Origin: Snodgrassella alvi
GTDB taxonomy: Bacteria > Pseudomonadota > Gammaproteobacteria > Burkholderiales > Neisseriaceae
Direction: 5' to 3'
NCBI RefSeq assembly: GCF_040741455.2
Contig: NZ_CP160328.2
Location: 744,001-808,000, forward strand
Length of the DNA: 64,000 nt
The position numbers and the translations under genes are program-made. Of this stretch, positions 1 through 64,000 are shown piece after piece; the first letter of the stretch is position 1; every line of letters begins with the position of its first letter. The notes below the pieces were generated by a model. The model was not told where the DNA came from and did not search any database. It saw only the letters and a list, made by a program, of their open reading frames with translations.

Positions 1-2
1 AG

Positions 3-77
3 CATGGACGTCTCAGTGCCGACGAAAAACAGTTACTCCTGCTGCTCTTAAGCCCGCCCAAAATGCCGTCAGCTTAG
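3..77 (+). CDS. dnaG: C-terminal end of probable DNA primase (partial)
   Basis: An open frame enters from the left edge and stops with TAG at 75-77. Its visible residues (RLSADEKQLLLLL...) read like the end of a helical C-terminal domain. It sits 59 bp upstream of rpoD on the same strand. In Neisseriaceae and many other proteobacteria the gene before rpoD is dnaG, the replication primase whose C-terminal domain binds DnaB helicase. The assignment rests on position more than on the 24 residues seen, so it is tentative. Confidence 0.45.
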   Translation, partial: HGRLSADEKQLLLLLLSPPKMPSA

Positions 78-136
78 CCTGACGTCTATTTTAACCCCTT
101 GCAGCGCCATAGCTGCTGCAATATATTGAGTAAAAT

Positions 137-2098
137 ATGGCAAACCCAACACCCAAAAAAACCACTATTGATAGTAGTAAGGAACAAGACGATACCCGTC
201 CGTTAACCGCTGAGGAACAACGTGCACGACTGCGTCAGCTGATTATTCAGGGCAAGGAACGTGGTTACATTACATATGCTGAAATAAATGATGCTTTGCC
301 GGATGAAATGTCGGATGCCGACCAGATTGATAACATTGTTTCGATGATATCTGGTCTTGGGATTCAGGTTACCGAAGAAGCACCTGATGCCGAAAGTCTG
401 CTAATGGGCGATAACACCGCCAACATGACTGACGACGATGCGGTAGCCGAAGCTGAAGCAGCTCTGTCTAATGCAGATAATGAATTTGGACGAACCACCG
501 ACCCCGTACGTATGTACATGCGCGAAATGGGTCAGGTAGACCTATTAACGCGTGAAGATGAAATCATCATCGCCAAAAAAATTGAGAATGCCCTGCGCAA
601 CATGATTCAGGCCATCTCTGCCTGCCCAGGTTCTGTAGCTGAAATACTGGCTTTGATTGATGCTGTACGCAAAGAAGAAATCAAAGTTGATGAAGTTGTA
701 GAGGCTATTGTCGACCCACATGAAGAACTTCTCGATGAACTGGGTATCGGTATCGATAGCAAAAATGAGGATACTGAGGTAGAGGACGACAATGAAGACA
801 GTGTTGACGTAGACGATGATTCTGAAGAAAACGAAGAAGAAAACGCTGCACTAGCAGCATCTGCTAATCTGGAAGAGCTGCGCCAAAAAACGCTAGAACA
901 CTTCGATGGAATTCAGAGCCGCTATGAAGCCATGGTTGCCGCACTTCAGGAGAAAGGCAGCAAAGACGCTACCTACCTCAAACTGCAAGAGGAAATTGCA
1001 GAGCAATTATTACAGGTACGCTTTGCTACCCGCCAGATTGAAAGCCTATGTGAAAACCTGCGCATGCGCGTCAATCAAGTACGACAGCTGGAACGAGATA
1101 TTCGCGATATAGCTCTGAATCGTGTGCATATGGAGCGTGATTACTTTATCAAAAGCTTTGCCAATCGCACTACCGATTTGGGCTGGGTAGATGAAGAACT
1201 TTCTCTAAACCGCGTCTGGACAGAAGCACTACGTCGTTTCCAGTATGCCATTATTGAAAAGCAAACTGAACTGGCTAATCTGGAAGAGGCCGCTCAGATT
1301 TCACTGGATGAGCTGAAACAGATTAACAAAAACATGGTCAAAAGTGAGCAGGAAACCGCTGCTGCCAAGCAAGAAATGATTCAGGCCAACTTGCGTCTGG
1401 TAATTTCTATTGCTAAAAAATACACCAATCGTGGTTTGCAATTTCTGGATTTAATTCAGGAAGGCAATATCGGCCTGATGAAAGCCGTGGATAAATTTGA
1501 ATATCGTCGAGGCTATAAATTCTCCACCTATGCCACCTGGTGGATACGACAGGCTATTACCCGTTCAATTGCAGATCAGGCTCGTACTATTCGCATACCG
1601 GTACATATGATTGAAACCATCAACAAAATGAATCGGATATCCCGTCAGTATTTGCAGGAAAACGGAGAAGAGGCCGACTCAGCCAAACTGGCTGAACTGA
1701 TGGAAATGCCGGAAGATAAAATCCGAAAAATCATGAAAATTGCCAAAGAACCGATTTCCATGGAAACACCAATTGGCGATGATGATGATTCACATCTGGG
1801 CGATTTCATTGAAGATGCGAATAACGTCGCACCGGCAGACGCAGCCATGTATTCCAGTCTGCGGGAAGTCACAAAAGATGTACTCGAAAGCCTAACACCG
1901 CGCGAAGCCAAAGTTTTGCGGATGCGCTTTGGTATCGACATGAATACAGATCATACACTCGAAGAAGTGGGCAAACAGTTTGATGTTACCCGCGAACGTA
2001 TTCGTCAAATTGAAGCTAAAGCATTACGCAAACTGCGTCACCCTACCCGCTCTGACCGGCTAAAGAGCTTTCTCGACAGTGACGAAAACAAACAGTAA
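137..2098 (+). CDS. rpoD: RNA polymerase primary sigma factor RpoD (sigma-70)
   Basis: Housekeeping sigma factor that directs core RNA polymerase to -10/-35 promoters. The 653 residues show the full primary-sigma layout. Region 1.1 lies near the N-terminus and region 1.2 around 120-155 ([11 protein letters not shown]). A non-conserved insert follows, with a very acidic stretch around 205-240. Region 2 is around 415-490, with the core-binding and -10 recognition motifs [12 protein letters not shown] and [10 protein letters not shown]. Region 3 comes next, and region 4 carries the -35 helix-turn-helix near 607-633 ([17 protein letters not shown]). The ATG at 137 gives a normal family N-terminus, though its ribosome binding site is weak. 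A strong terminator follows the stop. Confidence 0.98.
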
Positions 2099-2118
2099 AT
2101 TTTTTACTTTTAAAACCA

Positions 2119-2149
2119 AAATCATCCGCACTCTGCGGATGATTTTTTA
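2119..2149 (+). terminator. Rho-independent terminator of rpoD
   Basis: Perfect 10-bp stem (2121-2130 with 2134-2143), a 3-base loop and a run of T. It lies 20 bp after the rpoD stop and before the tRNA promoter. Confidence 0.9.
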
Positions 2150-2158
2150 TGTAAAACC

Positions 2159-2187
2159 TTGCAATCGTCTGACGTATTAGCTAAAAT
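2159..2187 (+). promoter_or_regulatory. Sigma-70 promoter of the CAU tRNA
   Basis: TTGCAA at 2159-2164 and TAAAAT at 2182-2187 are separated by exactly 17 bp. The -10 ends 11 bp before the mature tRNA 5' end, so the tRNA has its own promoter behind the rpoD terminator. Confidence 0.75.
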
Positions 2188-2198
2188 ACGCCTTTCTC

Positions 2199-2274
<76 letters not shown>

Positions 2275-3303
2275 AAAAACCTCATATGATTTTGTATCAG
2301 CTAGGTATCTAATTTAACAGTGCTGATTTCTTAATTATCTGCTATCTATTTATCAGAGATTTAGTTTATCTATTCTACTATTACTATTTAATCTCAATAA
2401 AAAATTAGCACAAAGCTTGAATTTTCATCTCATGAGATTTTTTTACCCAAAAAATCTAAGATATAAATTCAACAACATCAAAATTTTTCATTTTTTGGTT
2501 TAAACCTACAATAAAATTATTTTGATTCTGCTTTTAAACAAATGCAACTTTTCACAACCGAGGTTATTCAAAAATAATTAAAATTAAATATTTAATATAG
2601 ATATTTAACTTATTTTTTTCTGAAACATCCGTTCCTCTCTTTAGCATTTACTGCTTTTTAAAAACAAAATCAAGCGATAAAAAGAATGTTTTTGTTTAAA
2701 TTCAGCCATCTTTAAACCAAGATTTTTTGATTATTAAAACTCAACATAAGGACTAATATAATTTGATATCCAAATTTAGTTAACGCAAAACATTCTCTAC
2801 AACAAATTAGTTGCAAAATTCATACACTTATTTATATATTATTTATTTTTCTTTTTATAGCCTGAATTTCCCGCCAATAGAAGCTCTGGCAACAACCACA
2901 TTCAAAAAACATAAAATAATATTCCCTATAAATAACAAAACTTTCTATTAACACTTATAAATAGGTTCATAACATTTAGGGTGTATTAAAATAACAAAGT
3001 AAAGTTAACCACACTTTTTTTATTTTGAATGTTTTATTCAACATCATAGGTATGTCAAATGATTATATATATGAATATATTAGAATTTTTAATGATTCAC
3101 ACAAAAAATGCTAACAAACTAACTGACACAAACAATTAGCATTAAGTTAACTTTATTTGGATACGATATAACATATCTTCTATAATGAATTAATACTATT
3201 TAGTATTAATTCATTATCCAATTACATATATAAGCTTAATTAATTAAATTTTAATCAAGAGTTAAGATTTATTTTATAGAATCTGCAAAACCAAGGAAAA
3301 CTG
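2275..3303. other. AT-rich non-coding gap between the tRNA and the autotransporter
   Basis: About 1 kb, strongly AT-rich with many short homopolymer tracts. I see no convincing ORF or RNA gene and no copy of the tRNA 3' end that would mark an attachment site. The only distinct structure is the long palindrome at 3182-3217. The 5' untranslated region and promoter of the autotransporter presumably lie here. Confidence 0.7.
3182..3217. repeat. Perfect 36-bp palindrome upstream of the autotransporter
   Basis: 17-bp arms (3182-3198 and 3201-3217) match perfectly as an inverted repeat around a 2-base centre. The arm reads ATAATGAATTAATACTA. It ends 86 bp before the autotransporter ATG. It could be an operator for a dimeric regulator, a cruciform, or an mRNA hairpin if transcription starts upstream. 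No T-run of terminator type follows it. Confidence 0.8.
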
Positions 3304-6300
3304 ATGAATATCATCTACAAATCCAAATGGAGTGAATCTACCAATACATGGGTAGCCTGCTCGGAACTGACACGTGGCAAAACAAAAAATAACTGTATAA
3401 AGATTGCAACTTCTGTTGCTTTAGCTTTATTCAGCTATGGTTCTTATGCTGCTTGTTCTGTTAACGTATCAGGTGCATCAAATCCAGAAATTCAAGCAAA
3501 TGGTGAAACTTGTAATGCAGATGCAGGACAAACATATAATAAAATAACTGCTGAGCAAAATTCCAAAATTACTGGAACAAGCATTACAGTTAGTGGACCC
3601 TCGTCTAGTAATGCTCAAAAATCAATTTGGCTAAACAACTCAGAATTAATAGCAGATAATGTAAACACTTCTATTAGCAGACCTCAGCCAACAAGCAGTG
3701 CTATATTACTTGACAATGGTGCTAAAGCAACTATCAATAATGATCTTGTCGCAAACAATACGGGAAGTAACACAACCATAATTTCAAATCAAGGCGGTTC
3801 AAATTTACATGTAAAGGGAAATATTACTGTAAATGATAATGTTTATGCCAACGGGTTTCAAGATATTAATAATACAAATAGTACAATGAATGTCGATGGA
3901 GATATAAATATAAATGCAATTAGCAGTCGTCGATCCAAAGGAAATACTGCTATTATGAATTCTGATGGTATCATAAATGCAAATAATATTAATATTGAAC
4001 AATCGGCTAAAGATAATGCCATTTATCAAGAATCAAATGATCTAAATTCAAACTCAATTTTGAATATCAAAAATGATTTAAATATTACAACAACTGGATC
4101 AGGTCCAGACTCTGTAATTGAAGTGCTTTCAGGTAAAATGAGCATAGGTGGAAATACATCAATAAACGTGAATACTGCAGAGACAAATACTTCGGCTATT
4201 CATGTTCAAAACGCAACTTACGAATCTAATGGTAATACATCAATCATAGCAAAAGATAGTGACTCTTTAGAAGAAGATAACAGTTTAATTGGAGTAACAT
4301 TATCTGAAAACAGTACTTTTACTAATAAAGGAAAATTTACAGTCAATAACGGGAAAAATACTGTTATTGCCACTGATGAAGCGCTAATCGAAACAGACAA
4401 CGTAACCTATAATAATACATCTTCTGCAAATACAAGTAGTAACGTTGATACGGTAAAACACAGAGGAAAAGGTACTTTATCAATTAATAATGATGGAGTA
4501 CTAAACTCGACAGCTACTAAGTCTTCTATTCAAGCAAATGGTTCAGTCCTAAGGAATGAGGGAAATGGTAAAATTATTGTAAAAAATAATGGAACACTAT
4601 CTGGTAATATTAATAATGATAATGCAGGTGAAATTACTATTAATAATAATAAATCTATAGATCAAGGATCTATAAATAATAATTCAAATGGTAAAATAAC
4701 CCTTAATAACAATGAACAAGGCACTATTGTAAGCGACGTAGTTAACAAAAATACCGGTTCGATCAATATTGTTAATGATAATATTCTGGCCGGTACCATT
4801 ACGAATACTGGTGATGCGATCACTTCTGCTGCTAATAATATTGATATTACCAATAACAAAAATCTTACTGGTACGGTTACTAATAATGGCAAAGGTAGTA
4901 TCCATGTTCAGAATACTAAAAATACTGGCTCAATCACCGGTAATATCACTAATGGTGGTTCCGGTAGCATTACTTTAGATAATGAAGGTAATTCCAGCAG
5001 TAATCAGATTAACAATACCGATACCGGTTTGATTACTATCAATAATAAAGACACTGGTGTAATTAATAGTGCGATTAGTAACTCTTCCACCGGTGCTATT
5101 AAGATTGTTAATGATAATGTTCTGGGCGGCACCATTACTAATACTGGTAATGCGAGCACTACTGCTGCTAATAATATTGATATTACCAATAACAAAAATC
5201 TTACTGGTACGGTTATTAATAATGGCAAAGGTAGTATCCATGTTCAGAATACTAAAGATACTGGTTCAATTACCGGTAATATCATTAATGGTGGTTCCGG
5301 TAGCATTACTTTAGATAATGAAGGTAATTCCAGCAGTAATCAGATTAACAATACCGATACCGGTTCGATTACTATCAATAATAAAGACACTGGTGTAATT
5401 GATAGTGCGATTAGTAACTCTTCCACCGGTGCTATTAAGATTGTTAATGATAATGTTCTGGGCGGCACCATTACCAATACTGGTAATGCGAGCACTACTG
5501 CTGCTAATAATATTGATATTACCAATAACAAAAATCTTACTGGTACGGTTATTAATAATGGCAAAGGTAGTATCCATGTTCAGAATACTAAAGATGCCGG
5601 TTCAATTACCGGTAATATCACTAATGGTGGTTCCGGTAGCATTACTTTAGATAATGAAGGTAATTCCAGCAGTAATCAGATTAACAATACCGATACCGGT
5701 TTGATTACTATCAATAATAAAGACACTGGTGTAATTAATAGTGCGATTAGTAACTCTTCCACCGGTGCTATTAAGATTGTTAATGATAATGTTCTGGGCG
5801 GCACCATTACCAATACTGGTAATGCGAGCACTACTGCTGCTAATAATATTGATATTACCAATAACAAAAATCTTACTGGTACGGTTATTAATAATGGCAA
5901 AGGTAGTATCCATGTTCAGAATACTAAAGATGCCGGTTCAATTACCGGTAATATCACTAATGGTGGTTCCGGTAGCATTACTTTAGATAATGAAGGTAAT
6001 TCCAGCAGTAATCAGATTAACAATACCGATACCGGTTTGATTACTATCAATAATAAAGACACTGGTGTAATTAATAGTGCGATTAGTAACTCTTCCACCG
6101 GTGCTATTAAGATTGTTAATGATAATGTTCTGGGCGGCACCATTACCAATACTGGTAATGCGAGCACTACTGCTGCTAATAATATTGATATTACCAATAA
6201 CAAAAATCTTACTGGTACGGTTATTAATAATGGCAAAGGTAGTATCCATGTTCAGAATACTAAAGATACTGGCTCAATTACCGGTAATATCACTAATGGT

Positions 6301-9300
6301 GGTTCCGGTAGCATTACTTTAGATAATGAAGGTAATTCCAGCAGTAATCAGATTAACAATACCGATACCGGTTTGATTACTATCAATAATAAAGACACTG
6401 GTGTAATTAATAGTGCGATTAGTAACTCTTCCACCGGTGCTATTAAGATTGTTAATGATAATGTTCTGGGCGGCACCATTACTAATACTGGTAATGCGAT
6501 CACTTCTGCTGCTAATAATATTGATATTACCAATAACAAAAATCTTACTGGTACGGTTACTAATAATGGCAAAGGTAGTATCCATGTTCAGAATACTAAA
6601 AATACTGGCTCAATCACCGGTAATATCACTAATGGTGGTTCCGGTAGCATTACTTTAGATAATGAAGGTAATTCCAGCAGTAATCAGATTAACAATACCG
6701 ATACCGGTTTGATTACTATCAATAATAAAGACACTGGTGTAATTAATAGTGCGATTAGTAACTCTTCCACCGGTGCTATTAAGATTGTTAATGATAATGT
6801 TCTGGGCGGCACCATTACTAATACTGGTAATGCGAGCACTACTGCTGCTAATAATATTGATATTACCAATAACAAAAATCTTACTGGTACGGTTATTAAT
6901 AATGGCAAAGGTAGTATCCATGTTCAGAATACTAAAGATACTGGTTCAATTACCGGTAATATCATTAATGGTGGTTCCGGTAGCATTACTTTAGATAATG
7001 AAGGTAATTCCAGCAGTAATCAGATTAACAATACCGATACCGGTTCGATTACTATCAATAATAAAGACACTGGTGTAATTGATAGTGCGATTAGTAACTC
7101 TTCCACCGGTGCTATTAAGATTGTTAATGATAATGTTCTGGGCGGCACCATTACCAATACTGGTAATGCGAGCACTACTGCTGCTAATAATATTGATATT
7201 ACCAATAACAAAAATCTTACTGGTACGGTTATTAATAATGGCAAAGGTAGTATCCATGTTCAGAATACTAAAGATGCCGGTTCAATTACCGGTAATATCA
7301 CTAATGGTGGTTCCGGTAGCATTACTTTAGATAATGAAGGTAATTCCAGCAGTAATCAGATTAACAATACCGATACCGGTTTGATTACTATCAATAATAA
7401 AGACACTGGTGTAATTAATAGTGCGATTAGTAACTCTTCCACCGGTGCTATTAAGATTGTTAATGATAATGTTCTGGGCGGCACCATTATCAATACTGGG
7501 GCTAAAGGGCTTTCTGATACTAATAATATTAATATTATTAATAACAGAAAAATTACCGGCAATATCACTAACCAAGGAACGGGTAGTATCGAGGTTACCA
7601 ATAATGCTGATGGTGAGCTAGATGGTGATATTTCTAATGAAAGTTCCGGAATAATATCTCTGATAAACAACGGTAATATTGATAACCAAGCTACAGGAGT
7701 CAGCAGCAGTACCGGAAAAATTAACAATTTGAATAACGGCACTTTAAAGATTACCAATAACAATACTATGAGCAGAGCATTTGATAATAATGGTACCGGT
7801 ACGCTTATAGTAGAAAATAATGGTCAAATGAATGGAAATAAGATTACTAACAATGATGAAGGTACTATAGAAATTCATAATAATCTGAATGGTCATCTTG
7901 ATAGCGAAATTACGAATACCAAAAAAGGTAATATCCAAATTACAAACGATGATGTTTTAGGTGGTTTAATAGCTAATTTGGGTGAACGCAAAGGATCAGA
8001 TGAAAATAATATTGAGATTATCAATAGAAAGACACTAACAAGTACTATCCGTAACGATGCTTCAGGGGCAATCAAAATCAGCAATGAAAGCTCAGGTAAT
8101 CTCAGCAGTAATATTATTAATAACCGCTCTGGTAAGATCAGTTTTATCAATCAGGGGGTAAGCTCTCCTGCACAGATTACCAACTCTGGAACTGGTGAAG
8201 TTTCGGTCATCAATAATCATATACTTCGAACAGATGTAACTAATGATGCAACTAGTTCCGGTTTGATATCATTTAGTAACACCGCTGATTTTGATGGTAA
8301 TCTTATCAATGCCAATTCTGGTTCAATTATAGGCGTAAACACTGGAAACTTTACCGGTACCACCAGTAATTCAGGTTTTGCCAAAAACGGAAAAATTGAT
8401 CTTGATAACCAGGGTATTTGGACAAATACCGGCAATTCTGTGCTTACCAATCTGACAAACAGCAAAGGAACGATTAAATTTCCAGAGATTCCTTCAGTAG
8501 ATGCTGCTGATAAAGATAAATACCATAGCATAACAGTAAAAGGTGACTATACGGGTGGTGGTCAGATGTACGTTAATACGTTCTGGAATAAGGATGGCAC
8601 CACTTACAGTGACCGTGTAGACATTGCTGGAAATGTAATCGGGAATAAACCGACAACTGTACATACAGCCAATAAAAATGGAATCTATGGTGATGTAACG
8701 CAGAAAGAAATACCTATCCATTCTGCTGTCGTTGTACACGTAGACGGACAAACAACAGGAAGTGACTTTACAGGTAAAGCTCCAACTACAAATGCCGGTG
8801 AAGCACAGCTTGAAAAAATCAACACCACCCGTGCGGATGGTTCAGCAGGAACAGATTATGCATGGACTTTAAAAGCTAAGGGCAAAACTGGTCCAGACAA
8901 ACCCAATCCACCTGAAGTACCCATTTATGCAGAACCGGTATCAGGCTATGTACAAATGCCTACAGCAGATATGGAACTAGGCTTTACTACGATCGGTACA
9001 TTGCATGAACGTCGTAGTGAAAATCAGACTTACAATATCAACGGTACCAATAATACGGCTCTAGGTGAAGACCAACAGCAAACTTGGGCCAGAGTAGTTG
9101 TAAAACATCTGGATAAAGATGGTAAGAAACGTTTGGATACAGCCGGAAATCAGTCTGTTCTTCAAATTGGTCACGATTTTATATTGGATGAAAACGATAA
9201 AAATGGTACACGCCGACATGTAGGTGGCTATGTAGCTTATGGTCATAATGAAAATGACTTCCGAGATCAATATCGCGCAGAAAACGGTAGAGTTGTAGAT

Positions 9301-9921
9301 GACCACTACAATGGTAAAGGCCGTACGGATGCAGTAAGTGTTGGTGGCTATGGTACATTCTACGGTATTAATGGTGGCTATGTAGATCTTGTAGGCCAAG
9401 TAACTTATCTACGTAATAAATATAGTGCACGCTCTAATGAGTCCGAGCATCAAAATGGCTGGGGTGCAGCATTATCCGCTGAAACTGGAAAATCCTTCAT
9501 TGTTTATGGTAACAACTGGTTTATCGAACCACAGGCTCAGTTGGTTTATCAGTATTTGTCTCTGGATGATTTTAATGACCGTATTCGCCATGTTGATCAG
9601 CACGACCCATCTGCATTGCGCGGTCGTGTAGGTATGCGCTTTGGCTATAACGGTGATGTAACGGATAATTTACCACCTTCATCATTCTATGGCGTTGCGA
9701 ATATCTGGCATGATTTTGTTAATCCAAAATCTGTTGATATTGGCCGCGATAGCTTAAAAGAAGAATATGCTAAAACCTGGGGAGAGCTCGGTTTGGGTAT
9801 TCAACTGCCAATTACCAAACAAAGTGATTTTTACGGAGATGTACGTTACGAGAAAAACTTCGGTAGCGACAAACGTAAAGGTTTCAAGGGCACAATGGGT
9901 TATAAATATACCTGGTTATAA
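3304..9921 (+). CDS. Giant repeat-containing autotransporter adhesin (type Va secretion)
   Basis: A 2205-residue surface protein. The N-terminus (MNIIYKSKWSES, then VACSELTRG) is the extended signal peptide region of large autotransporters. It is followed by a hydrophobic signal core ending near SYAACS. The passenger, about residues 55-1870, is rich in Asn, Ser, Thr and Gly with short beta-helix-like repeats. Residues about 483-1378 are eight near-identical 112-residue units. The C-terminal 310 residues or so form an autotransporter beta-barrel, ending in YKYTWL. The barrel should insert in the outer membrane through BAM and export the passenger. No catalytic motif is seen, so a role in adhesion or biofilm is inferred from architecture. 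The ATG has a weak purine tract (AAGGAAAA) upstream. Confidence 0.9.
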   Translation: MNIIYKSKWSESTNTWVACSELTRGKTKNNCIKIATSVALALFSYGSYAACSVNVSGASNPEIQANGETCNADAGQTYNKITAEQNSKITGTSITVSGPSSSNAQKSIWLNNSELIADNVNTSISRPQPTSSAILLDNGAKATINNDLVANNTGSNTTIISNQGGSNLHVKGNITVNDNVYANGFQDINNTNSTMNVDGDININAISSRRSKGNTAIMNSDGIINANNINIEQSAKDNAIYQESNDLNSNSILNIKNDLNITTTGSGPDSVIEVLSGKMSIGGNTSINVNTAETNTSAIHVQNATYESNGNTSIIAKDSDSLEEDNSLIGVTLSENSTFTNKGKFTVNNGKNTVIATDEALIETDNVTYNNTSSANTSSNVDTVKHRGKGTLSINNDGVLNSTATKSSIQANGSVLRNEGNGKIIVKNNGTLSGNINNDNAGEITINNNKSIDQGSINNNSNGKITLNNNEQGTIVSDVVNKNTGSINIVNDNILAGTITNTGDAITSAANNIDITNNKNLTGTVTNNGKGSIHVQNTKNTGSITGNITNGGSGSITLDNEGNSSSNQINNTDTGLITINNKDTGVINSAISNSSTGAIKIVNDNVLGGTITNTGNASTTAANNIDITNNKNLTGTVINNGKGSIHVQNTKDTGSITGNIINGGSGSITLDNEGNSSSNQINNTDTGSITINNKDTGVIDSAISNSSTGAIKIVNDNVLGGTITNTGNASTTAANNIDITNNKNLTGTVINNGKGSIHVQNTKDAGSITGNITNGGSGSITLDNEGNSSSNQINNTDTGLITINNKDTGVINSAISNSSTGAIKIVNDNVLGGTITNTGNASTTAANNIDITNNKNLTGTVINNGKGSIHVQNTKDAGSITGNITNGGSGSITLDNEGNSSSNQINNTDTGLITINNKDTGVINSAISNSSTGAIKIVNDNVLGGTITNTGNASTTAANNIDITNNKNLTGTVINNGKGSIHVQNTKDTGSITGNITNGGSGSITLDNEGNSSSNQINNTDTGLITINNKDTGVINSAISNSSTGAIKIVNDNVLGGTITNTGNAITSAANNIDITNNKNLTGTVTNNGKGSIHVQNTKNTGSITGNITNGGSGSITLDNEGNSSSNQINNTDTGLITINNKDTGVINSAISNSSTGAIKIVNDNVLGGTITNTGNASTTAANNIDITNNKNLTGTVINNGKGSIHVQNTKDTGSITGNIINGGSGSITLDNEGNSSSNQINNTDTGSITINNKDTGVIDSAISNSSTGAIKIVNDNVLGGTITNTGNASTTAANNIDITNNKNLTGTVINNGKGSIHVQNTKDAGSITGNITNGGSGSITLDNEGNSSSNQINNTDTGLITINNKDTGVINSAISNSSTGAIKIVNDNVLGGTIINTGAKGLSDTNNINIINNRKITGNITNQGTGSIEVTNNADGELDGDISNESSGIISLINNGNIDNQATGVSSSTGKINNLNNGTLKITNNNTMSRAFDNNGTGTLIVENNGQMNGNKITNNDEGTIEIHNNLNGHLDSEITNTKKGNIQITNDDVLGGLIANLGERKGSDENNIEIINRKTLTSTIRNDASGAIKISNESSGNLSSNIINNRSGKISFINQGVSSPAQITNSGTGEVSVINNHILRTDVTNDATSSGLISFSNTADFDGNLINANSGSIIGVNTGNFTGTTSNSGFAKNGKIDLDNQGIWTNTGNSVLTNLTNSKGTIKFPEIPSVDAADKDKYHSITVKGDYTGGGQMYVNTFWNKDGTTYSDRVDIAGNVIGNKPTTVHTANKNGIYGDVTQKEIPIHSAVVVHVDGQTTGSDFTGKAPTTNAGEAQLEKINTTRADGSAGTDYAWTLKAKGKTGPDKPNPPEVPIYAEPVSGYVQMPTADMELGFTTIGTLHERRSENQTYNINGTNNTALGEDQQQTWARVVVKHLDKDGKKRLDTAGNQSVLQIGHDFILDENDKNGTRRHVGGYVAYGHNENDFRDQYRAENGRVVDDHYNGKGRTDAVSVGGYGTFYGINGGYVDLVGQVTYLRNKYSARSNESEHQNGWGAALSAETGKSFIVYGNNWFIEPQAQLVYQYLSLDDFNDRIRHVDQHDPSALRGRVGMRFGYNGDVTDNLPPSSFYGVANIWHDFVNPKSVDIGRDSLKEEYAKTWGELGLGIQLPITKQSDFYGDVRYEKNFGSDKRKGFKGTMGYKYTWL
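4750..7497 (+). repeat. Eight tandem 336-bp (112-residue) direct repeats plus a partial ninth
   Basis: Units begin at about 4750, 5086, 5422, 5758, 6094, 6430, 6766 and 7102, with a partial copy from 7438 to about 7497. Each is exactly 336 bp and in frame. Copies differ at only a few positions, such as ASTT/AITS, KDTG/KDAG/KNTG, and GLIT...VINS versus GSIT...VIDS. The variant pattern of units 1-2-3 recurs in units 6-7-8. Such arrays can expand or contract by recombination and are hard to assemble from short reads. Confidence 0.97.
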
Positions 9922-9966
9922 ACCTGTAATTGCAAAATTGACAGTATGATGTAATAACAGGTTCGC

Positions 9967-10004
9967 AACAGGACAAAACTGCAAAAGGTTTTGTCCTGTT
10001 TTTT
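9967..10004 (+). terminator. Rho-independent terminator of the autotransporter gene
   Basis: Perfect 13-bp stem (9967-9979 with 9988-10000), an 8-base loop and a T-run, 46 bp after the stop codon. Confidence 0.92.
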
Positions 10005-10032
10005 AATTTCACAAAATTTTTGGCCGAATAGC

Positions 10033-10063
10033 TTGACCTTACCTACACGTAAAGGTTTAAGCT
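10033..10063 (+). promoter_or_regulatory. CueR-type (MerR-family) copper-responsive promoter of cueO
   Basis: TTGACC at 10033-10038 and TAAGCT at 10058-10063 are separated by 19 bp, the over-long spacer typical of MerR-family promoters. The spacer carries the dyad ACCTTAC...GTAAAGGT, much like the CueR box of E. coli copA and cueO promoters. The regulator gene is not in this window next to the site. Confidence 0.8.
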
Positions 10064-10087
10064 ATTTATTTTTATAGAGGAATTATC

Positions 10088-11635
10088 ATGAACAGACGTG
10101 ATTTTCTCAAATATTCCGCATTATTAGGAGCAGCAACCGGCCTGCCATGGCCAGCTTTTGCCAAAGGAAATACAGCCTTGCCGAAGCTGATAATCCCTCC
10201 TTTGCTGGACACTGCCAAACAAACTAAAATTCAACTTACTGTACAGCACGGCAAAAGCCAGTTTGGCAAAAATCTGATTACCACATGGGGCTACAATGGT
10301 GCTTTACTCGGGCCTGTAATTCGCTTGTACCGAAACAAACCTGTGCAGATTACAGTACATAACCGTCTTAACGAAGCCACTACAGTACACTGGCATGGAA
10401 TGGAAATATCAGGTATCGCTGATGGTGGGCCACAAGCAAGCATTGAAGCCGGACAAACACGGCAAATCAACCTTACTTCAATACAACAGGCTGCAACCTG
10501 CTGGTATCATCCGCATCCGCATATGCATTCTGGAAAACAAGTAGCCATGGGGCTGGCTGGTATGCTTTTGCTAGAAGATGCCAACAGCACCAGCTTGCCA
10601 TTACCTAAAAACTGGGGAATAGATGATATTCCGCTGATAATTCAGGATAAAAAATTTGATGAGAATGGGCAGATTGATTATCAGCTTAATGTACTAAGTG
10701 CTGCTGTGGGCTGGTTTGGCGATACTCTGCTGTGTAATGGGCAGCTGTATCCTCAACATTATGCGCCACGTGGCTGGCTACGACTGCGTCTGCTCAACGG
10801 CTGTAACGCCAGAAGCCTGAATCTGGCATGCAGTGATAACCGGCCGATGTATGTTATTGCCAGTGATGGAGGCTTTCTGCCTGAACCGGTAGCAGTGCAG
10901 AATCTGTACATGTTGCCGGCTGAACGTTTTGAAGTACTGATTGATACAAGCAACGCACAGGCATTTGACCTACTGACATTGCCAGTAAAGCAAATGGGTA
11001 TGAATCTTGCTCCTTTTGATCAGCCCTACCCAATTATCCAAGTGGCCACCGTATCTACTCGGAACAACGCCACTTTGCCGGAACAGCTTAACAATAAGCT
11101 ACCTGCCATCCCCTCTGTAGATATTCTATCTAATAGACAATTTAAATTGTCTATGGATTCACAGCTGGACACTCTGGGCATGCAGGCTTTACAGCAACTT
11201 TCCGGCGACTCATCCATGCATCACATGCCTGCAAACCACGGACATATGGCTGTGATGCATCATAATATGCAGGCAAACATGGCTGATTTAGATTTGATGC
11301 ATGCAAATCGGATTAACGGACAGACTTTTGATATCCACAAACCAGCCTTTAAAGCTAATAAAGGACAGTATGAATGCTGGGAAATATCCGGTGTAGGCGA
11401 TATGATGCTACACCCCTTCCATATACACGGTACTCAATTCAGAATCTTAAGTGAAAACGGTAAAATTCCGCCAGCTCATCGTGCAGGGTGGAAAGATATA
11501 GTCAGTGTAGAAGGTGCTGTAAGCAAAGTATTGGTCAAATTCAACCACCCTGCTCCATCTAGTTTTCCCTACATGGCACATTGTCATATACTCGAACATG
11601 AGGATACTGGCATGATGCTAAGTTTTACAGTATGA
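10088..11635 (+). CDS. cueO: Multicopper oxidase CueO (periplasmic cuprous oxidase)
   Basis: Oxidises Cu(I) to the less toxic Cu(II) in the periplasm using oxygen. The N-terminus [16 protein letters not shown] is a Tat signal, as expected for an enzyme exported folded with its copper. The four copper-ligand clusters are present: HWHG near residue 102, [10 protein letters not shown] near 137, HPFHIHG near 441 and [12 protein letters not shown] near 497. Between the third and fourth clusters, around 375-410, lies a Met/His-rich stretch ([12 protein letters not shown]...) like the CueO methionine-rich substrate segment. Length 515 matches E. coli CueO. A ribosome binding site (AGAGG) precedes the ATG, and the promoter carries a CueR-type operator, so induction by copper is likely. 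Confidence 0.93.
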
Positions 11636-11845
11636 ATCAAATAATAAGTTCAAAAAATGGAACAATTTATACTAAATTAGAAACGAAAGAACACAGCTGA
11701 TAAATATTATTATCATATCTTCGCTACTCAGTTGCACATACGAGAATAGATTTATTACTGCTGCGATTTTTTTCAAACAAGGTTTGTTGAATACTCTCGG
11801 AAAGCTGCAGGCAATCCGAAACAATCTTTATTTGGCTAGAATAGA

Positions 11846-11880
11846 AATATCCCTCAAAACAGCAAATTTTGAGGGATAAA
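11846..11880 (-). terminator. Rho-independent terminator of ahpF
   Basis: Perfect 12-bp stem (11848-11859 with 11867-11878) and a 7-base loop, followed on the minus strand by a short T-rich stretch, just past the ahpF stop. Confidence 0.75.
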
Positions 11881-11893
11881 TAATAAAAAACAG

Positions 11894-13462
11894 TTATTGT
11901 GGTGCACTGGTGCGAATTAGATAATCAAAAGCACTTAAGGCTGCTTTTGCCCCCTCACCGGCAGCAATAATAATTTGTTTATAAGGTACATTAGTGCAAT
12001 CACCGGCAGCAAAGACACCGGGTACGCTCGTTTTACCATAGCGGTCAATTGCAATTTCATGCATTGGTTCAGTTAACTCAACGGTACCCTGCAAAAAGCT
12101 GGTATTGGGCAGCAGACCAATCTGAACAAAAATACCCTCTAAAGCTAAATGATGAGCTGTATTGGTAGTTCTATCCTGATAATTCAAACCATTAACCTTA
12201 CCTTCAGCACCGGTAACTTCAGTTGTCTGGGCATTTAAGATAACTTTTACATTGGGCAAACTGTTTAGTTTATGCTGCAAAACTTCATCTGCACGCATTT
12301 TATCGGAAAATTCGAGCAAGGTGACGCTCTTCACCACACCAGCCAGATCAATGGCAGCTTCTACTCCAGAATTACCACCGCCTATTACAGCTACATCTTT
12401 ACCCTTAAATAATGGGCCATCGCAATGCGGACAATAGGTAACACCTTTAGTTCGGTACTCCTGTTCACCCGGTACATTCATCGAACGCCAGTGAGCACCT
12501 GTAGAAAGAATTACTGTACGAGATTTCAGCACAGCACCACTTTCGGTATGTACTTCAATCAGGCCACCTTCAGTTTTAGCCGGTAACAGTGCACTGACTT
12601 TTTGCAGATTCATAATATCGACATCATAACTGCGGACATGGCTTTCCAGATCACGAGCAAACCGCGGACCATCTGTTGTCAATACCGAAATATAATTTTC
12701 AATTTCAAGCGTATCCAGTACCTGCCCACCAAAACGTTCTGCCACTATTCCTGTACGGATACCCTTACGTGCAGCATATACTCCAGCTGCTGCACCCGCT
12801 GGTCCACCACCAACAATCAACACATCAAAGGGTGCCTTGGCATTCAATTCATCTACAACATCACTGGCGGCATTGCTATCCAGTTTAGCTACTATTTCAG
12901 CAAGCTCCATCCGCCCCTGACCAAAGGATTCGCCATTCAGAAAAACAGCCGGCACACCCATAATCTGTTTGGCTTCAATTTCATCCTGAAACAGAGCTCC
13001 GTCAATTGCTGTATGCGTGATATTCGGATTAAGAATAGTCATCAGATTCAGCGCCTGAATTACATCCGGACAATTATGACATGTAATTGAATAATAAGTT
13101 TCAAAGTGATAGTTGCCTTGCAGATTTTTAATCTGCTGCTGCAAAGATTCTGCTTCTTTAGAAGGATGTCCGCCTACCTGTAATAAGGCCAGCACCAATG
13201 AACTAAACTCATGCCCCATCGGGTTACCGGCGAATATCAGTCCGGTATGTGTACCCGGATTGGTAATTTCAAAACTGGGCTTACGTTCATACTCACCATC
13301 AGTGCGTAAGGTAACTTTATCACTAAGTGCTTCTACATCTTGTAACAGTGCCAGCATGTCGCGAGCACCTGCACTTTCATCCAGAGTTGCTATGATTTCA
13401 ACCGGTCTGGTTACATATTCTAAATAAGCTTTTAATTGGCTTTTCAGGGTGTCGTCTAACAT
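11894..13462 (-). CDS. ahpF: Alkyl hydroperoxide reductase subunit F
   Basis: NADH-dependent flavoprotein disulfide reductase that recycles the peroxiredoxin AhpC. The order is: an N-terminal tandem thioredoxin-fold domain with a CHNC redox pair at residues 128 and 131; an FAD-binding motif [12 protein letters not shown] near 215; a second redox pair CPHC near 344-347; and an NADH-binding motif [12 protein letters not shown] just after it. Length 522 is nearly that of E. coli AhpF (521). It lies downstream of ahpC on the same strand, with a 150-bp gap that contains a terminator-like hairpin, so it is probably expressed at a lower level than ahpC by read-through. Confidence 0.97.
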
Positions 13463-13529
13463 ATTACTGCTCCATTACATTAAAAATAACAATCGATATT
13501 CTATTTTTGATAGCCTGTATATTTATTTT

Positions 13530-13564
13530 ACTAAAAAGCCCAGATACCGCAGCCGGTATCCGGA
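13530..13564 (-). terminator. Partial (attenuating) terminator between ahpC and ahpF
   Basis: 10-bp stem with one G-U pair (13540-13549 with 13554-13563), a 4-base loop and, on the minus strand, a 5-T run soon after the stem. It lies between the two genes, so it could set the AhpC:AhpF ratio. Confidence 0.65.
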
Positions 13565-13612
13565 CTGAATGGCTGCTAATTAACAGCAGATAAGATGTGT
13601 GTGTTTAAGTGC

Positions 13613-14179
13613 TTAAATTTTACCAACCAGTTCCAAAGAAGGAGCCAGTGTTTTATCGCCTTCTTTCCATTTAGCCGGACATACTTCACCCGGATGAGAT
13701 GCTACATATTGAGCAGCTTTAACTTTACGTACCAAATCAGATGCTTCACGTCCGATACCTTCAGCAGTTACTTCCACACTCTGAATGATACCTTGAGGGT
13801 CAACCAAGAAAGTAGCACGGTCAGCAGAACCTTGACCTTCGCGCATTACACCAAAATTGGTAGCCAGCGTACCATTACGGTCGCCCAGCATAAAATATTT
13901 TATTTTAGCAATGGTATCAGAAGTATCATGCCAAGCTTTATGTGTGAAATGTGTATCGGTAGATACAGAGTAAACTTCCACACCCATTTTCTGCAATTCA
14001 TCATAATGATCGGCTAGATCACCTAATTCAGTAGGGCAAACAAAAGTAAAGTCAGCTGGGTAGAAAAAGAAAACAGACCATTTACCTTTCACATCAGCAT
14101 CACTGATATCAACAAATTTACCATTATGAAAAGCAGTGGTATTAAAAGGTTTAATTTCGGTATTTACATTAGCAACCAT
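13613..14179 (-). CDS. ahpC: Alkyl hydroperoxide reductase subunit C (2-Cys peroxiredoxin)
   Basis: Reduces hydrogen peroxide, organic hydroperoxides and peroxynitrite in the cytoplasm, and is re-reduced by AhpF. The peroxidatic Cys48 sits in the FVCPTEL motif and the resolving Cys167 in EVCPAKW. Length 188 is typical of the AhpC1 class. I chose the ATG at 14179 because it gives the family N-terminus [10 protein letters not shown] and has AAGGAGA just upstream. The frame stays open to 14230, but that extension has no family counterpart. The upstream region is AT-rich with a 22-bp palindrome. OxyR control would be usual for this operon, but I could not identify an OxyR site. Confidence 0.97.
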
Positions 14180-14570
14180 AAGTATCTCCTTAAAAAAGGT
14201 TGAATTAATTAATGAACGTATAGTACACAAAATTCTTTAATAAATATAATCAAATGATTTTATGTAAGCGATAGTTTTTTTTATTTATAAAAATCAAATA
14301 TTTGATTTTTTAACACCTGATAATTATTAAAAAGCATTGAGAAAATCATTATTCAATCCATTCTACTGAGCAGATAATGAAAACTGAAACTAAGACGACT
14401 TTTGAAATCATTGTTTCTCTGAGTATTTCATTCACAATTAAAACCAGACTATAATAATTAAATCAAGCCTATATATTTGATTACATATTGAAATCTAAGT
14501 TTTGATTTCTATTATTACGGGACAGATTTGACTGTACATCCTAACCAGTCATATGCAGGGGCAGAAACCT
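14180..14570. other. Shared upstream region of ahpC and the yjdF-like gene
   Basis: AT-rich region between two divergent genes. It holds the ahpC ribosome binding site at its left end and a perfect 22-bp palindrome at 14289-14310. No ORF is visible. Promoters for both genes must lie here, but none is close enough to consensus to call. Confidence 0.6.
14289..14310. repeat. 22-bp perfect palindrome upstream of ahpC
   Basis: AAAAATCAAAT followed directly by its reverse complement, 110 bp upstream of the ahpC start. It may be an operator or simply AT-rich chance symmetry. Confidence 0.6.
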
Positions 14571-15203
14571 ATGAAAAGTCATATTCTGCAATTAGCCTTA
14601 TTCCTAGTTGTTTTAGTATGGTCTGGCTATCAGCCACATGACTATCCCACTTGGGGGCTAGAAATATTTCCGGCTTTGATAGGTGTTGCAATACTTATAT
14701 GTACCTATTCCCGTTTCCGCTTCAGTGAATTGATGTACTGGGTCGTACTGATTCATGCATTAATTTTATTGATCGGGAGCCATTACACCTATGCACAGGA
14801 ACCAGTATTTAATTACCTGCGCAGCTTGCTTGGCTGGTCACGAAATAATTACGATAAATTAGGCCATTTTTTTCAGGGTTTCTCGCCAGCCATTATCGCC
14901 AGCGAATTACTCTGGGGCTTACACATCGTACGCCAACGTAGTTGGGTAGTCTTTCTAAGTGGCTGTGTATGTATGGCTATCAGTGCCATTTATGAGCTAT
15001 TCGAATGGATGGTTGCAGAAATCAGTAATCAGGAAGCTGTCGCTTTTCTGGGTACACAAGGCGATGTATGGGATACTCAGAAAGATATGCTATGGTGTCT
15101 AATCGGCGCCAGCAGCATGCTGATTTATCTCTACTTCAGTAAACGTCATTTACAGCCAGATAACGAAGAAAAAACCTTCCACTCCATGTATCCAAGTAAA
15201 TAA
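14571..15203 (+). CDS. YjdF-like inner membrane protein (DUF2238)
   Basis: About 210 residues with several hydrophobic segments spread over most of the protein, so an inner membrane protein. The conserved signatures of the DUF2238/YjdF family are present: YDKLGHFFQGFSPA in the middle, then YELFEWMVAE and FLGTQGDVWDTQKDM toward the C-terminus. The conserved His, Glu and Asp residues are intact. The family has no established biochemical function. I prefer the ATG at 14571, since AGGGG lies just before it, over the in-frame ATG at 14553. It is divergent from ahpC, with no sign of an operon. Confidence 0.85.
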   Translation: MKSHILQLALFLVVLVWSGYQPHDYPTWGLEIFPALIGVAILICTYSRFRFSELMYWVVLIHALILLIGSHYTYAQEPVFNYLRSLLGWSRNNYDKLGHFFQGFSPAIIASELLWGLHIVRQRSWVVFLSGCVCMAISAIYELFEWMVAEISNQEAVAFLGTQGDVWDTQKDMLWCLIGASSMLIYLYFSKRHLQPDNEEKTFHSMYPSK

Positions 15204-15284
15204 TGTTTATTTATCCTAAAATAGTTTATGCTCTATTTTGTTCAAATAAGAGTACAGAAACAATATCCACTAATCAAAAAAGAG

Positions 15285-15572
15285 TCAAATATTAACTGAT
15301 GCACTTTTTTCCAGCTTGATTTTGATTTCTTTGATATCTTCTTCAAAAATCATAATCACCCCCAGATAAGCCATACCAAACATCATCGCTGTGATAAATG
15401 AACTGGCTATAGCCATAACATTCATCCACACCAAACCCAAAGCAAAAACGATAAAGCATAAAGCAAAAATTGCATTAAAATAAAATTTTACCCGTTTAAA
15501 TTTTTGTTCTTTATGCGTCAGCTGTTCACTTAAATCCTTACCAACTGCAGCAGATTCAGTAGTTTGGTTCAT
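15285..15572 (-). CDS. Small two-helix membrane protein of unknown function
   Basis: About 95 residues starting MNQTTESAAVGK. A soluble, charged N-terminal third (about residues 1-30) precedes two hydrophobic segments (IFALCFIVFALGLVWM and FITAMMFGMAYLGVIMIF). The tail is charged (EEDIKEIKIKLEKS). The ATG at 15572 is preferred because GGAG lies 9 bases upstream; the frame continues to 15611 without support. I do not recognise the family. It may be a YiaA-like small membrane protein, but that is only a resemblance of size and topology. Confidence 0.6.
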   Translation of the reverse strand: MNQTTESAAVGKDLSEQLTHKEQKFKRVKFYFNAIFALCFIVFALGLVWMNVMAIASSFITAMMFGMAYLGVIMIFEEDIKEIKIKLEKSASVNI

Positions 15573-15611
15573 AAGTTCAAACTCCAGTACATGTAAAGCA
15601 GAGGAAATCAA

Positions 15612-15994
15612 TTGTAAAATTTAATTACTTAATGGTACTTATTCTAACCTATATTACTTTTACAATGAAGTATCATTCATTTAAATATGATTTAAAAAAC
15701 AGGCAATAATATATATTTTACTTCCTCATACTGATGATTAAAAATTGTAATAAAAACAGCCTACAAAAATACTAGTTACTTGAAATAAAAATGTTTAGTA
15801 TTAACTGATTTAATTATGATTGTAAAAAAATTTATTAAAAATAAATTTATCTGCGATTGTTTGGATATTTTTGAGTAATTGAAGTGTAATACATGTTAGA
15901 AAAAACATTTAAATATAAAAATCAAAAAAGGCTGAAATTAATCCATTTCAGCCTTTTGCATCTGATAGCCTCAAAAATTATTAAATAAATTCAT
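15612..15994. other. AT-rich gap before the sspAB operon end
   Basis: No gene visible. The right part holds the terminator of sspB (15925-15958). The rest is low-complexity AT-rich sequence and presumably includes the promoter of the small membrane protein. Confidence 0.6.
15925..15958 (-). terminator. Rho-independent terminator of sspAB
   Basis: Perfect 13-bp stem (15927-15939 with 15946-15958), a 6-base loop and a long T-run on the minus strand. It lies 37 bp past the sspB stop. Confidence 0.9.
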
Positions 15995-16435
15995 TTATTT
16001 GACAATTTTTAGCCCTTTTTTCCCGCCAGACTGATTAGTTTCAGCAGCCGGATTTTTTTCGGAGCTATTTTCCGTATCAAAAGTCTCTTCGGATGTAGAA
16101 ATCGAAGCTTTTTCATCAGTAAGCGGCTCTAATTCGAAACCCATTCCCTCACCAGTTTCCCGAGCAAACAGACTAATAACATGTCCGACTGGAATCCAGA
16201 TATCATGTGATATACCATTGAAACGAGCTGCAAAGCTTACCCACTCATTATCAATATTCAGATTATGCGCTGCCACAGCACCGATATTGAGCACAATCTC
16301 ATTATCTCGAACATACTGAAGAGGGACTTGGGTTTTATCATTTACCCATGCAACAATGTGCGGTGTATAACCACTGTCCAGCGCCCACTCATACAGAGCG
16401 CGTAGAATGTAAGGTTTAGTACTCAGTTTGCTCAT
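15995..16435 (-). CDS. sspB: SspB, ClpXP adaptor for ssrA-tagged proteins
   Basis: Adaptor that binds ssrA-tagged proteins made by tmRNA and delivers them to the ClpXP protease. The first 110 residues or so match the SspB fold (KPYILRALYEWALDSGYTPHIVAW at the start). A flexible acidic and polar linker follows. The protein ends in GLKIVK, the short C-terminal motif by which SspB docks on the ClpX zinc-binding domain. Length 146 is normal. It follows sspA by 25 bp on the same strand, the usual sspAB operon, and a strong terminator follows. Confidence 0.95.
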   Translation of the reverse strand: MSKLSTKPYILRALYEWALDSGYTPHIVAWVNDKTQVPLQYVRDNEIVLNIGAVAAHNLNIDNEWVSFAARFNGISHDIWIPVGHVISLFARETGEGMGFELEPLTDEKASISTSEETFDTENSSEKNPAAETNQSGGKKGLKIVK

Positions 16436-16460
16436 TGTGTTCTCCCTTTATCAAGAATGC

Positions 16461-17066
16461 TTAACGACGCATGGCCTTTTCTGCCGGTGTTAATGCATCA
16501 ATGAAGGCTTCACGCTGGAAAATACGTTCTGCATATTTCAGTAAAGGTGCTGCCGATTTTGGCAACTTAATGTCATAGTGATCCAAGCGCCATAACAACG
16601 GCGCCAGTGCCACATCAATCATGGAAAAATCATCACCAATAATGTATTTATTCTTGCTAAATGCCGGTGCCAGCATAGTCAGCCCCTGTGTAATGGCTTC
16701 ACGGGCTTTATTCATTTCTTTATTACTGGATTCTGGATTTTCCAATACCAGTACATGGCTGAACAGTTCCTTTTCAAGCCGATACAAAACCAGACGGCCG
16801 CGGCCACGCATAACCGGATCTGCCGGCATCAGCTGCGGATGAGGAAAGCGTTCATCAATGTATTCATTAATAATATTGGATTCATACAGAATCAGGTCAC
16901 GCTCCACTAGCACGGGTACCTGATTATAAGGGTTCATCACAGCCAAATCTTCAGGCTTATTGTAAACGTCTACATCTTTTATTTCAAAATCCATGCCCTT
17001 TTCATACAGGACAAAGCTGCAACGCTGACTAAACGGGCAGGTAATACCCGCATATAATGTCATCAT
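16461..17066 (-). CDS. sspA: Stringent starvation protein A (GST-fold, RNA polymerase-associated)
   Basis: RNA polymerase-binding protein with a glutathione S-transferase fold that modulates transcription under starvation or stress. The N-terminal thioredoxin-like half (residues about 1-80) contains TLYAGITCPFSQRC and NPYNQVPVLVERD; the rest is the helical GST C-terminal domain (FSMIDVALAPLLWRLD). The match to Neisseria SspA is strong over the whole length. I chose the ATG at 17066, which has GGGAA upstream and gives 201 residues; a second ATG follows directly and a TTG at 17099 is unlikely. It is first gene of sspAB behind a near-consensus promoter. Confidence 0.95.
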   Translation of the reverse strand: MMTLYAGITCPFSQRCSFVLYEKGMDFEIKDVDVYNKPEDLAVMNPYNQVPVLVERDLILYESNIINEYIDERFPHPQLMPADPVMRGRGRLVLYRLEKELFSHVLVLENPESSNKEMNKAREAITQGLTMLAPAFSKNKYIIGDDFSMIDVALAPLLWRLDHYDIKLPKSAAPLLKYAERIFQREAFIDALTPAEKAMRR

Positions 17067-17086
17067 GATTAATTTCCCAGAATTAC

Positions 17087-17115
17087 CGTATAATATCAAT
17101 ACAGTGTGGTGTCAA
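17087..17115 (-). promoter_or_regulatory. Sigma-70 promoter of sspAB
   Basis: On the minus strand TTGACA (17115-17110) and TATACG (17092-17087) are separated by 17 bp. The -10 ends 20 bp before the sspA start, leaving a short leader. Confidence 0.8.
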
Positions 17116-17226
17116 AAAAATTATCTAATTATAGACAAATGACTCTATTTTTACCAGAAAAATAGCTTAAGTTTATGTTTATTAAAATTTTTTCTAAAAA
17201 AACTTACTTCTGTATAACTACAGCAC

Positions 17227-17979
17227 CTATGCAGGATTGGGTTCATCAAAAAACTGTTGGTGGATGTTAAACTGTGCTGCCAAAGCCTGCGCCAGAGCCT
17301 GAATACCATAGCGTTCAGTTGCATGATGCCCGGCAGCGATAAACACAACACCGCACTCCTGTGCCAAATGGTATTGTGGTTCGGATACTTCACCTGTGAT
17401 AAAAGCATCTACTCCTGTATCAATGGCCTGCTGAAAAAAACTTTGACCCCCACCAGTGCACCAGCCCAGTTTACGAATCTGCTGTTGTGGCCTGGTACTT
17501 AACAGTAACGGTTTTCGACCAAGATTTTGTGCCAGCTGCTCAGCAAGCTCTACCGGAGTTTGTGGATGAGTCAGAGTGCCGAATTGCAGCAGGTTCTGTT
17601 CCCCACCACATCCGTCAAGCTGCCAACCCATACGTAACCCCAACTGCACGTTATTACCCCATCGTTGGTGTGCATCCAGTGGCAAATGATAGCCAGCAAG
17701 ATTAATTTCATGGCATAACAGCGTCTGAATGCGACGTTTTTTCCAGCCGGTAATAACTGCATTTTCGTTTTTCCAAAACATACCGTGATGTACCAGTAGC
17801 ATATCTGCTTGCTGAGCGACAGCAAAATTAATCGCTGCCTGACTGGCAGTGACTGCACAGACGATCCTATTCACCTCATTCTTGCCCTCTATCTGCAGTC
17901 CATTGGGGCAAAAATCACGAAACTGGTTTATATCAAGTTGCGTAGCACACCAGTCTAAAATCTCATTTCTATTGGCCAT
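17227..17979 (-). CDS. Nif3/YbgI-like dinuclear metal centre protein
   Basis: A 250-residue protein of the Nif3 (DUF34, YbgI, GTP cyclohydrolase I type 2) family, which forms hexameric rings with a two-metal site in each subunit. The metal-ligand signatures are present: LVHHGMFW near residue 63, the YHLPLDAHQRWGNN segment near 97, and a C-terminal AAGHHATERYG with His and Glu. The family is nearly universal and its activity is unsettled; some members are linked to metal handling or GTP hydrolysis. An AGGG tract precedes the ATG. It is on the same strand as sspAB, but the sspA promoter lies between them. Confidence 0.92.
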   Translation of the reverse strand: MANRNEILDWCATQLDINQFRDFCPNGLQIEGKNEVNRIVCAVTASQAAINFAVAQQADMLLVHHGMFWKNENAVITGWKKRRIQTLLCHEINLAGYHLPLDAHQRWGNNVQLGLRMGWQLDGCGGEQNLLQFGTLTHPQTPVELAEQLAQNLGRKPLLLSTRPQQQIRKLGWCTGGGQSFFQQAIDTGVDAFITGEVSEPQYHLAQECGVVFIAAGHHATERYGIQALAQALAAQFNIHQQFFDEPNPA

Positions 17980-18848
17980 GAATTACCCTATATCAATATG
18001 AATACGACTTTTTCTTAATAATATATTCTAGATTAAACAATTGATTATATTGAAACCTAATAGCACTGGCTATATTATTCATTTTATAAATTGTACAAAC
18101 AAATTTCATGTATTAATTTTAAAATCATGTTTTGAATAACAATTAAATTAATTCCAATACATTGATCTACAAATACAGTTTAAAAAATTCTTGTTTAAAA
18201 GGAAATGTAATGGGGTTTGCATAAATTTTATTTACTTAATAAGTTAAATTAATAGCAGTAGCAAAGTACGAAAAAAAATACTACTGGATTGACTTACTAT
18301 GACAGATACCACAACAATTGCTAACTATACTCTTTAATCAGTTACAAAAATCTTGCTCTTATTTTGCCTCAATGTTTTCAGGGAAAAACGACTGATTTTA
18401 ATTTTTGAATTTTTATAAAAAGAATCATATTAGGAAAGTTTGGATTAAACTAGTATGTAAATACAATCTCAAAGCGAATTTATAATCAAAAGATAACACT
18501 CTGAACACTGTAATCATTTCCTGTTGCCAATCTGGATAATCAGTAGATAAATAACATTAGCATATAAGTCTACCGATAATTTTGAAAATTCAAATTTGCA
18601 TGTACAAGCCTATCTTATACATCATGCAGCATCGACAAAAGCGTACTTAAAAGCTTATTTCAATTAATACATACAAAGCTTTTTCTAGCATTTACATGCT
18701 TTATATATTATGAAAGCTAATTTCTTAATTGAACATAAAATAGATCAATATTAATTGGATATGTATAACTTATATTTAAAAAGCCATTAACTGTTATAAA
18801 TACAGCTAATGGCCTTATTCTTTATAAAAAATTATCTGAAATTATGAT
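17980..18848. other. 869-bp AT-rich gap between nif3 and carB
   Basis: No credible ORF in either strand and no tRNA-like structure. The left end must hold the promoter of the Nif3 gene and the right end the carB terminator. Whether it hides a decayed gene cannot be told by eye. Confidence 0.6.
18779..18815 (-). terminator. Rho-independent terminator of carB
   Basis: 11-bp stem with one mismatch (18783-18793 with 18803-18813), a 9-base loop and a T-run on the minus strand. It lies 33 bp past the carB stop. Confidence 0.8.
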
Positions 18849-21800
18849 TTATTTAACACGTTGATGCAGATTCTGAATACTGTACACTTGGGTATGAGCC
18901 AACTGGCTGACACCTTCGCTCATAGCCAGAGCGCCTGCAATAGTAGTATACAGAGGCACGCGCATATTGAGTGCACTGCGGCGGATCGAGTGACTGTCTT
19001 GGATGGATTGCATATCACTGCTAACAGTGTTTACTACCAGTGCAATTTCGCCATTTTTGATGGCATCGACTATATGCGGTCTGCCTTCGGTAACTTTGTT
19101 AACTACCTGTACATTAATCCCATGTTGCGCCAGAAAAGCTGCAGTACCGCGCGTGGCACAAAGACCATAGCCGAGTGACTGAAAATTAGTGGCTACCTGC
19201 ACGACAGAGGGCTTGTCTTCATCTCGTACAGCTAAGAAAACTTTGCCGATGGCCGGCATACGTTCACCAGCACCAAGCTGTGCTTTTAGATAAGCTTCGG
19301 CAAAAGTTTCACCTACGCCCATCACTTCACCAGTTGAACGCATTTCTGGCCCCAGAATAGTATCGACACCGGGGAATTTAATGAATGGGAAAACGGCTTC
19401 TTTCACTGCATAGAATTCTGGAATAATTTCCTGCGTGAAGCCCTGCTCTGCAAGTGATATGCCAGCCATAACCCGTGCACCGATTTTAGCCAGTGGTACG
19501 CTGGTGGCTTTAGATACAAAGGGGACGGTACGTGAAGCACGCGGGTTGACTTCTAAAACGTAGACCACATCATCCTGTACCGCAAATTGCACGTTCATCA
19601 GCCCAACAACTTTTAATTCTTTAGCCATAGCAGCTGTTTGACGACGAATTTCATCCTGAATGGCAGGCGACAAAGAATATGGCGGAATGGAGCAGGCAGA
19701 ATCACCACTATGTACGCCAGCCTGTTCTACGTGCTGCATAATGCCGCCAATTACCACCTGCTGCCCATCGCAGACACAATCTACATCTACTTCGATGGCA
19801 TGACTGAGGAAATAATCGAGTAATACCGGACTGTCGTTGGATACCTGCACAGCTTCGCGCATATAGGTTTGTAGTTCGTTAGCTGAATGTACCACCTGCA
19901 TGGCACGGCCACCAAGTACGTAAGAAGGACGTACCACCAACGGATAACCAACTTCTTCTGCTAGCTGCAATGCTTCGCCTTCAGTACGTGCGGTACGGTT
20001 TTCCGGCTGACGCAATTTCAAAGTATACAAAATCTTCTGGAAACGTTCTCTGTCTTCTGCTGCATCAATGGCATCTGCCGAAGTTCCGATGATGTTTACA
20101 CCATTGGCTACTAGTTCATTCGCCAGTTTAAGGGGCGTTTGACCACCATAATGTACAATCAGGCCGTCTGGTTGCTCAGTATGGCAAATTTCGAGCACAT
20201 CTTCGAGTGTGAGTGGTTCGAAATACAGACGATCGGAAGTATCATAATCTGTAGACACAGTTTCAGGATTACAGTTAACCATGATGGTTTCAAAACCAGA
20301 TTCACGCAAAGCCAAAGCGGCATGCACACAGCAATAATCAAATTCGATACCCTGCCCAATACGGTTTGGTCCACCACCCAGAATCATGATTTTTTTTCGC
20401 TGACTCGGCTCAGCCTCACACTCTTCTTCATAAGTGGAATACAGATAGGCAGTGTCGGTAGCAAATTCAGCTGCACAGGTATCAACACGTTTGTATACCG
20501 GATGGAGCTTCAGCTGATGCCGATGCTGTCGCACACTAGTTTCATCAGAACCCAGCAACTGAGCCAGACGTCTATCTGAAAAACCTTTGCGCTTCAGCCT
20601 ACGCAAGCTGGCGTAATCAATGTTATCAAGCTTCTGACTAGATAGTTTCTGCTCTTCTGTAATTAAATCAGCAATTTGAGCCAGAAACCATGGATCAATA
20701 GCGCATATCTGCTGGATTTCGGTAAGAGAAAAACCGGCTCGGAAGGCGTCGGCGACATACAGAATACGTTCTGGGCCAGGATTAGCCAATTCACGCTGAA
20801 TCACTGCCCTATCACTACTGCGGCTGGTAAAACCGCTCAAACCTACTTCTAGACCGCGTAAAGCCTTATGAATAGATTCCTGAAAAGTACGGCCGATGGC
20901 CATAACTTCACCTACTGATTTCATCTGAGTAGTCAGACGATCATCTGCTGTAGGAAATTTTTCAAAAGCAAAACGCGGCACTTTGGTCACAACATAATCA
21001 ATTGCTGGCTCAAAGGAAGCAGGAGTTCGGCCACCGGTGATGTCGTTCTGTAATTCATGCAGGGTATAGCCAACAGCTAATTTGGCAGCAATTTTGGCAA
21101 TTGGGAAACCCGTGGCTTTAGAAGCGAGCGCTGATGAACGGCTAACACGCGGATTCATTTCAATCACTATCATCTCGCCATTATTCGGATTAATGGCAAA
21201 CTGAACGTTAGAACCCCCTGTATCGACCCCTATTTCGCGTAATACAGCCAACGATGCATCACGCATAAGCTGGTATTCTTTGTCGGTAAGAGTCTGTGCC
21301 GGCGCCACAGTAATAGAGTCTCCGGTATGGACTCCGCATGGATCAAAGTTTTCAATCGAGCAAATGATGATGCAATTGTCGGCACGGTCGCGCACGACTT
21401 CCATCTCATACTCTTTCCACCCCAGTACGGACTGTTCGACCAACAGTTCATGTGTTGGTGAAGCATCGAAACCACGTTCACAGATGCTGATAAATTCATC
21501 TTTGTTATAAGCGATACCGCCGCCGCTGCCACCCATAGTGAAAGATGGCCGAATGAGTGCTGGAAATCCCACTTGTGTTTGCGCGTCCAGTGCCTGCTCC
21601 ATACTGTGGCAGATAAAGGATTTCGGTGTATTCAAACCGATTTTATTCATAGCCTCTTTGAAACGGCCACGGTCTTCTGCTTTATCGATCGCATCCTCTG
21701 AAGCACCAATCAACTCTACCTGATATTGTTTCAGGATTCCTTGGTGCGCTAAGTCTAGCGCACAGTTGAGTGCTGTTTGCCCACCCATGGTTGGCAAGAT

Positions 21801-22055
21801 GGCATCCGGACGTTCTTTTTCGATAATTTTTGCGACCGTTTGCCACATAATGGGCTCTATATAAGTAACATCGGCCATGTCCGGATCGGTCATGATAGTG
21901 GCTGGATTGGAGTTCACAAGGATGACTTTATAGCCTTCTTCGCGTAATGCTTTGCATGCTTGTGCACCGGAATAGTCAAACTCACATGCCTGACCGATTA
22001 CAATGGGGCCGGCACCAATAATAAGAATAGATTTTAGGTCTGTGCGCTTGGGCAT
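18849..22055 (-). CDS. carB: Carbamoyl phosphate synthase large subunit
   Basis: Makes carbamoyl phosphate from bicarbonate, ATP and ammonia passed from CarA, feeding pyrimidine and arginine synthesis. The 1068 residues contain the two homologous ATP-grasp halves typical of CarB. The first begins [20 protein letters not shown], with a matching start near residue 555 ([19 protein letters not shown]). An oligomerisation segment lies between them and a C-terminal MGS-like allosteric domain spans the last 130 residues or so. Length is normal (E. coli 1073). AAAGGT precedes the ATG. It is the last gene of carA-leuE-carB; the LysE-type exporter gene sits between the two enzyme genes. Confidence 0.98.
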
Positions 22056-22125
22056 ATTGATACCTTTATCAATGATTATCTGTTTAATTTAGCAGTACGG
22101 CAGCATTTTTTACTGATAGAGTGCT

Positions 22126-22803
22126 TCAGTCTATGCTGGCCATCCATAATTTCAGTGCAAACGCCATAAATAACAGTCCGATGCTGGCTACTGCACCCGC
22201 AGCCAGTCGCTGATAATGACGAAACCATTTAACCAACGACAATCCGCTGAAAATAAGCATGCTCAGATAAGTCATACTGCATAGCTGCAGAATGATTGCC
22301 AGCAGCAGAAAGCTGATTGCAGGATAAGCGTAATGCGGGTCAACAAACTGGACAAAGAAAGCCAAAAAAAACAGTATGGCTTTCGGATTTAACAAGCTCA
22401 ATAAAAGTGCATGCTGAAATACATAGCGTGCTGATGGCGAGGGTTCCGTACTGGTTGATTCATACAATGATTCTCTGAAAGCCGTGGCAGCCTGCCGACG
22501 GTAGTGCCATTGTCTGAGTGCCGAACGTAAAAGCTGACACCCCAAATAAAACAAATACACACCACCAACCAGCTTCAGCAACATAAACAAGACAGGAATG
22601 GTTTTAATGATGGACGCTGCACCGGTAGCTGAAAGCAGCATAAGCACGCTGTCGCCTAAAAATATACCGGCGACGGCACAATATGCTGTTCTCACGCCAT
22701 ATTTTCCAGCCATGGCCAAACAATACATTGAATTAGGACCAGGAAGCAAAATGATGGCAACAGCACCAACTATGTACGTTCCCAGCTCAGTAATACCAAA
22801 CAC
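22126..22803 (-). CDS. leuE: LysE/RhtB-family amino acid exporter, LeuE-like
   Basis: Inner membrane amino acid efflux protein of 225 residues. It opens with the LysE-family signature YIVGAVAIILLPGPNSMYCL and has about six hydrophobic segments and the mid-protein motif LLNPKAILFFLAFFVQF. Overall spacing resembles E. coli LeuE, which exports leucine and some analogues, but substrate cannot be fixed from sequence. Start is GTG at 22803 with AGGA six bases upstream. It lies between carA (54 bp) and carB (70 bp) with no terminator in either gap, so all three are probably cotranscribed. Confidence 0.85.
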   Translation of the reverse strand: MFGITELGTYIVGAVAIILLPGPNSMYCLAMAGKYGVRTAYCAVAGIFLGDSVLMLLSATGAASIIKTIPVLFMLLKLVGGVYLFYLGCQLLRSALRQWHYRRQAATAFRESLYESTSTEPSPSARYVFQHALLLSLLNPKAILFFLAFFVQFVDPHYAYPAISFLLLAIILQLCSMTYLSMLIFSGLSLVKWFRHYQRLAAGAVASIGLLFMAFALKLWMASID

Positions 22804-22857
22804 GGGTGTTCCTGTCTATTTATACTAATTATCAATTTTGTAGCGAATAAAATTAAA

Positions 22858-23994
22858 TTATTTGCTCTGTCTGGCTGTCTGCATGTGTTCGATAAAACGG
22901 TCAAATAAGTAGGAAACATCATGCGGTCCGGGGCTTGCTTCAGGATGCCCCTGAAAAGAAAACGCCGGCTGGTTAATCAGGCTGATGCCCTGTAGGGAAC
23001 CATCAAACAATGATTTATGGGTGATGCGAACATTGTCCGGTAAGGTAGCAGCATCTACTTCGAAGCCATGGTTCTGGCTAGTAATCACTACACGCCCTGT
23101 ATCCATATCCTGTACAGGATGGTTGGCACCATGATGACCAAAAGGCATTTTACGCGTCTGAGCACCCAGTGCCAGGCCAAGAAGCTGATGTCCCAAACAA
23201 ATACCAAATAGCGGCAGTTTATGAACCAATATCTCTTGCACGGCATTGATAGCATAATCACAGGGCTCTGGGTCGCCGGGGCCATTAGAGAGAAATACAC
23301 CATCCGGATTCAACGCCAGCACCTCTGCTGCCGGTGTGGTTGCAGGTACAACAGTTAATCGGCATCCACGTTCACTCAACATGCGCAGGATATTAGTTTT
23401 AACCCCAAAATCATAAGCAACTACATGAAACTTAGCTGCCGGCGGCTGTGTAAAACCCTGTCCAAGCTGCCATTCTCCCTGTGTAAATTCATACTGAGTA
23501 GTGCAGCTTACTTGTTGCGCTAAATCTTTACCTGCCATGCTGCCGAAAGTTCGTGCTAGCTCCAGTGCTTGGTCAATGCTGGTATCATTACCAGTTATAA
23601 TACAGCCGGCTTGAGTACCTTTATCACGCAGCATACGAGTAAGACGACGTGTATCAATATCGGCAATTGCCACAGTGTTATGACGTTTTAAATAATCAGC
23701 CAAACTTTCTTCAGCACGGAAATTACTGTGCAGAAGAGGTAAATCACGAACAATCAAACCAGCAGCATAAATTTGTTTGCTTTCTGTATCTTCACTGTTC
23801 ACACCGGTATTACCAATATGCGGATAAGTTAGCGTTACCATCTGCTGAGTATAAGACGGGTCAGTGAGAATTTCCTGATAGCCAGTCATGCTGGTGTTGA
23901 AGACAACTTCACCAACTGCCTGCCCTGCTGCACCAATGCTGACACCATGAAATACGGAACCATCAGCCAACACCAAAATTGCGTTTGTAGTCAT
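22858..23994 (-). CDS. carA: Carbamoyl phosphate synthase small subunit (glutaminase)
   Basis: Hydrolyses glutamine and channels ammonia to CarB. The N-terminal CPSase small-chain domain occupies residues 1-150 or so. The class I glutamine amidotransferase domain follows, with catalytic Cys in FGICLGHQ near residue 264 and the His/Glu pair in GHPEASPGP near the end. I chose the ATG at 23994 (378 residues). It has AAAGGA upstream and gives the family start [16 protein letters not shown], whereas the longer open frame to 24111 has no family counterpart and runs through a terminator hairpin. The leader carries a promoter and an intrinsic terminator, suggesting attenuation control. Confidence 0.97.
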
Positions 23995-24085
23995 GGATGA
24001 GTCCTTTGGTTTAATCAGACTGTTGCCATAGCGACAGTCAGTTTTTATGGGTAATGAATTGTGCTTTCCTTTACCATTTGCAGGC

Positions 24086-24129
24086 AAAAAAAAACACGCC
24101 ACTTCACGCAAAAATACGTGAGCTACGTG
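24086..24129 (-). terminator. Intrinsic terminator inside the carA leader (candidate attenuator)
   Basis: On the minus strand a 12-pair stem, with one mismatch and one bulge, joins 24129-24117 to 24108-24095 around a 7-base loop, and 9 T follow (24094-24086). It lies downstream of the carA promoter and about 90 bp upstream of the carA ATG, so it is inside the leader. Confidence 0.8.
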
Positions 24130-24179
24130 CTTGAATATGACAGCAGAATCTGCTTCTTACACTGCCATGAAAGCAATGC

Positions 24180-24208
24180 ATTTTAGCTAATCCTTCCTGC
24201 TTTGGCAA
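24180..24208 (-). promoter_or_regulatory. Sigma-70 promoter of carA-leuE-carB
   Basis: On the minus strand TTGCCA (24208-24203) and TAAAAT (24185-24180) are 17 bp apart. Predicted start near 24173 gives a leader of about 180 nt. Confidence 0.75.
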
Positions 24209-24303
24209 TGCAGGTATCAATAATAAAAGAGAAAATATTTATTAAGTTACCGGACAGCCCGAAAGCTGTCCTTTACACGAGTATCAAATCTTACAACAAT
24301 TTG

Positions 24304-25776
<1,473 letters not shown>

Positions 25777-25821
25777 TTATTTGAAGAAAGAGGAAGATTC
25801 AGATGGAAGAACTGGCGTGCA

Positions 25822-25850
25822 ATTCTAACAAATCCGCGACATACTGGCAA
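25822..25850 (-). promoter_or_regulatory. Sigma-70 promoter of guaB
   Basis: Minus-strand TTGCCA (25850-25845) and TAGAAT (25827-25822) are spaced by 17 bp, about 60 bp before the guaB start. Confidence 0.7.
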
Positions 25851-25957
25851 AATATACTTTTACACATTCTGTACAATCCGGTGTATTGGTAATCAAAAAG
25901 TTTTTTTATCGTATAATAGTCAAAACATATATTTTCAAACGCGAAGGAAAAGTAAAC

Positions 25958-26404
25958 ATGCGTCACAAAATACTGAAAATGTCACTGGCAGTAGTACTAA
26001 TGGGCAGCACGATTATGGCAGGTGCGGTAGAAGTTTACACCTGGCGTGATAAGAAAGGCGTAAATGAATATTCAGACGCACCAGTACAACTGACTCCGGC
26101 CAAAACCCAGCGTTTTAATGTACGCACACAAGTTGTCACCCCGCTGGCTGCACCGCAACCCAGCGCTCAGGCTGGTTCGGACACCCTAACTGAGCAACAA
26201 GCACAACTGAACCGCAAAATTGAAGAACAAAATAAAAAGACCGATGAACAGAATAAGAGAATTGAAGCACAAAATAAGAAAAACCGTGAATCTGCCTGTA
26301 AAACAGCACAGATGAATCGCAAAATGGCCGACAGCCTACGTACCAATAACCGCGATGCGCTGATTCAGCGATATGATGAAGATGTGCGGCTGAATTGTAA
26401 TTAA
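25958..26404 (+). CDS. Secreted DUF4124 protein with charged coiled-coil
   Basis: 148 residues starting MRHKILKMSLAVVLM. A signal peptide should be cut near MAGA-VEVYTW. The mature N-terminus (VEVYTWRDKKGVNEYSDAP) is the DUF4124 domain, a small fold common in proteobacterial periplasmic proteins. From about residue 80 comes a Gln/Lys/Glu-rich stretch with repeated EEQNKK-like heptads, likely a coiled coil. I chose the ATG at 25958, which has AAGGA before it and exposes the signal peptide; the frame to 25886 is unlikely. A TATAAT lies at 25912-25917. Function unknown. Confidence 0.82.
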   Translation: MRHKILKMSLAVVLMGSTIMAGAVEVYTWRDKKGVNEYSDAPVQLTPAKTQRFNVRTQVVTPLAAPQPSAQAGSDTLTEQQAQLNRKIEEQNKKTDEQNKRIEAQNKKNRESACKTAQMNRKMADSLRTNNRDALIQRYDEDVRLNCN

Positions 26405-26430
26405 TTTTTTACTCTTGACTATTTCACTTA

Positions 26431-26470
26431 TCATCCATAAGTTGTGTATGCAGCTTATGGACTTTTTTTA
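26431..26470 (+). terminator. Rho-independent terminator of the DUF4124 gene
   Basis: 11-bp stem with one G-U pair (26434-26444 with 26451-26461) and a 6-base loop, followed by a run of 7 T. Confidence 0.88.
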
Positions 26471-26506
26471 TGGCTGCACAGTTGCTAACCTGAATGAATC
26501 ACCACC

Positions 26507-28369
26507 ATGACCGATATTGCTGACACTTCATCCAGCTCTGAAGATAAAAATAAATTTGATATAGCCCTGTTTCTAAAAAACCTGCCATTGGTGCCGGGGG
26601 TATATCGCATGTTGGATATTCATGACAAAGTATTATATGTTGGCAAAGCAGTAAATTTGAAACGCCGCGTGAGCAGTTATTTTCAAAAAACCGACCTGTC
26701 ACCGCGAATTCAGCTAATGGTAAAACAGGTAGCACGAATAGAGGTCACAGCTACTCATTCGGAAACCGAAGCATTGATACTTGAAAATAATTTTATCAAG
26801 GCTTTGTCTCCCAAATACAATATTTTATTCCGCGATGATAAAAGCTACCCCTACCTGATGCTTACCGGTCACCGTTTTCCGCAGATGGCTTATTATCGCG
26901 GTAATCTGAAAAAACCAAACCAATACTTTGGTCCCTATCCGAATGGCTACGCGGTCAGAAACAGTATCCAAACTTTACAAAAGGTTTTCCGGCTGCGCAC
27001 CTGTGAAGATAGCGTATTTGAACATCGTGACCGTGCTTGTCTTCTATATCAAATCAAACGCTGCTCCGGCCCTTGTGTCGGCCATATCAGTGTAGAAGAC
27101 TATCAGAGTAGCGTTAAAGCTGCTGTTAGCTTTTTACAAGGCAAGACCAGAGAATTAACAGCCACACTACATGAAAAAATGCAGCAGGCTGCTCAGCAAC
27201 TGGATTTTGAAACAGCGGCGCAAGTACGAGATCAAATTCAAGCATTAGGGCTGATGCAATCCCAGCAATTTATTGACAGCAAGCAAGCTAATCAGAATGA
27301 TATTGATATACTTGCCCTATCTGAAGAAAACGATATTGTTTGTATCCATTGGGTAAGTATTCGCGGTGGCCGTCATGTTGGGGATAAAAATTTTTTCCCA
27401 GATACACGCTTTCGAGTCACTGAAAAGCTCAATCATTATGGTGAAGCTTTTGTAGCTCAACATTATTTAGGTAAAAACAAACCAGATATAATAATCAGTA
27501 ACTTTCAATTACCTAAAAGTTTATGTGATGCACTGAATGCAGAAAACAGCCGGCAAATTCAGTTTATACATAATACTGTCGGAGAAAGGCGTGTTTGGTT
27601 GCAGATGGCAGAACGTAATGCACAGATGGCCATTGAACAATATCGGTTGCAACAACATAGCCAACAACACCGCATTGAAGCACTGGCACAATTACTGGAT
27701 ATGGATGCAGAAAGTCTGAATCGCATTGAATGTTTTGATATCAGCCATACACAGGGGGAAGCTACAATTGCATCTTGTGTAGTATATGAGGATGAGGCTA
27801 TGCAGCCAGCTAAATACCGCCGCTATAATATTACTACAGCAAAAGCCGGTGATGATTATGCAGCAATGCGAGAAGTATTAACCCGTCGCTATGGACGGCT
27901 GGCTGATAATGATGACAGCATTGGCACTTGGCCAGATTTAGTATTGATTGATGGCGGTAAAGGTCAGGTACATATGGCTCTAGATGTGTGGCAGGAACTG
28001 GGTATCCATATTCCGATTGTAGGTATCGCCAAAGGTCCGGAACGCAAAGCCGGTCTCGAAGAACTTATTATTCCACATCAACAGCGCAATATCCGTGTGG
28101 AACCACATAATCCAGCACTTCATTTATTGCAGACAGTACGTGACGAGTCACATCGTTTTGCCATCACTGGCCATCGCCAGAAACGAGCCAAAGCCAGAGT
28201 CACTTCTTCACTAAACAATATTCCTGGTATCGGCAGCAAACGCAGACAAGCCCTTTTAACAAGGTTTGGTGGGTTGCGTGGTGTAGTAGCTGCAAGCGTG
28301 CATGACTTAAGCCAAACAGAAGGAATCAGTCAGGCACTGGCTGAAAAAATATATGCTGCCCTACATTAA
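26507..28369 (+). CDS. uvrC: Excinuclease ABC subunit C
   Basis: Nuclease of nucleotide excision repair that makes both incisions around a lesion with UvrB. An N-terminal GIY-YIG domain makes the 3' cut (PGVYRMLDIHDKVLYVGKA, about residues 28-46). A UVR motif that binds UvrB lies near 203-238. The RNase H-like domain makes the 5' cut (ECFDISHTQGEATIASCVVYE near 409 and LVLIDGGKGQ near 482). Two helix-hairpin-helix motifs close the protein (NNIPGIGSKRRQALL). Length 620 is normal. No second gene is visibly coupled to it. A decayed copy of its 3' part lies 2 kb downstream. Confidence 0.98.
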   Translation: MTDIADTSSSSEDKNKFDIALFLKNLPLVPGVYRMLDIHDKVLYVGKAVNLKRRVSSYFQKTDLSPRIQLMVKQVARIEVTATHSETEALILENNFIKALSPKYNILFRDDKSYPYLMLTGHRFPQMAYYRGNLKKPNQYFGPYPNGYAVRNSIQTLQKVFRLRTCEDSVFEHRDRACLLYQIKRCSGPCVGHISVEDYQSSVKAAVSFLQGKTRELTATLHEKMQQAAQQLDFETAAQVRDQIQALGLMQSQQFIDSKQANQNDIDILALSEENDIVCIHWVSIRGGRHVGDKNFFPDTRFRVTEKLNHYGEAFVAQHYLGKNKPDIIISNFQLPKSLCDALNAENSRQIQFIHNTVGERRVWLQMAERNAQMAIEQYRLQQHSQQHRIEALAQLLDMDAESLNRIECFDISHTQGEATIASCVVYEDEAMQPAKYRRYNITTAKAGDDYAAMREVLTRRYGRLADNDDSIGTWPDLVLIDGGKGQVHMALDVWQELGIHIPIVGIAKGPERKAGLEELIIPHQQRNIRVEPHNPALHLLQTVRDESHRFAITGHRQKRAKARVTSSLNNIPGIGSKRRQALLTRFGGLRGVVAASVHDLSQTEGISQALAEKIYAALH

Positions 28370-28807
28370 TACAAACATATAATTAGTATAGATTTATATT
28401 ACATAAATAATTAAGTACTTTTTAATTAACAGCCTAATATAGAAATATTGCAAAACACAGAAACCATTACTGGTCAGCAATTTAAATTTATTATCTCATC
28501 CGTTATCCATATTGCTTGGTTAGATATGAATAAATTAGTTTATGTGTCTTTCTGCACCATGTGATTGATTGCTTATGTATCTTTAATTATTGCTGATATA
28601 CAGTCGAGAATATTAGCAAATTAGCCAATTTTCAAAAATTATAATAATGCATATAAATCCTGAATCAATACCAGCATTTATCCTAAAATATTATCTAATA
28701 AATGCTATTAAGCAATCAAAATGATTACTAGCTTAAACAAAAAATCACTTCGTTCGATGGAAGTGTTTTGTGTGAACTAAATGTATAGATTCAAAAGAAA
28801 AGATATT
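28370..28807. other. AT-rich gap between uvrC and the CMD-family gene
   Basis: No gene visible. The right end holds the terminator of the minus-strand CMD-family gene. No clear uvrC terminator is seen. Confidence 0.6.
28735..28769 (-). terminator. Rho-independent terminator of the CMD-family gene
   Basis: 10-bp stem with one mismatch around 28742-28751 and 28760-28769, followed on the minus strand by a run of 6 T. Confidence 0.7.
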
Positions 28808-29206
28808 TTAAATACCCACTTTGCCTTCTTCATCTCTTTTCTTAAATACTTCTTTAGCTACATTAACTGCATTCAGTACTCTAGGAAAACCAACATATGG
28901 TAAAGCCTGAATGAAGGTTTCAATGATTTCTTCTCGAGTCAGGCCCACATTCAAAGAACTATTGATGTGAAAGTGTAATTGCGGTACTGTATCACCTTGC
29001 GTAAGCAAGCTAGTGATAGTAATCATTTCTCTTTGTTTTAAATCCAGAACCCCACGTTCATAGATGTCACCAAAAGCAAATTCAATGATATATTTACCTA
29101 CATCTTCATACAGACCTGCTAATGAATCAATTACAGCCTGACCACCGACTTCGTCCACTTTTGCCAGATTTTTTAAACCTGTTTCAAAACGATTTAATTC
29201 AGCCAT
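28808..29206 (-). CDS. Carboxymuconolactone decarboxylase (CMD) family protein
   Basis: 132 residues matching the CMD/AhpD-like helical fold (LKQREMITITSLLTQGDTVPQLHFHINSSLNVGLTREEIIETF). The PQLHFH segment holds the family's conserved His. The CxxC redox pair of AhpD is absent (there is no Cys in the protein), so this is not a peroxidase of that class; it is closer to gamma-carboxymuconolactone decarboxylase relatives of unknown substrate. AAGGGAAA precedes the ATG. It is divergent from a MerR-family regulator gene, and its promoter carries a MerR-type 19-bp spacer, so it is probably that regulator's target, perhaps in reactive-electrophile stress. Confidence 0.85.
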   Translation of the reverse strand: MAELNRFETGLKNLAKVDEVGGQAVIDSLAGLYEDVGKYIIEFAFGDIYERGVLDLKQREMITITSLLTQGDTVPQLHFHINSSLNVGLTREEIIETFIQALPYVGFPRVLNAVNVAKEVFKKRDEEGKVGI

Positions 29207-29239
29207 TTTGTTTCCCTTTTAAGTTTTGATTACAGATTT

Positions 29240-29270
29240 AGGATAAATGCTGGAGTTCACTCCACGTCAA
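29240..29270 (-). promoter_or_regulatory. MerR-type promoter and operator of the CMD-family gene
   Basis: On the minus strand TTGACG (29270-29265) and TATCCT (29245-29240) are 19 bp apart. The spacer contains the perfect dyad TGGAGT-N2-ACTCCA (29251-29264). The site resembles NmlR/AdhR operators of the MerR family. Confidence 0.8.
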
Positions 29271-29346
29271 CACCATTTTTTAGTAATTTGAAAATTTCAA
29301 AATATAATAGCAATTACATAAAGTAATTAAAATATAGATAGCTAAT

Positions 29347-29703
29347 ATGCAATATTCAATTGGTCAATTTTCAAAATTGTGTGGTCTATCCATTGATACA
29401 CTTCGCTTTTACGAAAAACAAGGATTAATATTTTCAACTAGAAATCAAAATAATCGCCGTGTGTATACGGAAAAAGATATTGATTGGGTGAAGTTTATCC
29501 TCAGACTGAAAAAAACTGATATGAGTATAAAAAAAATGCAGGAATATGCCAGGTTGCGCTATCAGGGAAATAAAACCATACCACAAAGACTAGTTCTACT
29601 TTTTGAGCAATTGGATTCTTTACATCAAGAGCAGGATAAGCTCAATGAAAACATTAAATTTATCGAACATAAAATTAAAAGTTATCTCGAGTTGACCAAA
29701 TAA
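29347..29703 (+). CDS. MerR-family transcriptional regulator (AdhR/NmlR-like)
   Basis: 118 residues. The N-terminal winged HTH (YSIGQFSKLCGLSIDTLRFYEKQGLI) is of MerR type, followed by a linker (MSIKKMQEYARLRYQGNKTIPQR) and a C-terminal dimerising coiled coil. The mix is typical of the AdhR/NmlR group, which activates aldehyde and electrophile defence genes. The only Cys is Cys12 in the HTH; the sensing Cys near position 52-54 of NmlR is not present. It is divergent from the CMD-family gene with 140 bp between them. Its own start overlaps no visible strong promoter, but the shared region could serve for autoregulation. Confidence 0.88.
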   Translation: MQYSIGQFSKLCGLSIDTLRFYEKQGLIFSTRNQNNRRVYTEKDIDWVKFILRLKKTDMSIKKMQEYARLRYQGNKTIPQRLVLLFEQLDSLHQEQDKLNENIKFIEHKIKSYLELTK

Positions 29704-29789
29704 ATATAACTAAAGAATGTAAATTCTGAATCTTAAAAAGGTTAATAATGTAGTAAAGAAAACTGCTACTAAAAATGTAAATTAAAAAA

Positions 29790-30349
29790 CGCGTTAACAT
29801 CCCAACTGAGGAAGATACTTTTTGTTAAAAATGATACTGTGTATTCAGAATGGCAGATAATTACTATGCACATCTCGTAAAATACTGAGCCATTATTTGG
29901 TTGCCTGTCTGGAAATGTTAAAAGCTTATAAAATAGTCAGATGCGAATTGCTGGCCGTAATGGTCAGGTACATATGCCACTGATGAGGGGCAGAAACTCA
30001 GTATATAAATCCTGATTGTCAGCCTTTTTATAAGGTATCCAAAAGTAAAACCACTTTGCCAGGATATTTACACATCAACAGTGCAAAATCCACGTTGAAT
30101 CGCGCTATTCGACTCTACGTGTATATTACAGACAATGCATAAAAATCTTATCGAATATTCACCATCGCCTAAATGAGCTAAACTCAAGTCGCTTTTCCAA
30201 AACAATATTCCCATTTTGGCAACAAGACTAGCAAGTAAAGTTGCTATATTTTGGCGGTTTATTTAGAGTATGTATCCAGTGTACAAGATTGAAGCTAAAC
30301 AGAGATGGCAACAGGCATTAGCTGATCATTTTATATATCTTTACATTAA
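29790..30349 (+). pseudogene. Decayed second copy of the uvrC 3' part
   Basis: Untranslatable sequence that aligns by eye, in order, with the last 550 bp or so of uvrC. Landmarks: GGTCAGGTACATATG is identical at 29962-29976 and 27962-27976; a segment around 30050-30140 follows the ACATCAACAG..GCA..ATCC stretch and the TATT.CAGACA stretch of uvrC; AATATTCC near 30210 matches the HhH region; and TACATTAA at 30342-30349 matches the uvrC stop at 28362-28369. Many substitutions and indels destroy the frame. The left limit is uncertain (29740-29800). No start or promoter is visible. Confidence 0.8.
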
Positions 30350-30402
30350 AATATATTTGTAAATATAATTATTTTTTCTAGTTATATTCTTAATAGATAA
30401 TT

Positions 30403-30897
30403 ATGCCCAAAAATATATTGGCCTTTTTTAACAAAGGAAAACTAGCTAAACAATTACTGATTTTAGTTGCTAGTTATACTGTTTTTATTATTGGTATATT
30501 GGGATGGTATTTTTTCAATACTTGTGATCAGGCCGGCTCTTGTGCATTTATTGCTATATGCGCACTAATATGTTTTTTTGTCTACCTCATTATTATTAAT
30601 GTCAGTACTTTCAAAGCTATTTTTTTTCAATCAGAGATGAATCCATCGCCCACTTTAAAAACATTGTCTGTGTGTCTGATTCTGTCTGTCATCCTGCTTT
30701 TCTCATCTTGGTATGGTGGAAAGTATTTAATAATCAGGTCAGGTTTTGAAATCAGCCCAGATTCAATAATAATATTTGTTTTTACAGCAATCCTGTTCTT
30801 TTTTTTATGCGCTAGTATCAGTTCTTTTATACTGTTTCTAGCCAAACTTGCTAATACTATTTATCTGCACATTACACATAAATGTCTGCCTCACTAA
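30403..30897 (+). CDS. Small inner membrane protein of unknown function
   Basis: 164 residues with four hydrophobic segments at about 18-38, 46-68, 86-104 and 122-150, joined by short loops. A basic N-terminus (MPKNILAFFNKGKLAKQ) precedes the first helix. It contains an unusual extracellular-side Cys pair (TCDQAGSC) near residue 46. I do not recognise the family. It begins 50 bp after the uvrC pseudogene and is not linked to the next gene. The reading frame is clean, but with no ribosome binding site near the ATG it remains a hypothetical gene. Confidence 0.6.
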   Translation: MPKNILAFFNKGKLAKQLLILVASYTVFIIGILGWYFFNTCDQAGSCAFIAICALICFFVYLIIINVSTFKAIFFQSEMNPSPTLKTLSVCLILSVILLFSSWYGGKYLIIRSGFEISPDSIIIFVFTAILFFFLCASISSFILFLAKLANTIYLHITHKCLPH

Positions 30898-31193
30898 ACT
30901 AAAACATACAGCCTGCCAAATTTTATTTGTTATAAACAAACCTATAGTTAATCAACAATCAACATACTTTATAATTCTTATAGTATATTGCATTAAGACA
31001 ATATACTGAATATAAACCTTTAATGCATAATATTAAAAAATTTAATGCTAAATAATTTGAAATTATAATATTTTATATTAGATATTGCTTAATATAATTT
31101 TAGTTATATAATGTATTACCTTTTCTTGAAAACATAACTTCAGACTTGTTTGAATCCAGAGAAGGGAAAACAAATTACAAAGGAGAAAATAGA
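30898..31193. other. AT-rich gap with a 9-bp inverted repeat
   Basis: Just under 300 bp with no gene. An inverted repeat AGTATATTG / CAATATACT lies at 30982-30990 and 30999-31007 without a T-run. The ribosome binding site (AAGGAG) of the amidase is at the right edge. Confidence 0.5.
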
Positions 31194-31970
31194 ATGTATT
31201 CTATTGATTACAATAGTTACCGCTCTGTTGGCGGTTTTAACCAGCGCGTACGCTTTCTAGTATTACACTATACGGCAGAAAATTTTGCAGATTCTGTGAA
31301 ATCTTTGAGTGGCTCAGCTACCAGTATTCATTATCTCATACCTGATGATACTGAACTCAGCTATCAAGCAGCAGGTTTTAATGAAATGCGGATTTTTAAT
31401 CTAGTCTCAGAAACAGACCGTGCATGGCATGCTGGAGTTAGTAGCTGGCAAGGACGTAATAATCTTAACGATACATCAATTGGGATCGAAATAGTTAATT
31501 TAGCTACTGATAATAACGGCATTTTTACTTTTCCACCTTATAAGCTCAATCAGTTTAAAGCGATTAAAGAGCTTTGTTTGAACATTTTGCAGCGTTATCC
31601 GGATATCAGTCCGACGAATGTTGTCGGTCACTCTGATATTGCACCTCAACGTAAAAGCGACCCCGGGGCAGCTTTCCCATGGAAAGAACTGTATGAAGCT
31701 GGTATTGGTGCATGGTACGAGACCAAAACAAAATTACATTTCGAAACTCGGTTCAGAAAACAAGGTATTCCAGACAATTCAGAAGTATTAAAACAGTTAA
31801 GCCGCTATGGCTATGATATTACCGGAGCAGATACCAATGCAGAACAGTTCAGTAAGTTAATCCGAGCTTTCCAGCTTCACTTTCGCCCAAAAAAATATGA
31901 CGGAAAACTAGACTGTGAAACAGCAGCTATTTTATATGCACTGGTAAATAAATATTTACCTGCACAATAA
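31194..31970 (+). CDS. N-acetylmuramoyl-L-alanine amidase with peptidoglycan-binding domain
   Basis: Zinc amidase that cuts the bond between MurNAc and the stem peptide. An Amidase_2 domain spans residues about 15-170. Zinc ligands fit His25 (FLVLHYTAEN), a central WHAGVSSW and a later VVGHSDIAP...KSDPGAAF. A PG_binding_1-like helical domain takes up the last 80 residues. Both parts together resemble AmiD and related amidases. I chose the ATG at 31194 (258 residues), which has AAGGAG upstream; the frame opens at 31146. Neither start shows a signal peptide or lipobox, unlike AmiD, so cytoplasmic recycling of anhydro-muropeptides (AmpD-like) or nonclassical export is possible. Confidence 0.88.
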   Translation: MYSIDYNSYRSVGGFNQRVRFLVLHYTAENFADSVKSLSGSATSIHYLIPDDTELSYQAAGFNEMRIFNLVSETDRAWHAGVSSWQGRNNLNDTSIGIEIVNLATDNNGIFTFPPYKLNQFKAIKELCLNILQRYPDISPTNVVGHSDIAPQRKSDPGAAFPWKELYEAGIGAWYETKTKLHFETRFRKQGIPDNSEVLKQLSRYGYDITGADTNAEQFSKLIRAFQLHFRPKKYDGKLDCETAAILYALVNKYLPAQ

Positions 31971-32015
31971 ATCATTGCCGTATAGAAAAAGACGTTAAAA
32001 GCAATTATTTTTATT

Positions 32016-32048
32016 CCACGAACCGCTAGGTATGGTTCGTGGTTTTTT
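32016..32048 (+). terminator. Rho-independent terminator of the amidase gene
   Basis: Perfect 9-bp stem (32016-32024 with 32034-32042) and a 9-base loop followed by 6 T. It separates the amidase from the convergent relA. Confidence 0.88.
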
Positions 32049-32086
32049 CAATAATCCTGCAACTTTTCTAAATTCCAATCCCTACT

Positions 32087-34297
32087 TTACAAGCGTGTTA
32101 CCGATAATACGCCTTTGACATCACTTAAACTGCTCAACACGCGCGGTAAATCATTTACCTGATGTACTTCAACAGTAAAACGCAACTGAGCTTCAAGATC
32201 CCGTGAAAGGGTTTGTACAGCGGTAACATTAAGACGGTTCCGTGCCAGTGTTTCTGAAATATCACGCAGTAGCCCACTGCGATCACGTGCACGAATTTCA
32301 ATATCGATAGCAAAGACCTGATTAGCTGAATCATTGGCCCAAGAAGCAGGTAATACCTTATCAGGTGATATTTGCGCCAGATACTGAAATGAAGAGCAGT
32401 TACTGCGATGAATGGAGATACCACGTTCACGAGTCACGAAACCGATAATGTCATCTCCAAAGGCTGGTTTGCAGCATTTGGCGAGCGTGGTATAGAGCCC
32501 GGCCTCACCATCCACCAGCACACCACCGAAATTGTTTTTAATTTTACTGCGTTTGACCAGATGGTTTTCTGTAACCGGTGTTTCCGGTTTTTCCATCATG
32601 GTATCAACCGCTTTCTGAATCATGCGGCCGGATACCTCTCCATGCCCCATAGCCAGATATAAATCATCTACACTGCTAAATCCAAGCGCTTCCGCCAATT
32701 TGTGCGTGTTGGGCTGTACCTGTAGTTTAACCAGCTGCTTTTCCAGTGCTGTACGACCGGATTCGCGTATCGATTCTCCATTCTGCTGACGGATAAACGC
32801 CCTGATTTTGCTGATAGCTTTATTGCTCTTCACCCATCCGTCATGCAACCAGTTTACAGATGGCTTACCTTCACGTGCAGTGATGATTTCCACGCGTTGG
32901 CCATTTTCAAGCGGTGTGGATAAAGGCACAATCTGTCCGTCCACTTTTGCGCCCCGGCAGCGATTACCGATATCAGTATGCAAAGCATAGGCAAAATCAA
33001 TCGGGGTAGCACCGGCAGGTAAAGAAAATACTTTGCCATGCGGCGACAGCACATAAATGGTATCGTTAAAGAGTTCTGTCTGAAATGCACGAGACAAGTC
33101 TTCACGATCGTTGCCGTTTTCGGCTAAATTTTCACGCCAATCGAGTAGCTGACGCAGCCAGGCAATTTTGTGCTCGTAAGCCTCATTGCCTTTACCACCC
33201 TCTTTATACCGCCAGTGTGCAGCCACGCCGAATTCGGCATAGCGGTGCATATCAAAAGTACGTATCTGAATTTCCACGCCTTTGTCTTCCGGCCCCACCA
33301 CAACAGTATGCAGGCTCTGATAATCATTGGGTTTGGGATGGGCAATATAATCGTCAAACTCGCCCGGAATAGGCTGCCACAGGCTGTGTACGATACCCAG
33401 CGTTGCATAACAGTCGGCTACAGTATCGACTAGAATACGCACAGCACGAATATCATACAATCCGTCAAAACTTAGTTTCTTCTTTACCATTTTGCGGTAA
33501 ATAGAATAGATATGTTTCGGCCGACCCGCTACTTCAAAATGCATATTCAGGCGACTAAGCTGTTGTTTAAGGGTATCTACAAAGTGCTCAATATAATCCA
33601 GCCGCTCAGTGCGCTTTTCATCTAGCAAACGTGCAATTTTTTTGTATTCGTCTGGATTCTGATAACGGAAACTTAAATCCTCAAGCTGCCATTTCAGTTG
33701 CCATACACCAAGCCGATTGGCCAGTGGAGCAAATACGGTCATGGTCTCCTTGGCCACAGCCTTTTTCAACGCTTCATCGGTTACCTTGCTCAGATAATTC
33801 ATGGTCTGCGCACGCATTGCCAGCTTAATCAGCACCACGCGAATATCAGAAACCATTGCAAGCAGCATCTGGCGCATGGCTTCTGCCTGCTGCTGGCGCT
33901 CTTCCGTTGTAGCCAGCGGGCTGATACTGACAAAATAGGTTAGCTTCTGCACCTGATACAAACCAGCCACCAGTTGCATTACACTCTCACCACACTGCTC
34001 TTTTACGATGGTTTTCCAGTCAGTCACGTAGTTGGGCAGGCAACTCAGTAAAGTAGCGGCCACTGCATCGGCCATTAAATCCATATCCGCTACGCTTTTG
34101 GCGGCTATCATCAGATTGCTGCACAAGTTTTCGCCACAAAAGGTAACTGCATTCTGCGGATACCCACTATCCATCAAAGCCTGAGCATGCCGTAGCATTG
34201 TCGCCATAGCTGGAGGCAAAGTGGCAATATATTCATCTAACCAAACACATGGCGCATGGGCGGGTGTGGCGAGAAGAGTATCAGGCGTGCTAACCAT
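32087..34297 (-). CDS. relA: (p)ppGpp synthetase RelA
   Basis: Ribosome-associated synthetase of (p)ppGpp, activated by uncharged tRNA. With the ATG at 34297 it is 736 residues. Order: an N-terminal HD-like domain; the synthetase domain with YDIRAVRILV and NDYQSLHTVVVG...VEIQIRTFDMHRYAE; a TGS domain (VLSPHGKVFSLPAGATPIDFAYALHTDI); and a C-terminal ACT domain. The HD-domain region lacks the HDxxED metal motif (it reads AATLLSCLPNYV), so hydrolase activity is predicted lost, as in RelA and unlike SpoT. The longer frame to 34420 adds residues with no family match. It is divergent from apt. Confidence 0.93.
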   Translation of the reverse strand: MVSTPDTLLATPAHAPCVWLDEYIATLPPAMATMLRHAQALMDSGYPQNAVTFCGENLCSNLMIAAKSVADMDLMADAVAATLLSCLPNYVTDWKTIVKEQCGESVMQLVAGLYQVQKLTYFVSISPLATTEERQQQAEAMRQMLLAMVSDIRVVLIKLAMRAQTMNYLSKVTDEALKKAVAKETMTVFAPLANRLGVWQLKWQLEDLSFRYQNPDEYKKIARLLDEKRTERLDYIEHFVDTLKQQLSRLNMHFEVAGRPKHIYSIYRKMVKKKLSFDGLYDIRAVRILVDTVADCYATLGIVHSLWQPIPGEFDDYIAHPKPNDYQSLHTVVVGPEDKGVEIQIRTFDMHRYAEFGVAAHWRYKEGGKGNEAYEHKIAWLRQLLDWRENLAENGNDREDLSRAFQTELFNDTIYVLSPHGKVFSLPAGATPIDFAYALHTDIGNRCRGAKVDGQIVPLSTPLENGQRVEIITAREGKPSVNWLHDGWVKSNKAISKIRAFIRQQNGESIRESGRTALEKQLVKLQVQPNTHKLAEALGFSSVDDLYLAMGHGEVSGRMIQKAVDTMMEKPETPVTENHLVKRSKIKNNFGGVLVDGEAGLYTTLAKCCKPAFGDDIIGFVTRERGISIHRSNCSSFQYLAQISPDKVLPASWANDSANQVFAIDIEIRARDRSGLLRDISETLARNRLNVTAVQTLSRDLEAQLRFTVEVHQVNDLPRVLSSLSDVKGVLSVTRL

Positions 34298-34492
34298 GTT
34301 ATCAACCTGTTGATTTGTGTAAATTATGCTGGCAATTGTACCAAAAGCCACAAGTTTCTGCTTCAGTATGGGCTGTAGAAAAACTCGAATAGTGATATTA
34401 TGCGCACCTTTCGCATACACTATATGCAGATAACCTCGCTCGTCCTGCGTTTATAGCTTTCGCATATAGTCTTTATTTTTAAAGGATTTATA

Positions 34493-35059
34493 ATGCAGAC
34501 TCACCCTGAAGTCATAGGTGTTGAAGCGCTGGCTGCAAAAATTCGCAAAATTCCAAACTGGCCGCAGGAAGGAATTTTATTTCATGACATTACACCGGTA
34601 TTGCAAAGTCCGCAGTATTTCCGCCTACTGGTTGATTTAATGGTCTATCGTTATATGGATCAGAAAATTGATGTAGTAGCCGGTCTGGATGCACGAGGAT
34701 TTATTATCGGTGCAGCATTAGCTTACCAGCTTAATGTTGGGTTTGTTCCCATCAGAAAAAAAGGCAAATTACCTTTCACAACGATTGCTGAAAGTTATGA
34801 GCTGGAATACGGCCATGCTACTATCGAAATGCATACAGATGCTGTAAAACCCGGTACTCGAGTACTGCTGGTTGATGATCTGGTAGCTACCGGCGGCACC
34901 ATGACTGCAGGTGCCAAACTCATTCGCAAACTAGGTGCAGAAGTTGTTGAGGCTGCAGCCATAATCGAATTCACTGATTTACCTGGTGGAAAAAGAATCC
35001 GCAATGAGGGTGTTCCTTTATTTACCCTGTATCAGAATTCAGGTTCTGTGGAGCAATAA
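34493..35059 (+). CDS. apt: Adenine phosphoribosyltransferase
   Basis: Purine salvage enzyme that makes AMP from adenine and PRPP. The 188 residues show the class I phosphoribosyltransferase fold with the PRPP-binding loop [14 protein letters not shown] near residue 122-135. [15 protein letters not shown] lies near 63, and the KKGKLP segment near 88 fits the APRT flexible loop. AAAGGA lies 8 bases before the ATG. It is divergent from relA and convergent with kdsA, sharing a bidirectional terminator. Confidence 0.97.
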
Positions 35060-35086
35060 ATTTTTAAGCCAGTTTTACTGAGATGC

Positions 35087-35118
35087 AAAAAAGCAGAGAT
35101 AAATATCTCTGCTTTTTT
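35087..35118. terminator. Bidirectional terminator between apt and kdsA
   Basis: 14-bp perfect stem (35087-35100 with 35105-35118) with a 4-base loop. A-run on one side and T-run on the other let it end both convergent genes. Confidence 0.9.
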
Positions 35119-35134
35119 ATTGATATATGATCAA

Positions 35135-35992
<858 letters not shown>

Positions 35993-36286
35993 TCACTCAG
36001 GTTCCGGTACGTGGACATCAGTGCCCAGACCAACATAAACCCGCATTCTACAAAATACTTTGCTCAGCGTCCAAATCTCATTAACCCCGATATTCGTTAA
36101 CTCGATTCAAATTTAACATACAAAAATAGCGTTAGTTTTACATTTTCATAACATCACCACCGTTTTCAGTATAGGTTTGACTACTATTTTCGCGCTACAA
36201 TAGCTAAAATAACCGGCCAGTAATCACCCGACATACCTTTTATCTTTAGAAATCGCCGCACTAAACATAACCCTACAGGATTAATC

Positions 36287-38170
36287 TTGATATATATCTC
36301 GCAGAAACGCCTGCACGGGCTGCTACAGAGTATATTGCTCACCACCCTTACCTCAATGGTATGGGCGGCCAGTCTGCCAGCAGACAGCGATGATATAGAA
36401 GACGACATACCACCACCGAAAACCGGCTTACTGCACCGATTACTGCATCCGCACCAGTATCGCGAAGAACACAAGCATCAACCGCCGAAAACTCCGCGGG
36501 TACCTGTCACTATTGATGTCAATAATTCTGCGCTGCAAAAATTAATTACAGACCATCTGCCACTGATTACTCAGCAATTGATCGAAGACCTTGATGATGA
36601 GCAGCTTGGATTCTTGGCGGAGGAAGCACCTCAGCAAACGCAGACCATGCTTGAAACAGAGGGATATTTCAATGCAAAAGTTAATCTCGAAAAACAAAGA
36701 GATGGCTATCTGATACACATTGACCCTGGCCCCCGTACTCAAATTGAAAATGTCAATATTTCGTTGAGCGGCAACGTTACAGCAGATGACGACCTGACCA
36801 ATTACTACAAAAGCGCCGTTGACAACTGGGTACTACCAGTTGGTGACCCTTTTACTCAAAGCAACTGGTCAGCCAGCAAATCTTCGGTACTCTCCGCCAT
36901 TGTGCGTAAAAAATATCCATTGGCCACCATCAGTGCCAGCCGCGCCACTATTGATCCGCAAAAAAATTTGGCCGACCTTTCACTTACTGTAGACAGCAAA
37001 CAGCCTATCTATTTCGGCGATATACAGGTAAGCGGCAACGAACGCTATCCGGTGTCTATTGTTACCGGAATGGCCGGTTTTGGCCCCGGATCACCTTATG
37101 ATCTGGACAAACTGCTTGATTATCAACAAGCGTTGGAACAAGACAGCCATTATGGCAATGCCGTGGTCAGTGCCGATTTCGACCACATGGTAAATGACCA
37201 CGTACCTGTACTGGTAAAAGTAAGCGAAATGCGTCGTCAGAAACTGACCTTTGGTTTACGTTACGACACCAAAAATGGTCCCGGATTCCGCGGTGGCTAT
37301 GACCATTACAATGTGTTCCATAAAGGCTTTGTCGGCTCCACCTTGCTAGATACCGACCGCTACGAAACCACCTTTGGTTTTGGCCTGAGCCAGCCGCGCA
37401 ACAGCCGTGGCCATTACTGGACCAGTAATCTCAACTATACTTATTCTACCGTACAGCATCTGGAAAGCCGTGCCCTGTCTAGCGGCATCTGGAAAGTACG
37501 AGACCGCAATGGCATAGACTCCCGTATTGGTATTGAATATATTACTGAAAGCAGCAAAATCGAAGATGGTCCTGAGCTTGGTCATAGCTATGCCACTATG
37601 CTGACCGCTTCTTGGAAGCGTCAGAATATTCAGACCCAGCTAAGGCCAGCCAATGGCTATTATCTGGAAGGGAAAATCGGTACAACACTGGGAAAACTAT
37701 TGGCATCCGCTTCCATGCAGCGGGTAACGGCCAGCGGTGGCTATTACTACACACCGGAAAACAAAAAATACGGCACCTGGGTGTTACGCAGTCAAATTGG
37801 TTATGTGCACACCGGTGATGCAGTCAATGTCCCTTCCATTCTCATGTTTCGTGCCGGTGGTGCCGGTAGCGTTAGAGGCTATGAGCTCGATAGCATTGGT
37901 ATCAAAAGCTCACATAGTTCCGTATTACCTAACCGTACACTGGCCGTAGCCAGCGTGGAATACCAAATTCCGGTGTACAAAGATTTTGCTCTGGCTCTAT
38001 TTCACGATGCCGGTTCAGTGTCCAAAAATTTCAGCGACATGCAATGGCGTCATGGCTCTGGTTTAGGCGTACGCTGGTTTAGCCCCGTCGCCCCCTTTGC
38101 CTTCGATATCGCCTACGGCCATCATGATAAAAAATGGCGCTGGTCTATCAGTTTGGGAACAAAATTCTAA
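36287..38170 (+). CDS. tamA: TamA, outer-membrane Omp85 translocation and assembly protein
   Basis: Outer-membrane half of the TAM system. It begins at TTG 36287, with CAGGA six bases upstream; a downstream ATG at 36359 would cut the signal peptide. Residues 1-26 or so form a signal peptide ending near MVWAA-SLPAD. Next come POTRA domains (YFNAKVNLEKQRDGYLIHIDPGPRTQIENVNI around 125-155, and YFGDIQVSGNERY near 245). The C-terminal half is a 16-stranded Omp85 barrel with LTFGLRYDTKNGPGF and the lid-lock motif RAGGAGSVRGYE. The last strand ends ISLGTKF with the terminal Phe. Its stop overlaps the start of tamB, so the two are translationally coupled. Confidence 0.93.
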   Translation: MIYISQKRLHGLLQSILLTTLTSMVWAASLPADSDDIEDDIPPPKTGLLHRLLHPHQYREEHKHQPPKTPRVPVTIDVNNSALQKLITDHLPLITQQLIEDLDDEQLGFLAEEAPQQTQTMLETEGYFNAKVNLEKQRDGYLIHIDPGPRTQIENVNISLSGNVTADDDLTNYYKSAVDNWVLPVGDPFTQSNWSASKSSVLSAIVRKKYPLATISASRATIDPQKNLADLSLTVDSKQPIYFGDIQVSGNERYPVSIVTGMAGFGPGSPYDLDKLLDYQQALEQDSHYGNAVVSADFDHMVNDHVPVLVKVSEMRRQKLTFGLRYDTKNGPGFRGGYDHYNVFHKGFVGSTLLDTDRYETTFGFGLSQPRNSRGHYWTSNLNYTYSTVQHLESRALSSGIWKVRDRNGIDSRIGIEYITESSKIEDGPELGHSYATMLTASWKRQNIQTQLRPANGYYLEGKIGTTLGKLLASASMQRVTASGGYYYTPENKKYGTWVLRSQIGYVHTGDAVNVPSILMFRAGGAGSVRGYELDSIGIKSSHSSVLPNRTLAVASVEYQIPVYKDFALALFHDAGSVSKNFSDMQWRHGSGLGVRWFSPVAPFAFDIAYGHHDKKWRWSISLGTKF

Positions 38171-41100
38171 TGGCTGAAACCATACTTCACTCAGGCGAAA
38201 CTTCAGCCAAACCCGCAACCACTCCACAGCCACCGCGCAGGCCACGTTGGAAAAGCTGGCTAAAAGCCAGCCTATTCACCCTGCTTGGCCTCATAATCAT
38301 CATCATCGCCTTAGTGTGCTGGCTGGCCGGCACCGAATCCGGTCTTCGCTTCAGCGTTCATACCGTACCTAAATGGTTTGGTGTACACATCAGCACCCAA
38401 AAACTGAACGGCACAATTTGGCAAGGCTTTGCCGGTTCAGACATCCATGTCAGCCATCGCGATTTTGATTTAACCATTGATAAGCTCCAGCTAAACTGGA
38501 ACAACCGCGAATTATGGCAACGACGATTTCACGTGCGGCTGCTGGATGTTGGCAAAATCAACTACACCGACCACAGCGTCCCCACCCCGAAACCAGTTCC
38601 CACACTGCCCAATAGCATCAATCTGCCTTTACAAATTCAAATTGATAGCATCCAGCTTGGCAGCTTCACTCTCGGCAAAAAACAGACTCCGGTTTTGCTC
38701 AATAGTCAGGCCAGCTATACATATAATTACCGCAAGCATCAGCTTGTCCTCAACCAACTGAATACTCCATGGCAGAACCTTCAAGGCAATATTGCCATTG
38801 CCACTCAAACACCGTTTGCACTGAACGGTCAACTAAATGGCAACGGCACGCTTGATAAAACCGCTGTAGAAAGTGCCGCCTTGATTAAAGGCAGCCTACA
38901 ACAGCCCGACCTATTTGCCCGTCTGGATGGCGGAGATATCCATTTTCGCACTCATGCCATTCTCAGACCTTACGCCTTACAGCTCAACCGCAAAATAGTC
39001 AGCTTCAATCTACAAAGCCGCCACATCAATCCTGCCGCCTTTAGCAGCAGCCTTCCTTTTGCTGATCTTAATCTCAACTTAGACCTCACTCCCGTTAAAA
39101 ACAGCCAGAACCAACTGGCCGGCCACATCAAACTGGGTAACGACCAGCCACGTGCCTATAATGATGCTAAAAGCTCCGGTTTACCTATCCGCGGTATTGA
39201 AGGCGATATCAACATCGACAGTAATGGCAAGCTTCAGTTACCTGCCCTGACCACACGCCTGCTTCGGCAAGGGCAAATCATCACCCGCGGCAGCATAGAC
39301 AGCGCTGCAAAGCAGCTGGACATCAATAGCCAGTTGTTACGAATCTACGCAGATGACGCCTTGACTACACCATTGCCTGGTTCGCTCAATGGACACATCC
39401 GCGTATTTGGCAGCTTTAACGGCTTAAACACCCAATGGCTGCTGTCCAGCGAAAAAGGCAGCAGCGATGGTTCTATTCAAATCATTACCGATGAACAAAA
39501 ACATCAACAGACCTTGATACTCGACAAACTGAACATCACCCCGAATAAAGGTGGTAGCTTTAGTGCCAAAGGCAGCCTAGCACTGTATCAAAATCAAGCC
39601 CTGCAACTGGCTATAAACAGCAATAATTTCAACCCGTCCAAAGTCAACTCCAGCTTTCCTGCCGGCAGCATCAACGGCCATATCAACGTCAGCGGTCAGC
39701 TGGCACAGCAACCGACCATTCAAGCAGACATGCTGTGGCACAACAGCATACTCTCCGGTGCAGCACTTTCCGGCAAAGCCATAATCCGCTATCGCAACCA
39801 GCATCTGGAGCAAGCCAACATCAATCTTAACGCTGGCCGCAACCGTATACTTACCAATGGCAGCTTCGGCAAAACCGGCGATAAACTCAATCTCGATATC
39901 AACGCTCCTGATATCGGTCTTTTTGGATTCGGCCTCAAAGGCCTACTCAACACCAAAGGCTTTATTGCAGGTGAACCGAAAAAAATTACCGCCAACCTTA
40001 GCGGTGCAGCCCGCAACCTACAAATCGCAAAACTGCTTAACATCAGCCAGCTGGATTTCAAAATTATTGGTTCTCCCGATATTACCCAGCCATTACAGCT
40101 GAACATGGCTGCAGACCACATATACATAGCCGGTGGCAACGGCAGCAAACCAACTATAATCAACAACACCGACATCAAAATTAACGGCCGCGGCAACCAG
40201 CATCAGCTACTAGGCAACAGCAGTCTGTCACTCGATGGCAAATCCTATCATCTGAGCATTAATGCCCATGGCGGAATGGATAAGAATTATCAGTGGCGAG
40301 GCCGTGTCAACACACTAGATATCAACGGTGCCCTCAATCTCAAACTGCTCAGCCCCATTCAACTTGAAGCCGGAGCTGAACGCGTCAATATGCAGAACGC
40401 ACGTTGGGCAGCACTGGGTGGCAGCCTCAGCCTCAGCAACCTCAATTGGGACAAAAACAAAGGGCTGATTACCCGCGGCACAGCCAGCAATCTCGCTTTG
40501 CGCGAGTTACATAGCATCGTCGAATTGCCCGTCGAACAAAACCTGATAATTGGTGGCGACTGGAATTTCAGCTATAGCCGCAACATGCAGGGCTATCTGA
40601 AACTGTATCAGCAGGGCGGCGATATCATTCTACCGCAGCACCAGCAGAAACTGGGTCTGCAAAATGTCCGACTCGATACCCGTTTCCAGAATGGTCACAT
40701 CGATAACCACCTCAGCGGCCTCACCCGCTATGGCACCACCGATGCCCTACTCATCATTACCCCTGCCGCCAACGGACAAATTAGTAATGCGCCCATCAGC
40801 GGCCATATTAAAATAGACAGTCCTGATCTGAGCAGCGTACGCAATCTACTGCCCATTGGCATGCAACTCAATGGTAGCATGCACACCAACGCAACCATCA
40901 GCGGCCATCTGAACGAACCATTACTAAACGGCACACTCATCGGCAACAACCTTTATTATCGTGATCAGTCTAATGGCACTATTCTCGAAAATGGCAGTCT
41001 TAGAAGTCATTTTCAGGGTCGTCGCTGGCTTATAGACAGCCTCACCTTCGCCCGCCGCGACGGTACTATTAAACTTAATGGTGTCGTTGACATGACCAAA

Positions 41101-42063
41101 CTTACTCCAGACATTAACGTCACCGCCCATTTTGACCACTACAACATCTTTGACCAGATAAACCGCCGTCTTACCCTCAGCGGCAATACGCAGCTGCTGT
41201 ATACCATCGCCCATGGCATCGTCCTGAATGGCAAACTCAAAGTAGACAAAGGTTTATTCGGCATGCAGAAATCCGGCATGCCACAACTAGATGACGACGT
41301 AGTTGTTCTAGGCCGTGAAAAAACCACCGAACAGCAGCGCGCCACACCCATCCGTCTCAATCTGGATTTAGATATGAACAATGCCTTCAGATTCAGCGGC
41401 GAAGGATTAGATGTTTTACTAGGTGGTCAGCTCAACGCCAGCGCCAATCCCGGAAGCACCATCCAGATTGTCGGCACTGTGAATGTCGTACGCGGACAGT
41501 ACAAAGCCTATGGACAAGATCTGGTCATTCAGCATGGCAGTACCATTTCCTTCGTCGGTCCGATGGACAACCCCAACCTGAAAATCCGTGCCAAACGCCG
41601 ATATTCTCAGGTGGGAGCAGGAGTTGAAGCACTGGGTCGCCTCGACAGCCCACGTATCAACCTTATCGCCAACGAAGCCATGAGCGAAAAAGACAAACTG
41701 TCATGGCTGATACTCAACCGTCCCAGCAGCGGCAGCGCCGGCGATGAAGCAGCCATTGCCGCAGCTGCCAGCGCATGGCTGGCTGGCGGTCTCAACGATA
41801 AACTTGGCCTGCTGGATGAAATTGGCCTAACCAGCCAGCAAACCCGCAATAGCCAAACTGGCGAAATGAATCCGGCCGAACAAGCCATTACCATTGGCAA
41901 ACATCTTTCCAACAACCTGTATATTAGTTACCTTTACGGAATCGAAAGTGCTACGCAAACAGTTAGCATTACCTATCAGATCAGCCGAGCTCTGCAAAGC
42001 ATCATACGTGTAGGAACAGGCTCTGCAGGTGGCGAAATCCGATATACACGACGTTTTGATTAA
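38170..42063 (+). CDS. tamB: TamB, inner-membrane-anchored periplasmic AsmA-like protein
   Basis: Partner of TamA that spans the periplasm, proposed to move lipids or outer-membrane proteins. Choosing the ATG at 38170, which overlaps the tamA stop (TAATG), gives 1297 residues. A single membrane anchor lies near residues 35-60 (LFTLLGLIIIIIALVCWLAG) after a basic, Pro-rich N-terminus. A long beta-rich middle follows (residues 65-1000, typical AsmA/TamB lipid groove). The C-terminal DUF490 domain contains GPMDNPNLKIRAKR, then LLNRPSSG and IRYTRRFD at the end. The C-terminal domain is well conserved and is the part that docks TamA. Length is close to E. coli TamB. Confidence 0.93.
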   Translation: MAETILHSGETSAKPATTPQPPRRPRWKSWLKASLFTLLGLIIIIIALVCWLAGTESGLRFSVHTVPKWFGVHISTQKLNGTIWQGFAGSDIHVSHRDFDLTIDKLQLNWNNRELWQRRFHVRLLDVGKINYTDHSVPTPKPVPTLPNSINLPLQIQIDSIQLGSFTLGKKQTPVLLNSQASYTYNYRKHQLVLNQLNTPWQNLQGNIAIATQTPFALNGQLNGNGTLDKTAVESAALIKGSLQQPDLFARLDGGDIHFRTHAILRPYALQLNRKIVSFNLQSRHINPAAFSSSLPFADLNLNLDLTPVKNSQNQLAGHIKLGNDQPRAYNDAKSSGLPIRGIEGDINIDSNGKLQLPALTTRLLRQGQIITRGSIDSAAKQLDINSQLLRIYADDALTTPLPGSLNGHIRVFGSFNGLNTQWLLSSEKGSSDGSIQIITDEQKHQQTLILDKLNITPNKGGSFSAKGSLALYQNQALQLAINSNNFNPSKVNSSFPAGSINGHINVSGQLAQQPTIQADMLWHNSILSGAALSGKAIIRYRNQHLEQANINLNAGRNRILTNGSFGKTGDKLNLDINAPDIGLFGFGLKGLLNTKGFIAGEPKKITANLSGAARNLQIAKLLNISQLDFKIIGSPDITQPLQLNMAADHIYIAGGNGSKPTIINNTDIKINGRGNQHQLLGNSSLSLDGKSYHLSINAHGGMDKNYQWRGRVNTLDINGALNLKLLSPIQLEAGAERVNMQNARWAALGGSLSLSNLNWDKNKGLITRGTASNLALRELHSIVELPVEQNLIIGGDWNFSYSRNMQGYLKLYQQGGDIILPQHQQKLGLQNVRLDTRFQNGHIDNHLSGLTRYGTTDALLIITPAANGQISNAPISGHIKIDSPDLSSVRNLLPIGMQLNGSMHTNATISGHLNEPLLNGTLIGNNLYYRDQSNGTILENGSLRSHFQGRRWLIDSLTFARRDGTIKLNGVVDMTKLTPDINVTAHFDHYNIFDQINRRLTLSGNTQLLYTIAHGIVLNGKLKVDKGLFGMQKSGMPQLDDDVVVLGREKTTEQQRATPIRLNLDLDMNNAFRFSGEGLDVLLGGQLNASANPGSTIQIVGTVNVVRGQYKAYGQDLVIQHGSTISFVGPMDNPNLKIRAKRRYSQVGAGVEALGRLDSPRINLIANEAMSEKDKLSWLILNRPSSGSAGDEAAIAAAASAWLAGGLNDKLGLLDEIGLTSQQTRNSQTGEMNPAEQAITIGKHLSNNLYISYLYGIESATQTVSITYQISRALQSIIRVGTGSAGGEIRYTRRFD

Positions 42064-42200
42064 TTATTAACTTAAATTAAAGTTAAATTTATGTAGAAAA
42101 TTAATCTGCTTATTTAGCATCGAACTGCTGTATCCATCAAAAATTATAGTATATTATTAATATAACCTTTAAATTTGATTTCAAGGGCACATTATTAATT

Positions 42201-42635
42201 ATGTTAAAGAAACTAGATTTACATAATCAAGATAAAAATTTTTGGATTGGGACCTTAATAAGCGCTATGTTGAGTATACTAGCCATATATTATGCTACTT
42301 ATTATTACAGAGTTCATATACATGGCATAGAAACCTCAGCCACTGTAGAAACCGTTTATAAATATCAAAAAAAGGGGACAGATTATTATGAATTAACAGC
42401 CAAATATCTCGATAAAAACAATAACGTTGTTATTAGCAAAGATATTACAACCGGGATAAATGTTCACGAAGGAGAGAAAATCAAAATTCTTTATAATAGA
42501 TATTCTCCTGAAATTGCAGATATTAAAGACAACAATCTAACTAAAATAAATTTTTGGGTGTATTTTGTTAGCGCAATTTTATTGAGTTGCTGCACTGCAT
42601 CTGTATACAGGGAAAACAAACAAAAACATAATTAG
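42201..42635 (+). CDS. DUF3592-like small membrane protein
   Basis: 144 residues with a membrane helix near 15-35 and another at about 115-132 flanking a soluble domain of about 75 residues. The middle (ETSATVETVYKYQKKGTDYYELTAKYLDKNNN, GEKIKILYNRYSPEIADI) matches the DUF3592 pattern in which a Tyr-rich beta domain sits between two helices. Function unknown. A candidate purine-rich tract (AAGGGC) lies about 14 bp upstream. It is separated from tamB by 137 bp and appears to be its own gene. Confidence 0.7.
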   Translation: MLKKLDLHNQDKNFWIGTLISAMLSILAIYYATYYYRVHIHGIETSATVETVYKYQKKGTDYYELTAKYLDKNNNVVISKDITTGINVHEGEKIKILYNRYSPEIADIKDNNLTKINFWVYFVSAILLSCCTASVYRENKQKHN

Positions 42636-42939
42636 TTTCTACAAACATTCAAATATAGACACTAAGCCTCAGTAAACACCAGTATGAAAAAACTTTAATC
42701 CCAGATCACTAAAATATTAAATTTTTAAAAGCCACTCTATAAGCAAGAGCAAGATTAAATAAAATATCCTATTGAAATATAAAATTATCTCAAATATTTA
42801 CAAAAATCACCATAGTTCATAATTACGTATTTATATACTAGTTAAATATTCTGTCTAATTAAATATTCTGTCTAAGCCAAACCTACTAGCCAAACAGAAT
42901 ATTTATGAACCAATCATAGCCAGATAGTCAAAAAGCCAC
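42636..42939. other. AT-rich gap with tandem and inverted repeats downstream of the DoxX gene
   Basis: About 300 bp with no gene. It contains two tandem 17-bp copies at 42842-42875 and a matching inverted segment at 42894-42905. The stem of 12 bp or so across these could act as the doxX terminator, but no T-run follows directly on the minus strand. Confidence 0.55.
42842..42875. repeat. Two tandem 17-bp direct repeats with a nearby inverted copy
   Basis: TTAAATATTCTGTCTAA occurs twice in direct succession (42842-42858, 42859-42875). ACAGAATATTTA at 42894-42905 is the reverse complement of the core. Confidence 0.8.
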
Positions 42940-43371
42940 CTACTTTAAAAGTGATTTAAACCGGTTATCTAGCGCCAGTCGCCCGCCACCAGCCATAAAG
43001 AGAAACAAAAAAATAAAACAATATAATACTGCCTGCTCCCCATTATTTAACTGAGGAGTAAGTAAAGTATGCAAACCAGCAGACCGCGTATGAAAAAACA
43101 AATAAGCTACCGCCATCTGTCCACTCAGAACAAAAGCAGCTGGCCTCACAAACAAACCCAATAGCAACAAAACACTGCCCGTTAATTCCAGAACACCGGC
43201 CGCTCCCATCAGCGAAAACAGTGCCACAGACCCATGACCGTCAGTCATGGATAACGGCCACTGCCAAAATTTTGCTGTAGCATGCTGAATATATAAAAAA
43301 GCCGTAACCAGACGCAACACAGTCAAAGCATAACCATTGAAATCAGTATCAATTGTTTTCGTATTAATCAT
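42940..43371 (-). CDS. DoxX-family membrane protein
   Basis: 143 residues with four hydrophobic segments. Motifs typical of DoxX are present: LRLVTAFLYIQHATAKFWQWP near the N-terminus and LELTGSVLLLLGLFVRPAAFVLSGQMAVAYLFFH in the middle. Proteins of this family are poorly understood; some bind or support redox partners. The ATG at 43371 is preferred over one 18 bases upstream because GGAG lies five bases before it. It is divergent from a LysR-type gene with about 110 bp between, a common arrangement in which the regulator controls the membrane gene. Confidence 0.85.
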   Translation of the reverse strand: MINTKTIDTDFNGYALTVLRLVTAFLYIQHATAKFWQWPLSMTDGHGSVALFSLMGAAGVLELTGSVLLLLGLFVRPAAFVLSGQMAVAYLFFHTRSAGLHTLLTPQLNNGEQAVLYCFIFLFLFMAGGGRLALDNRFKSLLK

Positions 43372-43478
43372 GGCCACTCCATTACTCATTTATTGAAAAG
43401 ATAACGACAGTGTATTGAATTTACCATTGAGAAACGATATCATTTTTATAGAATAATTATTTCCTGTAAAGAAACTAA

Positions 43479-44336
43479 ATGGACACCTTACAAAGCATGT
43501 GGGTATTTCGCTATGTCGTCGAACTCGGCAGCTTTACCAAAGCGGCTGAATTCATGGATATTTCCACAGCCATGGCGAGTAAGCACCTACATCATCTTGA
43601 AAAAAGCATCCAGGCCAAACTGCTCAACCGCACCAGCCGCCGCATCAGCCTCACTGAAGCCGGTCAAGAATACTATCATCGTTGTGTAGAAGCACTAGAT
43701 ACCCTTTCCGAAGCAAAACACATCGCACAGGCTGGCACTATCAAACCTCAGGGGCTACTTAAAATCACCGCTCCGAACTGGTGTGCCTCTCGCCATTTCG
43801 GAGAAATGCTAGCAGAATATCGGCGCCAATATCCCGAAGTCAGCCTGTCTATTAATCTCGACAGCCGCCGCGCCGATTTAGTAGCCGAAGGAATAGACCT
43901 TGCACTGCGAGTAACCAATAATCCTGAACCTAATCTAATAGTCAAACCCATCACCAAAATCGATTTCCTATGGGTTGCCAGCCCGCAATACCTGAAAAAA
44001 TATGGTACGCCGCATACCATGGCCGACCTCAAACAGCACTATGGGCTACTGCCCCAATACGTACATCTCGATCTACCCCTGATACCGGCCTGTACCAGCA
44101 ACAGTGCCCTGCTCATCCATCAAATGGCACTCAATCATATGGGACTAGCCTATTTACCAGAGTGGATGGTTAAAGAAGACATCGAAAATCAGCGCCTCCA
44201 AACCATTGATCACATCGCCTGCCCTGAAAGCCACACTCTGTATGCCGCCTACATGAATCGTGAATTTCTCAGTGCCAAAGTACGCAGCTTTATCGATTTT
44301 CTGGCACAGAAATTTGCAAATGAAAAAAACCACTAA
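43479..44336 (+). CDS. LysR-type transcriptional regulator
   Basis: 285 residues. The N-terminal winged HTH (residues 1-60) contains FTKAAEFMDISTAMASKHLHHLEKSIQAKLLNRTSRRISLTEAG. The C-terminal periplasmic-binding-like inducer domain (about 90-280) contains ADLVAEGIDLALRVTNNPEPNLIVKPI. The divergent doxX is the likely target. The overall sequence resembles the CrgA/AaeR group. It is followed after 25 bp by a glycerate kinase gene on the same strand, so cotranscription is possible. The inducer cannot be deduced. Confidence 0.9.
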   Translation: MDTLQSMWVFRYVVELGSFTKAAEFMDISTAMASKHLHHLEKSIQAKLLNRTSRRISLTEAGQEYYHRCVEALDTLSEAKHIAQAGTIKPQGLLKITAPNWCASRHFGEMLAEYRRQYPEVSLSINLDSRRADLVAEGIDLALRVTNNPEPNLIVKPITKIDFLWVASPQYLKKYGTPHTMADLKQHYGLLPQYVHLDLPLIPACTSNSALLIHQMALNHMGLAYLPEWMVKEDIENQRLQTIDHIACPESHTLYAAYMNREFLSAKVRSFIDFLAQKFANEKNH

Positions 44337-44361
44337 CATTTATATACAAAGGGGAAATAAT

Positions 44362-45624
44362 ATGATTAAAAACGACCAGGCCATCAGCTTTCTACAGCAG
44401 CTTTTTCAGTACACCGTGCAAGAAGCCAGCCCAATAAATAAAATGAAAGCATGGTTACCAGCACAAAAACCTACGGGCAAAGTAATAGTAGTCGGTGCCG
44501 GCAAAGCTGCCGCCGCCATGGCTGCCGAGTGGGAAAGAATCTGGCCAGAAAACTATCCACCCCTATCCGGAGTGGTTGTAACCCGTTATGGCCATAGTGT
44601 ACCTACCAAACACATTCGAGTACTGGAAGCCAGCCATCCTCTACCTGATTCCGCAGGGCAGGCGGCTGCCGAAGCATTACTGCAAGCTGTAAGCGGACTA
44701 AACCCAAAAGATCAGGTCTATTATTTAGTATCAGGTGGTGCTTCCGCGTTGACCACATTACCGATTGCCGGTATCTCACTGAAAGACAAACAAAACATTA
44801 ACCGCCAACTGCTTACTCACGGCGTTCCTATCGAAGCCATGAATACCCTGCGCAAACATCTGTCACGCATAAAGGGCGGGCGCCTTGCAGAAGCTGCCGC
44901 ACCAGCTCACATCACCACACTGGCTATTTCCGATGTGGTTGGCGACGACATCAGCACCATCGGCTCTGGTGCCGCCGTAGCCGATCCCACCACAGTTGCC
45001 GACATAAAACAAATCGTCACCCAATATCAGCTCGAACTGCCGCCAAGCGTAGCCACCTATCTAAATTCACCCACAGCAGAAACCCCCAAAAAGCTGGACA
45101 ACAGTAGCGCTCATATCATCATCACCCCGCATCAGGCATTTAGCGCAGCACAAAAACAGGCACAGAATCAGGGTATCGACGTACTCTATCTGGGCGACCG
45201 CATAGGAGGTGAAGCACGCGAAGTAGCTCAGGTAATGGCCGGCATTGCCCAGTATCATCACCAGCAGCCACATAGAAAACCGCTGTTAATTCTCAGTGGC
45301 GGAGAAACCACTGTAACCCTCAAACATCAAGGACGCGGCGGACGCAACAGCGAATTCCTGCTTGCACTGGCTATTGCACTGAATGGCGCCTCCGGTATCT
45401 ACGCATTGGCCGCTGATACCGATGGAATTGATGGCAGCGAGGACAATGCCGGCGCATGGTTCACTCCTGAGAGTCTGCACCATGCGCGAAAAATCGGCCT
45501 CAATCCCAATGAATTGTTGCAACAGCACCGAGCTTATGATTTTTTTGCCGCCACCAAACAATTACTGATTACTACCCCTACCCGCACCAACATCAACGAC
45601 TTCCGCGCCATACTCATACTCTAA
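44362..45624 (+). CDS. Glycerate 2-kinase (GckA/TtuD, MOFRL family)
   Basis: Phosphorylates D-glycerate to 2-phosphoglycerate, feeding lower glycolysis; older annotations call the family hydroxypyruvate reductase. A DUF4147 N-terminal domain (IVVGAGKAAAAMA near residue 35, ASHPLPDSAG, LVSGGASALTTLP near 130) is followed by the MOFRL domain (LILSGGETTVTL and GRGGRNSEFLLALA near 330). The C-terminus reads TPTRTNINDFRAILI where most members have GPTGTNVNDL. AAGGGG lies before the ATG at 44362. The longer open frame to 44260 overlaps the LysR gene and is not supported. It may be cotranscribed with the upstream LysR gene. Confidence 0.9.
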   Translation: MIKNDQAISFLQQLFQYTVQEASPINKMKAWLPAQKPTGKVIVVGAGKAAAAMAAEWERIWPENYPPLSGVVVTRYGHSVPTKHIRVLEASHPLPDSAGQAAAEALLQAVSGLNPKDQVYYLVSGGASALTTLPIAGISLKDKQNINRQLLTHGVPIEAMNTLRKHLSRIKGGRLAEAAAPAHITTLAISDVVGDDISTIGSGAAVADPTTVADIKQIVTQYQLELPPSVATYLNSPTAETPKKLDNSSAHIIITPHQAFSAAQKQAQNQGIDVLYLGDRIGGEAREVAQVMAGIAQYHHQQPHRKPLLILSGGETTVTLKHQGRGGRNSEFLLALAIALNGASGIYALAADTDGIDGSEDNAGAWFTPESLHHARKIGLNPNELLQQHRAYDFFAATKQLLITTPTRTNINDFRAILIL

Positions 45625-45789
45625 AAATAAATCCAGACAAAATTTAGCCCGCTCCAGCATCGATTTAATAATAATTAATTAATAATCAATCTAGCAATAC
45701 AAAAAGTTAATTATTATAAATCAGTTATTTATATCAAAAATTACTCGCTACAATGAATTATCGGTATATGCCGAATTTTTCTGGAGTAA

Positions 45790-46161
45790 ATGATGCAAAC
45801 CAATAAAGAAATTGTCACAGCGTTTCACCAACAGGTATTCGTAAATGGTGATTTATCCAACATAAATAAATTTGTCAAAGAAGACTACATTCAGCACAAC
45901 CCAGAAGTAGCAAATGGCCGTGAAGGCTTCGTCAAATTTCTAAATACCTTGTTGCAGCAAAAACTGCAATATGACACCAAAAACATCAGCGCCGATGGCG
46001 ATATGGTATATGTATTCTATAAAACCACTGATGAACAAGGTCATCAAAGCAAAACCTGTGATATTTACCGGTTAGAAAACGGCCAGATAGCCGAACACTG
46101 GGACGTAATCGAAGAAAATATCGAAAAAATAAAATCGGTCAACGGCAACAGTGTTTTTTAA
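45790..46161 (+). CDS. SnoaL-like (NTF2-fold) protein
   Basis: 123 residues of the SnoaL-like family, a small alpha+beta cone. The pattern AFHQQVFVNGDLSNINKFVKEDYIQHNPEVANGREGFVKFL, followed by beta strands ending IYRLENGQIAEHWDVIEE, matches uncharacterised SnoaL-like proteins often called polyketide cyclases or predicted ester cyclases. His35-Asn36 and His97-Trp98-Asp99 are the conserved pocket residues. TGGAG precedes the start; the second ATG (45793) is at a more usual distance from it. No polyketide genes are nearby, so that label should not be read as a function. Confidence 0.85.
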   Translation: MMQTNKEIVTAFHQQVFVNGDLSNINKFVKEDYIQHNPEVANGREGFVKFLNTLLQQKLQYDTKNISADGDMVYVFYKTTDEQGHQSKTCDIYRLENGQIAEHWDVIEENIEKIKSVNGNSVF

Positions 46162-46377
46162 TTATTAACACCTGCCGCTAATCCATCAGGCCATACTGTA
46201 TGAAATAGTATGGCCTAAAAAGTTAGATAAATACTAAAAGCAAAAACCACATACCTGTGTTTACACTAAATTCTCCAGACCCAACCAATCTAATTTTTTC
46301 TGAATTCACTTTTATGCACACTGCATCCCCAAATGGATGGCAAACTTAGCCAGCGATTTTTCCAATAGCAACTAAAT

Positions 46378-46405
46378 AAAAGAGCGAGTTATTCACTCGC
46401 TCTTA
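46378..46405 (-). terminator. Rho-independent terminator of mgtA
   Basis: 9-bp perfect stem (46381-46389 with 46395-46403), a 5-base loop and a T-rich run on the minus strand, 14 bp past the mgtA stop. Confidence 0.82.
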
Positions 46406-46418
46406 TTCACACCGATAG

Positions 46419-49106
46419 TTAGAACCATTGCCCGAAACGGCGAATATACCAGCGCTTCACCGTCTGCGTCACTACACAGTAACATCCCAGAGTCAACACC
46501 AGCCATGGGAAATACTGCCATGGCAATGGCGTCAAACCAATCCAGCCACTAATTGGTGAAAATGGGATATAAATACCTACAGCCATAATCAGCACTGTCA
46601 TCAATAATACCGGTAAAGAAGCGGTACTTTGCACAAACGGTATTTTGCGCGTACGCAGCATATGCACCACCAGCGTCTGTGAGAGCAGACCTTCCACAAA
46701 CCAGCCAGAATGAAACAAATTCTGAACTTCCGGTGCATTGGCATGAAACACAAACCACATCAACGCAAACGTACTGATATCAAAAATAGAGGAAATCGGA
46801 CCAATAAACAGCATAAAACGGCTGATATTAGAAACATCCCATTTGCGCGGTTTGCGTAAAAATTCCTCATCCATTTTGTCCCATGGCAGGGAAAGCTGAG
46901 AAAAATCATACAGCAGATTCTGTATCAGCAATTGAATCGCCAGCATCGGCAGAAACGGTAAGAAAGCACTGGCAAACAATACTGAAAATACATTACCGAA
47001 ATTGGAGCTCGCCGTCATATTCAGGTATTTAATAATATTGCCGAAAGTCTCGCGCCCTTTAATGACCCCTTCTTCCAGCACCATCAAACTTTTTTCCAGC
47101 AGAATAATATCCGCAGATTCCTTAGCAATATCAGTAGCCGTATCCACAGAAATACCCACATCGGCATCACGCAAAGCCGGCGCATCATTAATACCATCGC
47201 CCAGAAAACCAACCGTATGCCCATTTTCCTGCAACAAACGAATAATACGCGACTTCTGCAACGGCGTTAGCTTAGCAAACACAGTATGCCGTTCCAGCAG
47301 CGGTTTCAGAGCCTCATCGCTCAAAGCTTCTATTTCATTACCCAGTAGTGGCTGGCCAGCTTCAATACCCACCTCATGACAGATTTTGCGCGTCACAATA
47401 GCATTGTCACCCGTCAGCACTTTCACCGCTACGCCATTTTCACTTAAAGCAGCAATCGCCTGTGCCGCACTGTCTTTTGGTGGATCAAGGAAAGTCAGAA
47501 AGCCGTATAAAGTTAGCTCAGTTTCATCTGCCACCGCATACTGTGCCTTCTGCTCCCCTTCTGAAATATACTTTTTACCAATAGCCAGTACGCGAAAACC
47601 TTCCTTATTGTAGCTTTCAGCCAGTGCCAGCAACTGTTCACGTCGTGCAGCATTCAATGTCAGATGTTTGCCCTGTTCATACACACAGCTGGAAATAGAC
47701 AACATCTCTTCCACTGCACCCTTGCAAATCAGCACATGACGCTGCTTATCATCACGTAGCACAACAGACAGACGCCGGCGTACAAAATCAAACGGCAACT
47801 CATCAATCTTACGATAACCACCATCGTTAATCACTGCACTGTTTTCCGGCTCCTGCGCAAAGCGCACAATGGCCTTATCCATCAGATTTTTCATACCACT
47901 CTGATAGGAGCTGTTCAGCCATGCCAACTGTAATACTTCATTATCATTATTACCGTTAATATCAGTGTAATGTTCGAGGATGATTTTATCTTGTGTCAAC
48001 GTACCGGTTTTATCAGTACATAATACGTCCATAGAGCCAAAATTCTGAATGGCACTCAGACGCTTCACCACCACTTTACGCCGTGCCATTGCCATCGCCC
48101 CCTTGGCCAGATTGGCGCTGACAATCATTGGTAACATTTCCGGTGTCAGCCCCACAGCCACAGCCAGAGCAAACAAAGCAGCATCACCCCAGTCACCTTT
48201 GGTAAAACCATTAATCAACAGCACCACCGGTACCAGAATCAGCATAAAACGAATCAGCAAATGGCTGACACTGTTTACACCGCGGTCAAAAGCAGTCTGG
48301 CTGCGTGTACCCACAATCGATTTAGCCAGTGAGCCAAAATAAGTATCACTGCCCGTGGCAACCACCACAGCTTTAGCGTTACCACTGACAATATTGGTTC
48401 CCATAAAGCAGATATTTTCTGCGTCCAGCGGATTAGCAGAGACAGGCTTGTCGGCTGCCACCGTGCCATGCATATTCACCGTATCGGATTTTTCTACCGG
48501 AATAGATTCACCCGTCAGCACAGCTTGACTAATAAACAAATCGCGAGACTCAATTAAGCGCACATCGGCTGGTACCATATCACCAGCAGAAAGCAAGATA
48601 ATATCCCCTGGCACCACTTCCTTAATCGGTACTTCTAGCTGCTCAGTACTGATATCACGGTGGCTACGGCGCAATACCGTGGCAGTAGTACTGATCATGG
48701 ATTTCAGCGCCTGCGCAGCCTTATTAGAACGATATTCTTGCCAAAAGCTCAGCAAACCACTCAGCAGCACCATCACCACAATAATAAAAAGGCCACTTAA
48801 ACTGGTTTCTTCACCATGACGCAAAGGAATCAGATAATCAGTAAAAAAGCTTACACCAGCCAGCGCCAGCAAAACGAAGATAAAAGGATTTTTAAATGCC
48901 AGCAACAATTGCAGATACGCAGACGGAGCTTTATCGTGCACCACATCATTGCGACCAAAATTGGCCAGCCGTTCCTTAACGTCATGCTCGGTCAAACCAC
49001 TCAGACTGGTCTGTAAATTAGACAGCGTACCATCAAGACTGTTGCGCGACTCCAGCACAGCCTTAATATCCACTGGTTGAGAAATGATTTTTTTTAATTT
49101 TTTCAT
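46419..49106 (-). CDS. mgtA: Mg2+-importing P-type ATPase MgtA
   Basis: Inner-membrane P3B-type ATPase that imports Mg2+. From the ATG at 49106 the protein has 895 residues. It shows two N-terminal helices, the actuator motif LTGES near residue 213, the phosphorylation motif CTDKTGTLT with Asp near 364, GDGINDAPAL in the hinge, and six C-terminal helices (LLIQNLLYDFSQLSLPWD). Overall it matches MgtA/MgtB of enterobacteria. The ATG at 49106 has GAGG seven bases upstream; an ATG at 49127 lies inside the leader hairpin. The leader carries a short acidic ORF (49171-49233) that probably controls expression by Mg2+. Confidence 0.95.
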   Translation of the reverse strand: MKKLKKIISQPVDIKAVLESRNSLDGTLSNLQTSLSGLTEHDVKERLANFGRNDVVHDKAPSAYLQLLLAFKNPFIFVLLALAGVSFFTDYLIPLRHGEETSLSGLFIIVVMVLLSGLLSFWQEYRSNKAAQALKSMISTTATVLRRSHRDISTEQLEVPIKEVVPGDIILLSAGDMVPADVRLIESRDLFISQAVLTGESIPVEKSDTVNMHGTVAADKPVSANPLDAENICFMGTNIVSGNAKAVVVATGSDTYFGSLAKSIVGTRSQTAFDRGVNSVSHLLIRFMLILVPVVLLINGFTKGDWGDAALFALAVAVGLTPEMLPMIVSANLAKGAMAMARRKVVVKRLSAIQNFGSMDVLCTDKTGTLTQDKIILEHYTDINGNNDNEVLQLAWLNSSYQSGMKNLMDKAIVRFAQEPENSAVINDGGYRKIDELPFDFVRRRLSVVLRDDKQRHVLICKGAVEEMLSISSCVYEQGKHLTLNAARREQLLALAESYNKEGFRVLAIGKKYISEGEQKAQYAVADETELTLYGFLTFLDPPKDSAAQAIAALSENGVAVKVLTGDNAIVTRKICHEVGIEAGQPLLGNEIEALSDEALKPLLERHTVFAKLTPLQKSRIIRLLQENGHTVGFLGDGINDAPALRDADVGISVDTATDIAKESADIILLEKSLMVLEEGVIKGRETFGNIIKYLNMTASSNFGNVFSVLFASAFLPFLPMLAIQLLIQNLLYDFSQLSLPWDKMDEEFLRKPRKWDVSNISRFMLFIGPISSIFDISTFALMWFVFHANAPEVQNLFHSGWFVEGLLSQTLVVHMLRTRKIPFVQSTASLPVLLMTVLIMAVGIYIPFSPISGWIGLTPLPWQYFPWLVLTLGCYCVVTQTVKRWYIRRFGQWF

Positions 49107-49121
49107 AAACAGTACCTCACC

Positions 49122-49179
49122 GGCCATGCAGTTTCCCGGTCGGTAGATACTGTAGACTAACCCGGAAACCTCAACGGCC
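49122..49179 (-). promoter_or_regulatory. Structured leader hairpin before mgtA
   Basis: On the minus strand a long stem can form. GGCC (49179-49176) pairs with GGCC (49125-49122), and GTTTCC (49169-49164) pairs with GGAAAC (49136-49131), with a few more pairs inside. Its left arm begins inside the last codons of the leader ORF. Its right arm ends directly before the mgtA ribosome binding site. No member of the M-box riboswitch class could be recognised. Confidence 0.6.
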
Positions 49180-49233
49180 TAGTTGCAGTTGTGGTATCAA
49201 TAAAATAAACGGTCGACTCGAATCTTCTTCCAT
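49171..49233 (-). CDS. Short acidic leader peptide upstream of mgtA (MgtL-like in design)
   Basis: A 20-codon ORF beginning MEEDSSRPF, ended by TGA at 49171. GGGA lies 8 bases before its ATG. In E. coli and Salmonella, translation of the short leader mgtL is aborted at low Mg2+ because an N-terminal acidic and Pro-rich stretch (MEPDPTP) destabilises the ribosome; this turns mgtA on. Here the first residues are also acidic (EED) and followed by SSRP, but the peptide has no further similarity. The last codons overlap the left arm of the leader hairpin, so ribosome position could control hairpin formation. It is a candidate, not proven. Confidence 0.55.
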   Translation of the reverse strand: MEEDSSRPFILLIPQLQLGR

Positions 49234-49537
49234 TGTTTTATTCCCGGTTAAATAATCAGAAACTCAATGCATCGCATTAAGCTCAGCAAATACTAAAACA
49301 TCCATCTCTTAAGTATTATGCCTTTTGCGTATAATTACTTAAAAGACAGAAATATTTCAGCAAGATAGCGTTTATACGGATTTGCAATGATAGCGTCAAC
49401 AAAATTTACGCTATTCAAAACAAAAAACAATATTATTCACACTACACAAAATTCATTACAGTATATTCACCCAATCCAAACATACATAAAATAAGTATGA
49501 CCACCCATTATTACAGAGAAAACCTAAAACCATCAGA
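49234..49537. other. mgtA upstream region after the mutY stop
   Basis: AT-rich promoter region for the minus-strand mgtA leader. A CATAAT-like -10 lies near 49317-49322 on the minus strand, but I found no clean -35. No recognisable PhoP box. Confidence 0.45.
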
Positions 49538-50608
49538 TTAAAAAAGACTGTTTTGCACCGCATTCAGATAGCTGTGCAATGGTTTAGGAATACCATAAAC
49601 AGCCAGATTTTCTGGTGCCACCCACTCACCTGCTATCCTTGCCGATACCGGCGCTTGCTCACCAGCCACAGCTGCGAACGGCAAAATCATCAACTGCCGG
49701 TGCGTCAGACGATGCTTAATTTCTGTGCCTTCAGTCAAATCTTCCGCCTGTACACCGAAATCACAGGCAAGTGCATACAAATCATCCAGACTCTCGCTAC
49801 AGGGTACACACCATAAACCACCCCAGATCCCTTTAGCCGGCCGCTTAGTTAAAAACACCGCTCCAGCACGATTACGCAATACTAGCCAGTAAAGCGCCAC
49901 ATCCTTAACTGCTACTGCCGCTTTCCTACGTGGCAACTCAGCCGTGCGGCCTTGCAGATGTGCCAGACAAATATCATTCATCGGGCAAACAGCACATACC
50001 GGTTTCAATCGTTTACATACCGTAGCACCTAAATCCATCAACCCCTGAGTATAAGCCGGCATATCTGCAGCATTCCGTGGCAGCAGAGCTTCAGCCGTTG
50101 TCCACAGTTTTGCCTCAAAAGCTTTATTGGCCGGATCACCATCCAACGCAAACAAACGGCACAACACCCGCTTTACATTGCCATCTAAAATAGTTTCCCG
50201 TGCATTAAAACAGAACGCAGCAATTGCTGCTGCAGTACTGCGCCCCACTCCACAAAGCCTTTGCAGCTCTTTTCGCTCAGACGGAAACACACCACCAAAC
50301 TCATTTACCACCTGTTGCGCAGCTTTGTGCAAATTGCGGGCACGGCTGTAATAGCCAAGTCCCTGCCATAGACCCAGCACCGCGTCTTCTTCTGCAGCTG
50401 CCAGTGCCTGCACATCTGGAAAAGTAGTCACAAACCGCGGGTAATAATCCAGCACCGTCGCCACCTGAGTCTGTTGCAACATAATTTCCGAGAGCCATAC
50501 CCGATACGGCTCCTGCGTCTGCCACGGTAAACCATGCCGGCCATGTTGCCGCTGCCATTGCACCAACCGCGGAGCAAATTCAGACTTCAAAACTTCCTCA
50601 TTTCGCAT
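49538..50608 (-). CDS. mutY: A/G-specific adenine glycosylase MutY
   Basis: Base excision repair enzyme that removes adenine mispaired with 8-oxoguanine. The 356 residues show the HhH-GPD glycosylase core (SEIMLQQTQVATVLDYYPRF with catalytic Glu near residue 40, and LCGVGRSTAAAIAAFCFN...ILDGNVKRV with catalytic Asp near 141). The [4Fe-4S] cluster site has Cys at about 196, 203, 206 and 212 in C-X6-C-X2-C-X5-C spacing. A C-terminal Nudix-like domain (residues about 230-345) recognises 8-oxoguanine. The ATG at 50608 gives a normal N-terminus. It is upstream of mgtA on the same strand, with the mgtA leader between them. Confidence 0.97.
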   Translation of the reverse strand: MRNEEVLKSEFAPRLVQWQRQHGRHGLPWQTQEPYRVWLSEIMLQQTQVATVLDYYPRFVTTFPDVQALAAAEEDAVLGLWQGLGYYSRARNLHKAAQQVVNEFGGVFPSERKELQRLCGVGRSTAAAIAAFCFNARETILDGNVKRVLCRLFALDGDPANKAFEAKLWTTAEALLPRNAADMPAYTQGLMDLGATVCKRLKPVCAVCPMNDICLAHLQGRTAELPRRKAAVAVKDVALYWLVLRNRAGAVFLTKRPAKGIWGGLWCVPCSESLDDLYALACDFGVQAEDLTEGTEIKHRLTHRQLMILPFAAVAGEQAPVSARIAGEWVAPENLAVYGIPKPLHSYLNAVQNSLF

Positions 50609-50957
50609 ACAACCAAATCTTAAAATTTATCTATTAATTAATGAAATATCAATCTCAGACCTTAGACCACCAATACTGGTAACCATAACCCTAAAACAAG
50701 CAGCCATACCTGAAAAAGTAAATTGATTACCTTCACCACCACAACATCACAAATAAAGAAAAAACAACATAAGAACAGCAAACCAGCCATATACCAACAC
50801 CATTCTTATTTATACATAATATCAAACATGATAAAATGTAATGTAATGTTAATTTAACAGTGCATTTTACAGTTTATTGTAAACAACAAACAAAGCATCG
50901 AACTCAAAAAACAAACACAGCAATACACATCTATATTTTCATCAAGGGGCTTAACGA
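50609..50957. other. Divergent gap between mutY and the rhs gene
   Basis: 349 bp of AT-rich sequence with no gene. Promoters for both genes presumably lie here. The right end carries AAGGGG, eight bases before the rhs start. No Eag chaperone gene (DUF1795) is present where one often precedes such effectors. Confidence 0.6.
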
Positions 50958-53900
50958 ATGGGCAATGCGTATTGGGCCGCCCGCGAAGGGGACATCCTAT
51001 TACACACCTCGATGCTCGCAGACATCGTTGGTGCGGCTGTAGAAATAGCATGCTATGCAGCCATCACCGCCGCAGTAGGTTTTGCCATTTTCGGCACCAT
51101 CACCACCGGCGGACTACTCCTAAGTGTCCTTGTCGGCGTACTCATGGCCATTTCAGGTGGTGATACCATCGTATCCAACCTCTCCAACTGGGTCAGTAGC
51201 CTCTTTCCGCCCTCCGAAGATGGCAAAATCAAAACCGGCTCGCCCAATACCCGCACCAATGGCAAAGCTTCCGCCCGCGCCGCAGGTGCCATAGATCAAA
51301 GCATTGAACTAAGTGACAGCAGCGAAGAACCACAGCAGCCCGAAAACTTCGCCGATATAGCAGGTATACTTATCGCAGCCGGAGAAATCGCCCAGGAATT
51401 TATTCGGCCAACAGTCGCCTCACCCGATCCCAGAGCAGAACCCAGAGATGACGACAAAATACTTTGCCGCAAACATCCGCATCCGTTCGGCACAGATGAA
51501 TATCTGGCCGAAGGTTCCAGTAAGGTCTACATCAACAGCCAGCCGGCCGTACGCAGCAACGACCGCAGCACCTGCGAAGCCAAAGTCACCGACGACCATA
51601 CCGGCGGCGTCAAAGTATCCAGCAACGTACGCATCGGTGGTGAGCCCATCGTCGTGCGTGAAATCAGAAGCGGCAAACACCCCGTTGCCCAGCTTATTGG
51701 TGTGGTTTCAGCCTTAAGACGTCCCCGCAAAATCTGTTCCAAAATCAAATGTCTTGTCCTGGCCATCGCCAGTAATGCAGGCACCAGCTTAGCCTCTGCC
51801 AAAATAGCACAAGCATTTACCCGCGGCCACCCCGTCCACCTCCCCACCGGTGCCAAACTCCTCTTCGACACCGAAGAGCTCGACTTCACCCTCCCCGCCC
51901 ATCTGCCCCTCCAATGGCAACGCTTCTACAGCAGCGTCGACACCCGTACCCACAACATGTTCGGCGCCGGATGGAGCGTCAGCTTCGAAGTCGAAATCGA
52001 AATCTCCCCCCAGCCCGATGGCTCCTGTGCCGCCGTCTATATCAACGAACAAGGCCGCCGCCTCGAAATCGACCCCTTACAACCCGGCGAAGGCATGCGC
52101 GGCATCAACGAAAACCTCACCATCCGCCGTGGCCAGCACAACCGCTGGGTCATCGAAGACGACGACGGCCTTTACCGCCTCTTCGAGCCCGACCCCAACC
52201 AACCCCACCGCCTCTACCTCACCGCACTTCAAGATCGCAACGACAACCGCCTCCTTCTTTACCGCGACAGCCACAGCCGCATCATCGAAATCACCGACAA
52301 CGACCGCAGCACCCGCCTCTCCCTGCACTATCAGCATCCCCAGCACCCACAACGCGTCACCACCATCAAACAGCAACTGGCCAATGGCCACAGCCGGGTA
52401 CTGGCACAATACCAGTACACCGCACAGGGCGACCTCCAACACGTCATCGATGCCGAACAGCGGCACACCCGCACCTTTGCCTACGACACCGGCCGACGCC
52501 TCATCTACCACCGCCTGCCCACCGGCCTGCACTGCCACTACCAGTGGGATTACTTTGCCGATGCCGCCGAAACCGCCTGGCGCGTCACCCATCACTGGAC
52601 CGAAGCAGATGGCCAGCGACAAGAAGACTATCACTTTCACTACGATATTGAGCAACGCCTCACCACCGTCAAAGACAGCCTGGGACGCATCAGCCAGCAT
52701 TACTGGAACGAAGTCTACCAAATCACCCGCTACATCGACCCCCTTGGTCACACCACCGCATTTGAATGGAACGACAACCAACAACTCATCAGCGTCACCG
52801 ACGCCCAAGGTGGACAATGGCGCTACAGCTATGACGAACAAGGACGCGAAACCGCCGAAACCGACCCACTGGGACGCACCACCCAGACCCAGTGGTTACC
52901 CCACTGGGCCTTACCCACCATCAGCGTCGACCCCGACGGCAGCACCTGGCGCTACTACTATGATGAACGCGGCAACCTGCTGACCGTCATCGACCCCTTA
53001 AAACAACGCACCCGCTACCAATACGACCAGCACGGCCAAATAACCAGAATCACCGATGCCAGAGGTGGGCACAAATACCTGCGCTGGAACCCGAACGGCC
53101 AGCTTATCCAACATACCGACTGCTCCGGCTCCCTGACCCAGCTTGGCTACGACCGCCATGGCAACCTGACCGACATCACCAACGCCATCGGCAACAGCAG
53201 CCGCTACCAGTACAACGCCGCCGGCGACCTTATCAGCGCCACCTTGCCCGATGGCCGCCAAGAACACTTCAGCGTCAATGCAGCAGGACAATTACTGACC
53301 TATACCGACCCCGCCGGCCACACCACCCATTACCATCGGGACCCGCGCGGACTGGTGCACCGACGCACCGATAGCGCCGGACGCAGCATCCGCTTTCACT
53401 ATGATACCTATAGCCGGCTGACTACATTAACCAACGAAAACGGCGAGCATTACCAATTCACCTACGACGCCGGCGACCGCCTAACCGAACAGACCGATCT
53501 GGGCGGACGTAAACAAAAGCTGACTTACGATCAGCTGGATAACGTCAGTGCCGTTCACTTTGCTGCCGGCAGCCCCGCCGAAATCACCCACCGCTTCACA
53601 CGCGATGCCATCGGCCGACTGATTGGCAAACACACCCCCGATGGCAACACCGCCTACCAGTACGACCCCGCCGACAACCTCATCAAAGTCGGCTACAAAA
53701 AAGCCGGCTTACCGACCGAGGCCGAAGCAGACATCATCACCTTTCGCTACGACATCATCGGCAACCTGCTGAGCGAAACCACCGCACAAGGCACCCTCAG
53801 CCATCAGTACGACCAACTGGGCAACCGCATCGCCACCACCTTGCCCGATGGCCGTACCCTCAACAACCTCTATTACGGTTCCGGCCATCTGCACCAAATC

Positions 53901-55334
53901 AACCTCGACGGCACCACCATCACCGACATCGAACGCGACCGCCTACATCGCGAAGTCCTGCGTAGCCAGGGACAACTGAACACCGAATTCAGATACGACC
54001 GCAACAGCCGCCTGCAACACAAACAGACCCGGCGTGGCCACAACACCATCCTGCCCGACATCCTTACCGACCGCCGCTACCAGTACGACAACCTCGACCG
54101 GCTGGTGAGTAAAAAACATACCCGGCAAGGACAGACCGATTACCACTATGACCGCACCGGCCGTATCGAAAGCTGCCGCAACCAAGCCTACTGGGAAACC
54201 CTGCAATACGATGCCGCCGCCAACCTGCTGGATAAAAGACGCAACGAAGACAACAGTACCGACAACCAAAACCTGGTTCGCTTTAACCAGCTACTCCACT
54301 TCCGCGGCCTGCAATACACCTATGATGCACACGGCCGTACCCACAGCAAACAGACCGCCAGCGGTACCCAGTACTACAGCTATGATGCCGAACACCGCCT
54401 GACCGAAGTGCGTATCGAAAAACAAAACCGTACCGAACGCTACGGCTATGTCTACGATGCCTTAGGCCGACGTATCGAAAAACACCAGATAGACCGGGCG
54501 GGCAAAGCCTGCAACCGTACCCGTTTCCTGTGGGACGGGCTGAGAATGATTCAGGAAACCCGTACTGACAGAAGCAAAAGCGTCTATATCTACACTGATG
54601 AAAGCGGCTATGAACCCTTAGCCAGAGTAGAGACCACCACCGGTACGGAACAGAAAGTGCTGTACTACCACACCGATGTCAACGGTGCCCCGGAAGAACT
54701 CACTGATGAAGACGGTCACATTGTATGGGCATGCAGCTATCAGCTGTGGGGCAAACCGATACAGGAAATCGAACACAGCCAGATACAACAGAACCTGAGG
54801 TATCAGGGACAGTATTTAGACAGAGAAACGGGCTTACATTACAATACTTTCAGGTACTATGACCCGGATATAGGCAGATTCACGCAGCCGGACCCGATTG
54901 GGTTGCTGGGTGGATTTAATCTGTATCAGTATGCGCCTAACTCACTGATGTGGATTGATCCGTGGGGATTAGAATGTAATTTTCTCAATCGACGACAAGC
55001 TTTAAATAAAGCTAAAGATCTTGCTAAAATTCCTCATTCTCAACAGCCAGAGAGACAGTGGATAGTTGGAAATATCCCCGTGAAAAAAGGGCAAAAAAAT
55101 TATAAATATTCGGAGGATTTTGGTTCACATGGTCGATATTATGAATATAGAAATGCTCAAGGACATAAACGTGTTATTGTTGATCATACAAATGACCCAA
55201 GAGCGAAAGGAATACATACACATGCAGGAAAGCCAAAAACTGGTGCAGACTCAAGAAACTATGATTTTAAAGAAGAAAGATATTTAAAAATTATCAACCC
55301 ATCAACAAATGACCATCATATTTATTATGAATAA
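50958..55334 (+). CDS. PAAR-Rhs polymorphic toxin (type VI secretion effector) with HNH-like C-terminal tip
   Basis: A 1458-residue effector. The first residues (YWAAREGDILLH) match the prePAAR motif AARxxD. Two hydrophobic segments follow, near 20-75. A PAAR-like domain lies near 160-235 (KHPHPFGTDEYLAEGSSKVYINSQPAVRSNDRSTC). Residues about 290-1330 are YD/RHS repeats forming the cocoon, with RYYDPDIGRFTQPDPIGL at the end and the conserved DPWGL cleavage site at about 1334-1338. The last 120 residues are a toxin tip. AAGGGG precedes the ATG. The core is visibly GC-richer than the genome, while the tip is AT-rich, indicating separate origins. The type VI machinery is not in this window. Confidence 0.93.
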   Translation: MGNAYWAAREGDILLHTSMLADIVGAAVEIACYAAITAAVGFAIFGTITTGGLLLSVLVGVLMAISGGDTIVSNLSNWVSSLFPPSEDGKIKTGSPNTRTNGKASARAAGAIDQSIELSDSSEEPQQPENFADIAGILIAAGEIAQEFIRPTVASPDPRAEPRDDDKILCRKHPHPFGTDEYLAEGSSKVYINSQPAVRSNDRSTCEAKVTDDHTGGVKVSSNVRIGGEPIVVREIRSGKHPVAQLIGVVSALRRPRKICSKIKCLVLAIASNAGTSLASAKIAQAFTRGHPVHLPTGAKLLFDTEELDFTLPAHLPLQWQRFYSSVDTRTHNMFGAGWSVSFEVEIEISPQPDGSCAAVYINEQGRRLEIDPLQPGEGMRGINENLTIRRGQHNRWVIEDDDGLYRLFEPDPNQPHRLYLTALQDRNDNRLLLYRDSHSRIIEITDNDRSTRLSLHYQHPQHPQRVTTIKQQLANGHSRVLAQYQYTAQGDLQHVIDAEQRHTRTFAYDTGRRLIYHRLPTGLHCHYQWDYFADAAETAWRVTHHWTEADGQRQEDYHFHYDIEQRLTTVKDSLGRISQHYWNEVYQITRYIDPLGHTTAFEWNDNQQLISVTDAQGGQWRYSYDEQGRETAETDPLGRTTQTQWLPHWALPTISVDPDGSTWRYYYDERGNLLTVIDPLKQRTRYQYDQHGQITRITDARGGHKYLRWNPNGQLIQHTDCSGSLTQLGYDRHGNLTDITNAIGNSSRYQYNAAGDLISATLPDGRQEHFSVNAAGQLLTYTDPAGHTTHYHRDPRGLVHRRTDSAGRSIRFHYDTYSRLTTLTNENGEHYQFTYDAGDRLTEQTDLGGRKQKLTYDQLDNVSAVHFAAGSPAEITHRFTRDAIGRLIGKHTPDGNTAYQYDPADNLIKVGYKKAGLPTEAEADIITFRYDIIGNLLSETTAQGTLSHQYDQLGNRIATTLPDGRTLNNLYYGSGHLHQINLDGTTITDIERDRLHREVLRSQGQLNTEFRYDRNSRLQHKQTRRGHNTILPDILTDRRYQYDNLDRLVSKKHTRQGQTDYHYDRTGRIESCRNQAYWETLQYDAAANLLDKRRNEDNSTDNQNLVRFNQLLHFRGLQYTYDAHGRTHSKQTASGTQYYSYDAEHRLTEVRIEKQNRTERYGYVYDALGRRIEKHQIDRAGKACNRTRFLWDGLRMIQETRTDRSKSVYIYTDESGYEPLARVETTTGTEQKVLYYHTDVNGAPEELTDEDGHIVWACSYQLWGKPIQEIEHSQIQQNLRYQGQYLDRETGLHYNTFRYYDPDIGRFTQPDPIGLLGGFNLYQYAPNSLMWIDPWGLECNFLNRRQALNKAKDLAKIPHSQQPERQWIVGNIPVKKGQKNYKYSEDFGSHGRYYEYRNAQGHKRVIVDHTNDPRAKGIHTHAGKPKTGADSRNYDFKEERYLKIINPSTNDHHIYYE
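54972..55331 (+). other. Toxin tip of the Rhs effector (HNH/endonuclease VII-like, tentative)
   Basis: Residues 1339-1458 follow the DPWGL boundary. They begin NRRQALNKAKDLAKIPHSQQP, the usual start of a set of Rhs tips often described as HNH/endonuclease VII-fold toxins. The later segment RYYEYRNAQGHKRVIVDH and IHTHAGKPK provides Glu, His, and a His-x-His, fitting an EHHH-type metal site. This is pattern recall without a profile search, so nuclease activity is a hypothesis. Confidence 0.55.
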
Positions 55335-55764
55335 TATTCTTGAAAAAAAATTACTTTATTTGAAAATAAAAAAATATGCCGAAAACCTAGAAGGAATTCA
55401 ATCATTTAAAATATCATTTATTGGGGATAAAGATTTTGTTTGGTTTAAAAAACAAATGAAAATTTTTTTCAAAATTGAACAAAATAATGCTGATATAATA
55501 CTGGAACATGACATATGTAAAAAGAAAGTAATTCAAGTAATTCATAATATTTTAAAAACCAACACTGGTATAAATTGTATTCAATTATTTGAAGAAAAAA
55601 TTGCTGTTTATTTAAATATCAAAAATCTTGATTTCTTCTTAGATAGTGTATTTAAATATAATCAGTGTTATGATTTATCCTTATTATTTTTAGAACCTGA
55701 AAGAATAATAATTATTAATGATGATGAGTATAAAATATATATACATTATTCTATAAATAACTAA
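55309..55764 (+). CDS. Probable immunity protein for the Rhs tip
   Basis: A protein of 145-151 residues directly after the rhs gene. Its frame overlaps the end of rhs: either ATG (55309 or 55327) lies before the rhs stop at 55334, so translation is probably coupled. It is AT-rich and rich in Lys, Ile and Asn, and has no membrane segment or signal peptide, so it is a cytosolic protein. The position directly after the toxin tip is the hallmark of cognate immunity genes in Rhs systems. I do not recognise the family, so the role rests on position. Confidence 0.65.
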   Translation: MTIIFIMNNILEKKLLYLKIKKYAENLEGIQSFKISFIGDKDFVWFKKQMKIFFKIEQNNADIILEHDICKKKVIQVIHNILKTNTGINCIQLFEEKIAVYLNIKNLDFFLDSVFKYNQCYDLSLLFLEPERIIIINDDEYKIYIHYSINN

Positions 55765-55808
55765 CATACTTTTAGATAAAACTTAATAAAATAGAAACAG
55801 AAAACTCA

Positions 55809-56321
55809 GTCTACGGCGCCTTAGGCCGACGTATCGAAAAGCACCAGATAGACCGAGCGGACAAAGCCTGCAACCGTACCCGTTTCCTGTGGGACGGGCT
55901 GAGAATGATTCAGGAAACCCGTACCGACAGAAGCAAAAGCGTCTATATCTACACGGATGAGAGCGGCTATGAACCCTTAGCCAGAGTAGAGACCACTACC
56001 GGTACGGAACAGAAAGTGCTGTACTACCACACCGATGTCAACGGCGCCCCGGAAGAACTCACTGATGAAGACGGTCATATTGTATGGGCATGCAGCTATC
56101 AGCTGTGGGGCAAACCGATACAGGAAATCGAACACAGCCAGATACAACAGAACCTGAGGTATCAGGGGCAGTATTTAGACAGAGAAACGGGCTTACATTA
56201 CAATACTTTCAGGTACTATGACCCGGATATAGGCAGATTCACGCAGCCGGACCCGATTGGGCTCTTGGGTGGATTTAATTTGTATCAGTATAAAACCAAA
56301 AAGAGCTTCTTTTATTTCTGA
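55809..56321 (+). pseudogene. Orphan rhs 3' fragment (displaced tip cassette)
   Basis: Bases 55809-56291 repeat bases 54450-54932 of the rhs gene with about 16 differences in 483 bp, nearly all synonymous, so it encodes the same last part of the Rhs core (from VYDALGRRIEK to GFNLYQY). It then diverges after LYQY, where the intact gene continues APNSLMWIDPWGL. Here a short tail KTKKSFFYF stops at 56321, so no toxin is left. There is no upstream start; the first ATG is at 55905 in the same frame. Such orphan tips are leftovers of tip replacement and may recombine back into the main gene. Confidence 0.88.
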
Positions 56322-56465
56322 AACGTCTATGAATGATGTTTTGAAAAATCTTAATAATCAAAAAATAAATCATAGAAATTTATAATATTGAATTGAAAAG
56401 TATATGCTAAGATTTACAAACTTTATATAAAACAATTTTTACCAAATCCAAAAAGGGAATTAATA

Positions 56466-56918
56466 GTGATTGAAATAAATACTTTTATAAAAATAGGTCA
56501 TGATCAATATATGAATTTTTCAGCATATCATTATGATATTAAAGATGTAAACAATATCGAGGGCAGCATACATCTTAATATAAATCGTGTTATTTTATTG
56601 AAATATAATATGTGCGATTATATTGATAAACTATGGGCTAATTTAGTTCAAGGATTGGAGCAGATAAAAAACAATAACGAATTTAAAACACATTTCGAGA
56701 GCCAACCAATTGAAATTAAACTAAAACCAATAGGAAATGATGTACTGGTTAGTGTTAATAGTAATTTGAAAGTTGAAGCTTTAATAAATAAAAAATATTT
56801 TATAAAAGCCATGTCTGAACATGCATTATATTTTTTTAATAAACTTTCTGGTTTCAATAAAATTCAAGAAAATCGGTATCAATCGGAAATTGAACAATTA
56901 GAACGAATTTGCCTGTAA
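56466..56918 (+). CDS. Orphan immunity-like protein after the rhs fragment
   Basis: 150 residues from GTG at 56466, with AGGGA upstream. AT-rich and rich in Asn, Ile and Lys like the first immunity candidate, with no signal peptide or membrane segment. It follows the orphan rhs fragment by 144 bp. I do not recognise the family and see no sequence similarity to the first immunity protein. Its place suggests it protected against a toxin tip that has been lost, or against related tips in other strains. An alternative is an unrelated small gene. Confidence 0.55.
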   Translation: MIEINTFIKIGHDQYMNFSAYHYDIKDVNNIEGSIHLNINRVILLKYNMCDYIDKLWANLVQGLEQIKNNNEFKTHFESQPIEIKLKPIGNDVLVSVNSNLKVEALINKKYFIKAMSEHALYFFNKLSGFNKIQENRYQSEIEQLERICL

Positions 56919-57297
56919 ATCAATTAATCGAAATAATTTATATAAAGATTAGAAAAATTAAACTTAATGTTGATATTAACACTTCACAAAAATAGTTATG
57001 AAATTCAAATTCATAACTATTCTATTAACTGAAAATTCGACAATAAATTAATCTAACGAATCTCAGTTTCTTTTTATATTTTATTATTTTTAATGAAAGA
57101 TTTTCATCGAAATTCATTTACCAGCTCCCAAGCTAGCAACAATATTATTCTTCGTATTTAAATAGTCATCAAATTTTCGGTTGTCACTGATACAAATTTT
57201 TCATTAACATCATTTCATCAGATTTAATAATCAACACATTATCGATTGCTCAGCAAAGCCACAAAAACTAAGTCAGAAAAATCCAGGTAGCTAAAAC
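56919..57297. other. AT-rich gap between the rhs locus and ada
   Basis: No gene visible. A perfect 12-bp inverted repeat (56991-57002 with 57010-57021) with a 7-base loop lies just after the immunity-like gene; on the minus strand a T-run follows, on the plus strand only a weak one. No Ada box (AAAGCGCA) was found upstream of ada. Confidence 0.55.
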
Positions 57298-58356
57298 ATG
57301 CCCATAACAGATAAAAACATTATTCAGAAATACTATCAGGCTTTACTTGCAAAAGATCCAGCATATGTTGGTATTTTCTTTGTAGGGGTGAAAACAACTT
57401 CAATATTTTGTATTTCTACTTGCAGAGCGAGAAAACCAAAATTTGAAAATACCGTATTTTATCAAAGCGTAAAAGAAGCCCTGAATGCGGGTTATAGGCC
57501 ATGTAAAATCTGCCGGCCTACCGAAAATGCAGATGAAGCGCCTGAGCAAATAATCAAAGCAATCAAAATGATTAGCCAAAATCCCAAGGTAAAGATATCC
57601 GACTCGGTACTAAGAGAGCATCATATCAGTCCGGAAATCGTTCGGCGTTGGTTCAAAAAAAATTACGGCATTATTTATCAGACCTATCAACGTATGTACC
57701 GAATCAATCTAGCTTATCAAGAATTGAAAAGCGGCAAAAAAATAACGGATACAGCATTCGACCATGGTTATGAATCACTTAGTGGTTTTGGCTATACATA
57801 TAAAAAATTTGTCAAAAATGCCCCCTCCAACCATGCTGAAAACAATATTATCCTGATTAACCGTTTATCCACACCCATAGGCCCAATGTTTATATGCGCC
57901 ACGCAGCAAGGTATTTGTCTGCTGGAATTTGTAGACCGGCGAATGTTAGAGACGGAGTTTCAGCAATTACAAAAATTACTAAATGGAACAATCATATTTG
58001 GCGTAAATAATCATATCCAACAAGCCAGAGCAGAAATTGAGCAATACTTTCAAGGAAAAAGAAAAAATTTTACCGTCGCCCTGCATACCCCGGGGACACC
58101 ATTTCAGCAATCCGTTTGGGCATGTTTACAAACCATCCCCTTTGGCGAACTATATACTTACAAACAGCAAGCCGAAAAACTAAACCATCCTAATGCAGTC
58201 AGAGCAGTAGCCAATGCAAATGGCTTGAATCGGATTGCCATCATCATTCCTTGCCACAGAGTAATCGGTTCTAACGGCCAGTTAACCGGATATAGCGGTG
58301 GATTAGAACGCAAACAATGGCTGATTAATCACGAAAAAAGCCATCAGCATTTATAA
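57298..58356 (+). CDS. ada: Ada, bifunctional DNA methyl repair protein and transcription activator
   Basis: Repairs methylphosphotriesters and O6-methylguanine, and when self-methylated activates the adaptive response. The N-terminal zinc domain has Cys at 38, 42, 69 and 72, the same positions as E. coli Ada, so the methyl-accepting Cys38 is present. An AraC-type HTH region lies near 85-180. The methyltransferase domain follows, with the active Cys319 in PCHRVIG. Length 352 is normal (E. coli 354). No alkB or aidB lies next to it and no clear Ada box is visible upstream, so self-regulation is uncertain. It borders the rhs locus. Confidence 0.95.
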   Translation: MPITDKNIIQKYYQALLAKDPAYVGIFFVGVKTTSIFCISTCRARKPKFENTVFYQSVKEALNAGYRPCKICRPTENADEAPEQIIKAIKMISQNPKVKISDSVLREHHISPEIVRRWFKKNYGIIYQTYQRMYRINLAYQELKSGKKITDTAFDHGYESLSGFGYTYKKFVKNAPSNHAENNIILINRLSTPIGPMFICATQQGICLLEFVDRRMLETEFQQLQKLLNGTIIFGVNNHIQQARAEIEQYFQGKRKNFTVALHTPGTPFQQSVWACLQTIPFGELYTYKQQAEKLNHPNAVRAVANANGLNRIAIIIPCHRVIGSNGQLTGYSGGLERKQWLINHEKSHQHL

Positions 58357-58879
58357 CAACTAAAAACCTTATTTTATAAAACACTCTTTAATCGGACTAA
58401 TCCTTTTAAGTTCTGCTAAAGACTAATTGAAGATTGTTACCAAAATTATAAGTATTATCAAAATTTTATTATCAAATATGTATCTAATCCGGTTATAGAA
58501 AATACTGAATCAAAACAAGTACTACAATATTTCAAATTAAGTATGCAAAGTTTATTGCTTAGGAAAATGGATAGAAGGCATGCTTATAAATGTATCAACC
58601 ATTAATGTATTGATTCATTCAATCAATCAGAAAACGAAATGTTAATTTATTTTTCGAATAATTTTATATTTAAATATCATATTATTTGGATTTCGTAACA
58701 GATTTTAATTACTTTATGTACACTATCCAATACTTGAAAAAATTCACACAGCTCAATCAGCCTAAAATCAGCACGATCGTGATTTGTATTACAGCTAACC
58801 AATTGGCTTTATCCACTATACAGTTTCACACTTAATCACTCAAATTTGCGCATCAACCTGTTTAAACCATAGTCAATAC
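58357..58879. other. AT-rich gap between ada and the methyltransferase gene
   Basis: About 520 bp (to the chosen start, about 600 bp) of AT-rich sequence. No gene, repeat or clear terminator seen. Confidence 0.55.
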
Positions 58880-58960
58880 ATGACTTCAATATTACAATCA
58901 CACCATTCAGACATGCTTGATCATAACAAGCATAATCATTTTTTCTTTATAAAGTATTGC

Positions 58961-60118
58961 ATGAATTCTTATTCTTTATTTGTAAGCTGCCCGCGCGGAC
59001 TGGAAGCCATATTAAATCAGGAACTGGTAAAGCTGGGCTGCGAACAGATTCACCCTCGCGATGGCGGTGTAGCCGTTAACGGTGATTTAGCCACAGTCTA
59101 CCGCATCAATCTGTATAGTCGCGTAGCCAGCCGTGTACTCATGCGCCTCAGTAGCGGCCATTTTCGCAACGAAAACGATATTTACCAACAAGCTAAAAAA
59201 GTCGACTGGACCAAATGGTTTGACGTTAAAAAAACTTTCAAAATACATATCGAAGGCAAACAGGCGCAAATCAACAGCCTGAACTTTGCTGCCCTCAAAG
59301 TAAAAGACGCCCTTTGCGACGTTTTTCGCGAGCAAAACGGCAGTCGACCCAGCGTGGAAAAATTTCAGCCCGATATTCGCATTCATGTTTTTATCGAAAA
59401 AAACGAACTATCCATTTATCTGGATACTAGTGGTGAAGCCTTATTCAAACGAGGCTACCGCAGTGACACTGGCGAAGCACCATTACGCGAAAATCTGGCC
59501 GCCGGACTGCTGATATTGGCAGGCTATAACGGCAGTCAGCCTTTTATGGATCCATTCTGCGGCAGCGGCACCCTCGCCATAGAAGCAGCATTGATAGCCA
59601 GCAACAGCGCCCCCGGCCTAGAGCGTGCTTTCGGATTTGAACACCTACTCAATTACGATGCCACCTTATGGCAGCAGCTGCGCCGTAACGCATTATCCGC
59701 AAAATGCCAGCCCCAAGCACCGATTTCTGGTGCAGATATTGATGGGAAACTGATTGTATTAGCTCAAAATAATGCTCGTTATGCCGAAGTAGAACAGTAT
59801 ATCCAGTGGCAGACTGCCGACGCACTGGATACCCGCCCCAATGGCACCAACGGCATTATGCTCAGCAATCCCCCTTACGGTGTGCGCTTGTCTGAAATCC
59901 AGTTACTACACGCTTTATACCCTCAAATGGGAAGCTGGTTGAAACAACATTTTGCCGGCTGGCAAATTGGTATGTTCAGTGCCGATCGAGATATGCCCAA
60001 ACTAATGCGCCTGTCACCCAAACGCAAAATTCCGCTTTTCAATGGCAATCTGGATTGCCGCCTATTCCTGCTGGACATGGTAGCCGGTTCTAATCGAAAT
60101 AAAGAGCACAAAGCATGA
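58961..60118 (+). CDS. THUMP-domain class I SAM-dependent rRNA methyltransferase (RlmL N-terminal half-like)
   Basis: 385 residues from the ATG at 58961. A THUMP RNA-binding domain occupies about 45-155. The Rossmann methyltransferase domain follows with [17 protein letters not shown] near 195 and the catalytic motif NPPYG near 305. The layout is that of the RlmL half of RlmKL, which makes m2G at 23S position 2445; the RlmK half is absent. The frame is open back to 58880, but residues before [15 protein letters not shown] lack a family match. Its stop overlaps the start of the next gene (ATGA), so they are coupled, both being rRNA-modification genes. Confidence 0.88.
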
Positions 60119-60858
60119 CAACCGAACAGAACGAAGTACAACGTCTGTCCAAACGCATGGCACAATTGGGCTTATGCTCACGCCGTGAAGCTGACAGCTA
60201 TATCGAACAAGGCTGGGTAAAAGTCAATGGCGTTACAGCTGTACTCGGACAGAAAGTACTAGACTCAGACCGCATCGACCTCAACCGGCAGGCACACCGC
60301 CAACAAGCCGAACGTGTCACCATCCTCTTAAATAAGCCTGTTGGCTATGTTAGTGCGCAACCGGAAAAAGGCTATCGAGCAGCCGTCGAACTGATTACCG
60401 AAACCAATCATTGGCGGGAAGACAAAAGCCCCATTCACTTTCAGGCTACCCATACACGCCATTTGGCACCGGCCGGCCGGCTGGACATCGACTCTGTTGG
60501 ATTACTTGTCCTCACTCAGGATGGGCGAATTGCCAAACAGCTAATAGGTGAAAACAGTGGCATAGAAAAAGAATATTTAGTACGCGTCAGCGGGCGTTTA
60601 GATGATAAAGGCTTGGCACTACTGAACCACGGTATTAGTTTGGATGGTGAAAAATTGCGGCCGGCCAAAGTAAACTGGCAGAATCAGGATCAATTGAAAT
60701 TTATCTTGAAACAAGGTAAAAAACGCCAGATACGACGCATGTGTGAACTTGTGGGCCTGAAAGTGATTGGACTAAAACGCGTCCGCATGGGCAGAATCAA
60801 ACTTGGTGCCCTTCCCCCCGGCCAATGGCGCTACCTGAGCCCACAGGAAAAATTCTGA
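60115..60858 (+). CDS. Pseudouridine synthase of the RsuA/RluB/E/F family
   Basis: 247 residues. An N-terminal S4 RNA-binding domain ([30 protein letters not shown]) is followed by the catalytic domain with Asp in [17 protein letters not shown], and the C-terminal [28 protein letters not shown] motif. The family converts specific uridines in rRNA to pseudouridine. It most resembles the RluF type by the [11 protein letters not shown] pattern, but the target base cannot be decided from sequence. Start overlaps the stop of the methyltransferase gene by 4 bp, so the two are translationally coupled. Confidence 0.9.
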
Positions 60859-60919
60859 TACTAAAATTAATAGAGAAATCTAGTAATAAAATTTACTTCA
60901 GATTTCAACTAATATAATT

Positions 60920-60948
60920 TTGACATAAAAAAACAGTCTCTATATACT
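60920..60948 (+). promoter_or_regulatory. Consensus sigma-70 promoter of the lipoprotein operon
   Basis: TTGACA at 60920-60925 and TATACT at 60943-60948 with a 17-bp spacer, 30 bp before the CsgG-like start. One of the best promoters in the window. Confidence 0.85.
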
Positions 60949-60977
60949 TTGCCCAAATTAATTTAACATAAATAACC

Positions 60978-61640
60978 ATGAATAAATTTTATTTAACCTT
61001 ATTAAGCGCATTTTTATTATCAGCCTGTGCCACCGAAAGCTCACAAGTTTTAAATGTACCTAAAGTAGAAACCTATCAGCAGGCATACAATGGTATAAAA
61101 GCTCCATTGGCAGTGGGTAAATTTGATAGCCGTGGCAATATGGGCGGGGGCATTTTCAGTAACAGTACAGACCAATTGACCAGCCAGGCTAAAACCATCT
61201 TAATGGCAGATTTGCAGCAAACCGGACGTTTTTCAGTTCTTGACCGTGGCAACATGGATGAAATCAAAAACGAAGCAAATTTCAAAGGAATGAATCAGAA
61301 AATTAAGGGTGCGCGCTACGTAGTAACTGGAGCCATAACTGAATTCGGTCGCAGAAATATTGGTGATCAGCAACTATTTGGCATACTAGGACAGGGTAAA
61401 ACACAAGTAGCCTATGCCAAAGTTACACTGAGCATCGTAGACGTTCAATCCTCCGAAATTGTCTTCTCAAGTCAAGGTGCTGGTGAATTCAAACTTTCTT
61501 CACGAGAAATACTTGGTACCGGTGGCCATGCAGGCTACGACGCCACATTAAATGGAAAAGTTTTGGATCTGGCTATTCGCGAAGCAGTTAATAATCTAGT
61601 ACGCGGTATAGATAAAGGACAATGGAATCCTCAACCTTAA
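60978..61640 (+). CDS. CsgG/HfaB-family outer membrane lipoprotein
   Basis: 220 residues with a lipoprotein signal (LLSAFLLSAC), lipidated Cys at about 17. The mature part matches the CsgG fold (VAVGKFDSRG, DLQQTGRFSVLDRGNMDEIKNE, GARYVVTGAITEFG). CsgG itself is the curli export pore; this stand-alone relative with no curli genes is more like the CsgG-type protein found with the next two lipoproteins in Neisseria. First of three genes behind a consensus promoter. The intergenic gaps are 24 bp and 0-1 bp, so all three are one operon. The complex they form has no settled function. Confidence 0.88.
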   Translation: MNKFYLTLLSAFLLSACATESSQVLNVPKVETYQQAYNGIKAPLAVGKFDSRGNMGGGIFSNSTDQLTSQAKTILMADLQQTGRFSVLDRGNMDEIKNEANFKGMNQKIKGARYVVTGAITEFGRRNIGDQQLFGILGQGKTQVAYAKVTLSIVDVQSSEIVFSSQGAGEFKLSSREILGTGGHAGYDATLNGKVLDLAIREAVNNLVRGIDKGQWNPQP

Positions 61641-61664
61641 ATATAAATATTAGGTAAAACAAAA

Positions 61665-62024
61665 ATGAAACATATCTTAACAACGGCCATAGCTGCCTTG
61701 TTATTGGCTGCGTGTGCTCAGAACAATCAGCCAGCTCGCACACTTTATTACTGGGGAGATTTCAACAAACAGCAATATCAGACCCTTAATAATGCCCTGA
61801 CTCCTCAGGAACAAATAGCCAACATGGAAAAATATTTCCTTGATGCACAAAGCAATCAGGCTAAAGCTGCCCCCGGTACCCATGCACATTTGGGCATGCT
61901 TTATGCCAAAGTAGGTAATTTAGCCGGAGCCAAGACTCAGTTTGAAATGGAAAAACAAGCGTTTCCTGAATCAACCGCCTACATGAACTTTCTGCTCAAA
62001 AATGTAGCCGGAGTAAAATCATAA
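61665..62024 (+). CDS. DUF4810 lipoprotein
   Basis: 119 residues with lipobox LLLAAC. The mature protein (YYWGDFNKQQYQTLNNALTPQEQIANMEKYF and AAPGTHAHLGMLYAKVGNLAGAKTQFEMEKQAFPESTAYMNFLLKN) matches DUF4810, which has a TPR-like helical region that may mediate protein contact. Its stop overlaps the ATG of the next gene (TAATG), suggesting coupling. Neighbours are CsgG-like and GNA1162-like lipoproteins, as found together in Neisseria. Confidence 0.88.
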   Translation: MKHILTTAIAALLLAACAQNNQPARTLYYWGDFNKQQYQTLNNALTPQEQIANMEKYFLDAQSNQAKAAPGTHAHLGMLYAKVGNLAGAKTQFEMEKQAFPESTAYMNFLLKNVAGVKS

Positions 62025-62713
62025 TGCGACTAATCAAACTATTATTACCCTTGTCTGTAGCCACCATACTTTCAGCATGTGGCACCACTGCACAGAAACA
62101 GCCCTACGATTACAGCAAATTTCAGCGCACTAACCCCCGTTCTATACTGATAGTACAGCCAACTAGCTCATCAGTAGAAGTAAAAGCACCCAATGCTGTC
62201 TTAGCTCAATCAACCAGACCATTGGCAGAATCTGGCTACTATGTATTTCCAGTCGTTTTGGTCAATGAGACATTTAAAGAAAACGGATTAAATGACGGTG
62301 CAGAAATACAGGCTGTTGATTTGAAGAAAATTCGTCAAGTCTATAATCCAGATGCTATCCTATATATGGATATAGATGATTACGGTACCAAATATCAAGT
62401 GATCAACAGCACTACTACAGTAAGCGTTTCAGCTAAATTAGTTGATGCCAAAACCGGTGATATCATTTGGACAGGTGCAAAAAAAATTACCGTTAACTCC
62501 AATGATAACGGAAATCAGGGTTTTCTAAGCGCAGTCACATCTGCTTTAATATCTCAGATTAAAGACAAAGTAAAAGACACTGCTTTTGACCTAGCCGGAA
62601 ATGTTGAAGCAAACCTGCTTTCTGCCGGCAGGACAGATGGTATTCTTTATGGCCCCTATCACCCAGCCTATCAAAAACCGGTCACACAGCTACCTCCTGT
62701 GCAAAACCAATAA
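62024..62713 (+). CDS. GNA1162-family (DUF799) lipoprotein
   Basis: 229 residues with lipobox ILSAC and Cys near 19. The mature protein matches the GNA1162/DUF799 family (RSILIVQPTSSSVEVKAPNAVL, SGYYVFPVVLVNETFKENGLNDGAEI, PDAILYMDIDDYGTKYQVINS). GNA1162 of meningococcus is a surface-related antigen of unknown function with a fold resembling TolB N-terminal domains. Third gene of the operon, with a strong terminator just after it. Confidence 0.92.
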   Translation: MRLIKLLLPLSVATILSACGTTAQKQPYDYSKFQRTNPRSILIVQPTSSSVEVKAPNAVLAQSTRPLAESGYYVFPVVLVNETFKENGLNDGAEIQAVDLKKIRQVYNPDAILYMDIDDYGTKYQVINSTTTVSVSAKLVDAKTGDIIWTGAKKITVNSNDNGNQGFLSAVTSALISQIKDKVKDTAFDLAGNVEANLLSAGRTDGILYGPYHPAYQKPVTQLPPVQNQ

Positions 62714-62717
62714 ATGC

Positions 62718-62750
62718 CAAAGCCCTTTAATTCAAATTAAAGGGCTTTTT
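62718..62750 (+). terminator. Rho-independent terminator of the lipoprotein operon
   Basis: 14-bp stem (62719-62732 with 62735-62748, innermost pairs probably open) followed by T; 6 bp after the last stop. Confidence 0.9.
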
Positions 62751-63050
62751 AATGAAATGACAAAATATCAGAAATTTCAAAAAATAATAAAATCAAAATA
62801 CGACAAATAAACAACAATAATATTGTTTATAAGCTGAAAATATATAAAAACAATACCATAGCAAACCAGACTGACAACTTATACATGAAACAAAATCCCA
62901 TTACACCGTCAGATTTTTCCATTGCCACACATTTCGTTTTCACCTAAATTGTCAGCAGACAAAAATACGAAATACAGCGTAAATCAGTTAAAATAACCCG
63001 TTTACAGATTCATTAATTTAACGCCAGCAGAGCGGAACGGAACACGTTTA
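62751..63050. other. Gap before the FAD-linked oxidase gene
   Basis: About 300 bp, AT-rich in its left half, with no gene. The promoter of the following oxidase gene should lie here; no close match to consensus was found. GCGGAACGGAA lies 10-20 bases before the start codon. Confidence 0.5.
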
Positions 63051-64000
63051 ATGAGCACACAGACCAATCAGCGCATACGCGAAATTCCCTATAACTACAC
63101 CTCCTTTTCAGACCGAGAAATAGTTATCCGGCTTCTAGGTAGCCAGTCGTGGGAATTATTGCAACAATTGCGCGAACAAAGACGCACAGGTCGTTCTGCA
63201 CGCATGCTGTTTGAAATACTGGGTGACATCTGGGCAGTGATTCGCAACCCCTACCTTATCGACGACTTACTCGAACATCAGCACCGTCAACAGGCACTGG
63301 TCAAAGAAATGCATCACCGCCTAAACGAAATTCAAAAACGGCGCGATAACAACCAGCAGGTTGCCCAGCTCATAGAGAGTACCGAACAGGCCATCAACGA
63401 TTTTAACAGCAGCTTCGGCAAAACCCGCAGCAAACGCGAGCAAGTATTCAACCGTCTGCGCAAAATCACTCATAAAGACAACATCATGTTTGATGGTCTG
63501 GCACGCGTGACCCACGTCACCGATGCCACCGACTGGCGCATCGAATACCCTTTCGTTGTCATCAACCCAGACCACGAAAAAGAAGTTGCCCCGCTGGTTC
63601 GCGCCCTGATAGAGCTTGAACTAACCATCATCCCGCGCGGCGGCGGTACCGGCTACACCGGCGGTGCCATCCCCATGGACGCCATGAGCGCCGTTATCAA
63701 CACAGAAAAACTCGACCAGTACAGCCCAGTAGCCTTACAAGCATTACCCGGACTCGAAGGCACCCACCCCGTTATCAACTGTGGTGCTGGCGTCGTTACC
63801 CGCCGCGTAGAAGAAGCAGCCACAGCTGCCGGCTGGGTATTTGCCGTCGACCCCACCTCAGCCGATGCCTGCTGTATCGGCGGCAACGTAGCCATGAACG
63901 CCGGTGGAAAAAAAGCCGTATTATGGGGCACCACCCTCGACAACCTCGCTTGGTGGAAAATGGTTAACCCCCAAGGCCAGTGGCTGAAAATCGAACGTGT
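63051..64000 (+). CDS. Large FAD-binding oxidoreductase (DUF3683/FAD-linked oxidase), 3' end off the window
   Basis: Frame opens at ATG 63051 and runs 316 codons without stop to the edge. The first 150 residues or so match the DUF3683-type N-terminus ([50 protein letters not shown]). The FAD-binding (PCMH) domain then begins, with [14 protein letters not shown] near 195 and [15 protein letters not shown] near 245. Members also carry a C-terminal FAD-oxidase domain and Fe-S cluster region that is not visible here. They are thought to oxidise 2-hydroxy acids such as D-lactate and pass electrons to quinone or to a membrane partner. Substrate not determined. Confidence 0.88.

Follow-up and report, generated by a model that had tools for sequence, protein, structure and literature searches.

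A short acidic ORF lies ahead of a Mg2+ ATPase gene

The window, a 64,000-nucleotide stretch of the 2.29-Mb Snodgrassella alvi genome, carries on its minus strand a gene for a Mg2+ P-type ATPase and, 5′ of it, a short ORF beginning MEEDSSRPF (Table 1). As a preliminary description of this DNA had proposed, the ORF has 20 codons (49233-49171) and its own ribosome-binding site (SD), GGGAA, at -12 to -8 relative to its ATG. It starts 127 nt ahead of the pump start ATGAAAAAATTA (49106). Acidic codons Glu2, Glu3 and Asp4 directly follow the ATG in 11 of 11 genus genomes, and the proline stands at position 8, with none at position 4. Among 117 SD-led mini-ORFs in the same window (ATG start, 5-60 amino acids, both strands), positions 2-5 hold at least 2 acidic residues in only 3 and at least 3 in 1.

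The next gene upstream (49538-50608) encodes what we take, from its sequence, to be a MutY-like protein; a 1458-amino-acid ORF near the locus (50958-55334, plus strand) is presumably, from its repeats, an RHS-repeat-like protein. Leaders between mgtC and mgtB do occur at other loci (L155 and L156), but here the upstream neighbour is the MutY-like gene, with a promoter-like site in between. The preliminary description had named a transcription start downstream of 49233 as a point against its proposal. The promoter-like pair TTGACG-17-TATAAA (49399-49371) instead lies 5′ of the ORF, and transcription is expected to start near 49364, a position placed from this pair. The automatic promoter scan gave no match here because its rule demands T as the last base.

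The -35 region falls within an imperfect inverted repeat, GCGTAAATTTTGTTGACGC (49411-49393, minus), which is partly conserved in the genus and may be a regulator site. The -10 element plus the next bases, TATAAACGCTATCTTGCTGAA (49376-49356, minus), is shared unchanged by 10 of 11 genomes, which is not true of the ~100 nt after it. A terminator-like stem with a T run lies 5′ of the leader ORF (49284-49260, minus), and the corresponding stretch varies in the genus.

Table 1 Features of the leader and pump gene, in window coordinates
Feature	Position	Strand	Basis
-35-like TTGACG	49394..49399	minus	sequence; identical in 11/11 genus leaders
-10-like TATAAA, 17 nt from -35	49371..49376	minus	sequence; identical in 11/11
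Region 1 TAACCGGGAA, contains leader SD GGGAA, pairs with region 2	49241..49250	minus	predicted pairing
Predicted invariant hairpin over leader start (49241-49226 with 49216-49200)	49200..49241	minus	RNAalifold
Leader ORF MEEDSSRPFILLIPQLQLGR, 20 codons	49171..49233	minus	sequence; intact in 11/11 genus genomes
Region 2 GGTTTCCGGGTTA, adjoins leader stop codon, pairs with region 1 or 3	49158..49170	minus	predicted pairing
5′ arm of hairpin 3:4 ACAGTATCTACCGACC	49138..49153	minus	predicted pairing
Region 3 segment pairing with region 2, GACCGGGAAACT	49130..49141	minus	predicted pairing
Region 4, 3′ arm of hairpin 3:4, holds mgtB SD	49109..49125	minus	predicted pairing
mgtB SD GGTGAGG	49115..49121	minus	sequence
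mgtB-type Mg2+ P-type ATPase, 895 aa	46419..49106	minus	NF011702/PRK15122 profile and MgtB clade

The pump groups with MgtB

Judged by its sequence, the pump is of the MgtB type and not MgtA. It scores 1596 bits against NF011702/PRK15122 (cut-off 975), a model that alone cannot separate MgtB from MgtA because it passes its cut-off in E. coli too. In a tree of 143 proteins, drawn from 157 loci after omission of L019, L023-L030, L034, L037, L052, L060 and L149 (left out as fragments, duplicates or other ATPases, or for a stop), the window pump falls inside a clade of 66 loci with a support of 0.992. When E. coli MgtA, 54% identical to the window protein, was added (144 proteins), the same 66 stayed together (support 0.996) and MgtA lay outside. 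Inside the clade is mgtC-linked mgtB, represented by a plasmid-borne Serratia gene (71% identity) and annotated as mgtB at L156. With E. coli MgtA outside and mgtC-linked mgtB inside, we call the window gene mgtB; the name mgtA given in the preliminary description does not hold, and public annotation likewise labels many members of this clade mgtA.

Within the genus, mgtB is found in 11 of 14 genomes and is missing from G007 (60% complete), G011 and G012. The closest MgtB relatives found belong to Gilliamella (L062-L065; 72-73% identity), a bee gut symbiont, and within the window's family the gene is confined to 15 of 83 genomes, which together suggest gene transfer.

The leader is kept across the genus

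Conservation in close relatives had been proposed as a check on the ORF, and start, acidic N-terminus, length and stop are kept in all 11 mgtB-bearing genomes of the genus, with the consensus MEEDSS[RL]PFILL[IK][PLTQH]QLQ[LQ]GR. Between the leader SD and the mgtB start, the alignment has a single length difference, of 4 nt. Upstream of the ORF, as far as the promoter, the genus alignment by comparison carries many insertions and deletions, and the retention of the ORF 11 times out of 11 amid this drift counts in favour of the regulatory switch proposed below.

Across ten loci (the L031 leader is the same as that of L001), only codons 7, 12, 13, 14, 16 and 18 vary, with the residue altered at 7, 13, 14 and 18; that residues 13, 14 and 18 vary counts against the switch. 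Codons 1-6 and 8-11 are invariant, more than a peptide would require and in agreement with the hairpin predicted over the start.

Alternative pairings are predicted around the mgtB ribosome-binding site

The leader RNA is predicted to pair in two alternative ways: 1:2 plus 3:4, in which the mgtB SD would be hidden, or 2:3, in which it would be free. Both persist in all 11 genomes, apart from one or two mismatched pairs in each stem. The hairpin that the preliminary description had drawn between the end of the ORF and the stretch before the pump SD does exist, as GUUUCC/GGAAAC within 49170-49159 and 49141-49130; it competes with a stronger hairpin (49153-49138/49125-49109) that encloses the pump SD. 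In the hairpin stability test, from which the short windows of L003 and L009 were excluded, the window hairpin has z = -2.99 and is equalled in 1 of 200 shuffles.

Covariation support for the pairings is thin. Over 10 distinct rows, 1:2 plus 3:4 is paired in 96.2% of cells (slid controls 21.9-48.8%) and has two pairs changed on both sides, for which 10 of 500 shuffles are as good. The corresponding values for 2:3 are 93.3% of cells (reached by 42 of 500 shuffles; slid controls 18.0-58.7%) and one pair changed on both sides (87 of 500 shuffles as good). Columns 6 and 90 of 1:2 read C-G, U-A or U-G, columns 7 and 89 form a G-G mismatch in 9 of 11, and a G-C of hairpin 3:4 becomes A-U in L009, with both sides changed. 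RNAalifold, run on the same rows, returned 1:2 and 3:4 unprompted.

Calculated energies run from -17.4 to -22.5 kcal/mol for 3:4 and from -9.9 to -16.4 kcal/mol for 2:3; 3:4 is the stronger in 11 of 11, which counts against the switch. Since the leader stop codon adjoins region 2, a ribosome at the stop would mask region 2. When equilibrium folding was run with the leader start blocked, 3:4 generally stayed and there was no general flip of the SD: its accessibility rose clearly only in L003 (0.22 to 0.57), rose by at most 0.13 in L001, L031, L002, L004, L006, L007 and L010, was the same in L009 and dropped in L005 and L008. Equilibrium folding with the leader stop occupied gave no change. The lack of a general switch at equilibrium counts against a simple version of the model, which needs folding during transcription.

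The hairpins could also serve attenuation of the kind known from mgtL of mgtA, with leader translation deciding Rho termination within the ~258-nt leader and the hairpins exposing or hiding a Rho-loading site instead of the mgtB SD. The stem that hides the uORF SD in mgtA and corA leaders resembles 1:2 (PMC11552253 and PMC11282234). We regard this as unlikely: the position of the mgtB SD within hairpin 3:4 suits translational control, the gene is of the MgtB type and the ORF has no EPDP.

A second in-frame ATG lies at 49127 (49127-49106, minus), seven codons 5′ of the mgtB start, and is kept in 11 of 11 genomes; the extension reads MAGEVLFM in the window and MVGEVLFM in most relatives, and the GGGAA preceding this ATG sits within the loop of hairpin 3:4. 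In a search of the window for known RNA families, only a tRNA at 2199-2271 reached the gathering score; three matches in the leader fell below it (best E 0.033) and were of families unexpected here.

Acidic leaders recur ahead of MgtB-type genes

We scored loci by a rule: an ATG with an SD, lying within 450 nt, that opens an ORF of 5-60 amino acids with at least 2 acidic residues among positions 2-5. The earlier locus set took up 30 of the profile matches listed. Many of these loci had already been looked at when the rule was set; loci sampled later provide the fresh test. Such an ORF was present at 11 of 11 genus loci (0.10 in shuffled DNA) and 26 of 55 other loci in the MgtB clade (shuffles 0.54), compared with 0 of 77 loci outside it (shuffles 0.99). 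Among fresh loci, with MgtB-type taken as >1350 bits, it was found in 4 of 12 from a phylum sample (shuffles 0.15) and 7 of 18 from one family (shuffles 0.14), against 1 of 12 controls (shuffles 0.10); in this test, a wrong offset was used for control L172, L159 and L112 are probably one genome, and L170 seems to match L104, which is outside the MgtB clade. Two of the 7 positives in the one-family set (L198 and L200) have EEPEP/DEPEP-like starts, and the other five are closely related among themselves. The single control match, L173 at -299 (MALDDDDQPEPSTG), precedes an ATPase gene of 1256 bits with NF011702.

The remaining 29 of the 55 other MgtB loci fail the rule, and this counts against the switch. 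They include Gilliamella, where an upstream acidic ORF was looked for at the four loci nearest by MgtB (L062-L065) and none was found. Related ORFs that are less acidic, have a weak SD or run on in a longer frame accompany the rule-failing loci L112, L072, L074, L075, L091, L035, L085, L092, L087 and L066. In family f28, a search for DSY/ESY/SSR added no mgtB leader beyond those of the fresh test.

Peptides related to the window's MEEDSSRPF begin MESDSSRPR in Castellaniella, MDDDSSRWL in Pseudochrobactrum, MEDGSSRMR in Pandoraea, MNSDDSSRL in Burkholderia, MDEASSRFA in Pseudomonas, MDDYPSRPA in Phyllobacterium and MDDDPRPLI in genus g6 of the window's family. Enterobacterial counterparts are MDDHPGFLW in Serratia rubidaea, MDGDPESLM in Serratia proteamaculans and MDVPRRLK in Enterobacter soli; the last lies between mgtC and mgtB and has 8 amino acids, or 9 from an ATG just before. 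Related leaders thus span alpha-, beta- and gammaproteobacteria, and the preliminary description was too narrow in confining the arrangement to a betaproteobacterium. Its broader proposal, an acidic leader ORF with hairpins ahead of a Mg2+ P-type ATPase gene, fared better, since the ORF is genus-wide and its acidic start recurs far outside the genus. The leaders of Burkholderia, Castellaniella, Pandoraea, Pseudochrobactrum, Phyllobacterium, Pseudomonas and g6 resemble that of the window in their place before mgtB, in acidic residues at positions 2-5 followed by Ser/Pro and Arg, and, in the rule-passing ones, in their SD. They differ in length (12-53 amino acids) and in their dissimilar tails, and alternative RNA pairings were worked out for the window's genus.

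Burial of the mgtB SD was considered as a common feature of uORF-bearing MgtB loci and dropped: it is no commoner in 26 such loci than in the 60 scored of 77 outside the clade (p = 0.56), and shows no excess over 23 MgtB loci without a uORF (p = 0.86), which likewise counts against a simple version of the switch.

Acidic/proline ORFs of a further type precede MgtB-type genes in one family (MSEEPEPQPP at L033 -425, MTEEPEPEPR at L198 -343 and MLSDEPEPRP at L200 -362, counted from the first matched mgtB codon). Short MEPDP-like ORFs without a clear SD occur at L043 -222 (MPEPEY), L055 -213 (MPDPEHLLPA) and L019 -232 (MPDPDFFRL); the L043 and L055 genes are outside the MgtB clade, L019 is unplaced, and the L043 pump shares 64% identity with E. 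coli MgtA. At 2 of 77 loci outside the clade (expected 0.59) and 2 of 66 inside (expected 0.40), a second upstream motif resembling MgtL, P[DE]P or [DE]P[DE] close to the start, was present.

Selection and codon use in the leaders

Codons 2-10 were compared with later codons in seven sets, as nonsynonymous/synonymous pair counts, not rates. The g6 pair has 0/2 in codons 2-10 and 23/1 later, the Phyllobacterium pair 0/0 and 13/1, and the four Burkholderia loci 0/0 and 40/15, so that 3 of 7 sets keep every residue of codons 2-10 while their tails drift. Six Pseudomonas loci lean likewise, weakly (22/23, later 314/39), and a second Pseudomonas pair shows zero changes. In Providencia and Serratia/Yersinia, codons 2-10 are not specially conserved (13/4 and 13/2). 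The patterns of g6, Phyllobacterium, Burkholderia and Pseudomonas look like the trace expected from an element acting early in the nascent chain.

These counts also bear on whether the nucleotides are kept for a structure or a binding site, with the ORF incidental. Synonymous changes in codons 2-10 of g6 and Pseudomonas argue otherwise, as do the lineages that keep frame, SD and acidic start with different nucleotides (MDDYPSRP, MDDDPRP, MTDDSYP and MDEHPRW) and the absence of the acidic uORF from all 77 loci outside the MgtB clade. Such an RNA-only element would account for the invariance of codons 1-6 and 8-11 in the genus, mostly within the predicted hairpin, and for the recurrence of GACAGTAGTCG in several genera, but we think it very improbable.

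Codon use was counted in 24 leaders selected for the resemblance of their peptides (of Ser/Arg type or from g6); some lack a good SD, and enterobacterial ones were excluded. The rows are not independent, several species being included per genus. Of 46 Ser codons in codons 2-9, 34 are AGT, compared with 2.43 expected from the adjacent mgtB genes. The first Arg codon, in the 20 leaders having one there, is CGA in 9, AGG in 8, CGG in 2, AGA in 1 and CGC or CGT in 0; CGC makes up more than half of the Arg codons in each of eight mgtB genes counted. It appears that a codon or an RNA sequence is kept in these 24 leaders.

A self-hairpin at the SSR codons, CGAC-AGTA-GTCG, fits Burkholderia, Castellaniella, Pseudochrobactrum and L091 by eye. 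It was not adopted because the Pseudomonas leaders do not fit that form.

Such codon use could mean that the leader senses charged tRNA or elongation speed, with rare AGT-AGT-CGA/AGG codons slowing the ribosome and Mg2+ acting only indirectly. Both the AGT excess and the choice of CGA, AGG, CGG or AGA in 20 of 20 first Arg codons speak for this. Even so, it is distinctly unlikely, given that AGT is not rare in mgtB of the window genus (0.32 of Ser codons), that enterobacterial leaders, outside the 24, have no AGT block, and that no other feature is shared as widely as the acidic start.

A proposed translation-abort switch

The leader of mgtB is probably a translation-abort switch of the mgtQ kind, a reading that we hold with moderate confidence and in which the regulatory steps and the translation of the ORF are inferred by analogy. 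As modelled, three elements meet in the window leader, namely a stem that covers its own SD, acidic residues at the start and a hairpin hiding the mgtB SD, and this combination leads us to propose the switch, by analogy with mgtQ and MgtL. RNA polymerase would start near 49364, and ribosomes loading on the leader ORF would keep region 1 unpaired. With plentiful Mg2+, the ribosome would pass Glu2-Glu3-Asp4, reach the UGA and cover region 2; 3:4 would then fold, hiding the mgtB SD and turning mgtB off. When Mg2+ is scarce, the acidic nascent chain, perhaps together with slow codons after it, would destabilize the ribosome, which would drop off near codons 3-7. Region 2 would then be free, with region 1 held open by initiating ribosomes, and 2:3 could form during transcription before region 4 exists, allowing mgtB to be translated.

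A bolder extension, which we offer tentatively as possible, treats the mgtB leaders of alpha-, beta- and gammaproteobacteria as one family of composite sensors. An acidic run, M-[DE]-x-[DE], would destabilize the ribosome, and a codon-fixed slow block, AGU-AGU-CGA/AGG (Ser-Ser-Arg), would then hold it, so that codons and not residues alone are conserved; mgtQ would be one trimmed branch. If our reading is right, acidic-start ribosome destabilization would be a form of Mg2+ sensing that accompanies mgtB and is widespread in Proteobacteria, and the rare codons kept in the leaders would allow a direct test of the part that decoding speed plays in setting the sensor.

Comparison with mgtQ and MgtL

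Among the literature matches listed, judged by title and the start of the abstract, none reported an mgtB leader outside enterobacteria; searches for an mgtB leader peptide in Burkholderia and for Snodgrassella with mgtA found none.

mgtQ has been demonstrated for five enterobacterial species, and Serratia proteamaculans is listed in the same paper (PMC8092293). In Salmonella, the 1:2/3:4/2:3 logic was established by mutation: disruption of stem 1 raises, and of stem 2 lowers, mgtB translation (PMC8092293). Asp2 and Glu5 are required, L31 opposes the effect, and the Pro codon acts via pairing and not as a residue (PMC8092293). The window genome has one L31 gene.

Salmonella mgtQ-mgtB shares with the window a short SD-led ORF before mgtB with acidic codons near its start, and regions 1-4 in which 1:2 plus 3:4 hides the mgtB SD and 2:3 frees it (PMC8092293). 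The calculated energy of 2:3 is -16.4 kcal/mol in Salmonella mgtQ and -9.9 to -16.4 kcal/mol in the window genus; in Salmonella, however, 2:3 is stronger than 3:4, the reverse of the window (PMC8092293). The window leader has 20 codons where Salmonella mgtQ has 8 (PMC8092293), and is a 5′ leader with its own promoter-like site after a MutY-like gene, whereas mgtQ occupies the interval from mgtC to mgtB. In the window, region 1 spans the leader ORF's SD, and in Salmonella it spans codons; the window also has Ser-Ser-Arg after the acidic run and Pro at position 8, compared with Pro at 4 in mgtQ. MDVPRRLK of Enterobacter soli shares length, Asp2 and Pro4 with Salmonella mgtQ (PMC8092293).

In MgtL, acidic EPDP destabilizes the ribosome and EttA counteracts this (PMC11282234). 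In the leaders of mgtA and corA, the uORF SD is sequestered by a stem (PMC11552253). MgtL-mgtA of Salmonella and E. coli thus resembles the window in an acidic leader start for a Mg2+ P-type ATPase and a stem over the uORF SD. E. coli MgtL starts MEPDPTP, whereas MEEDSSRP has no EPDP, and, unlike MgtL-mgtA, the window has an MgtB-type gene and an SD-hiding hairpin at the pump gene itself.

The preliminary description had viewed the leader as convergent with MgtL, without sequence homology. That view was dropped once relatives were found that bridge the window leader to the enterobacterial mgtB leader mgtQ (MEEDSSRP, MDDYPSRP, MDDDPRP, MDDHPG and MDVPRR). These bridging peptides make homology with mgtQ likelier than convergence, although ten residues are not proof, and the leader is better filed with mgtQ than with MgtL.
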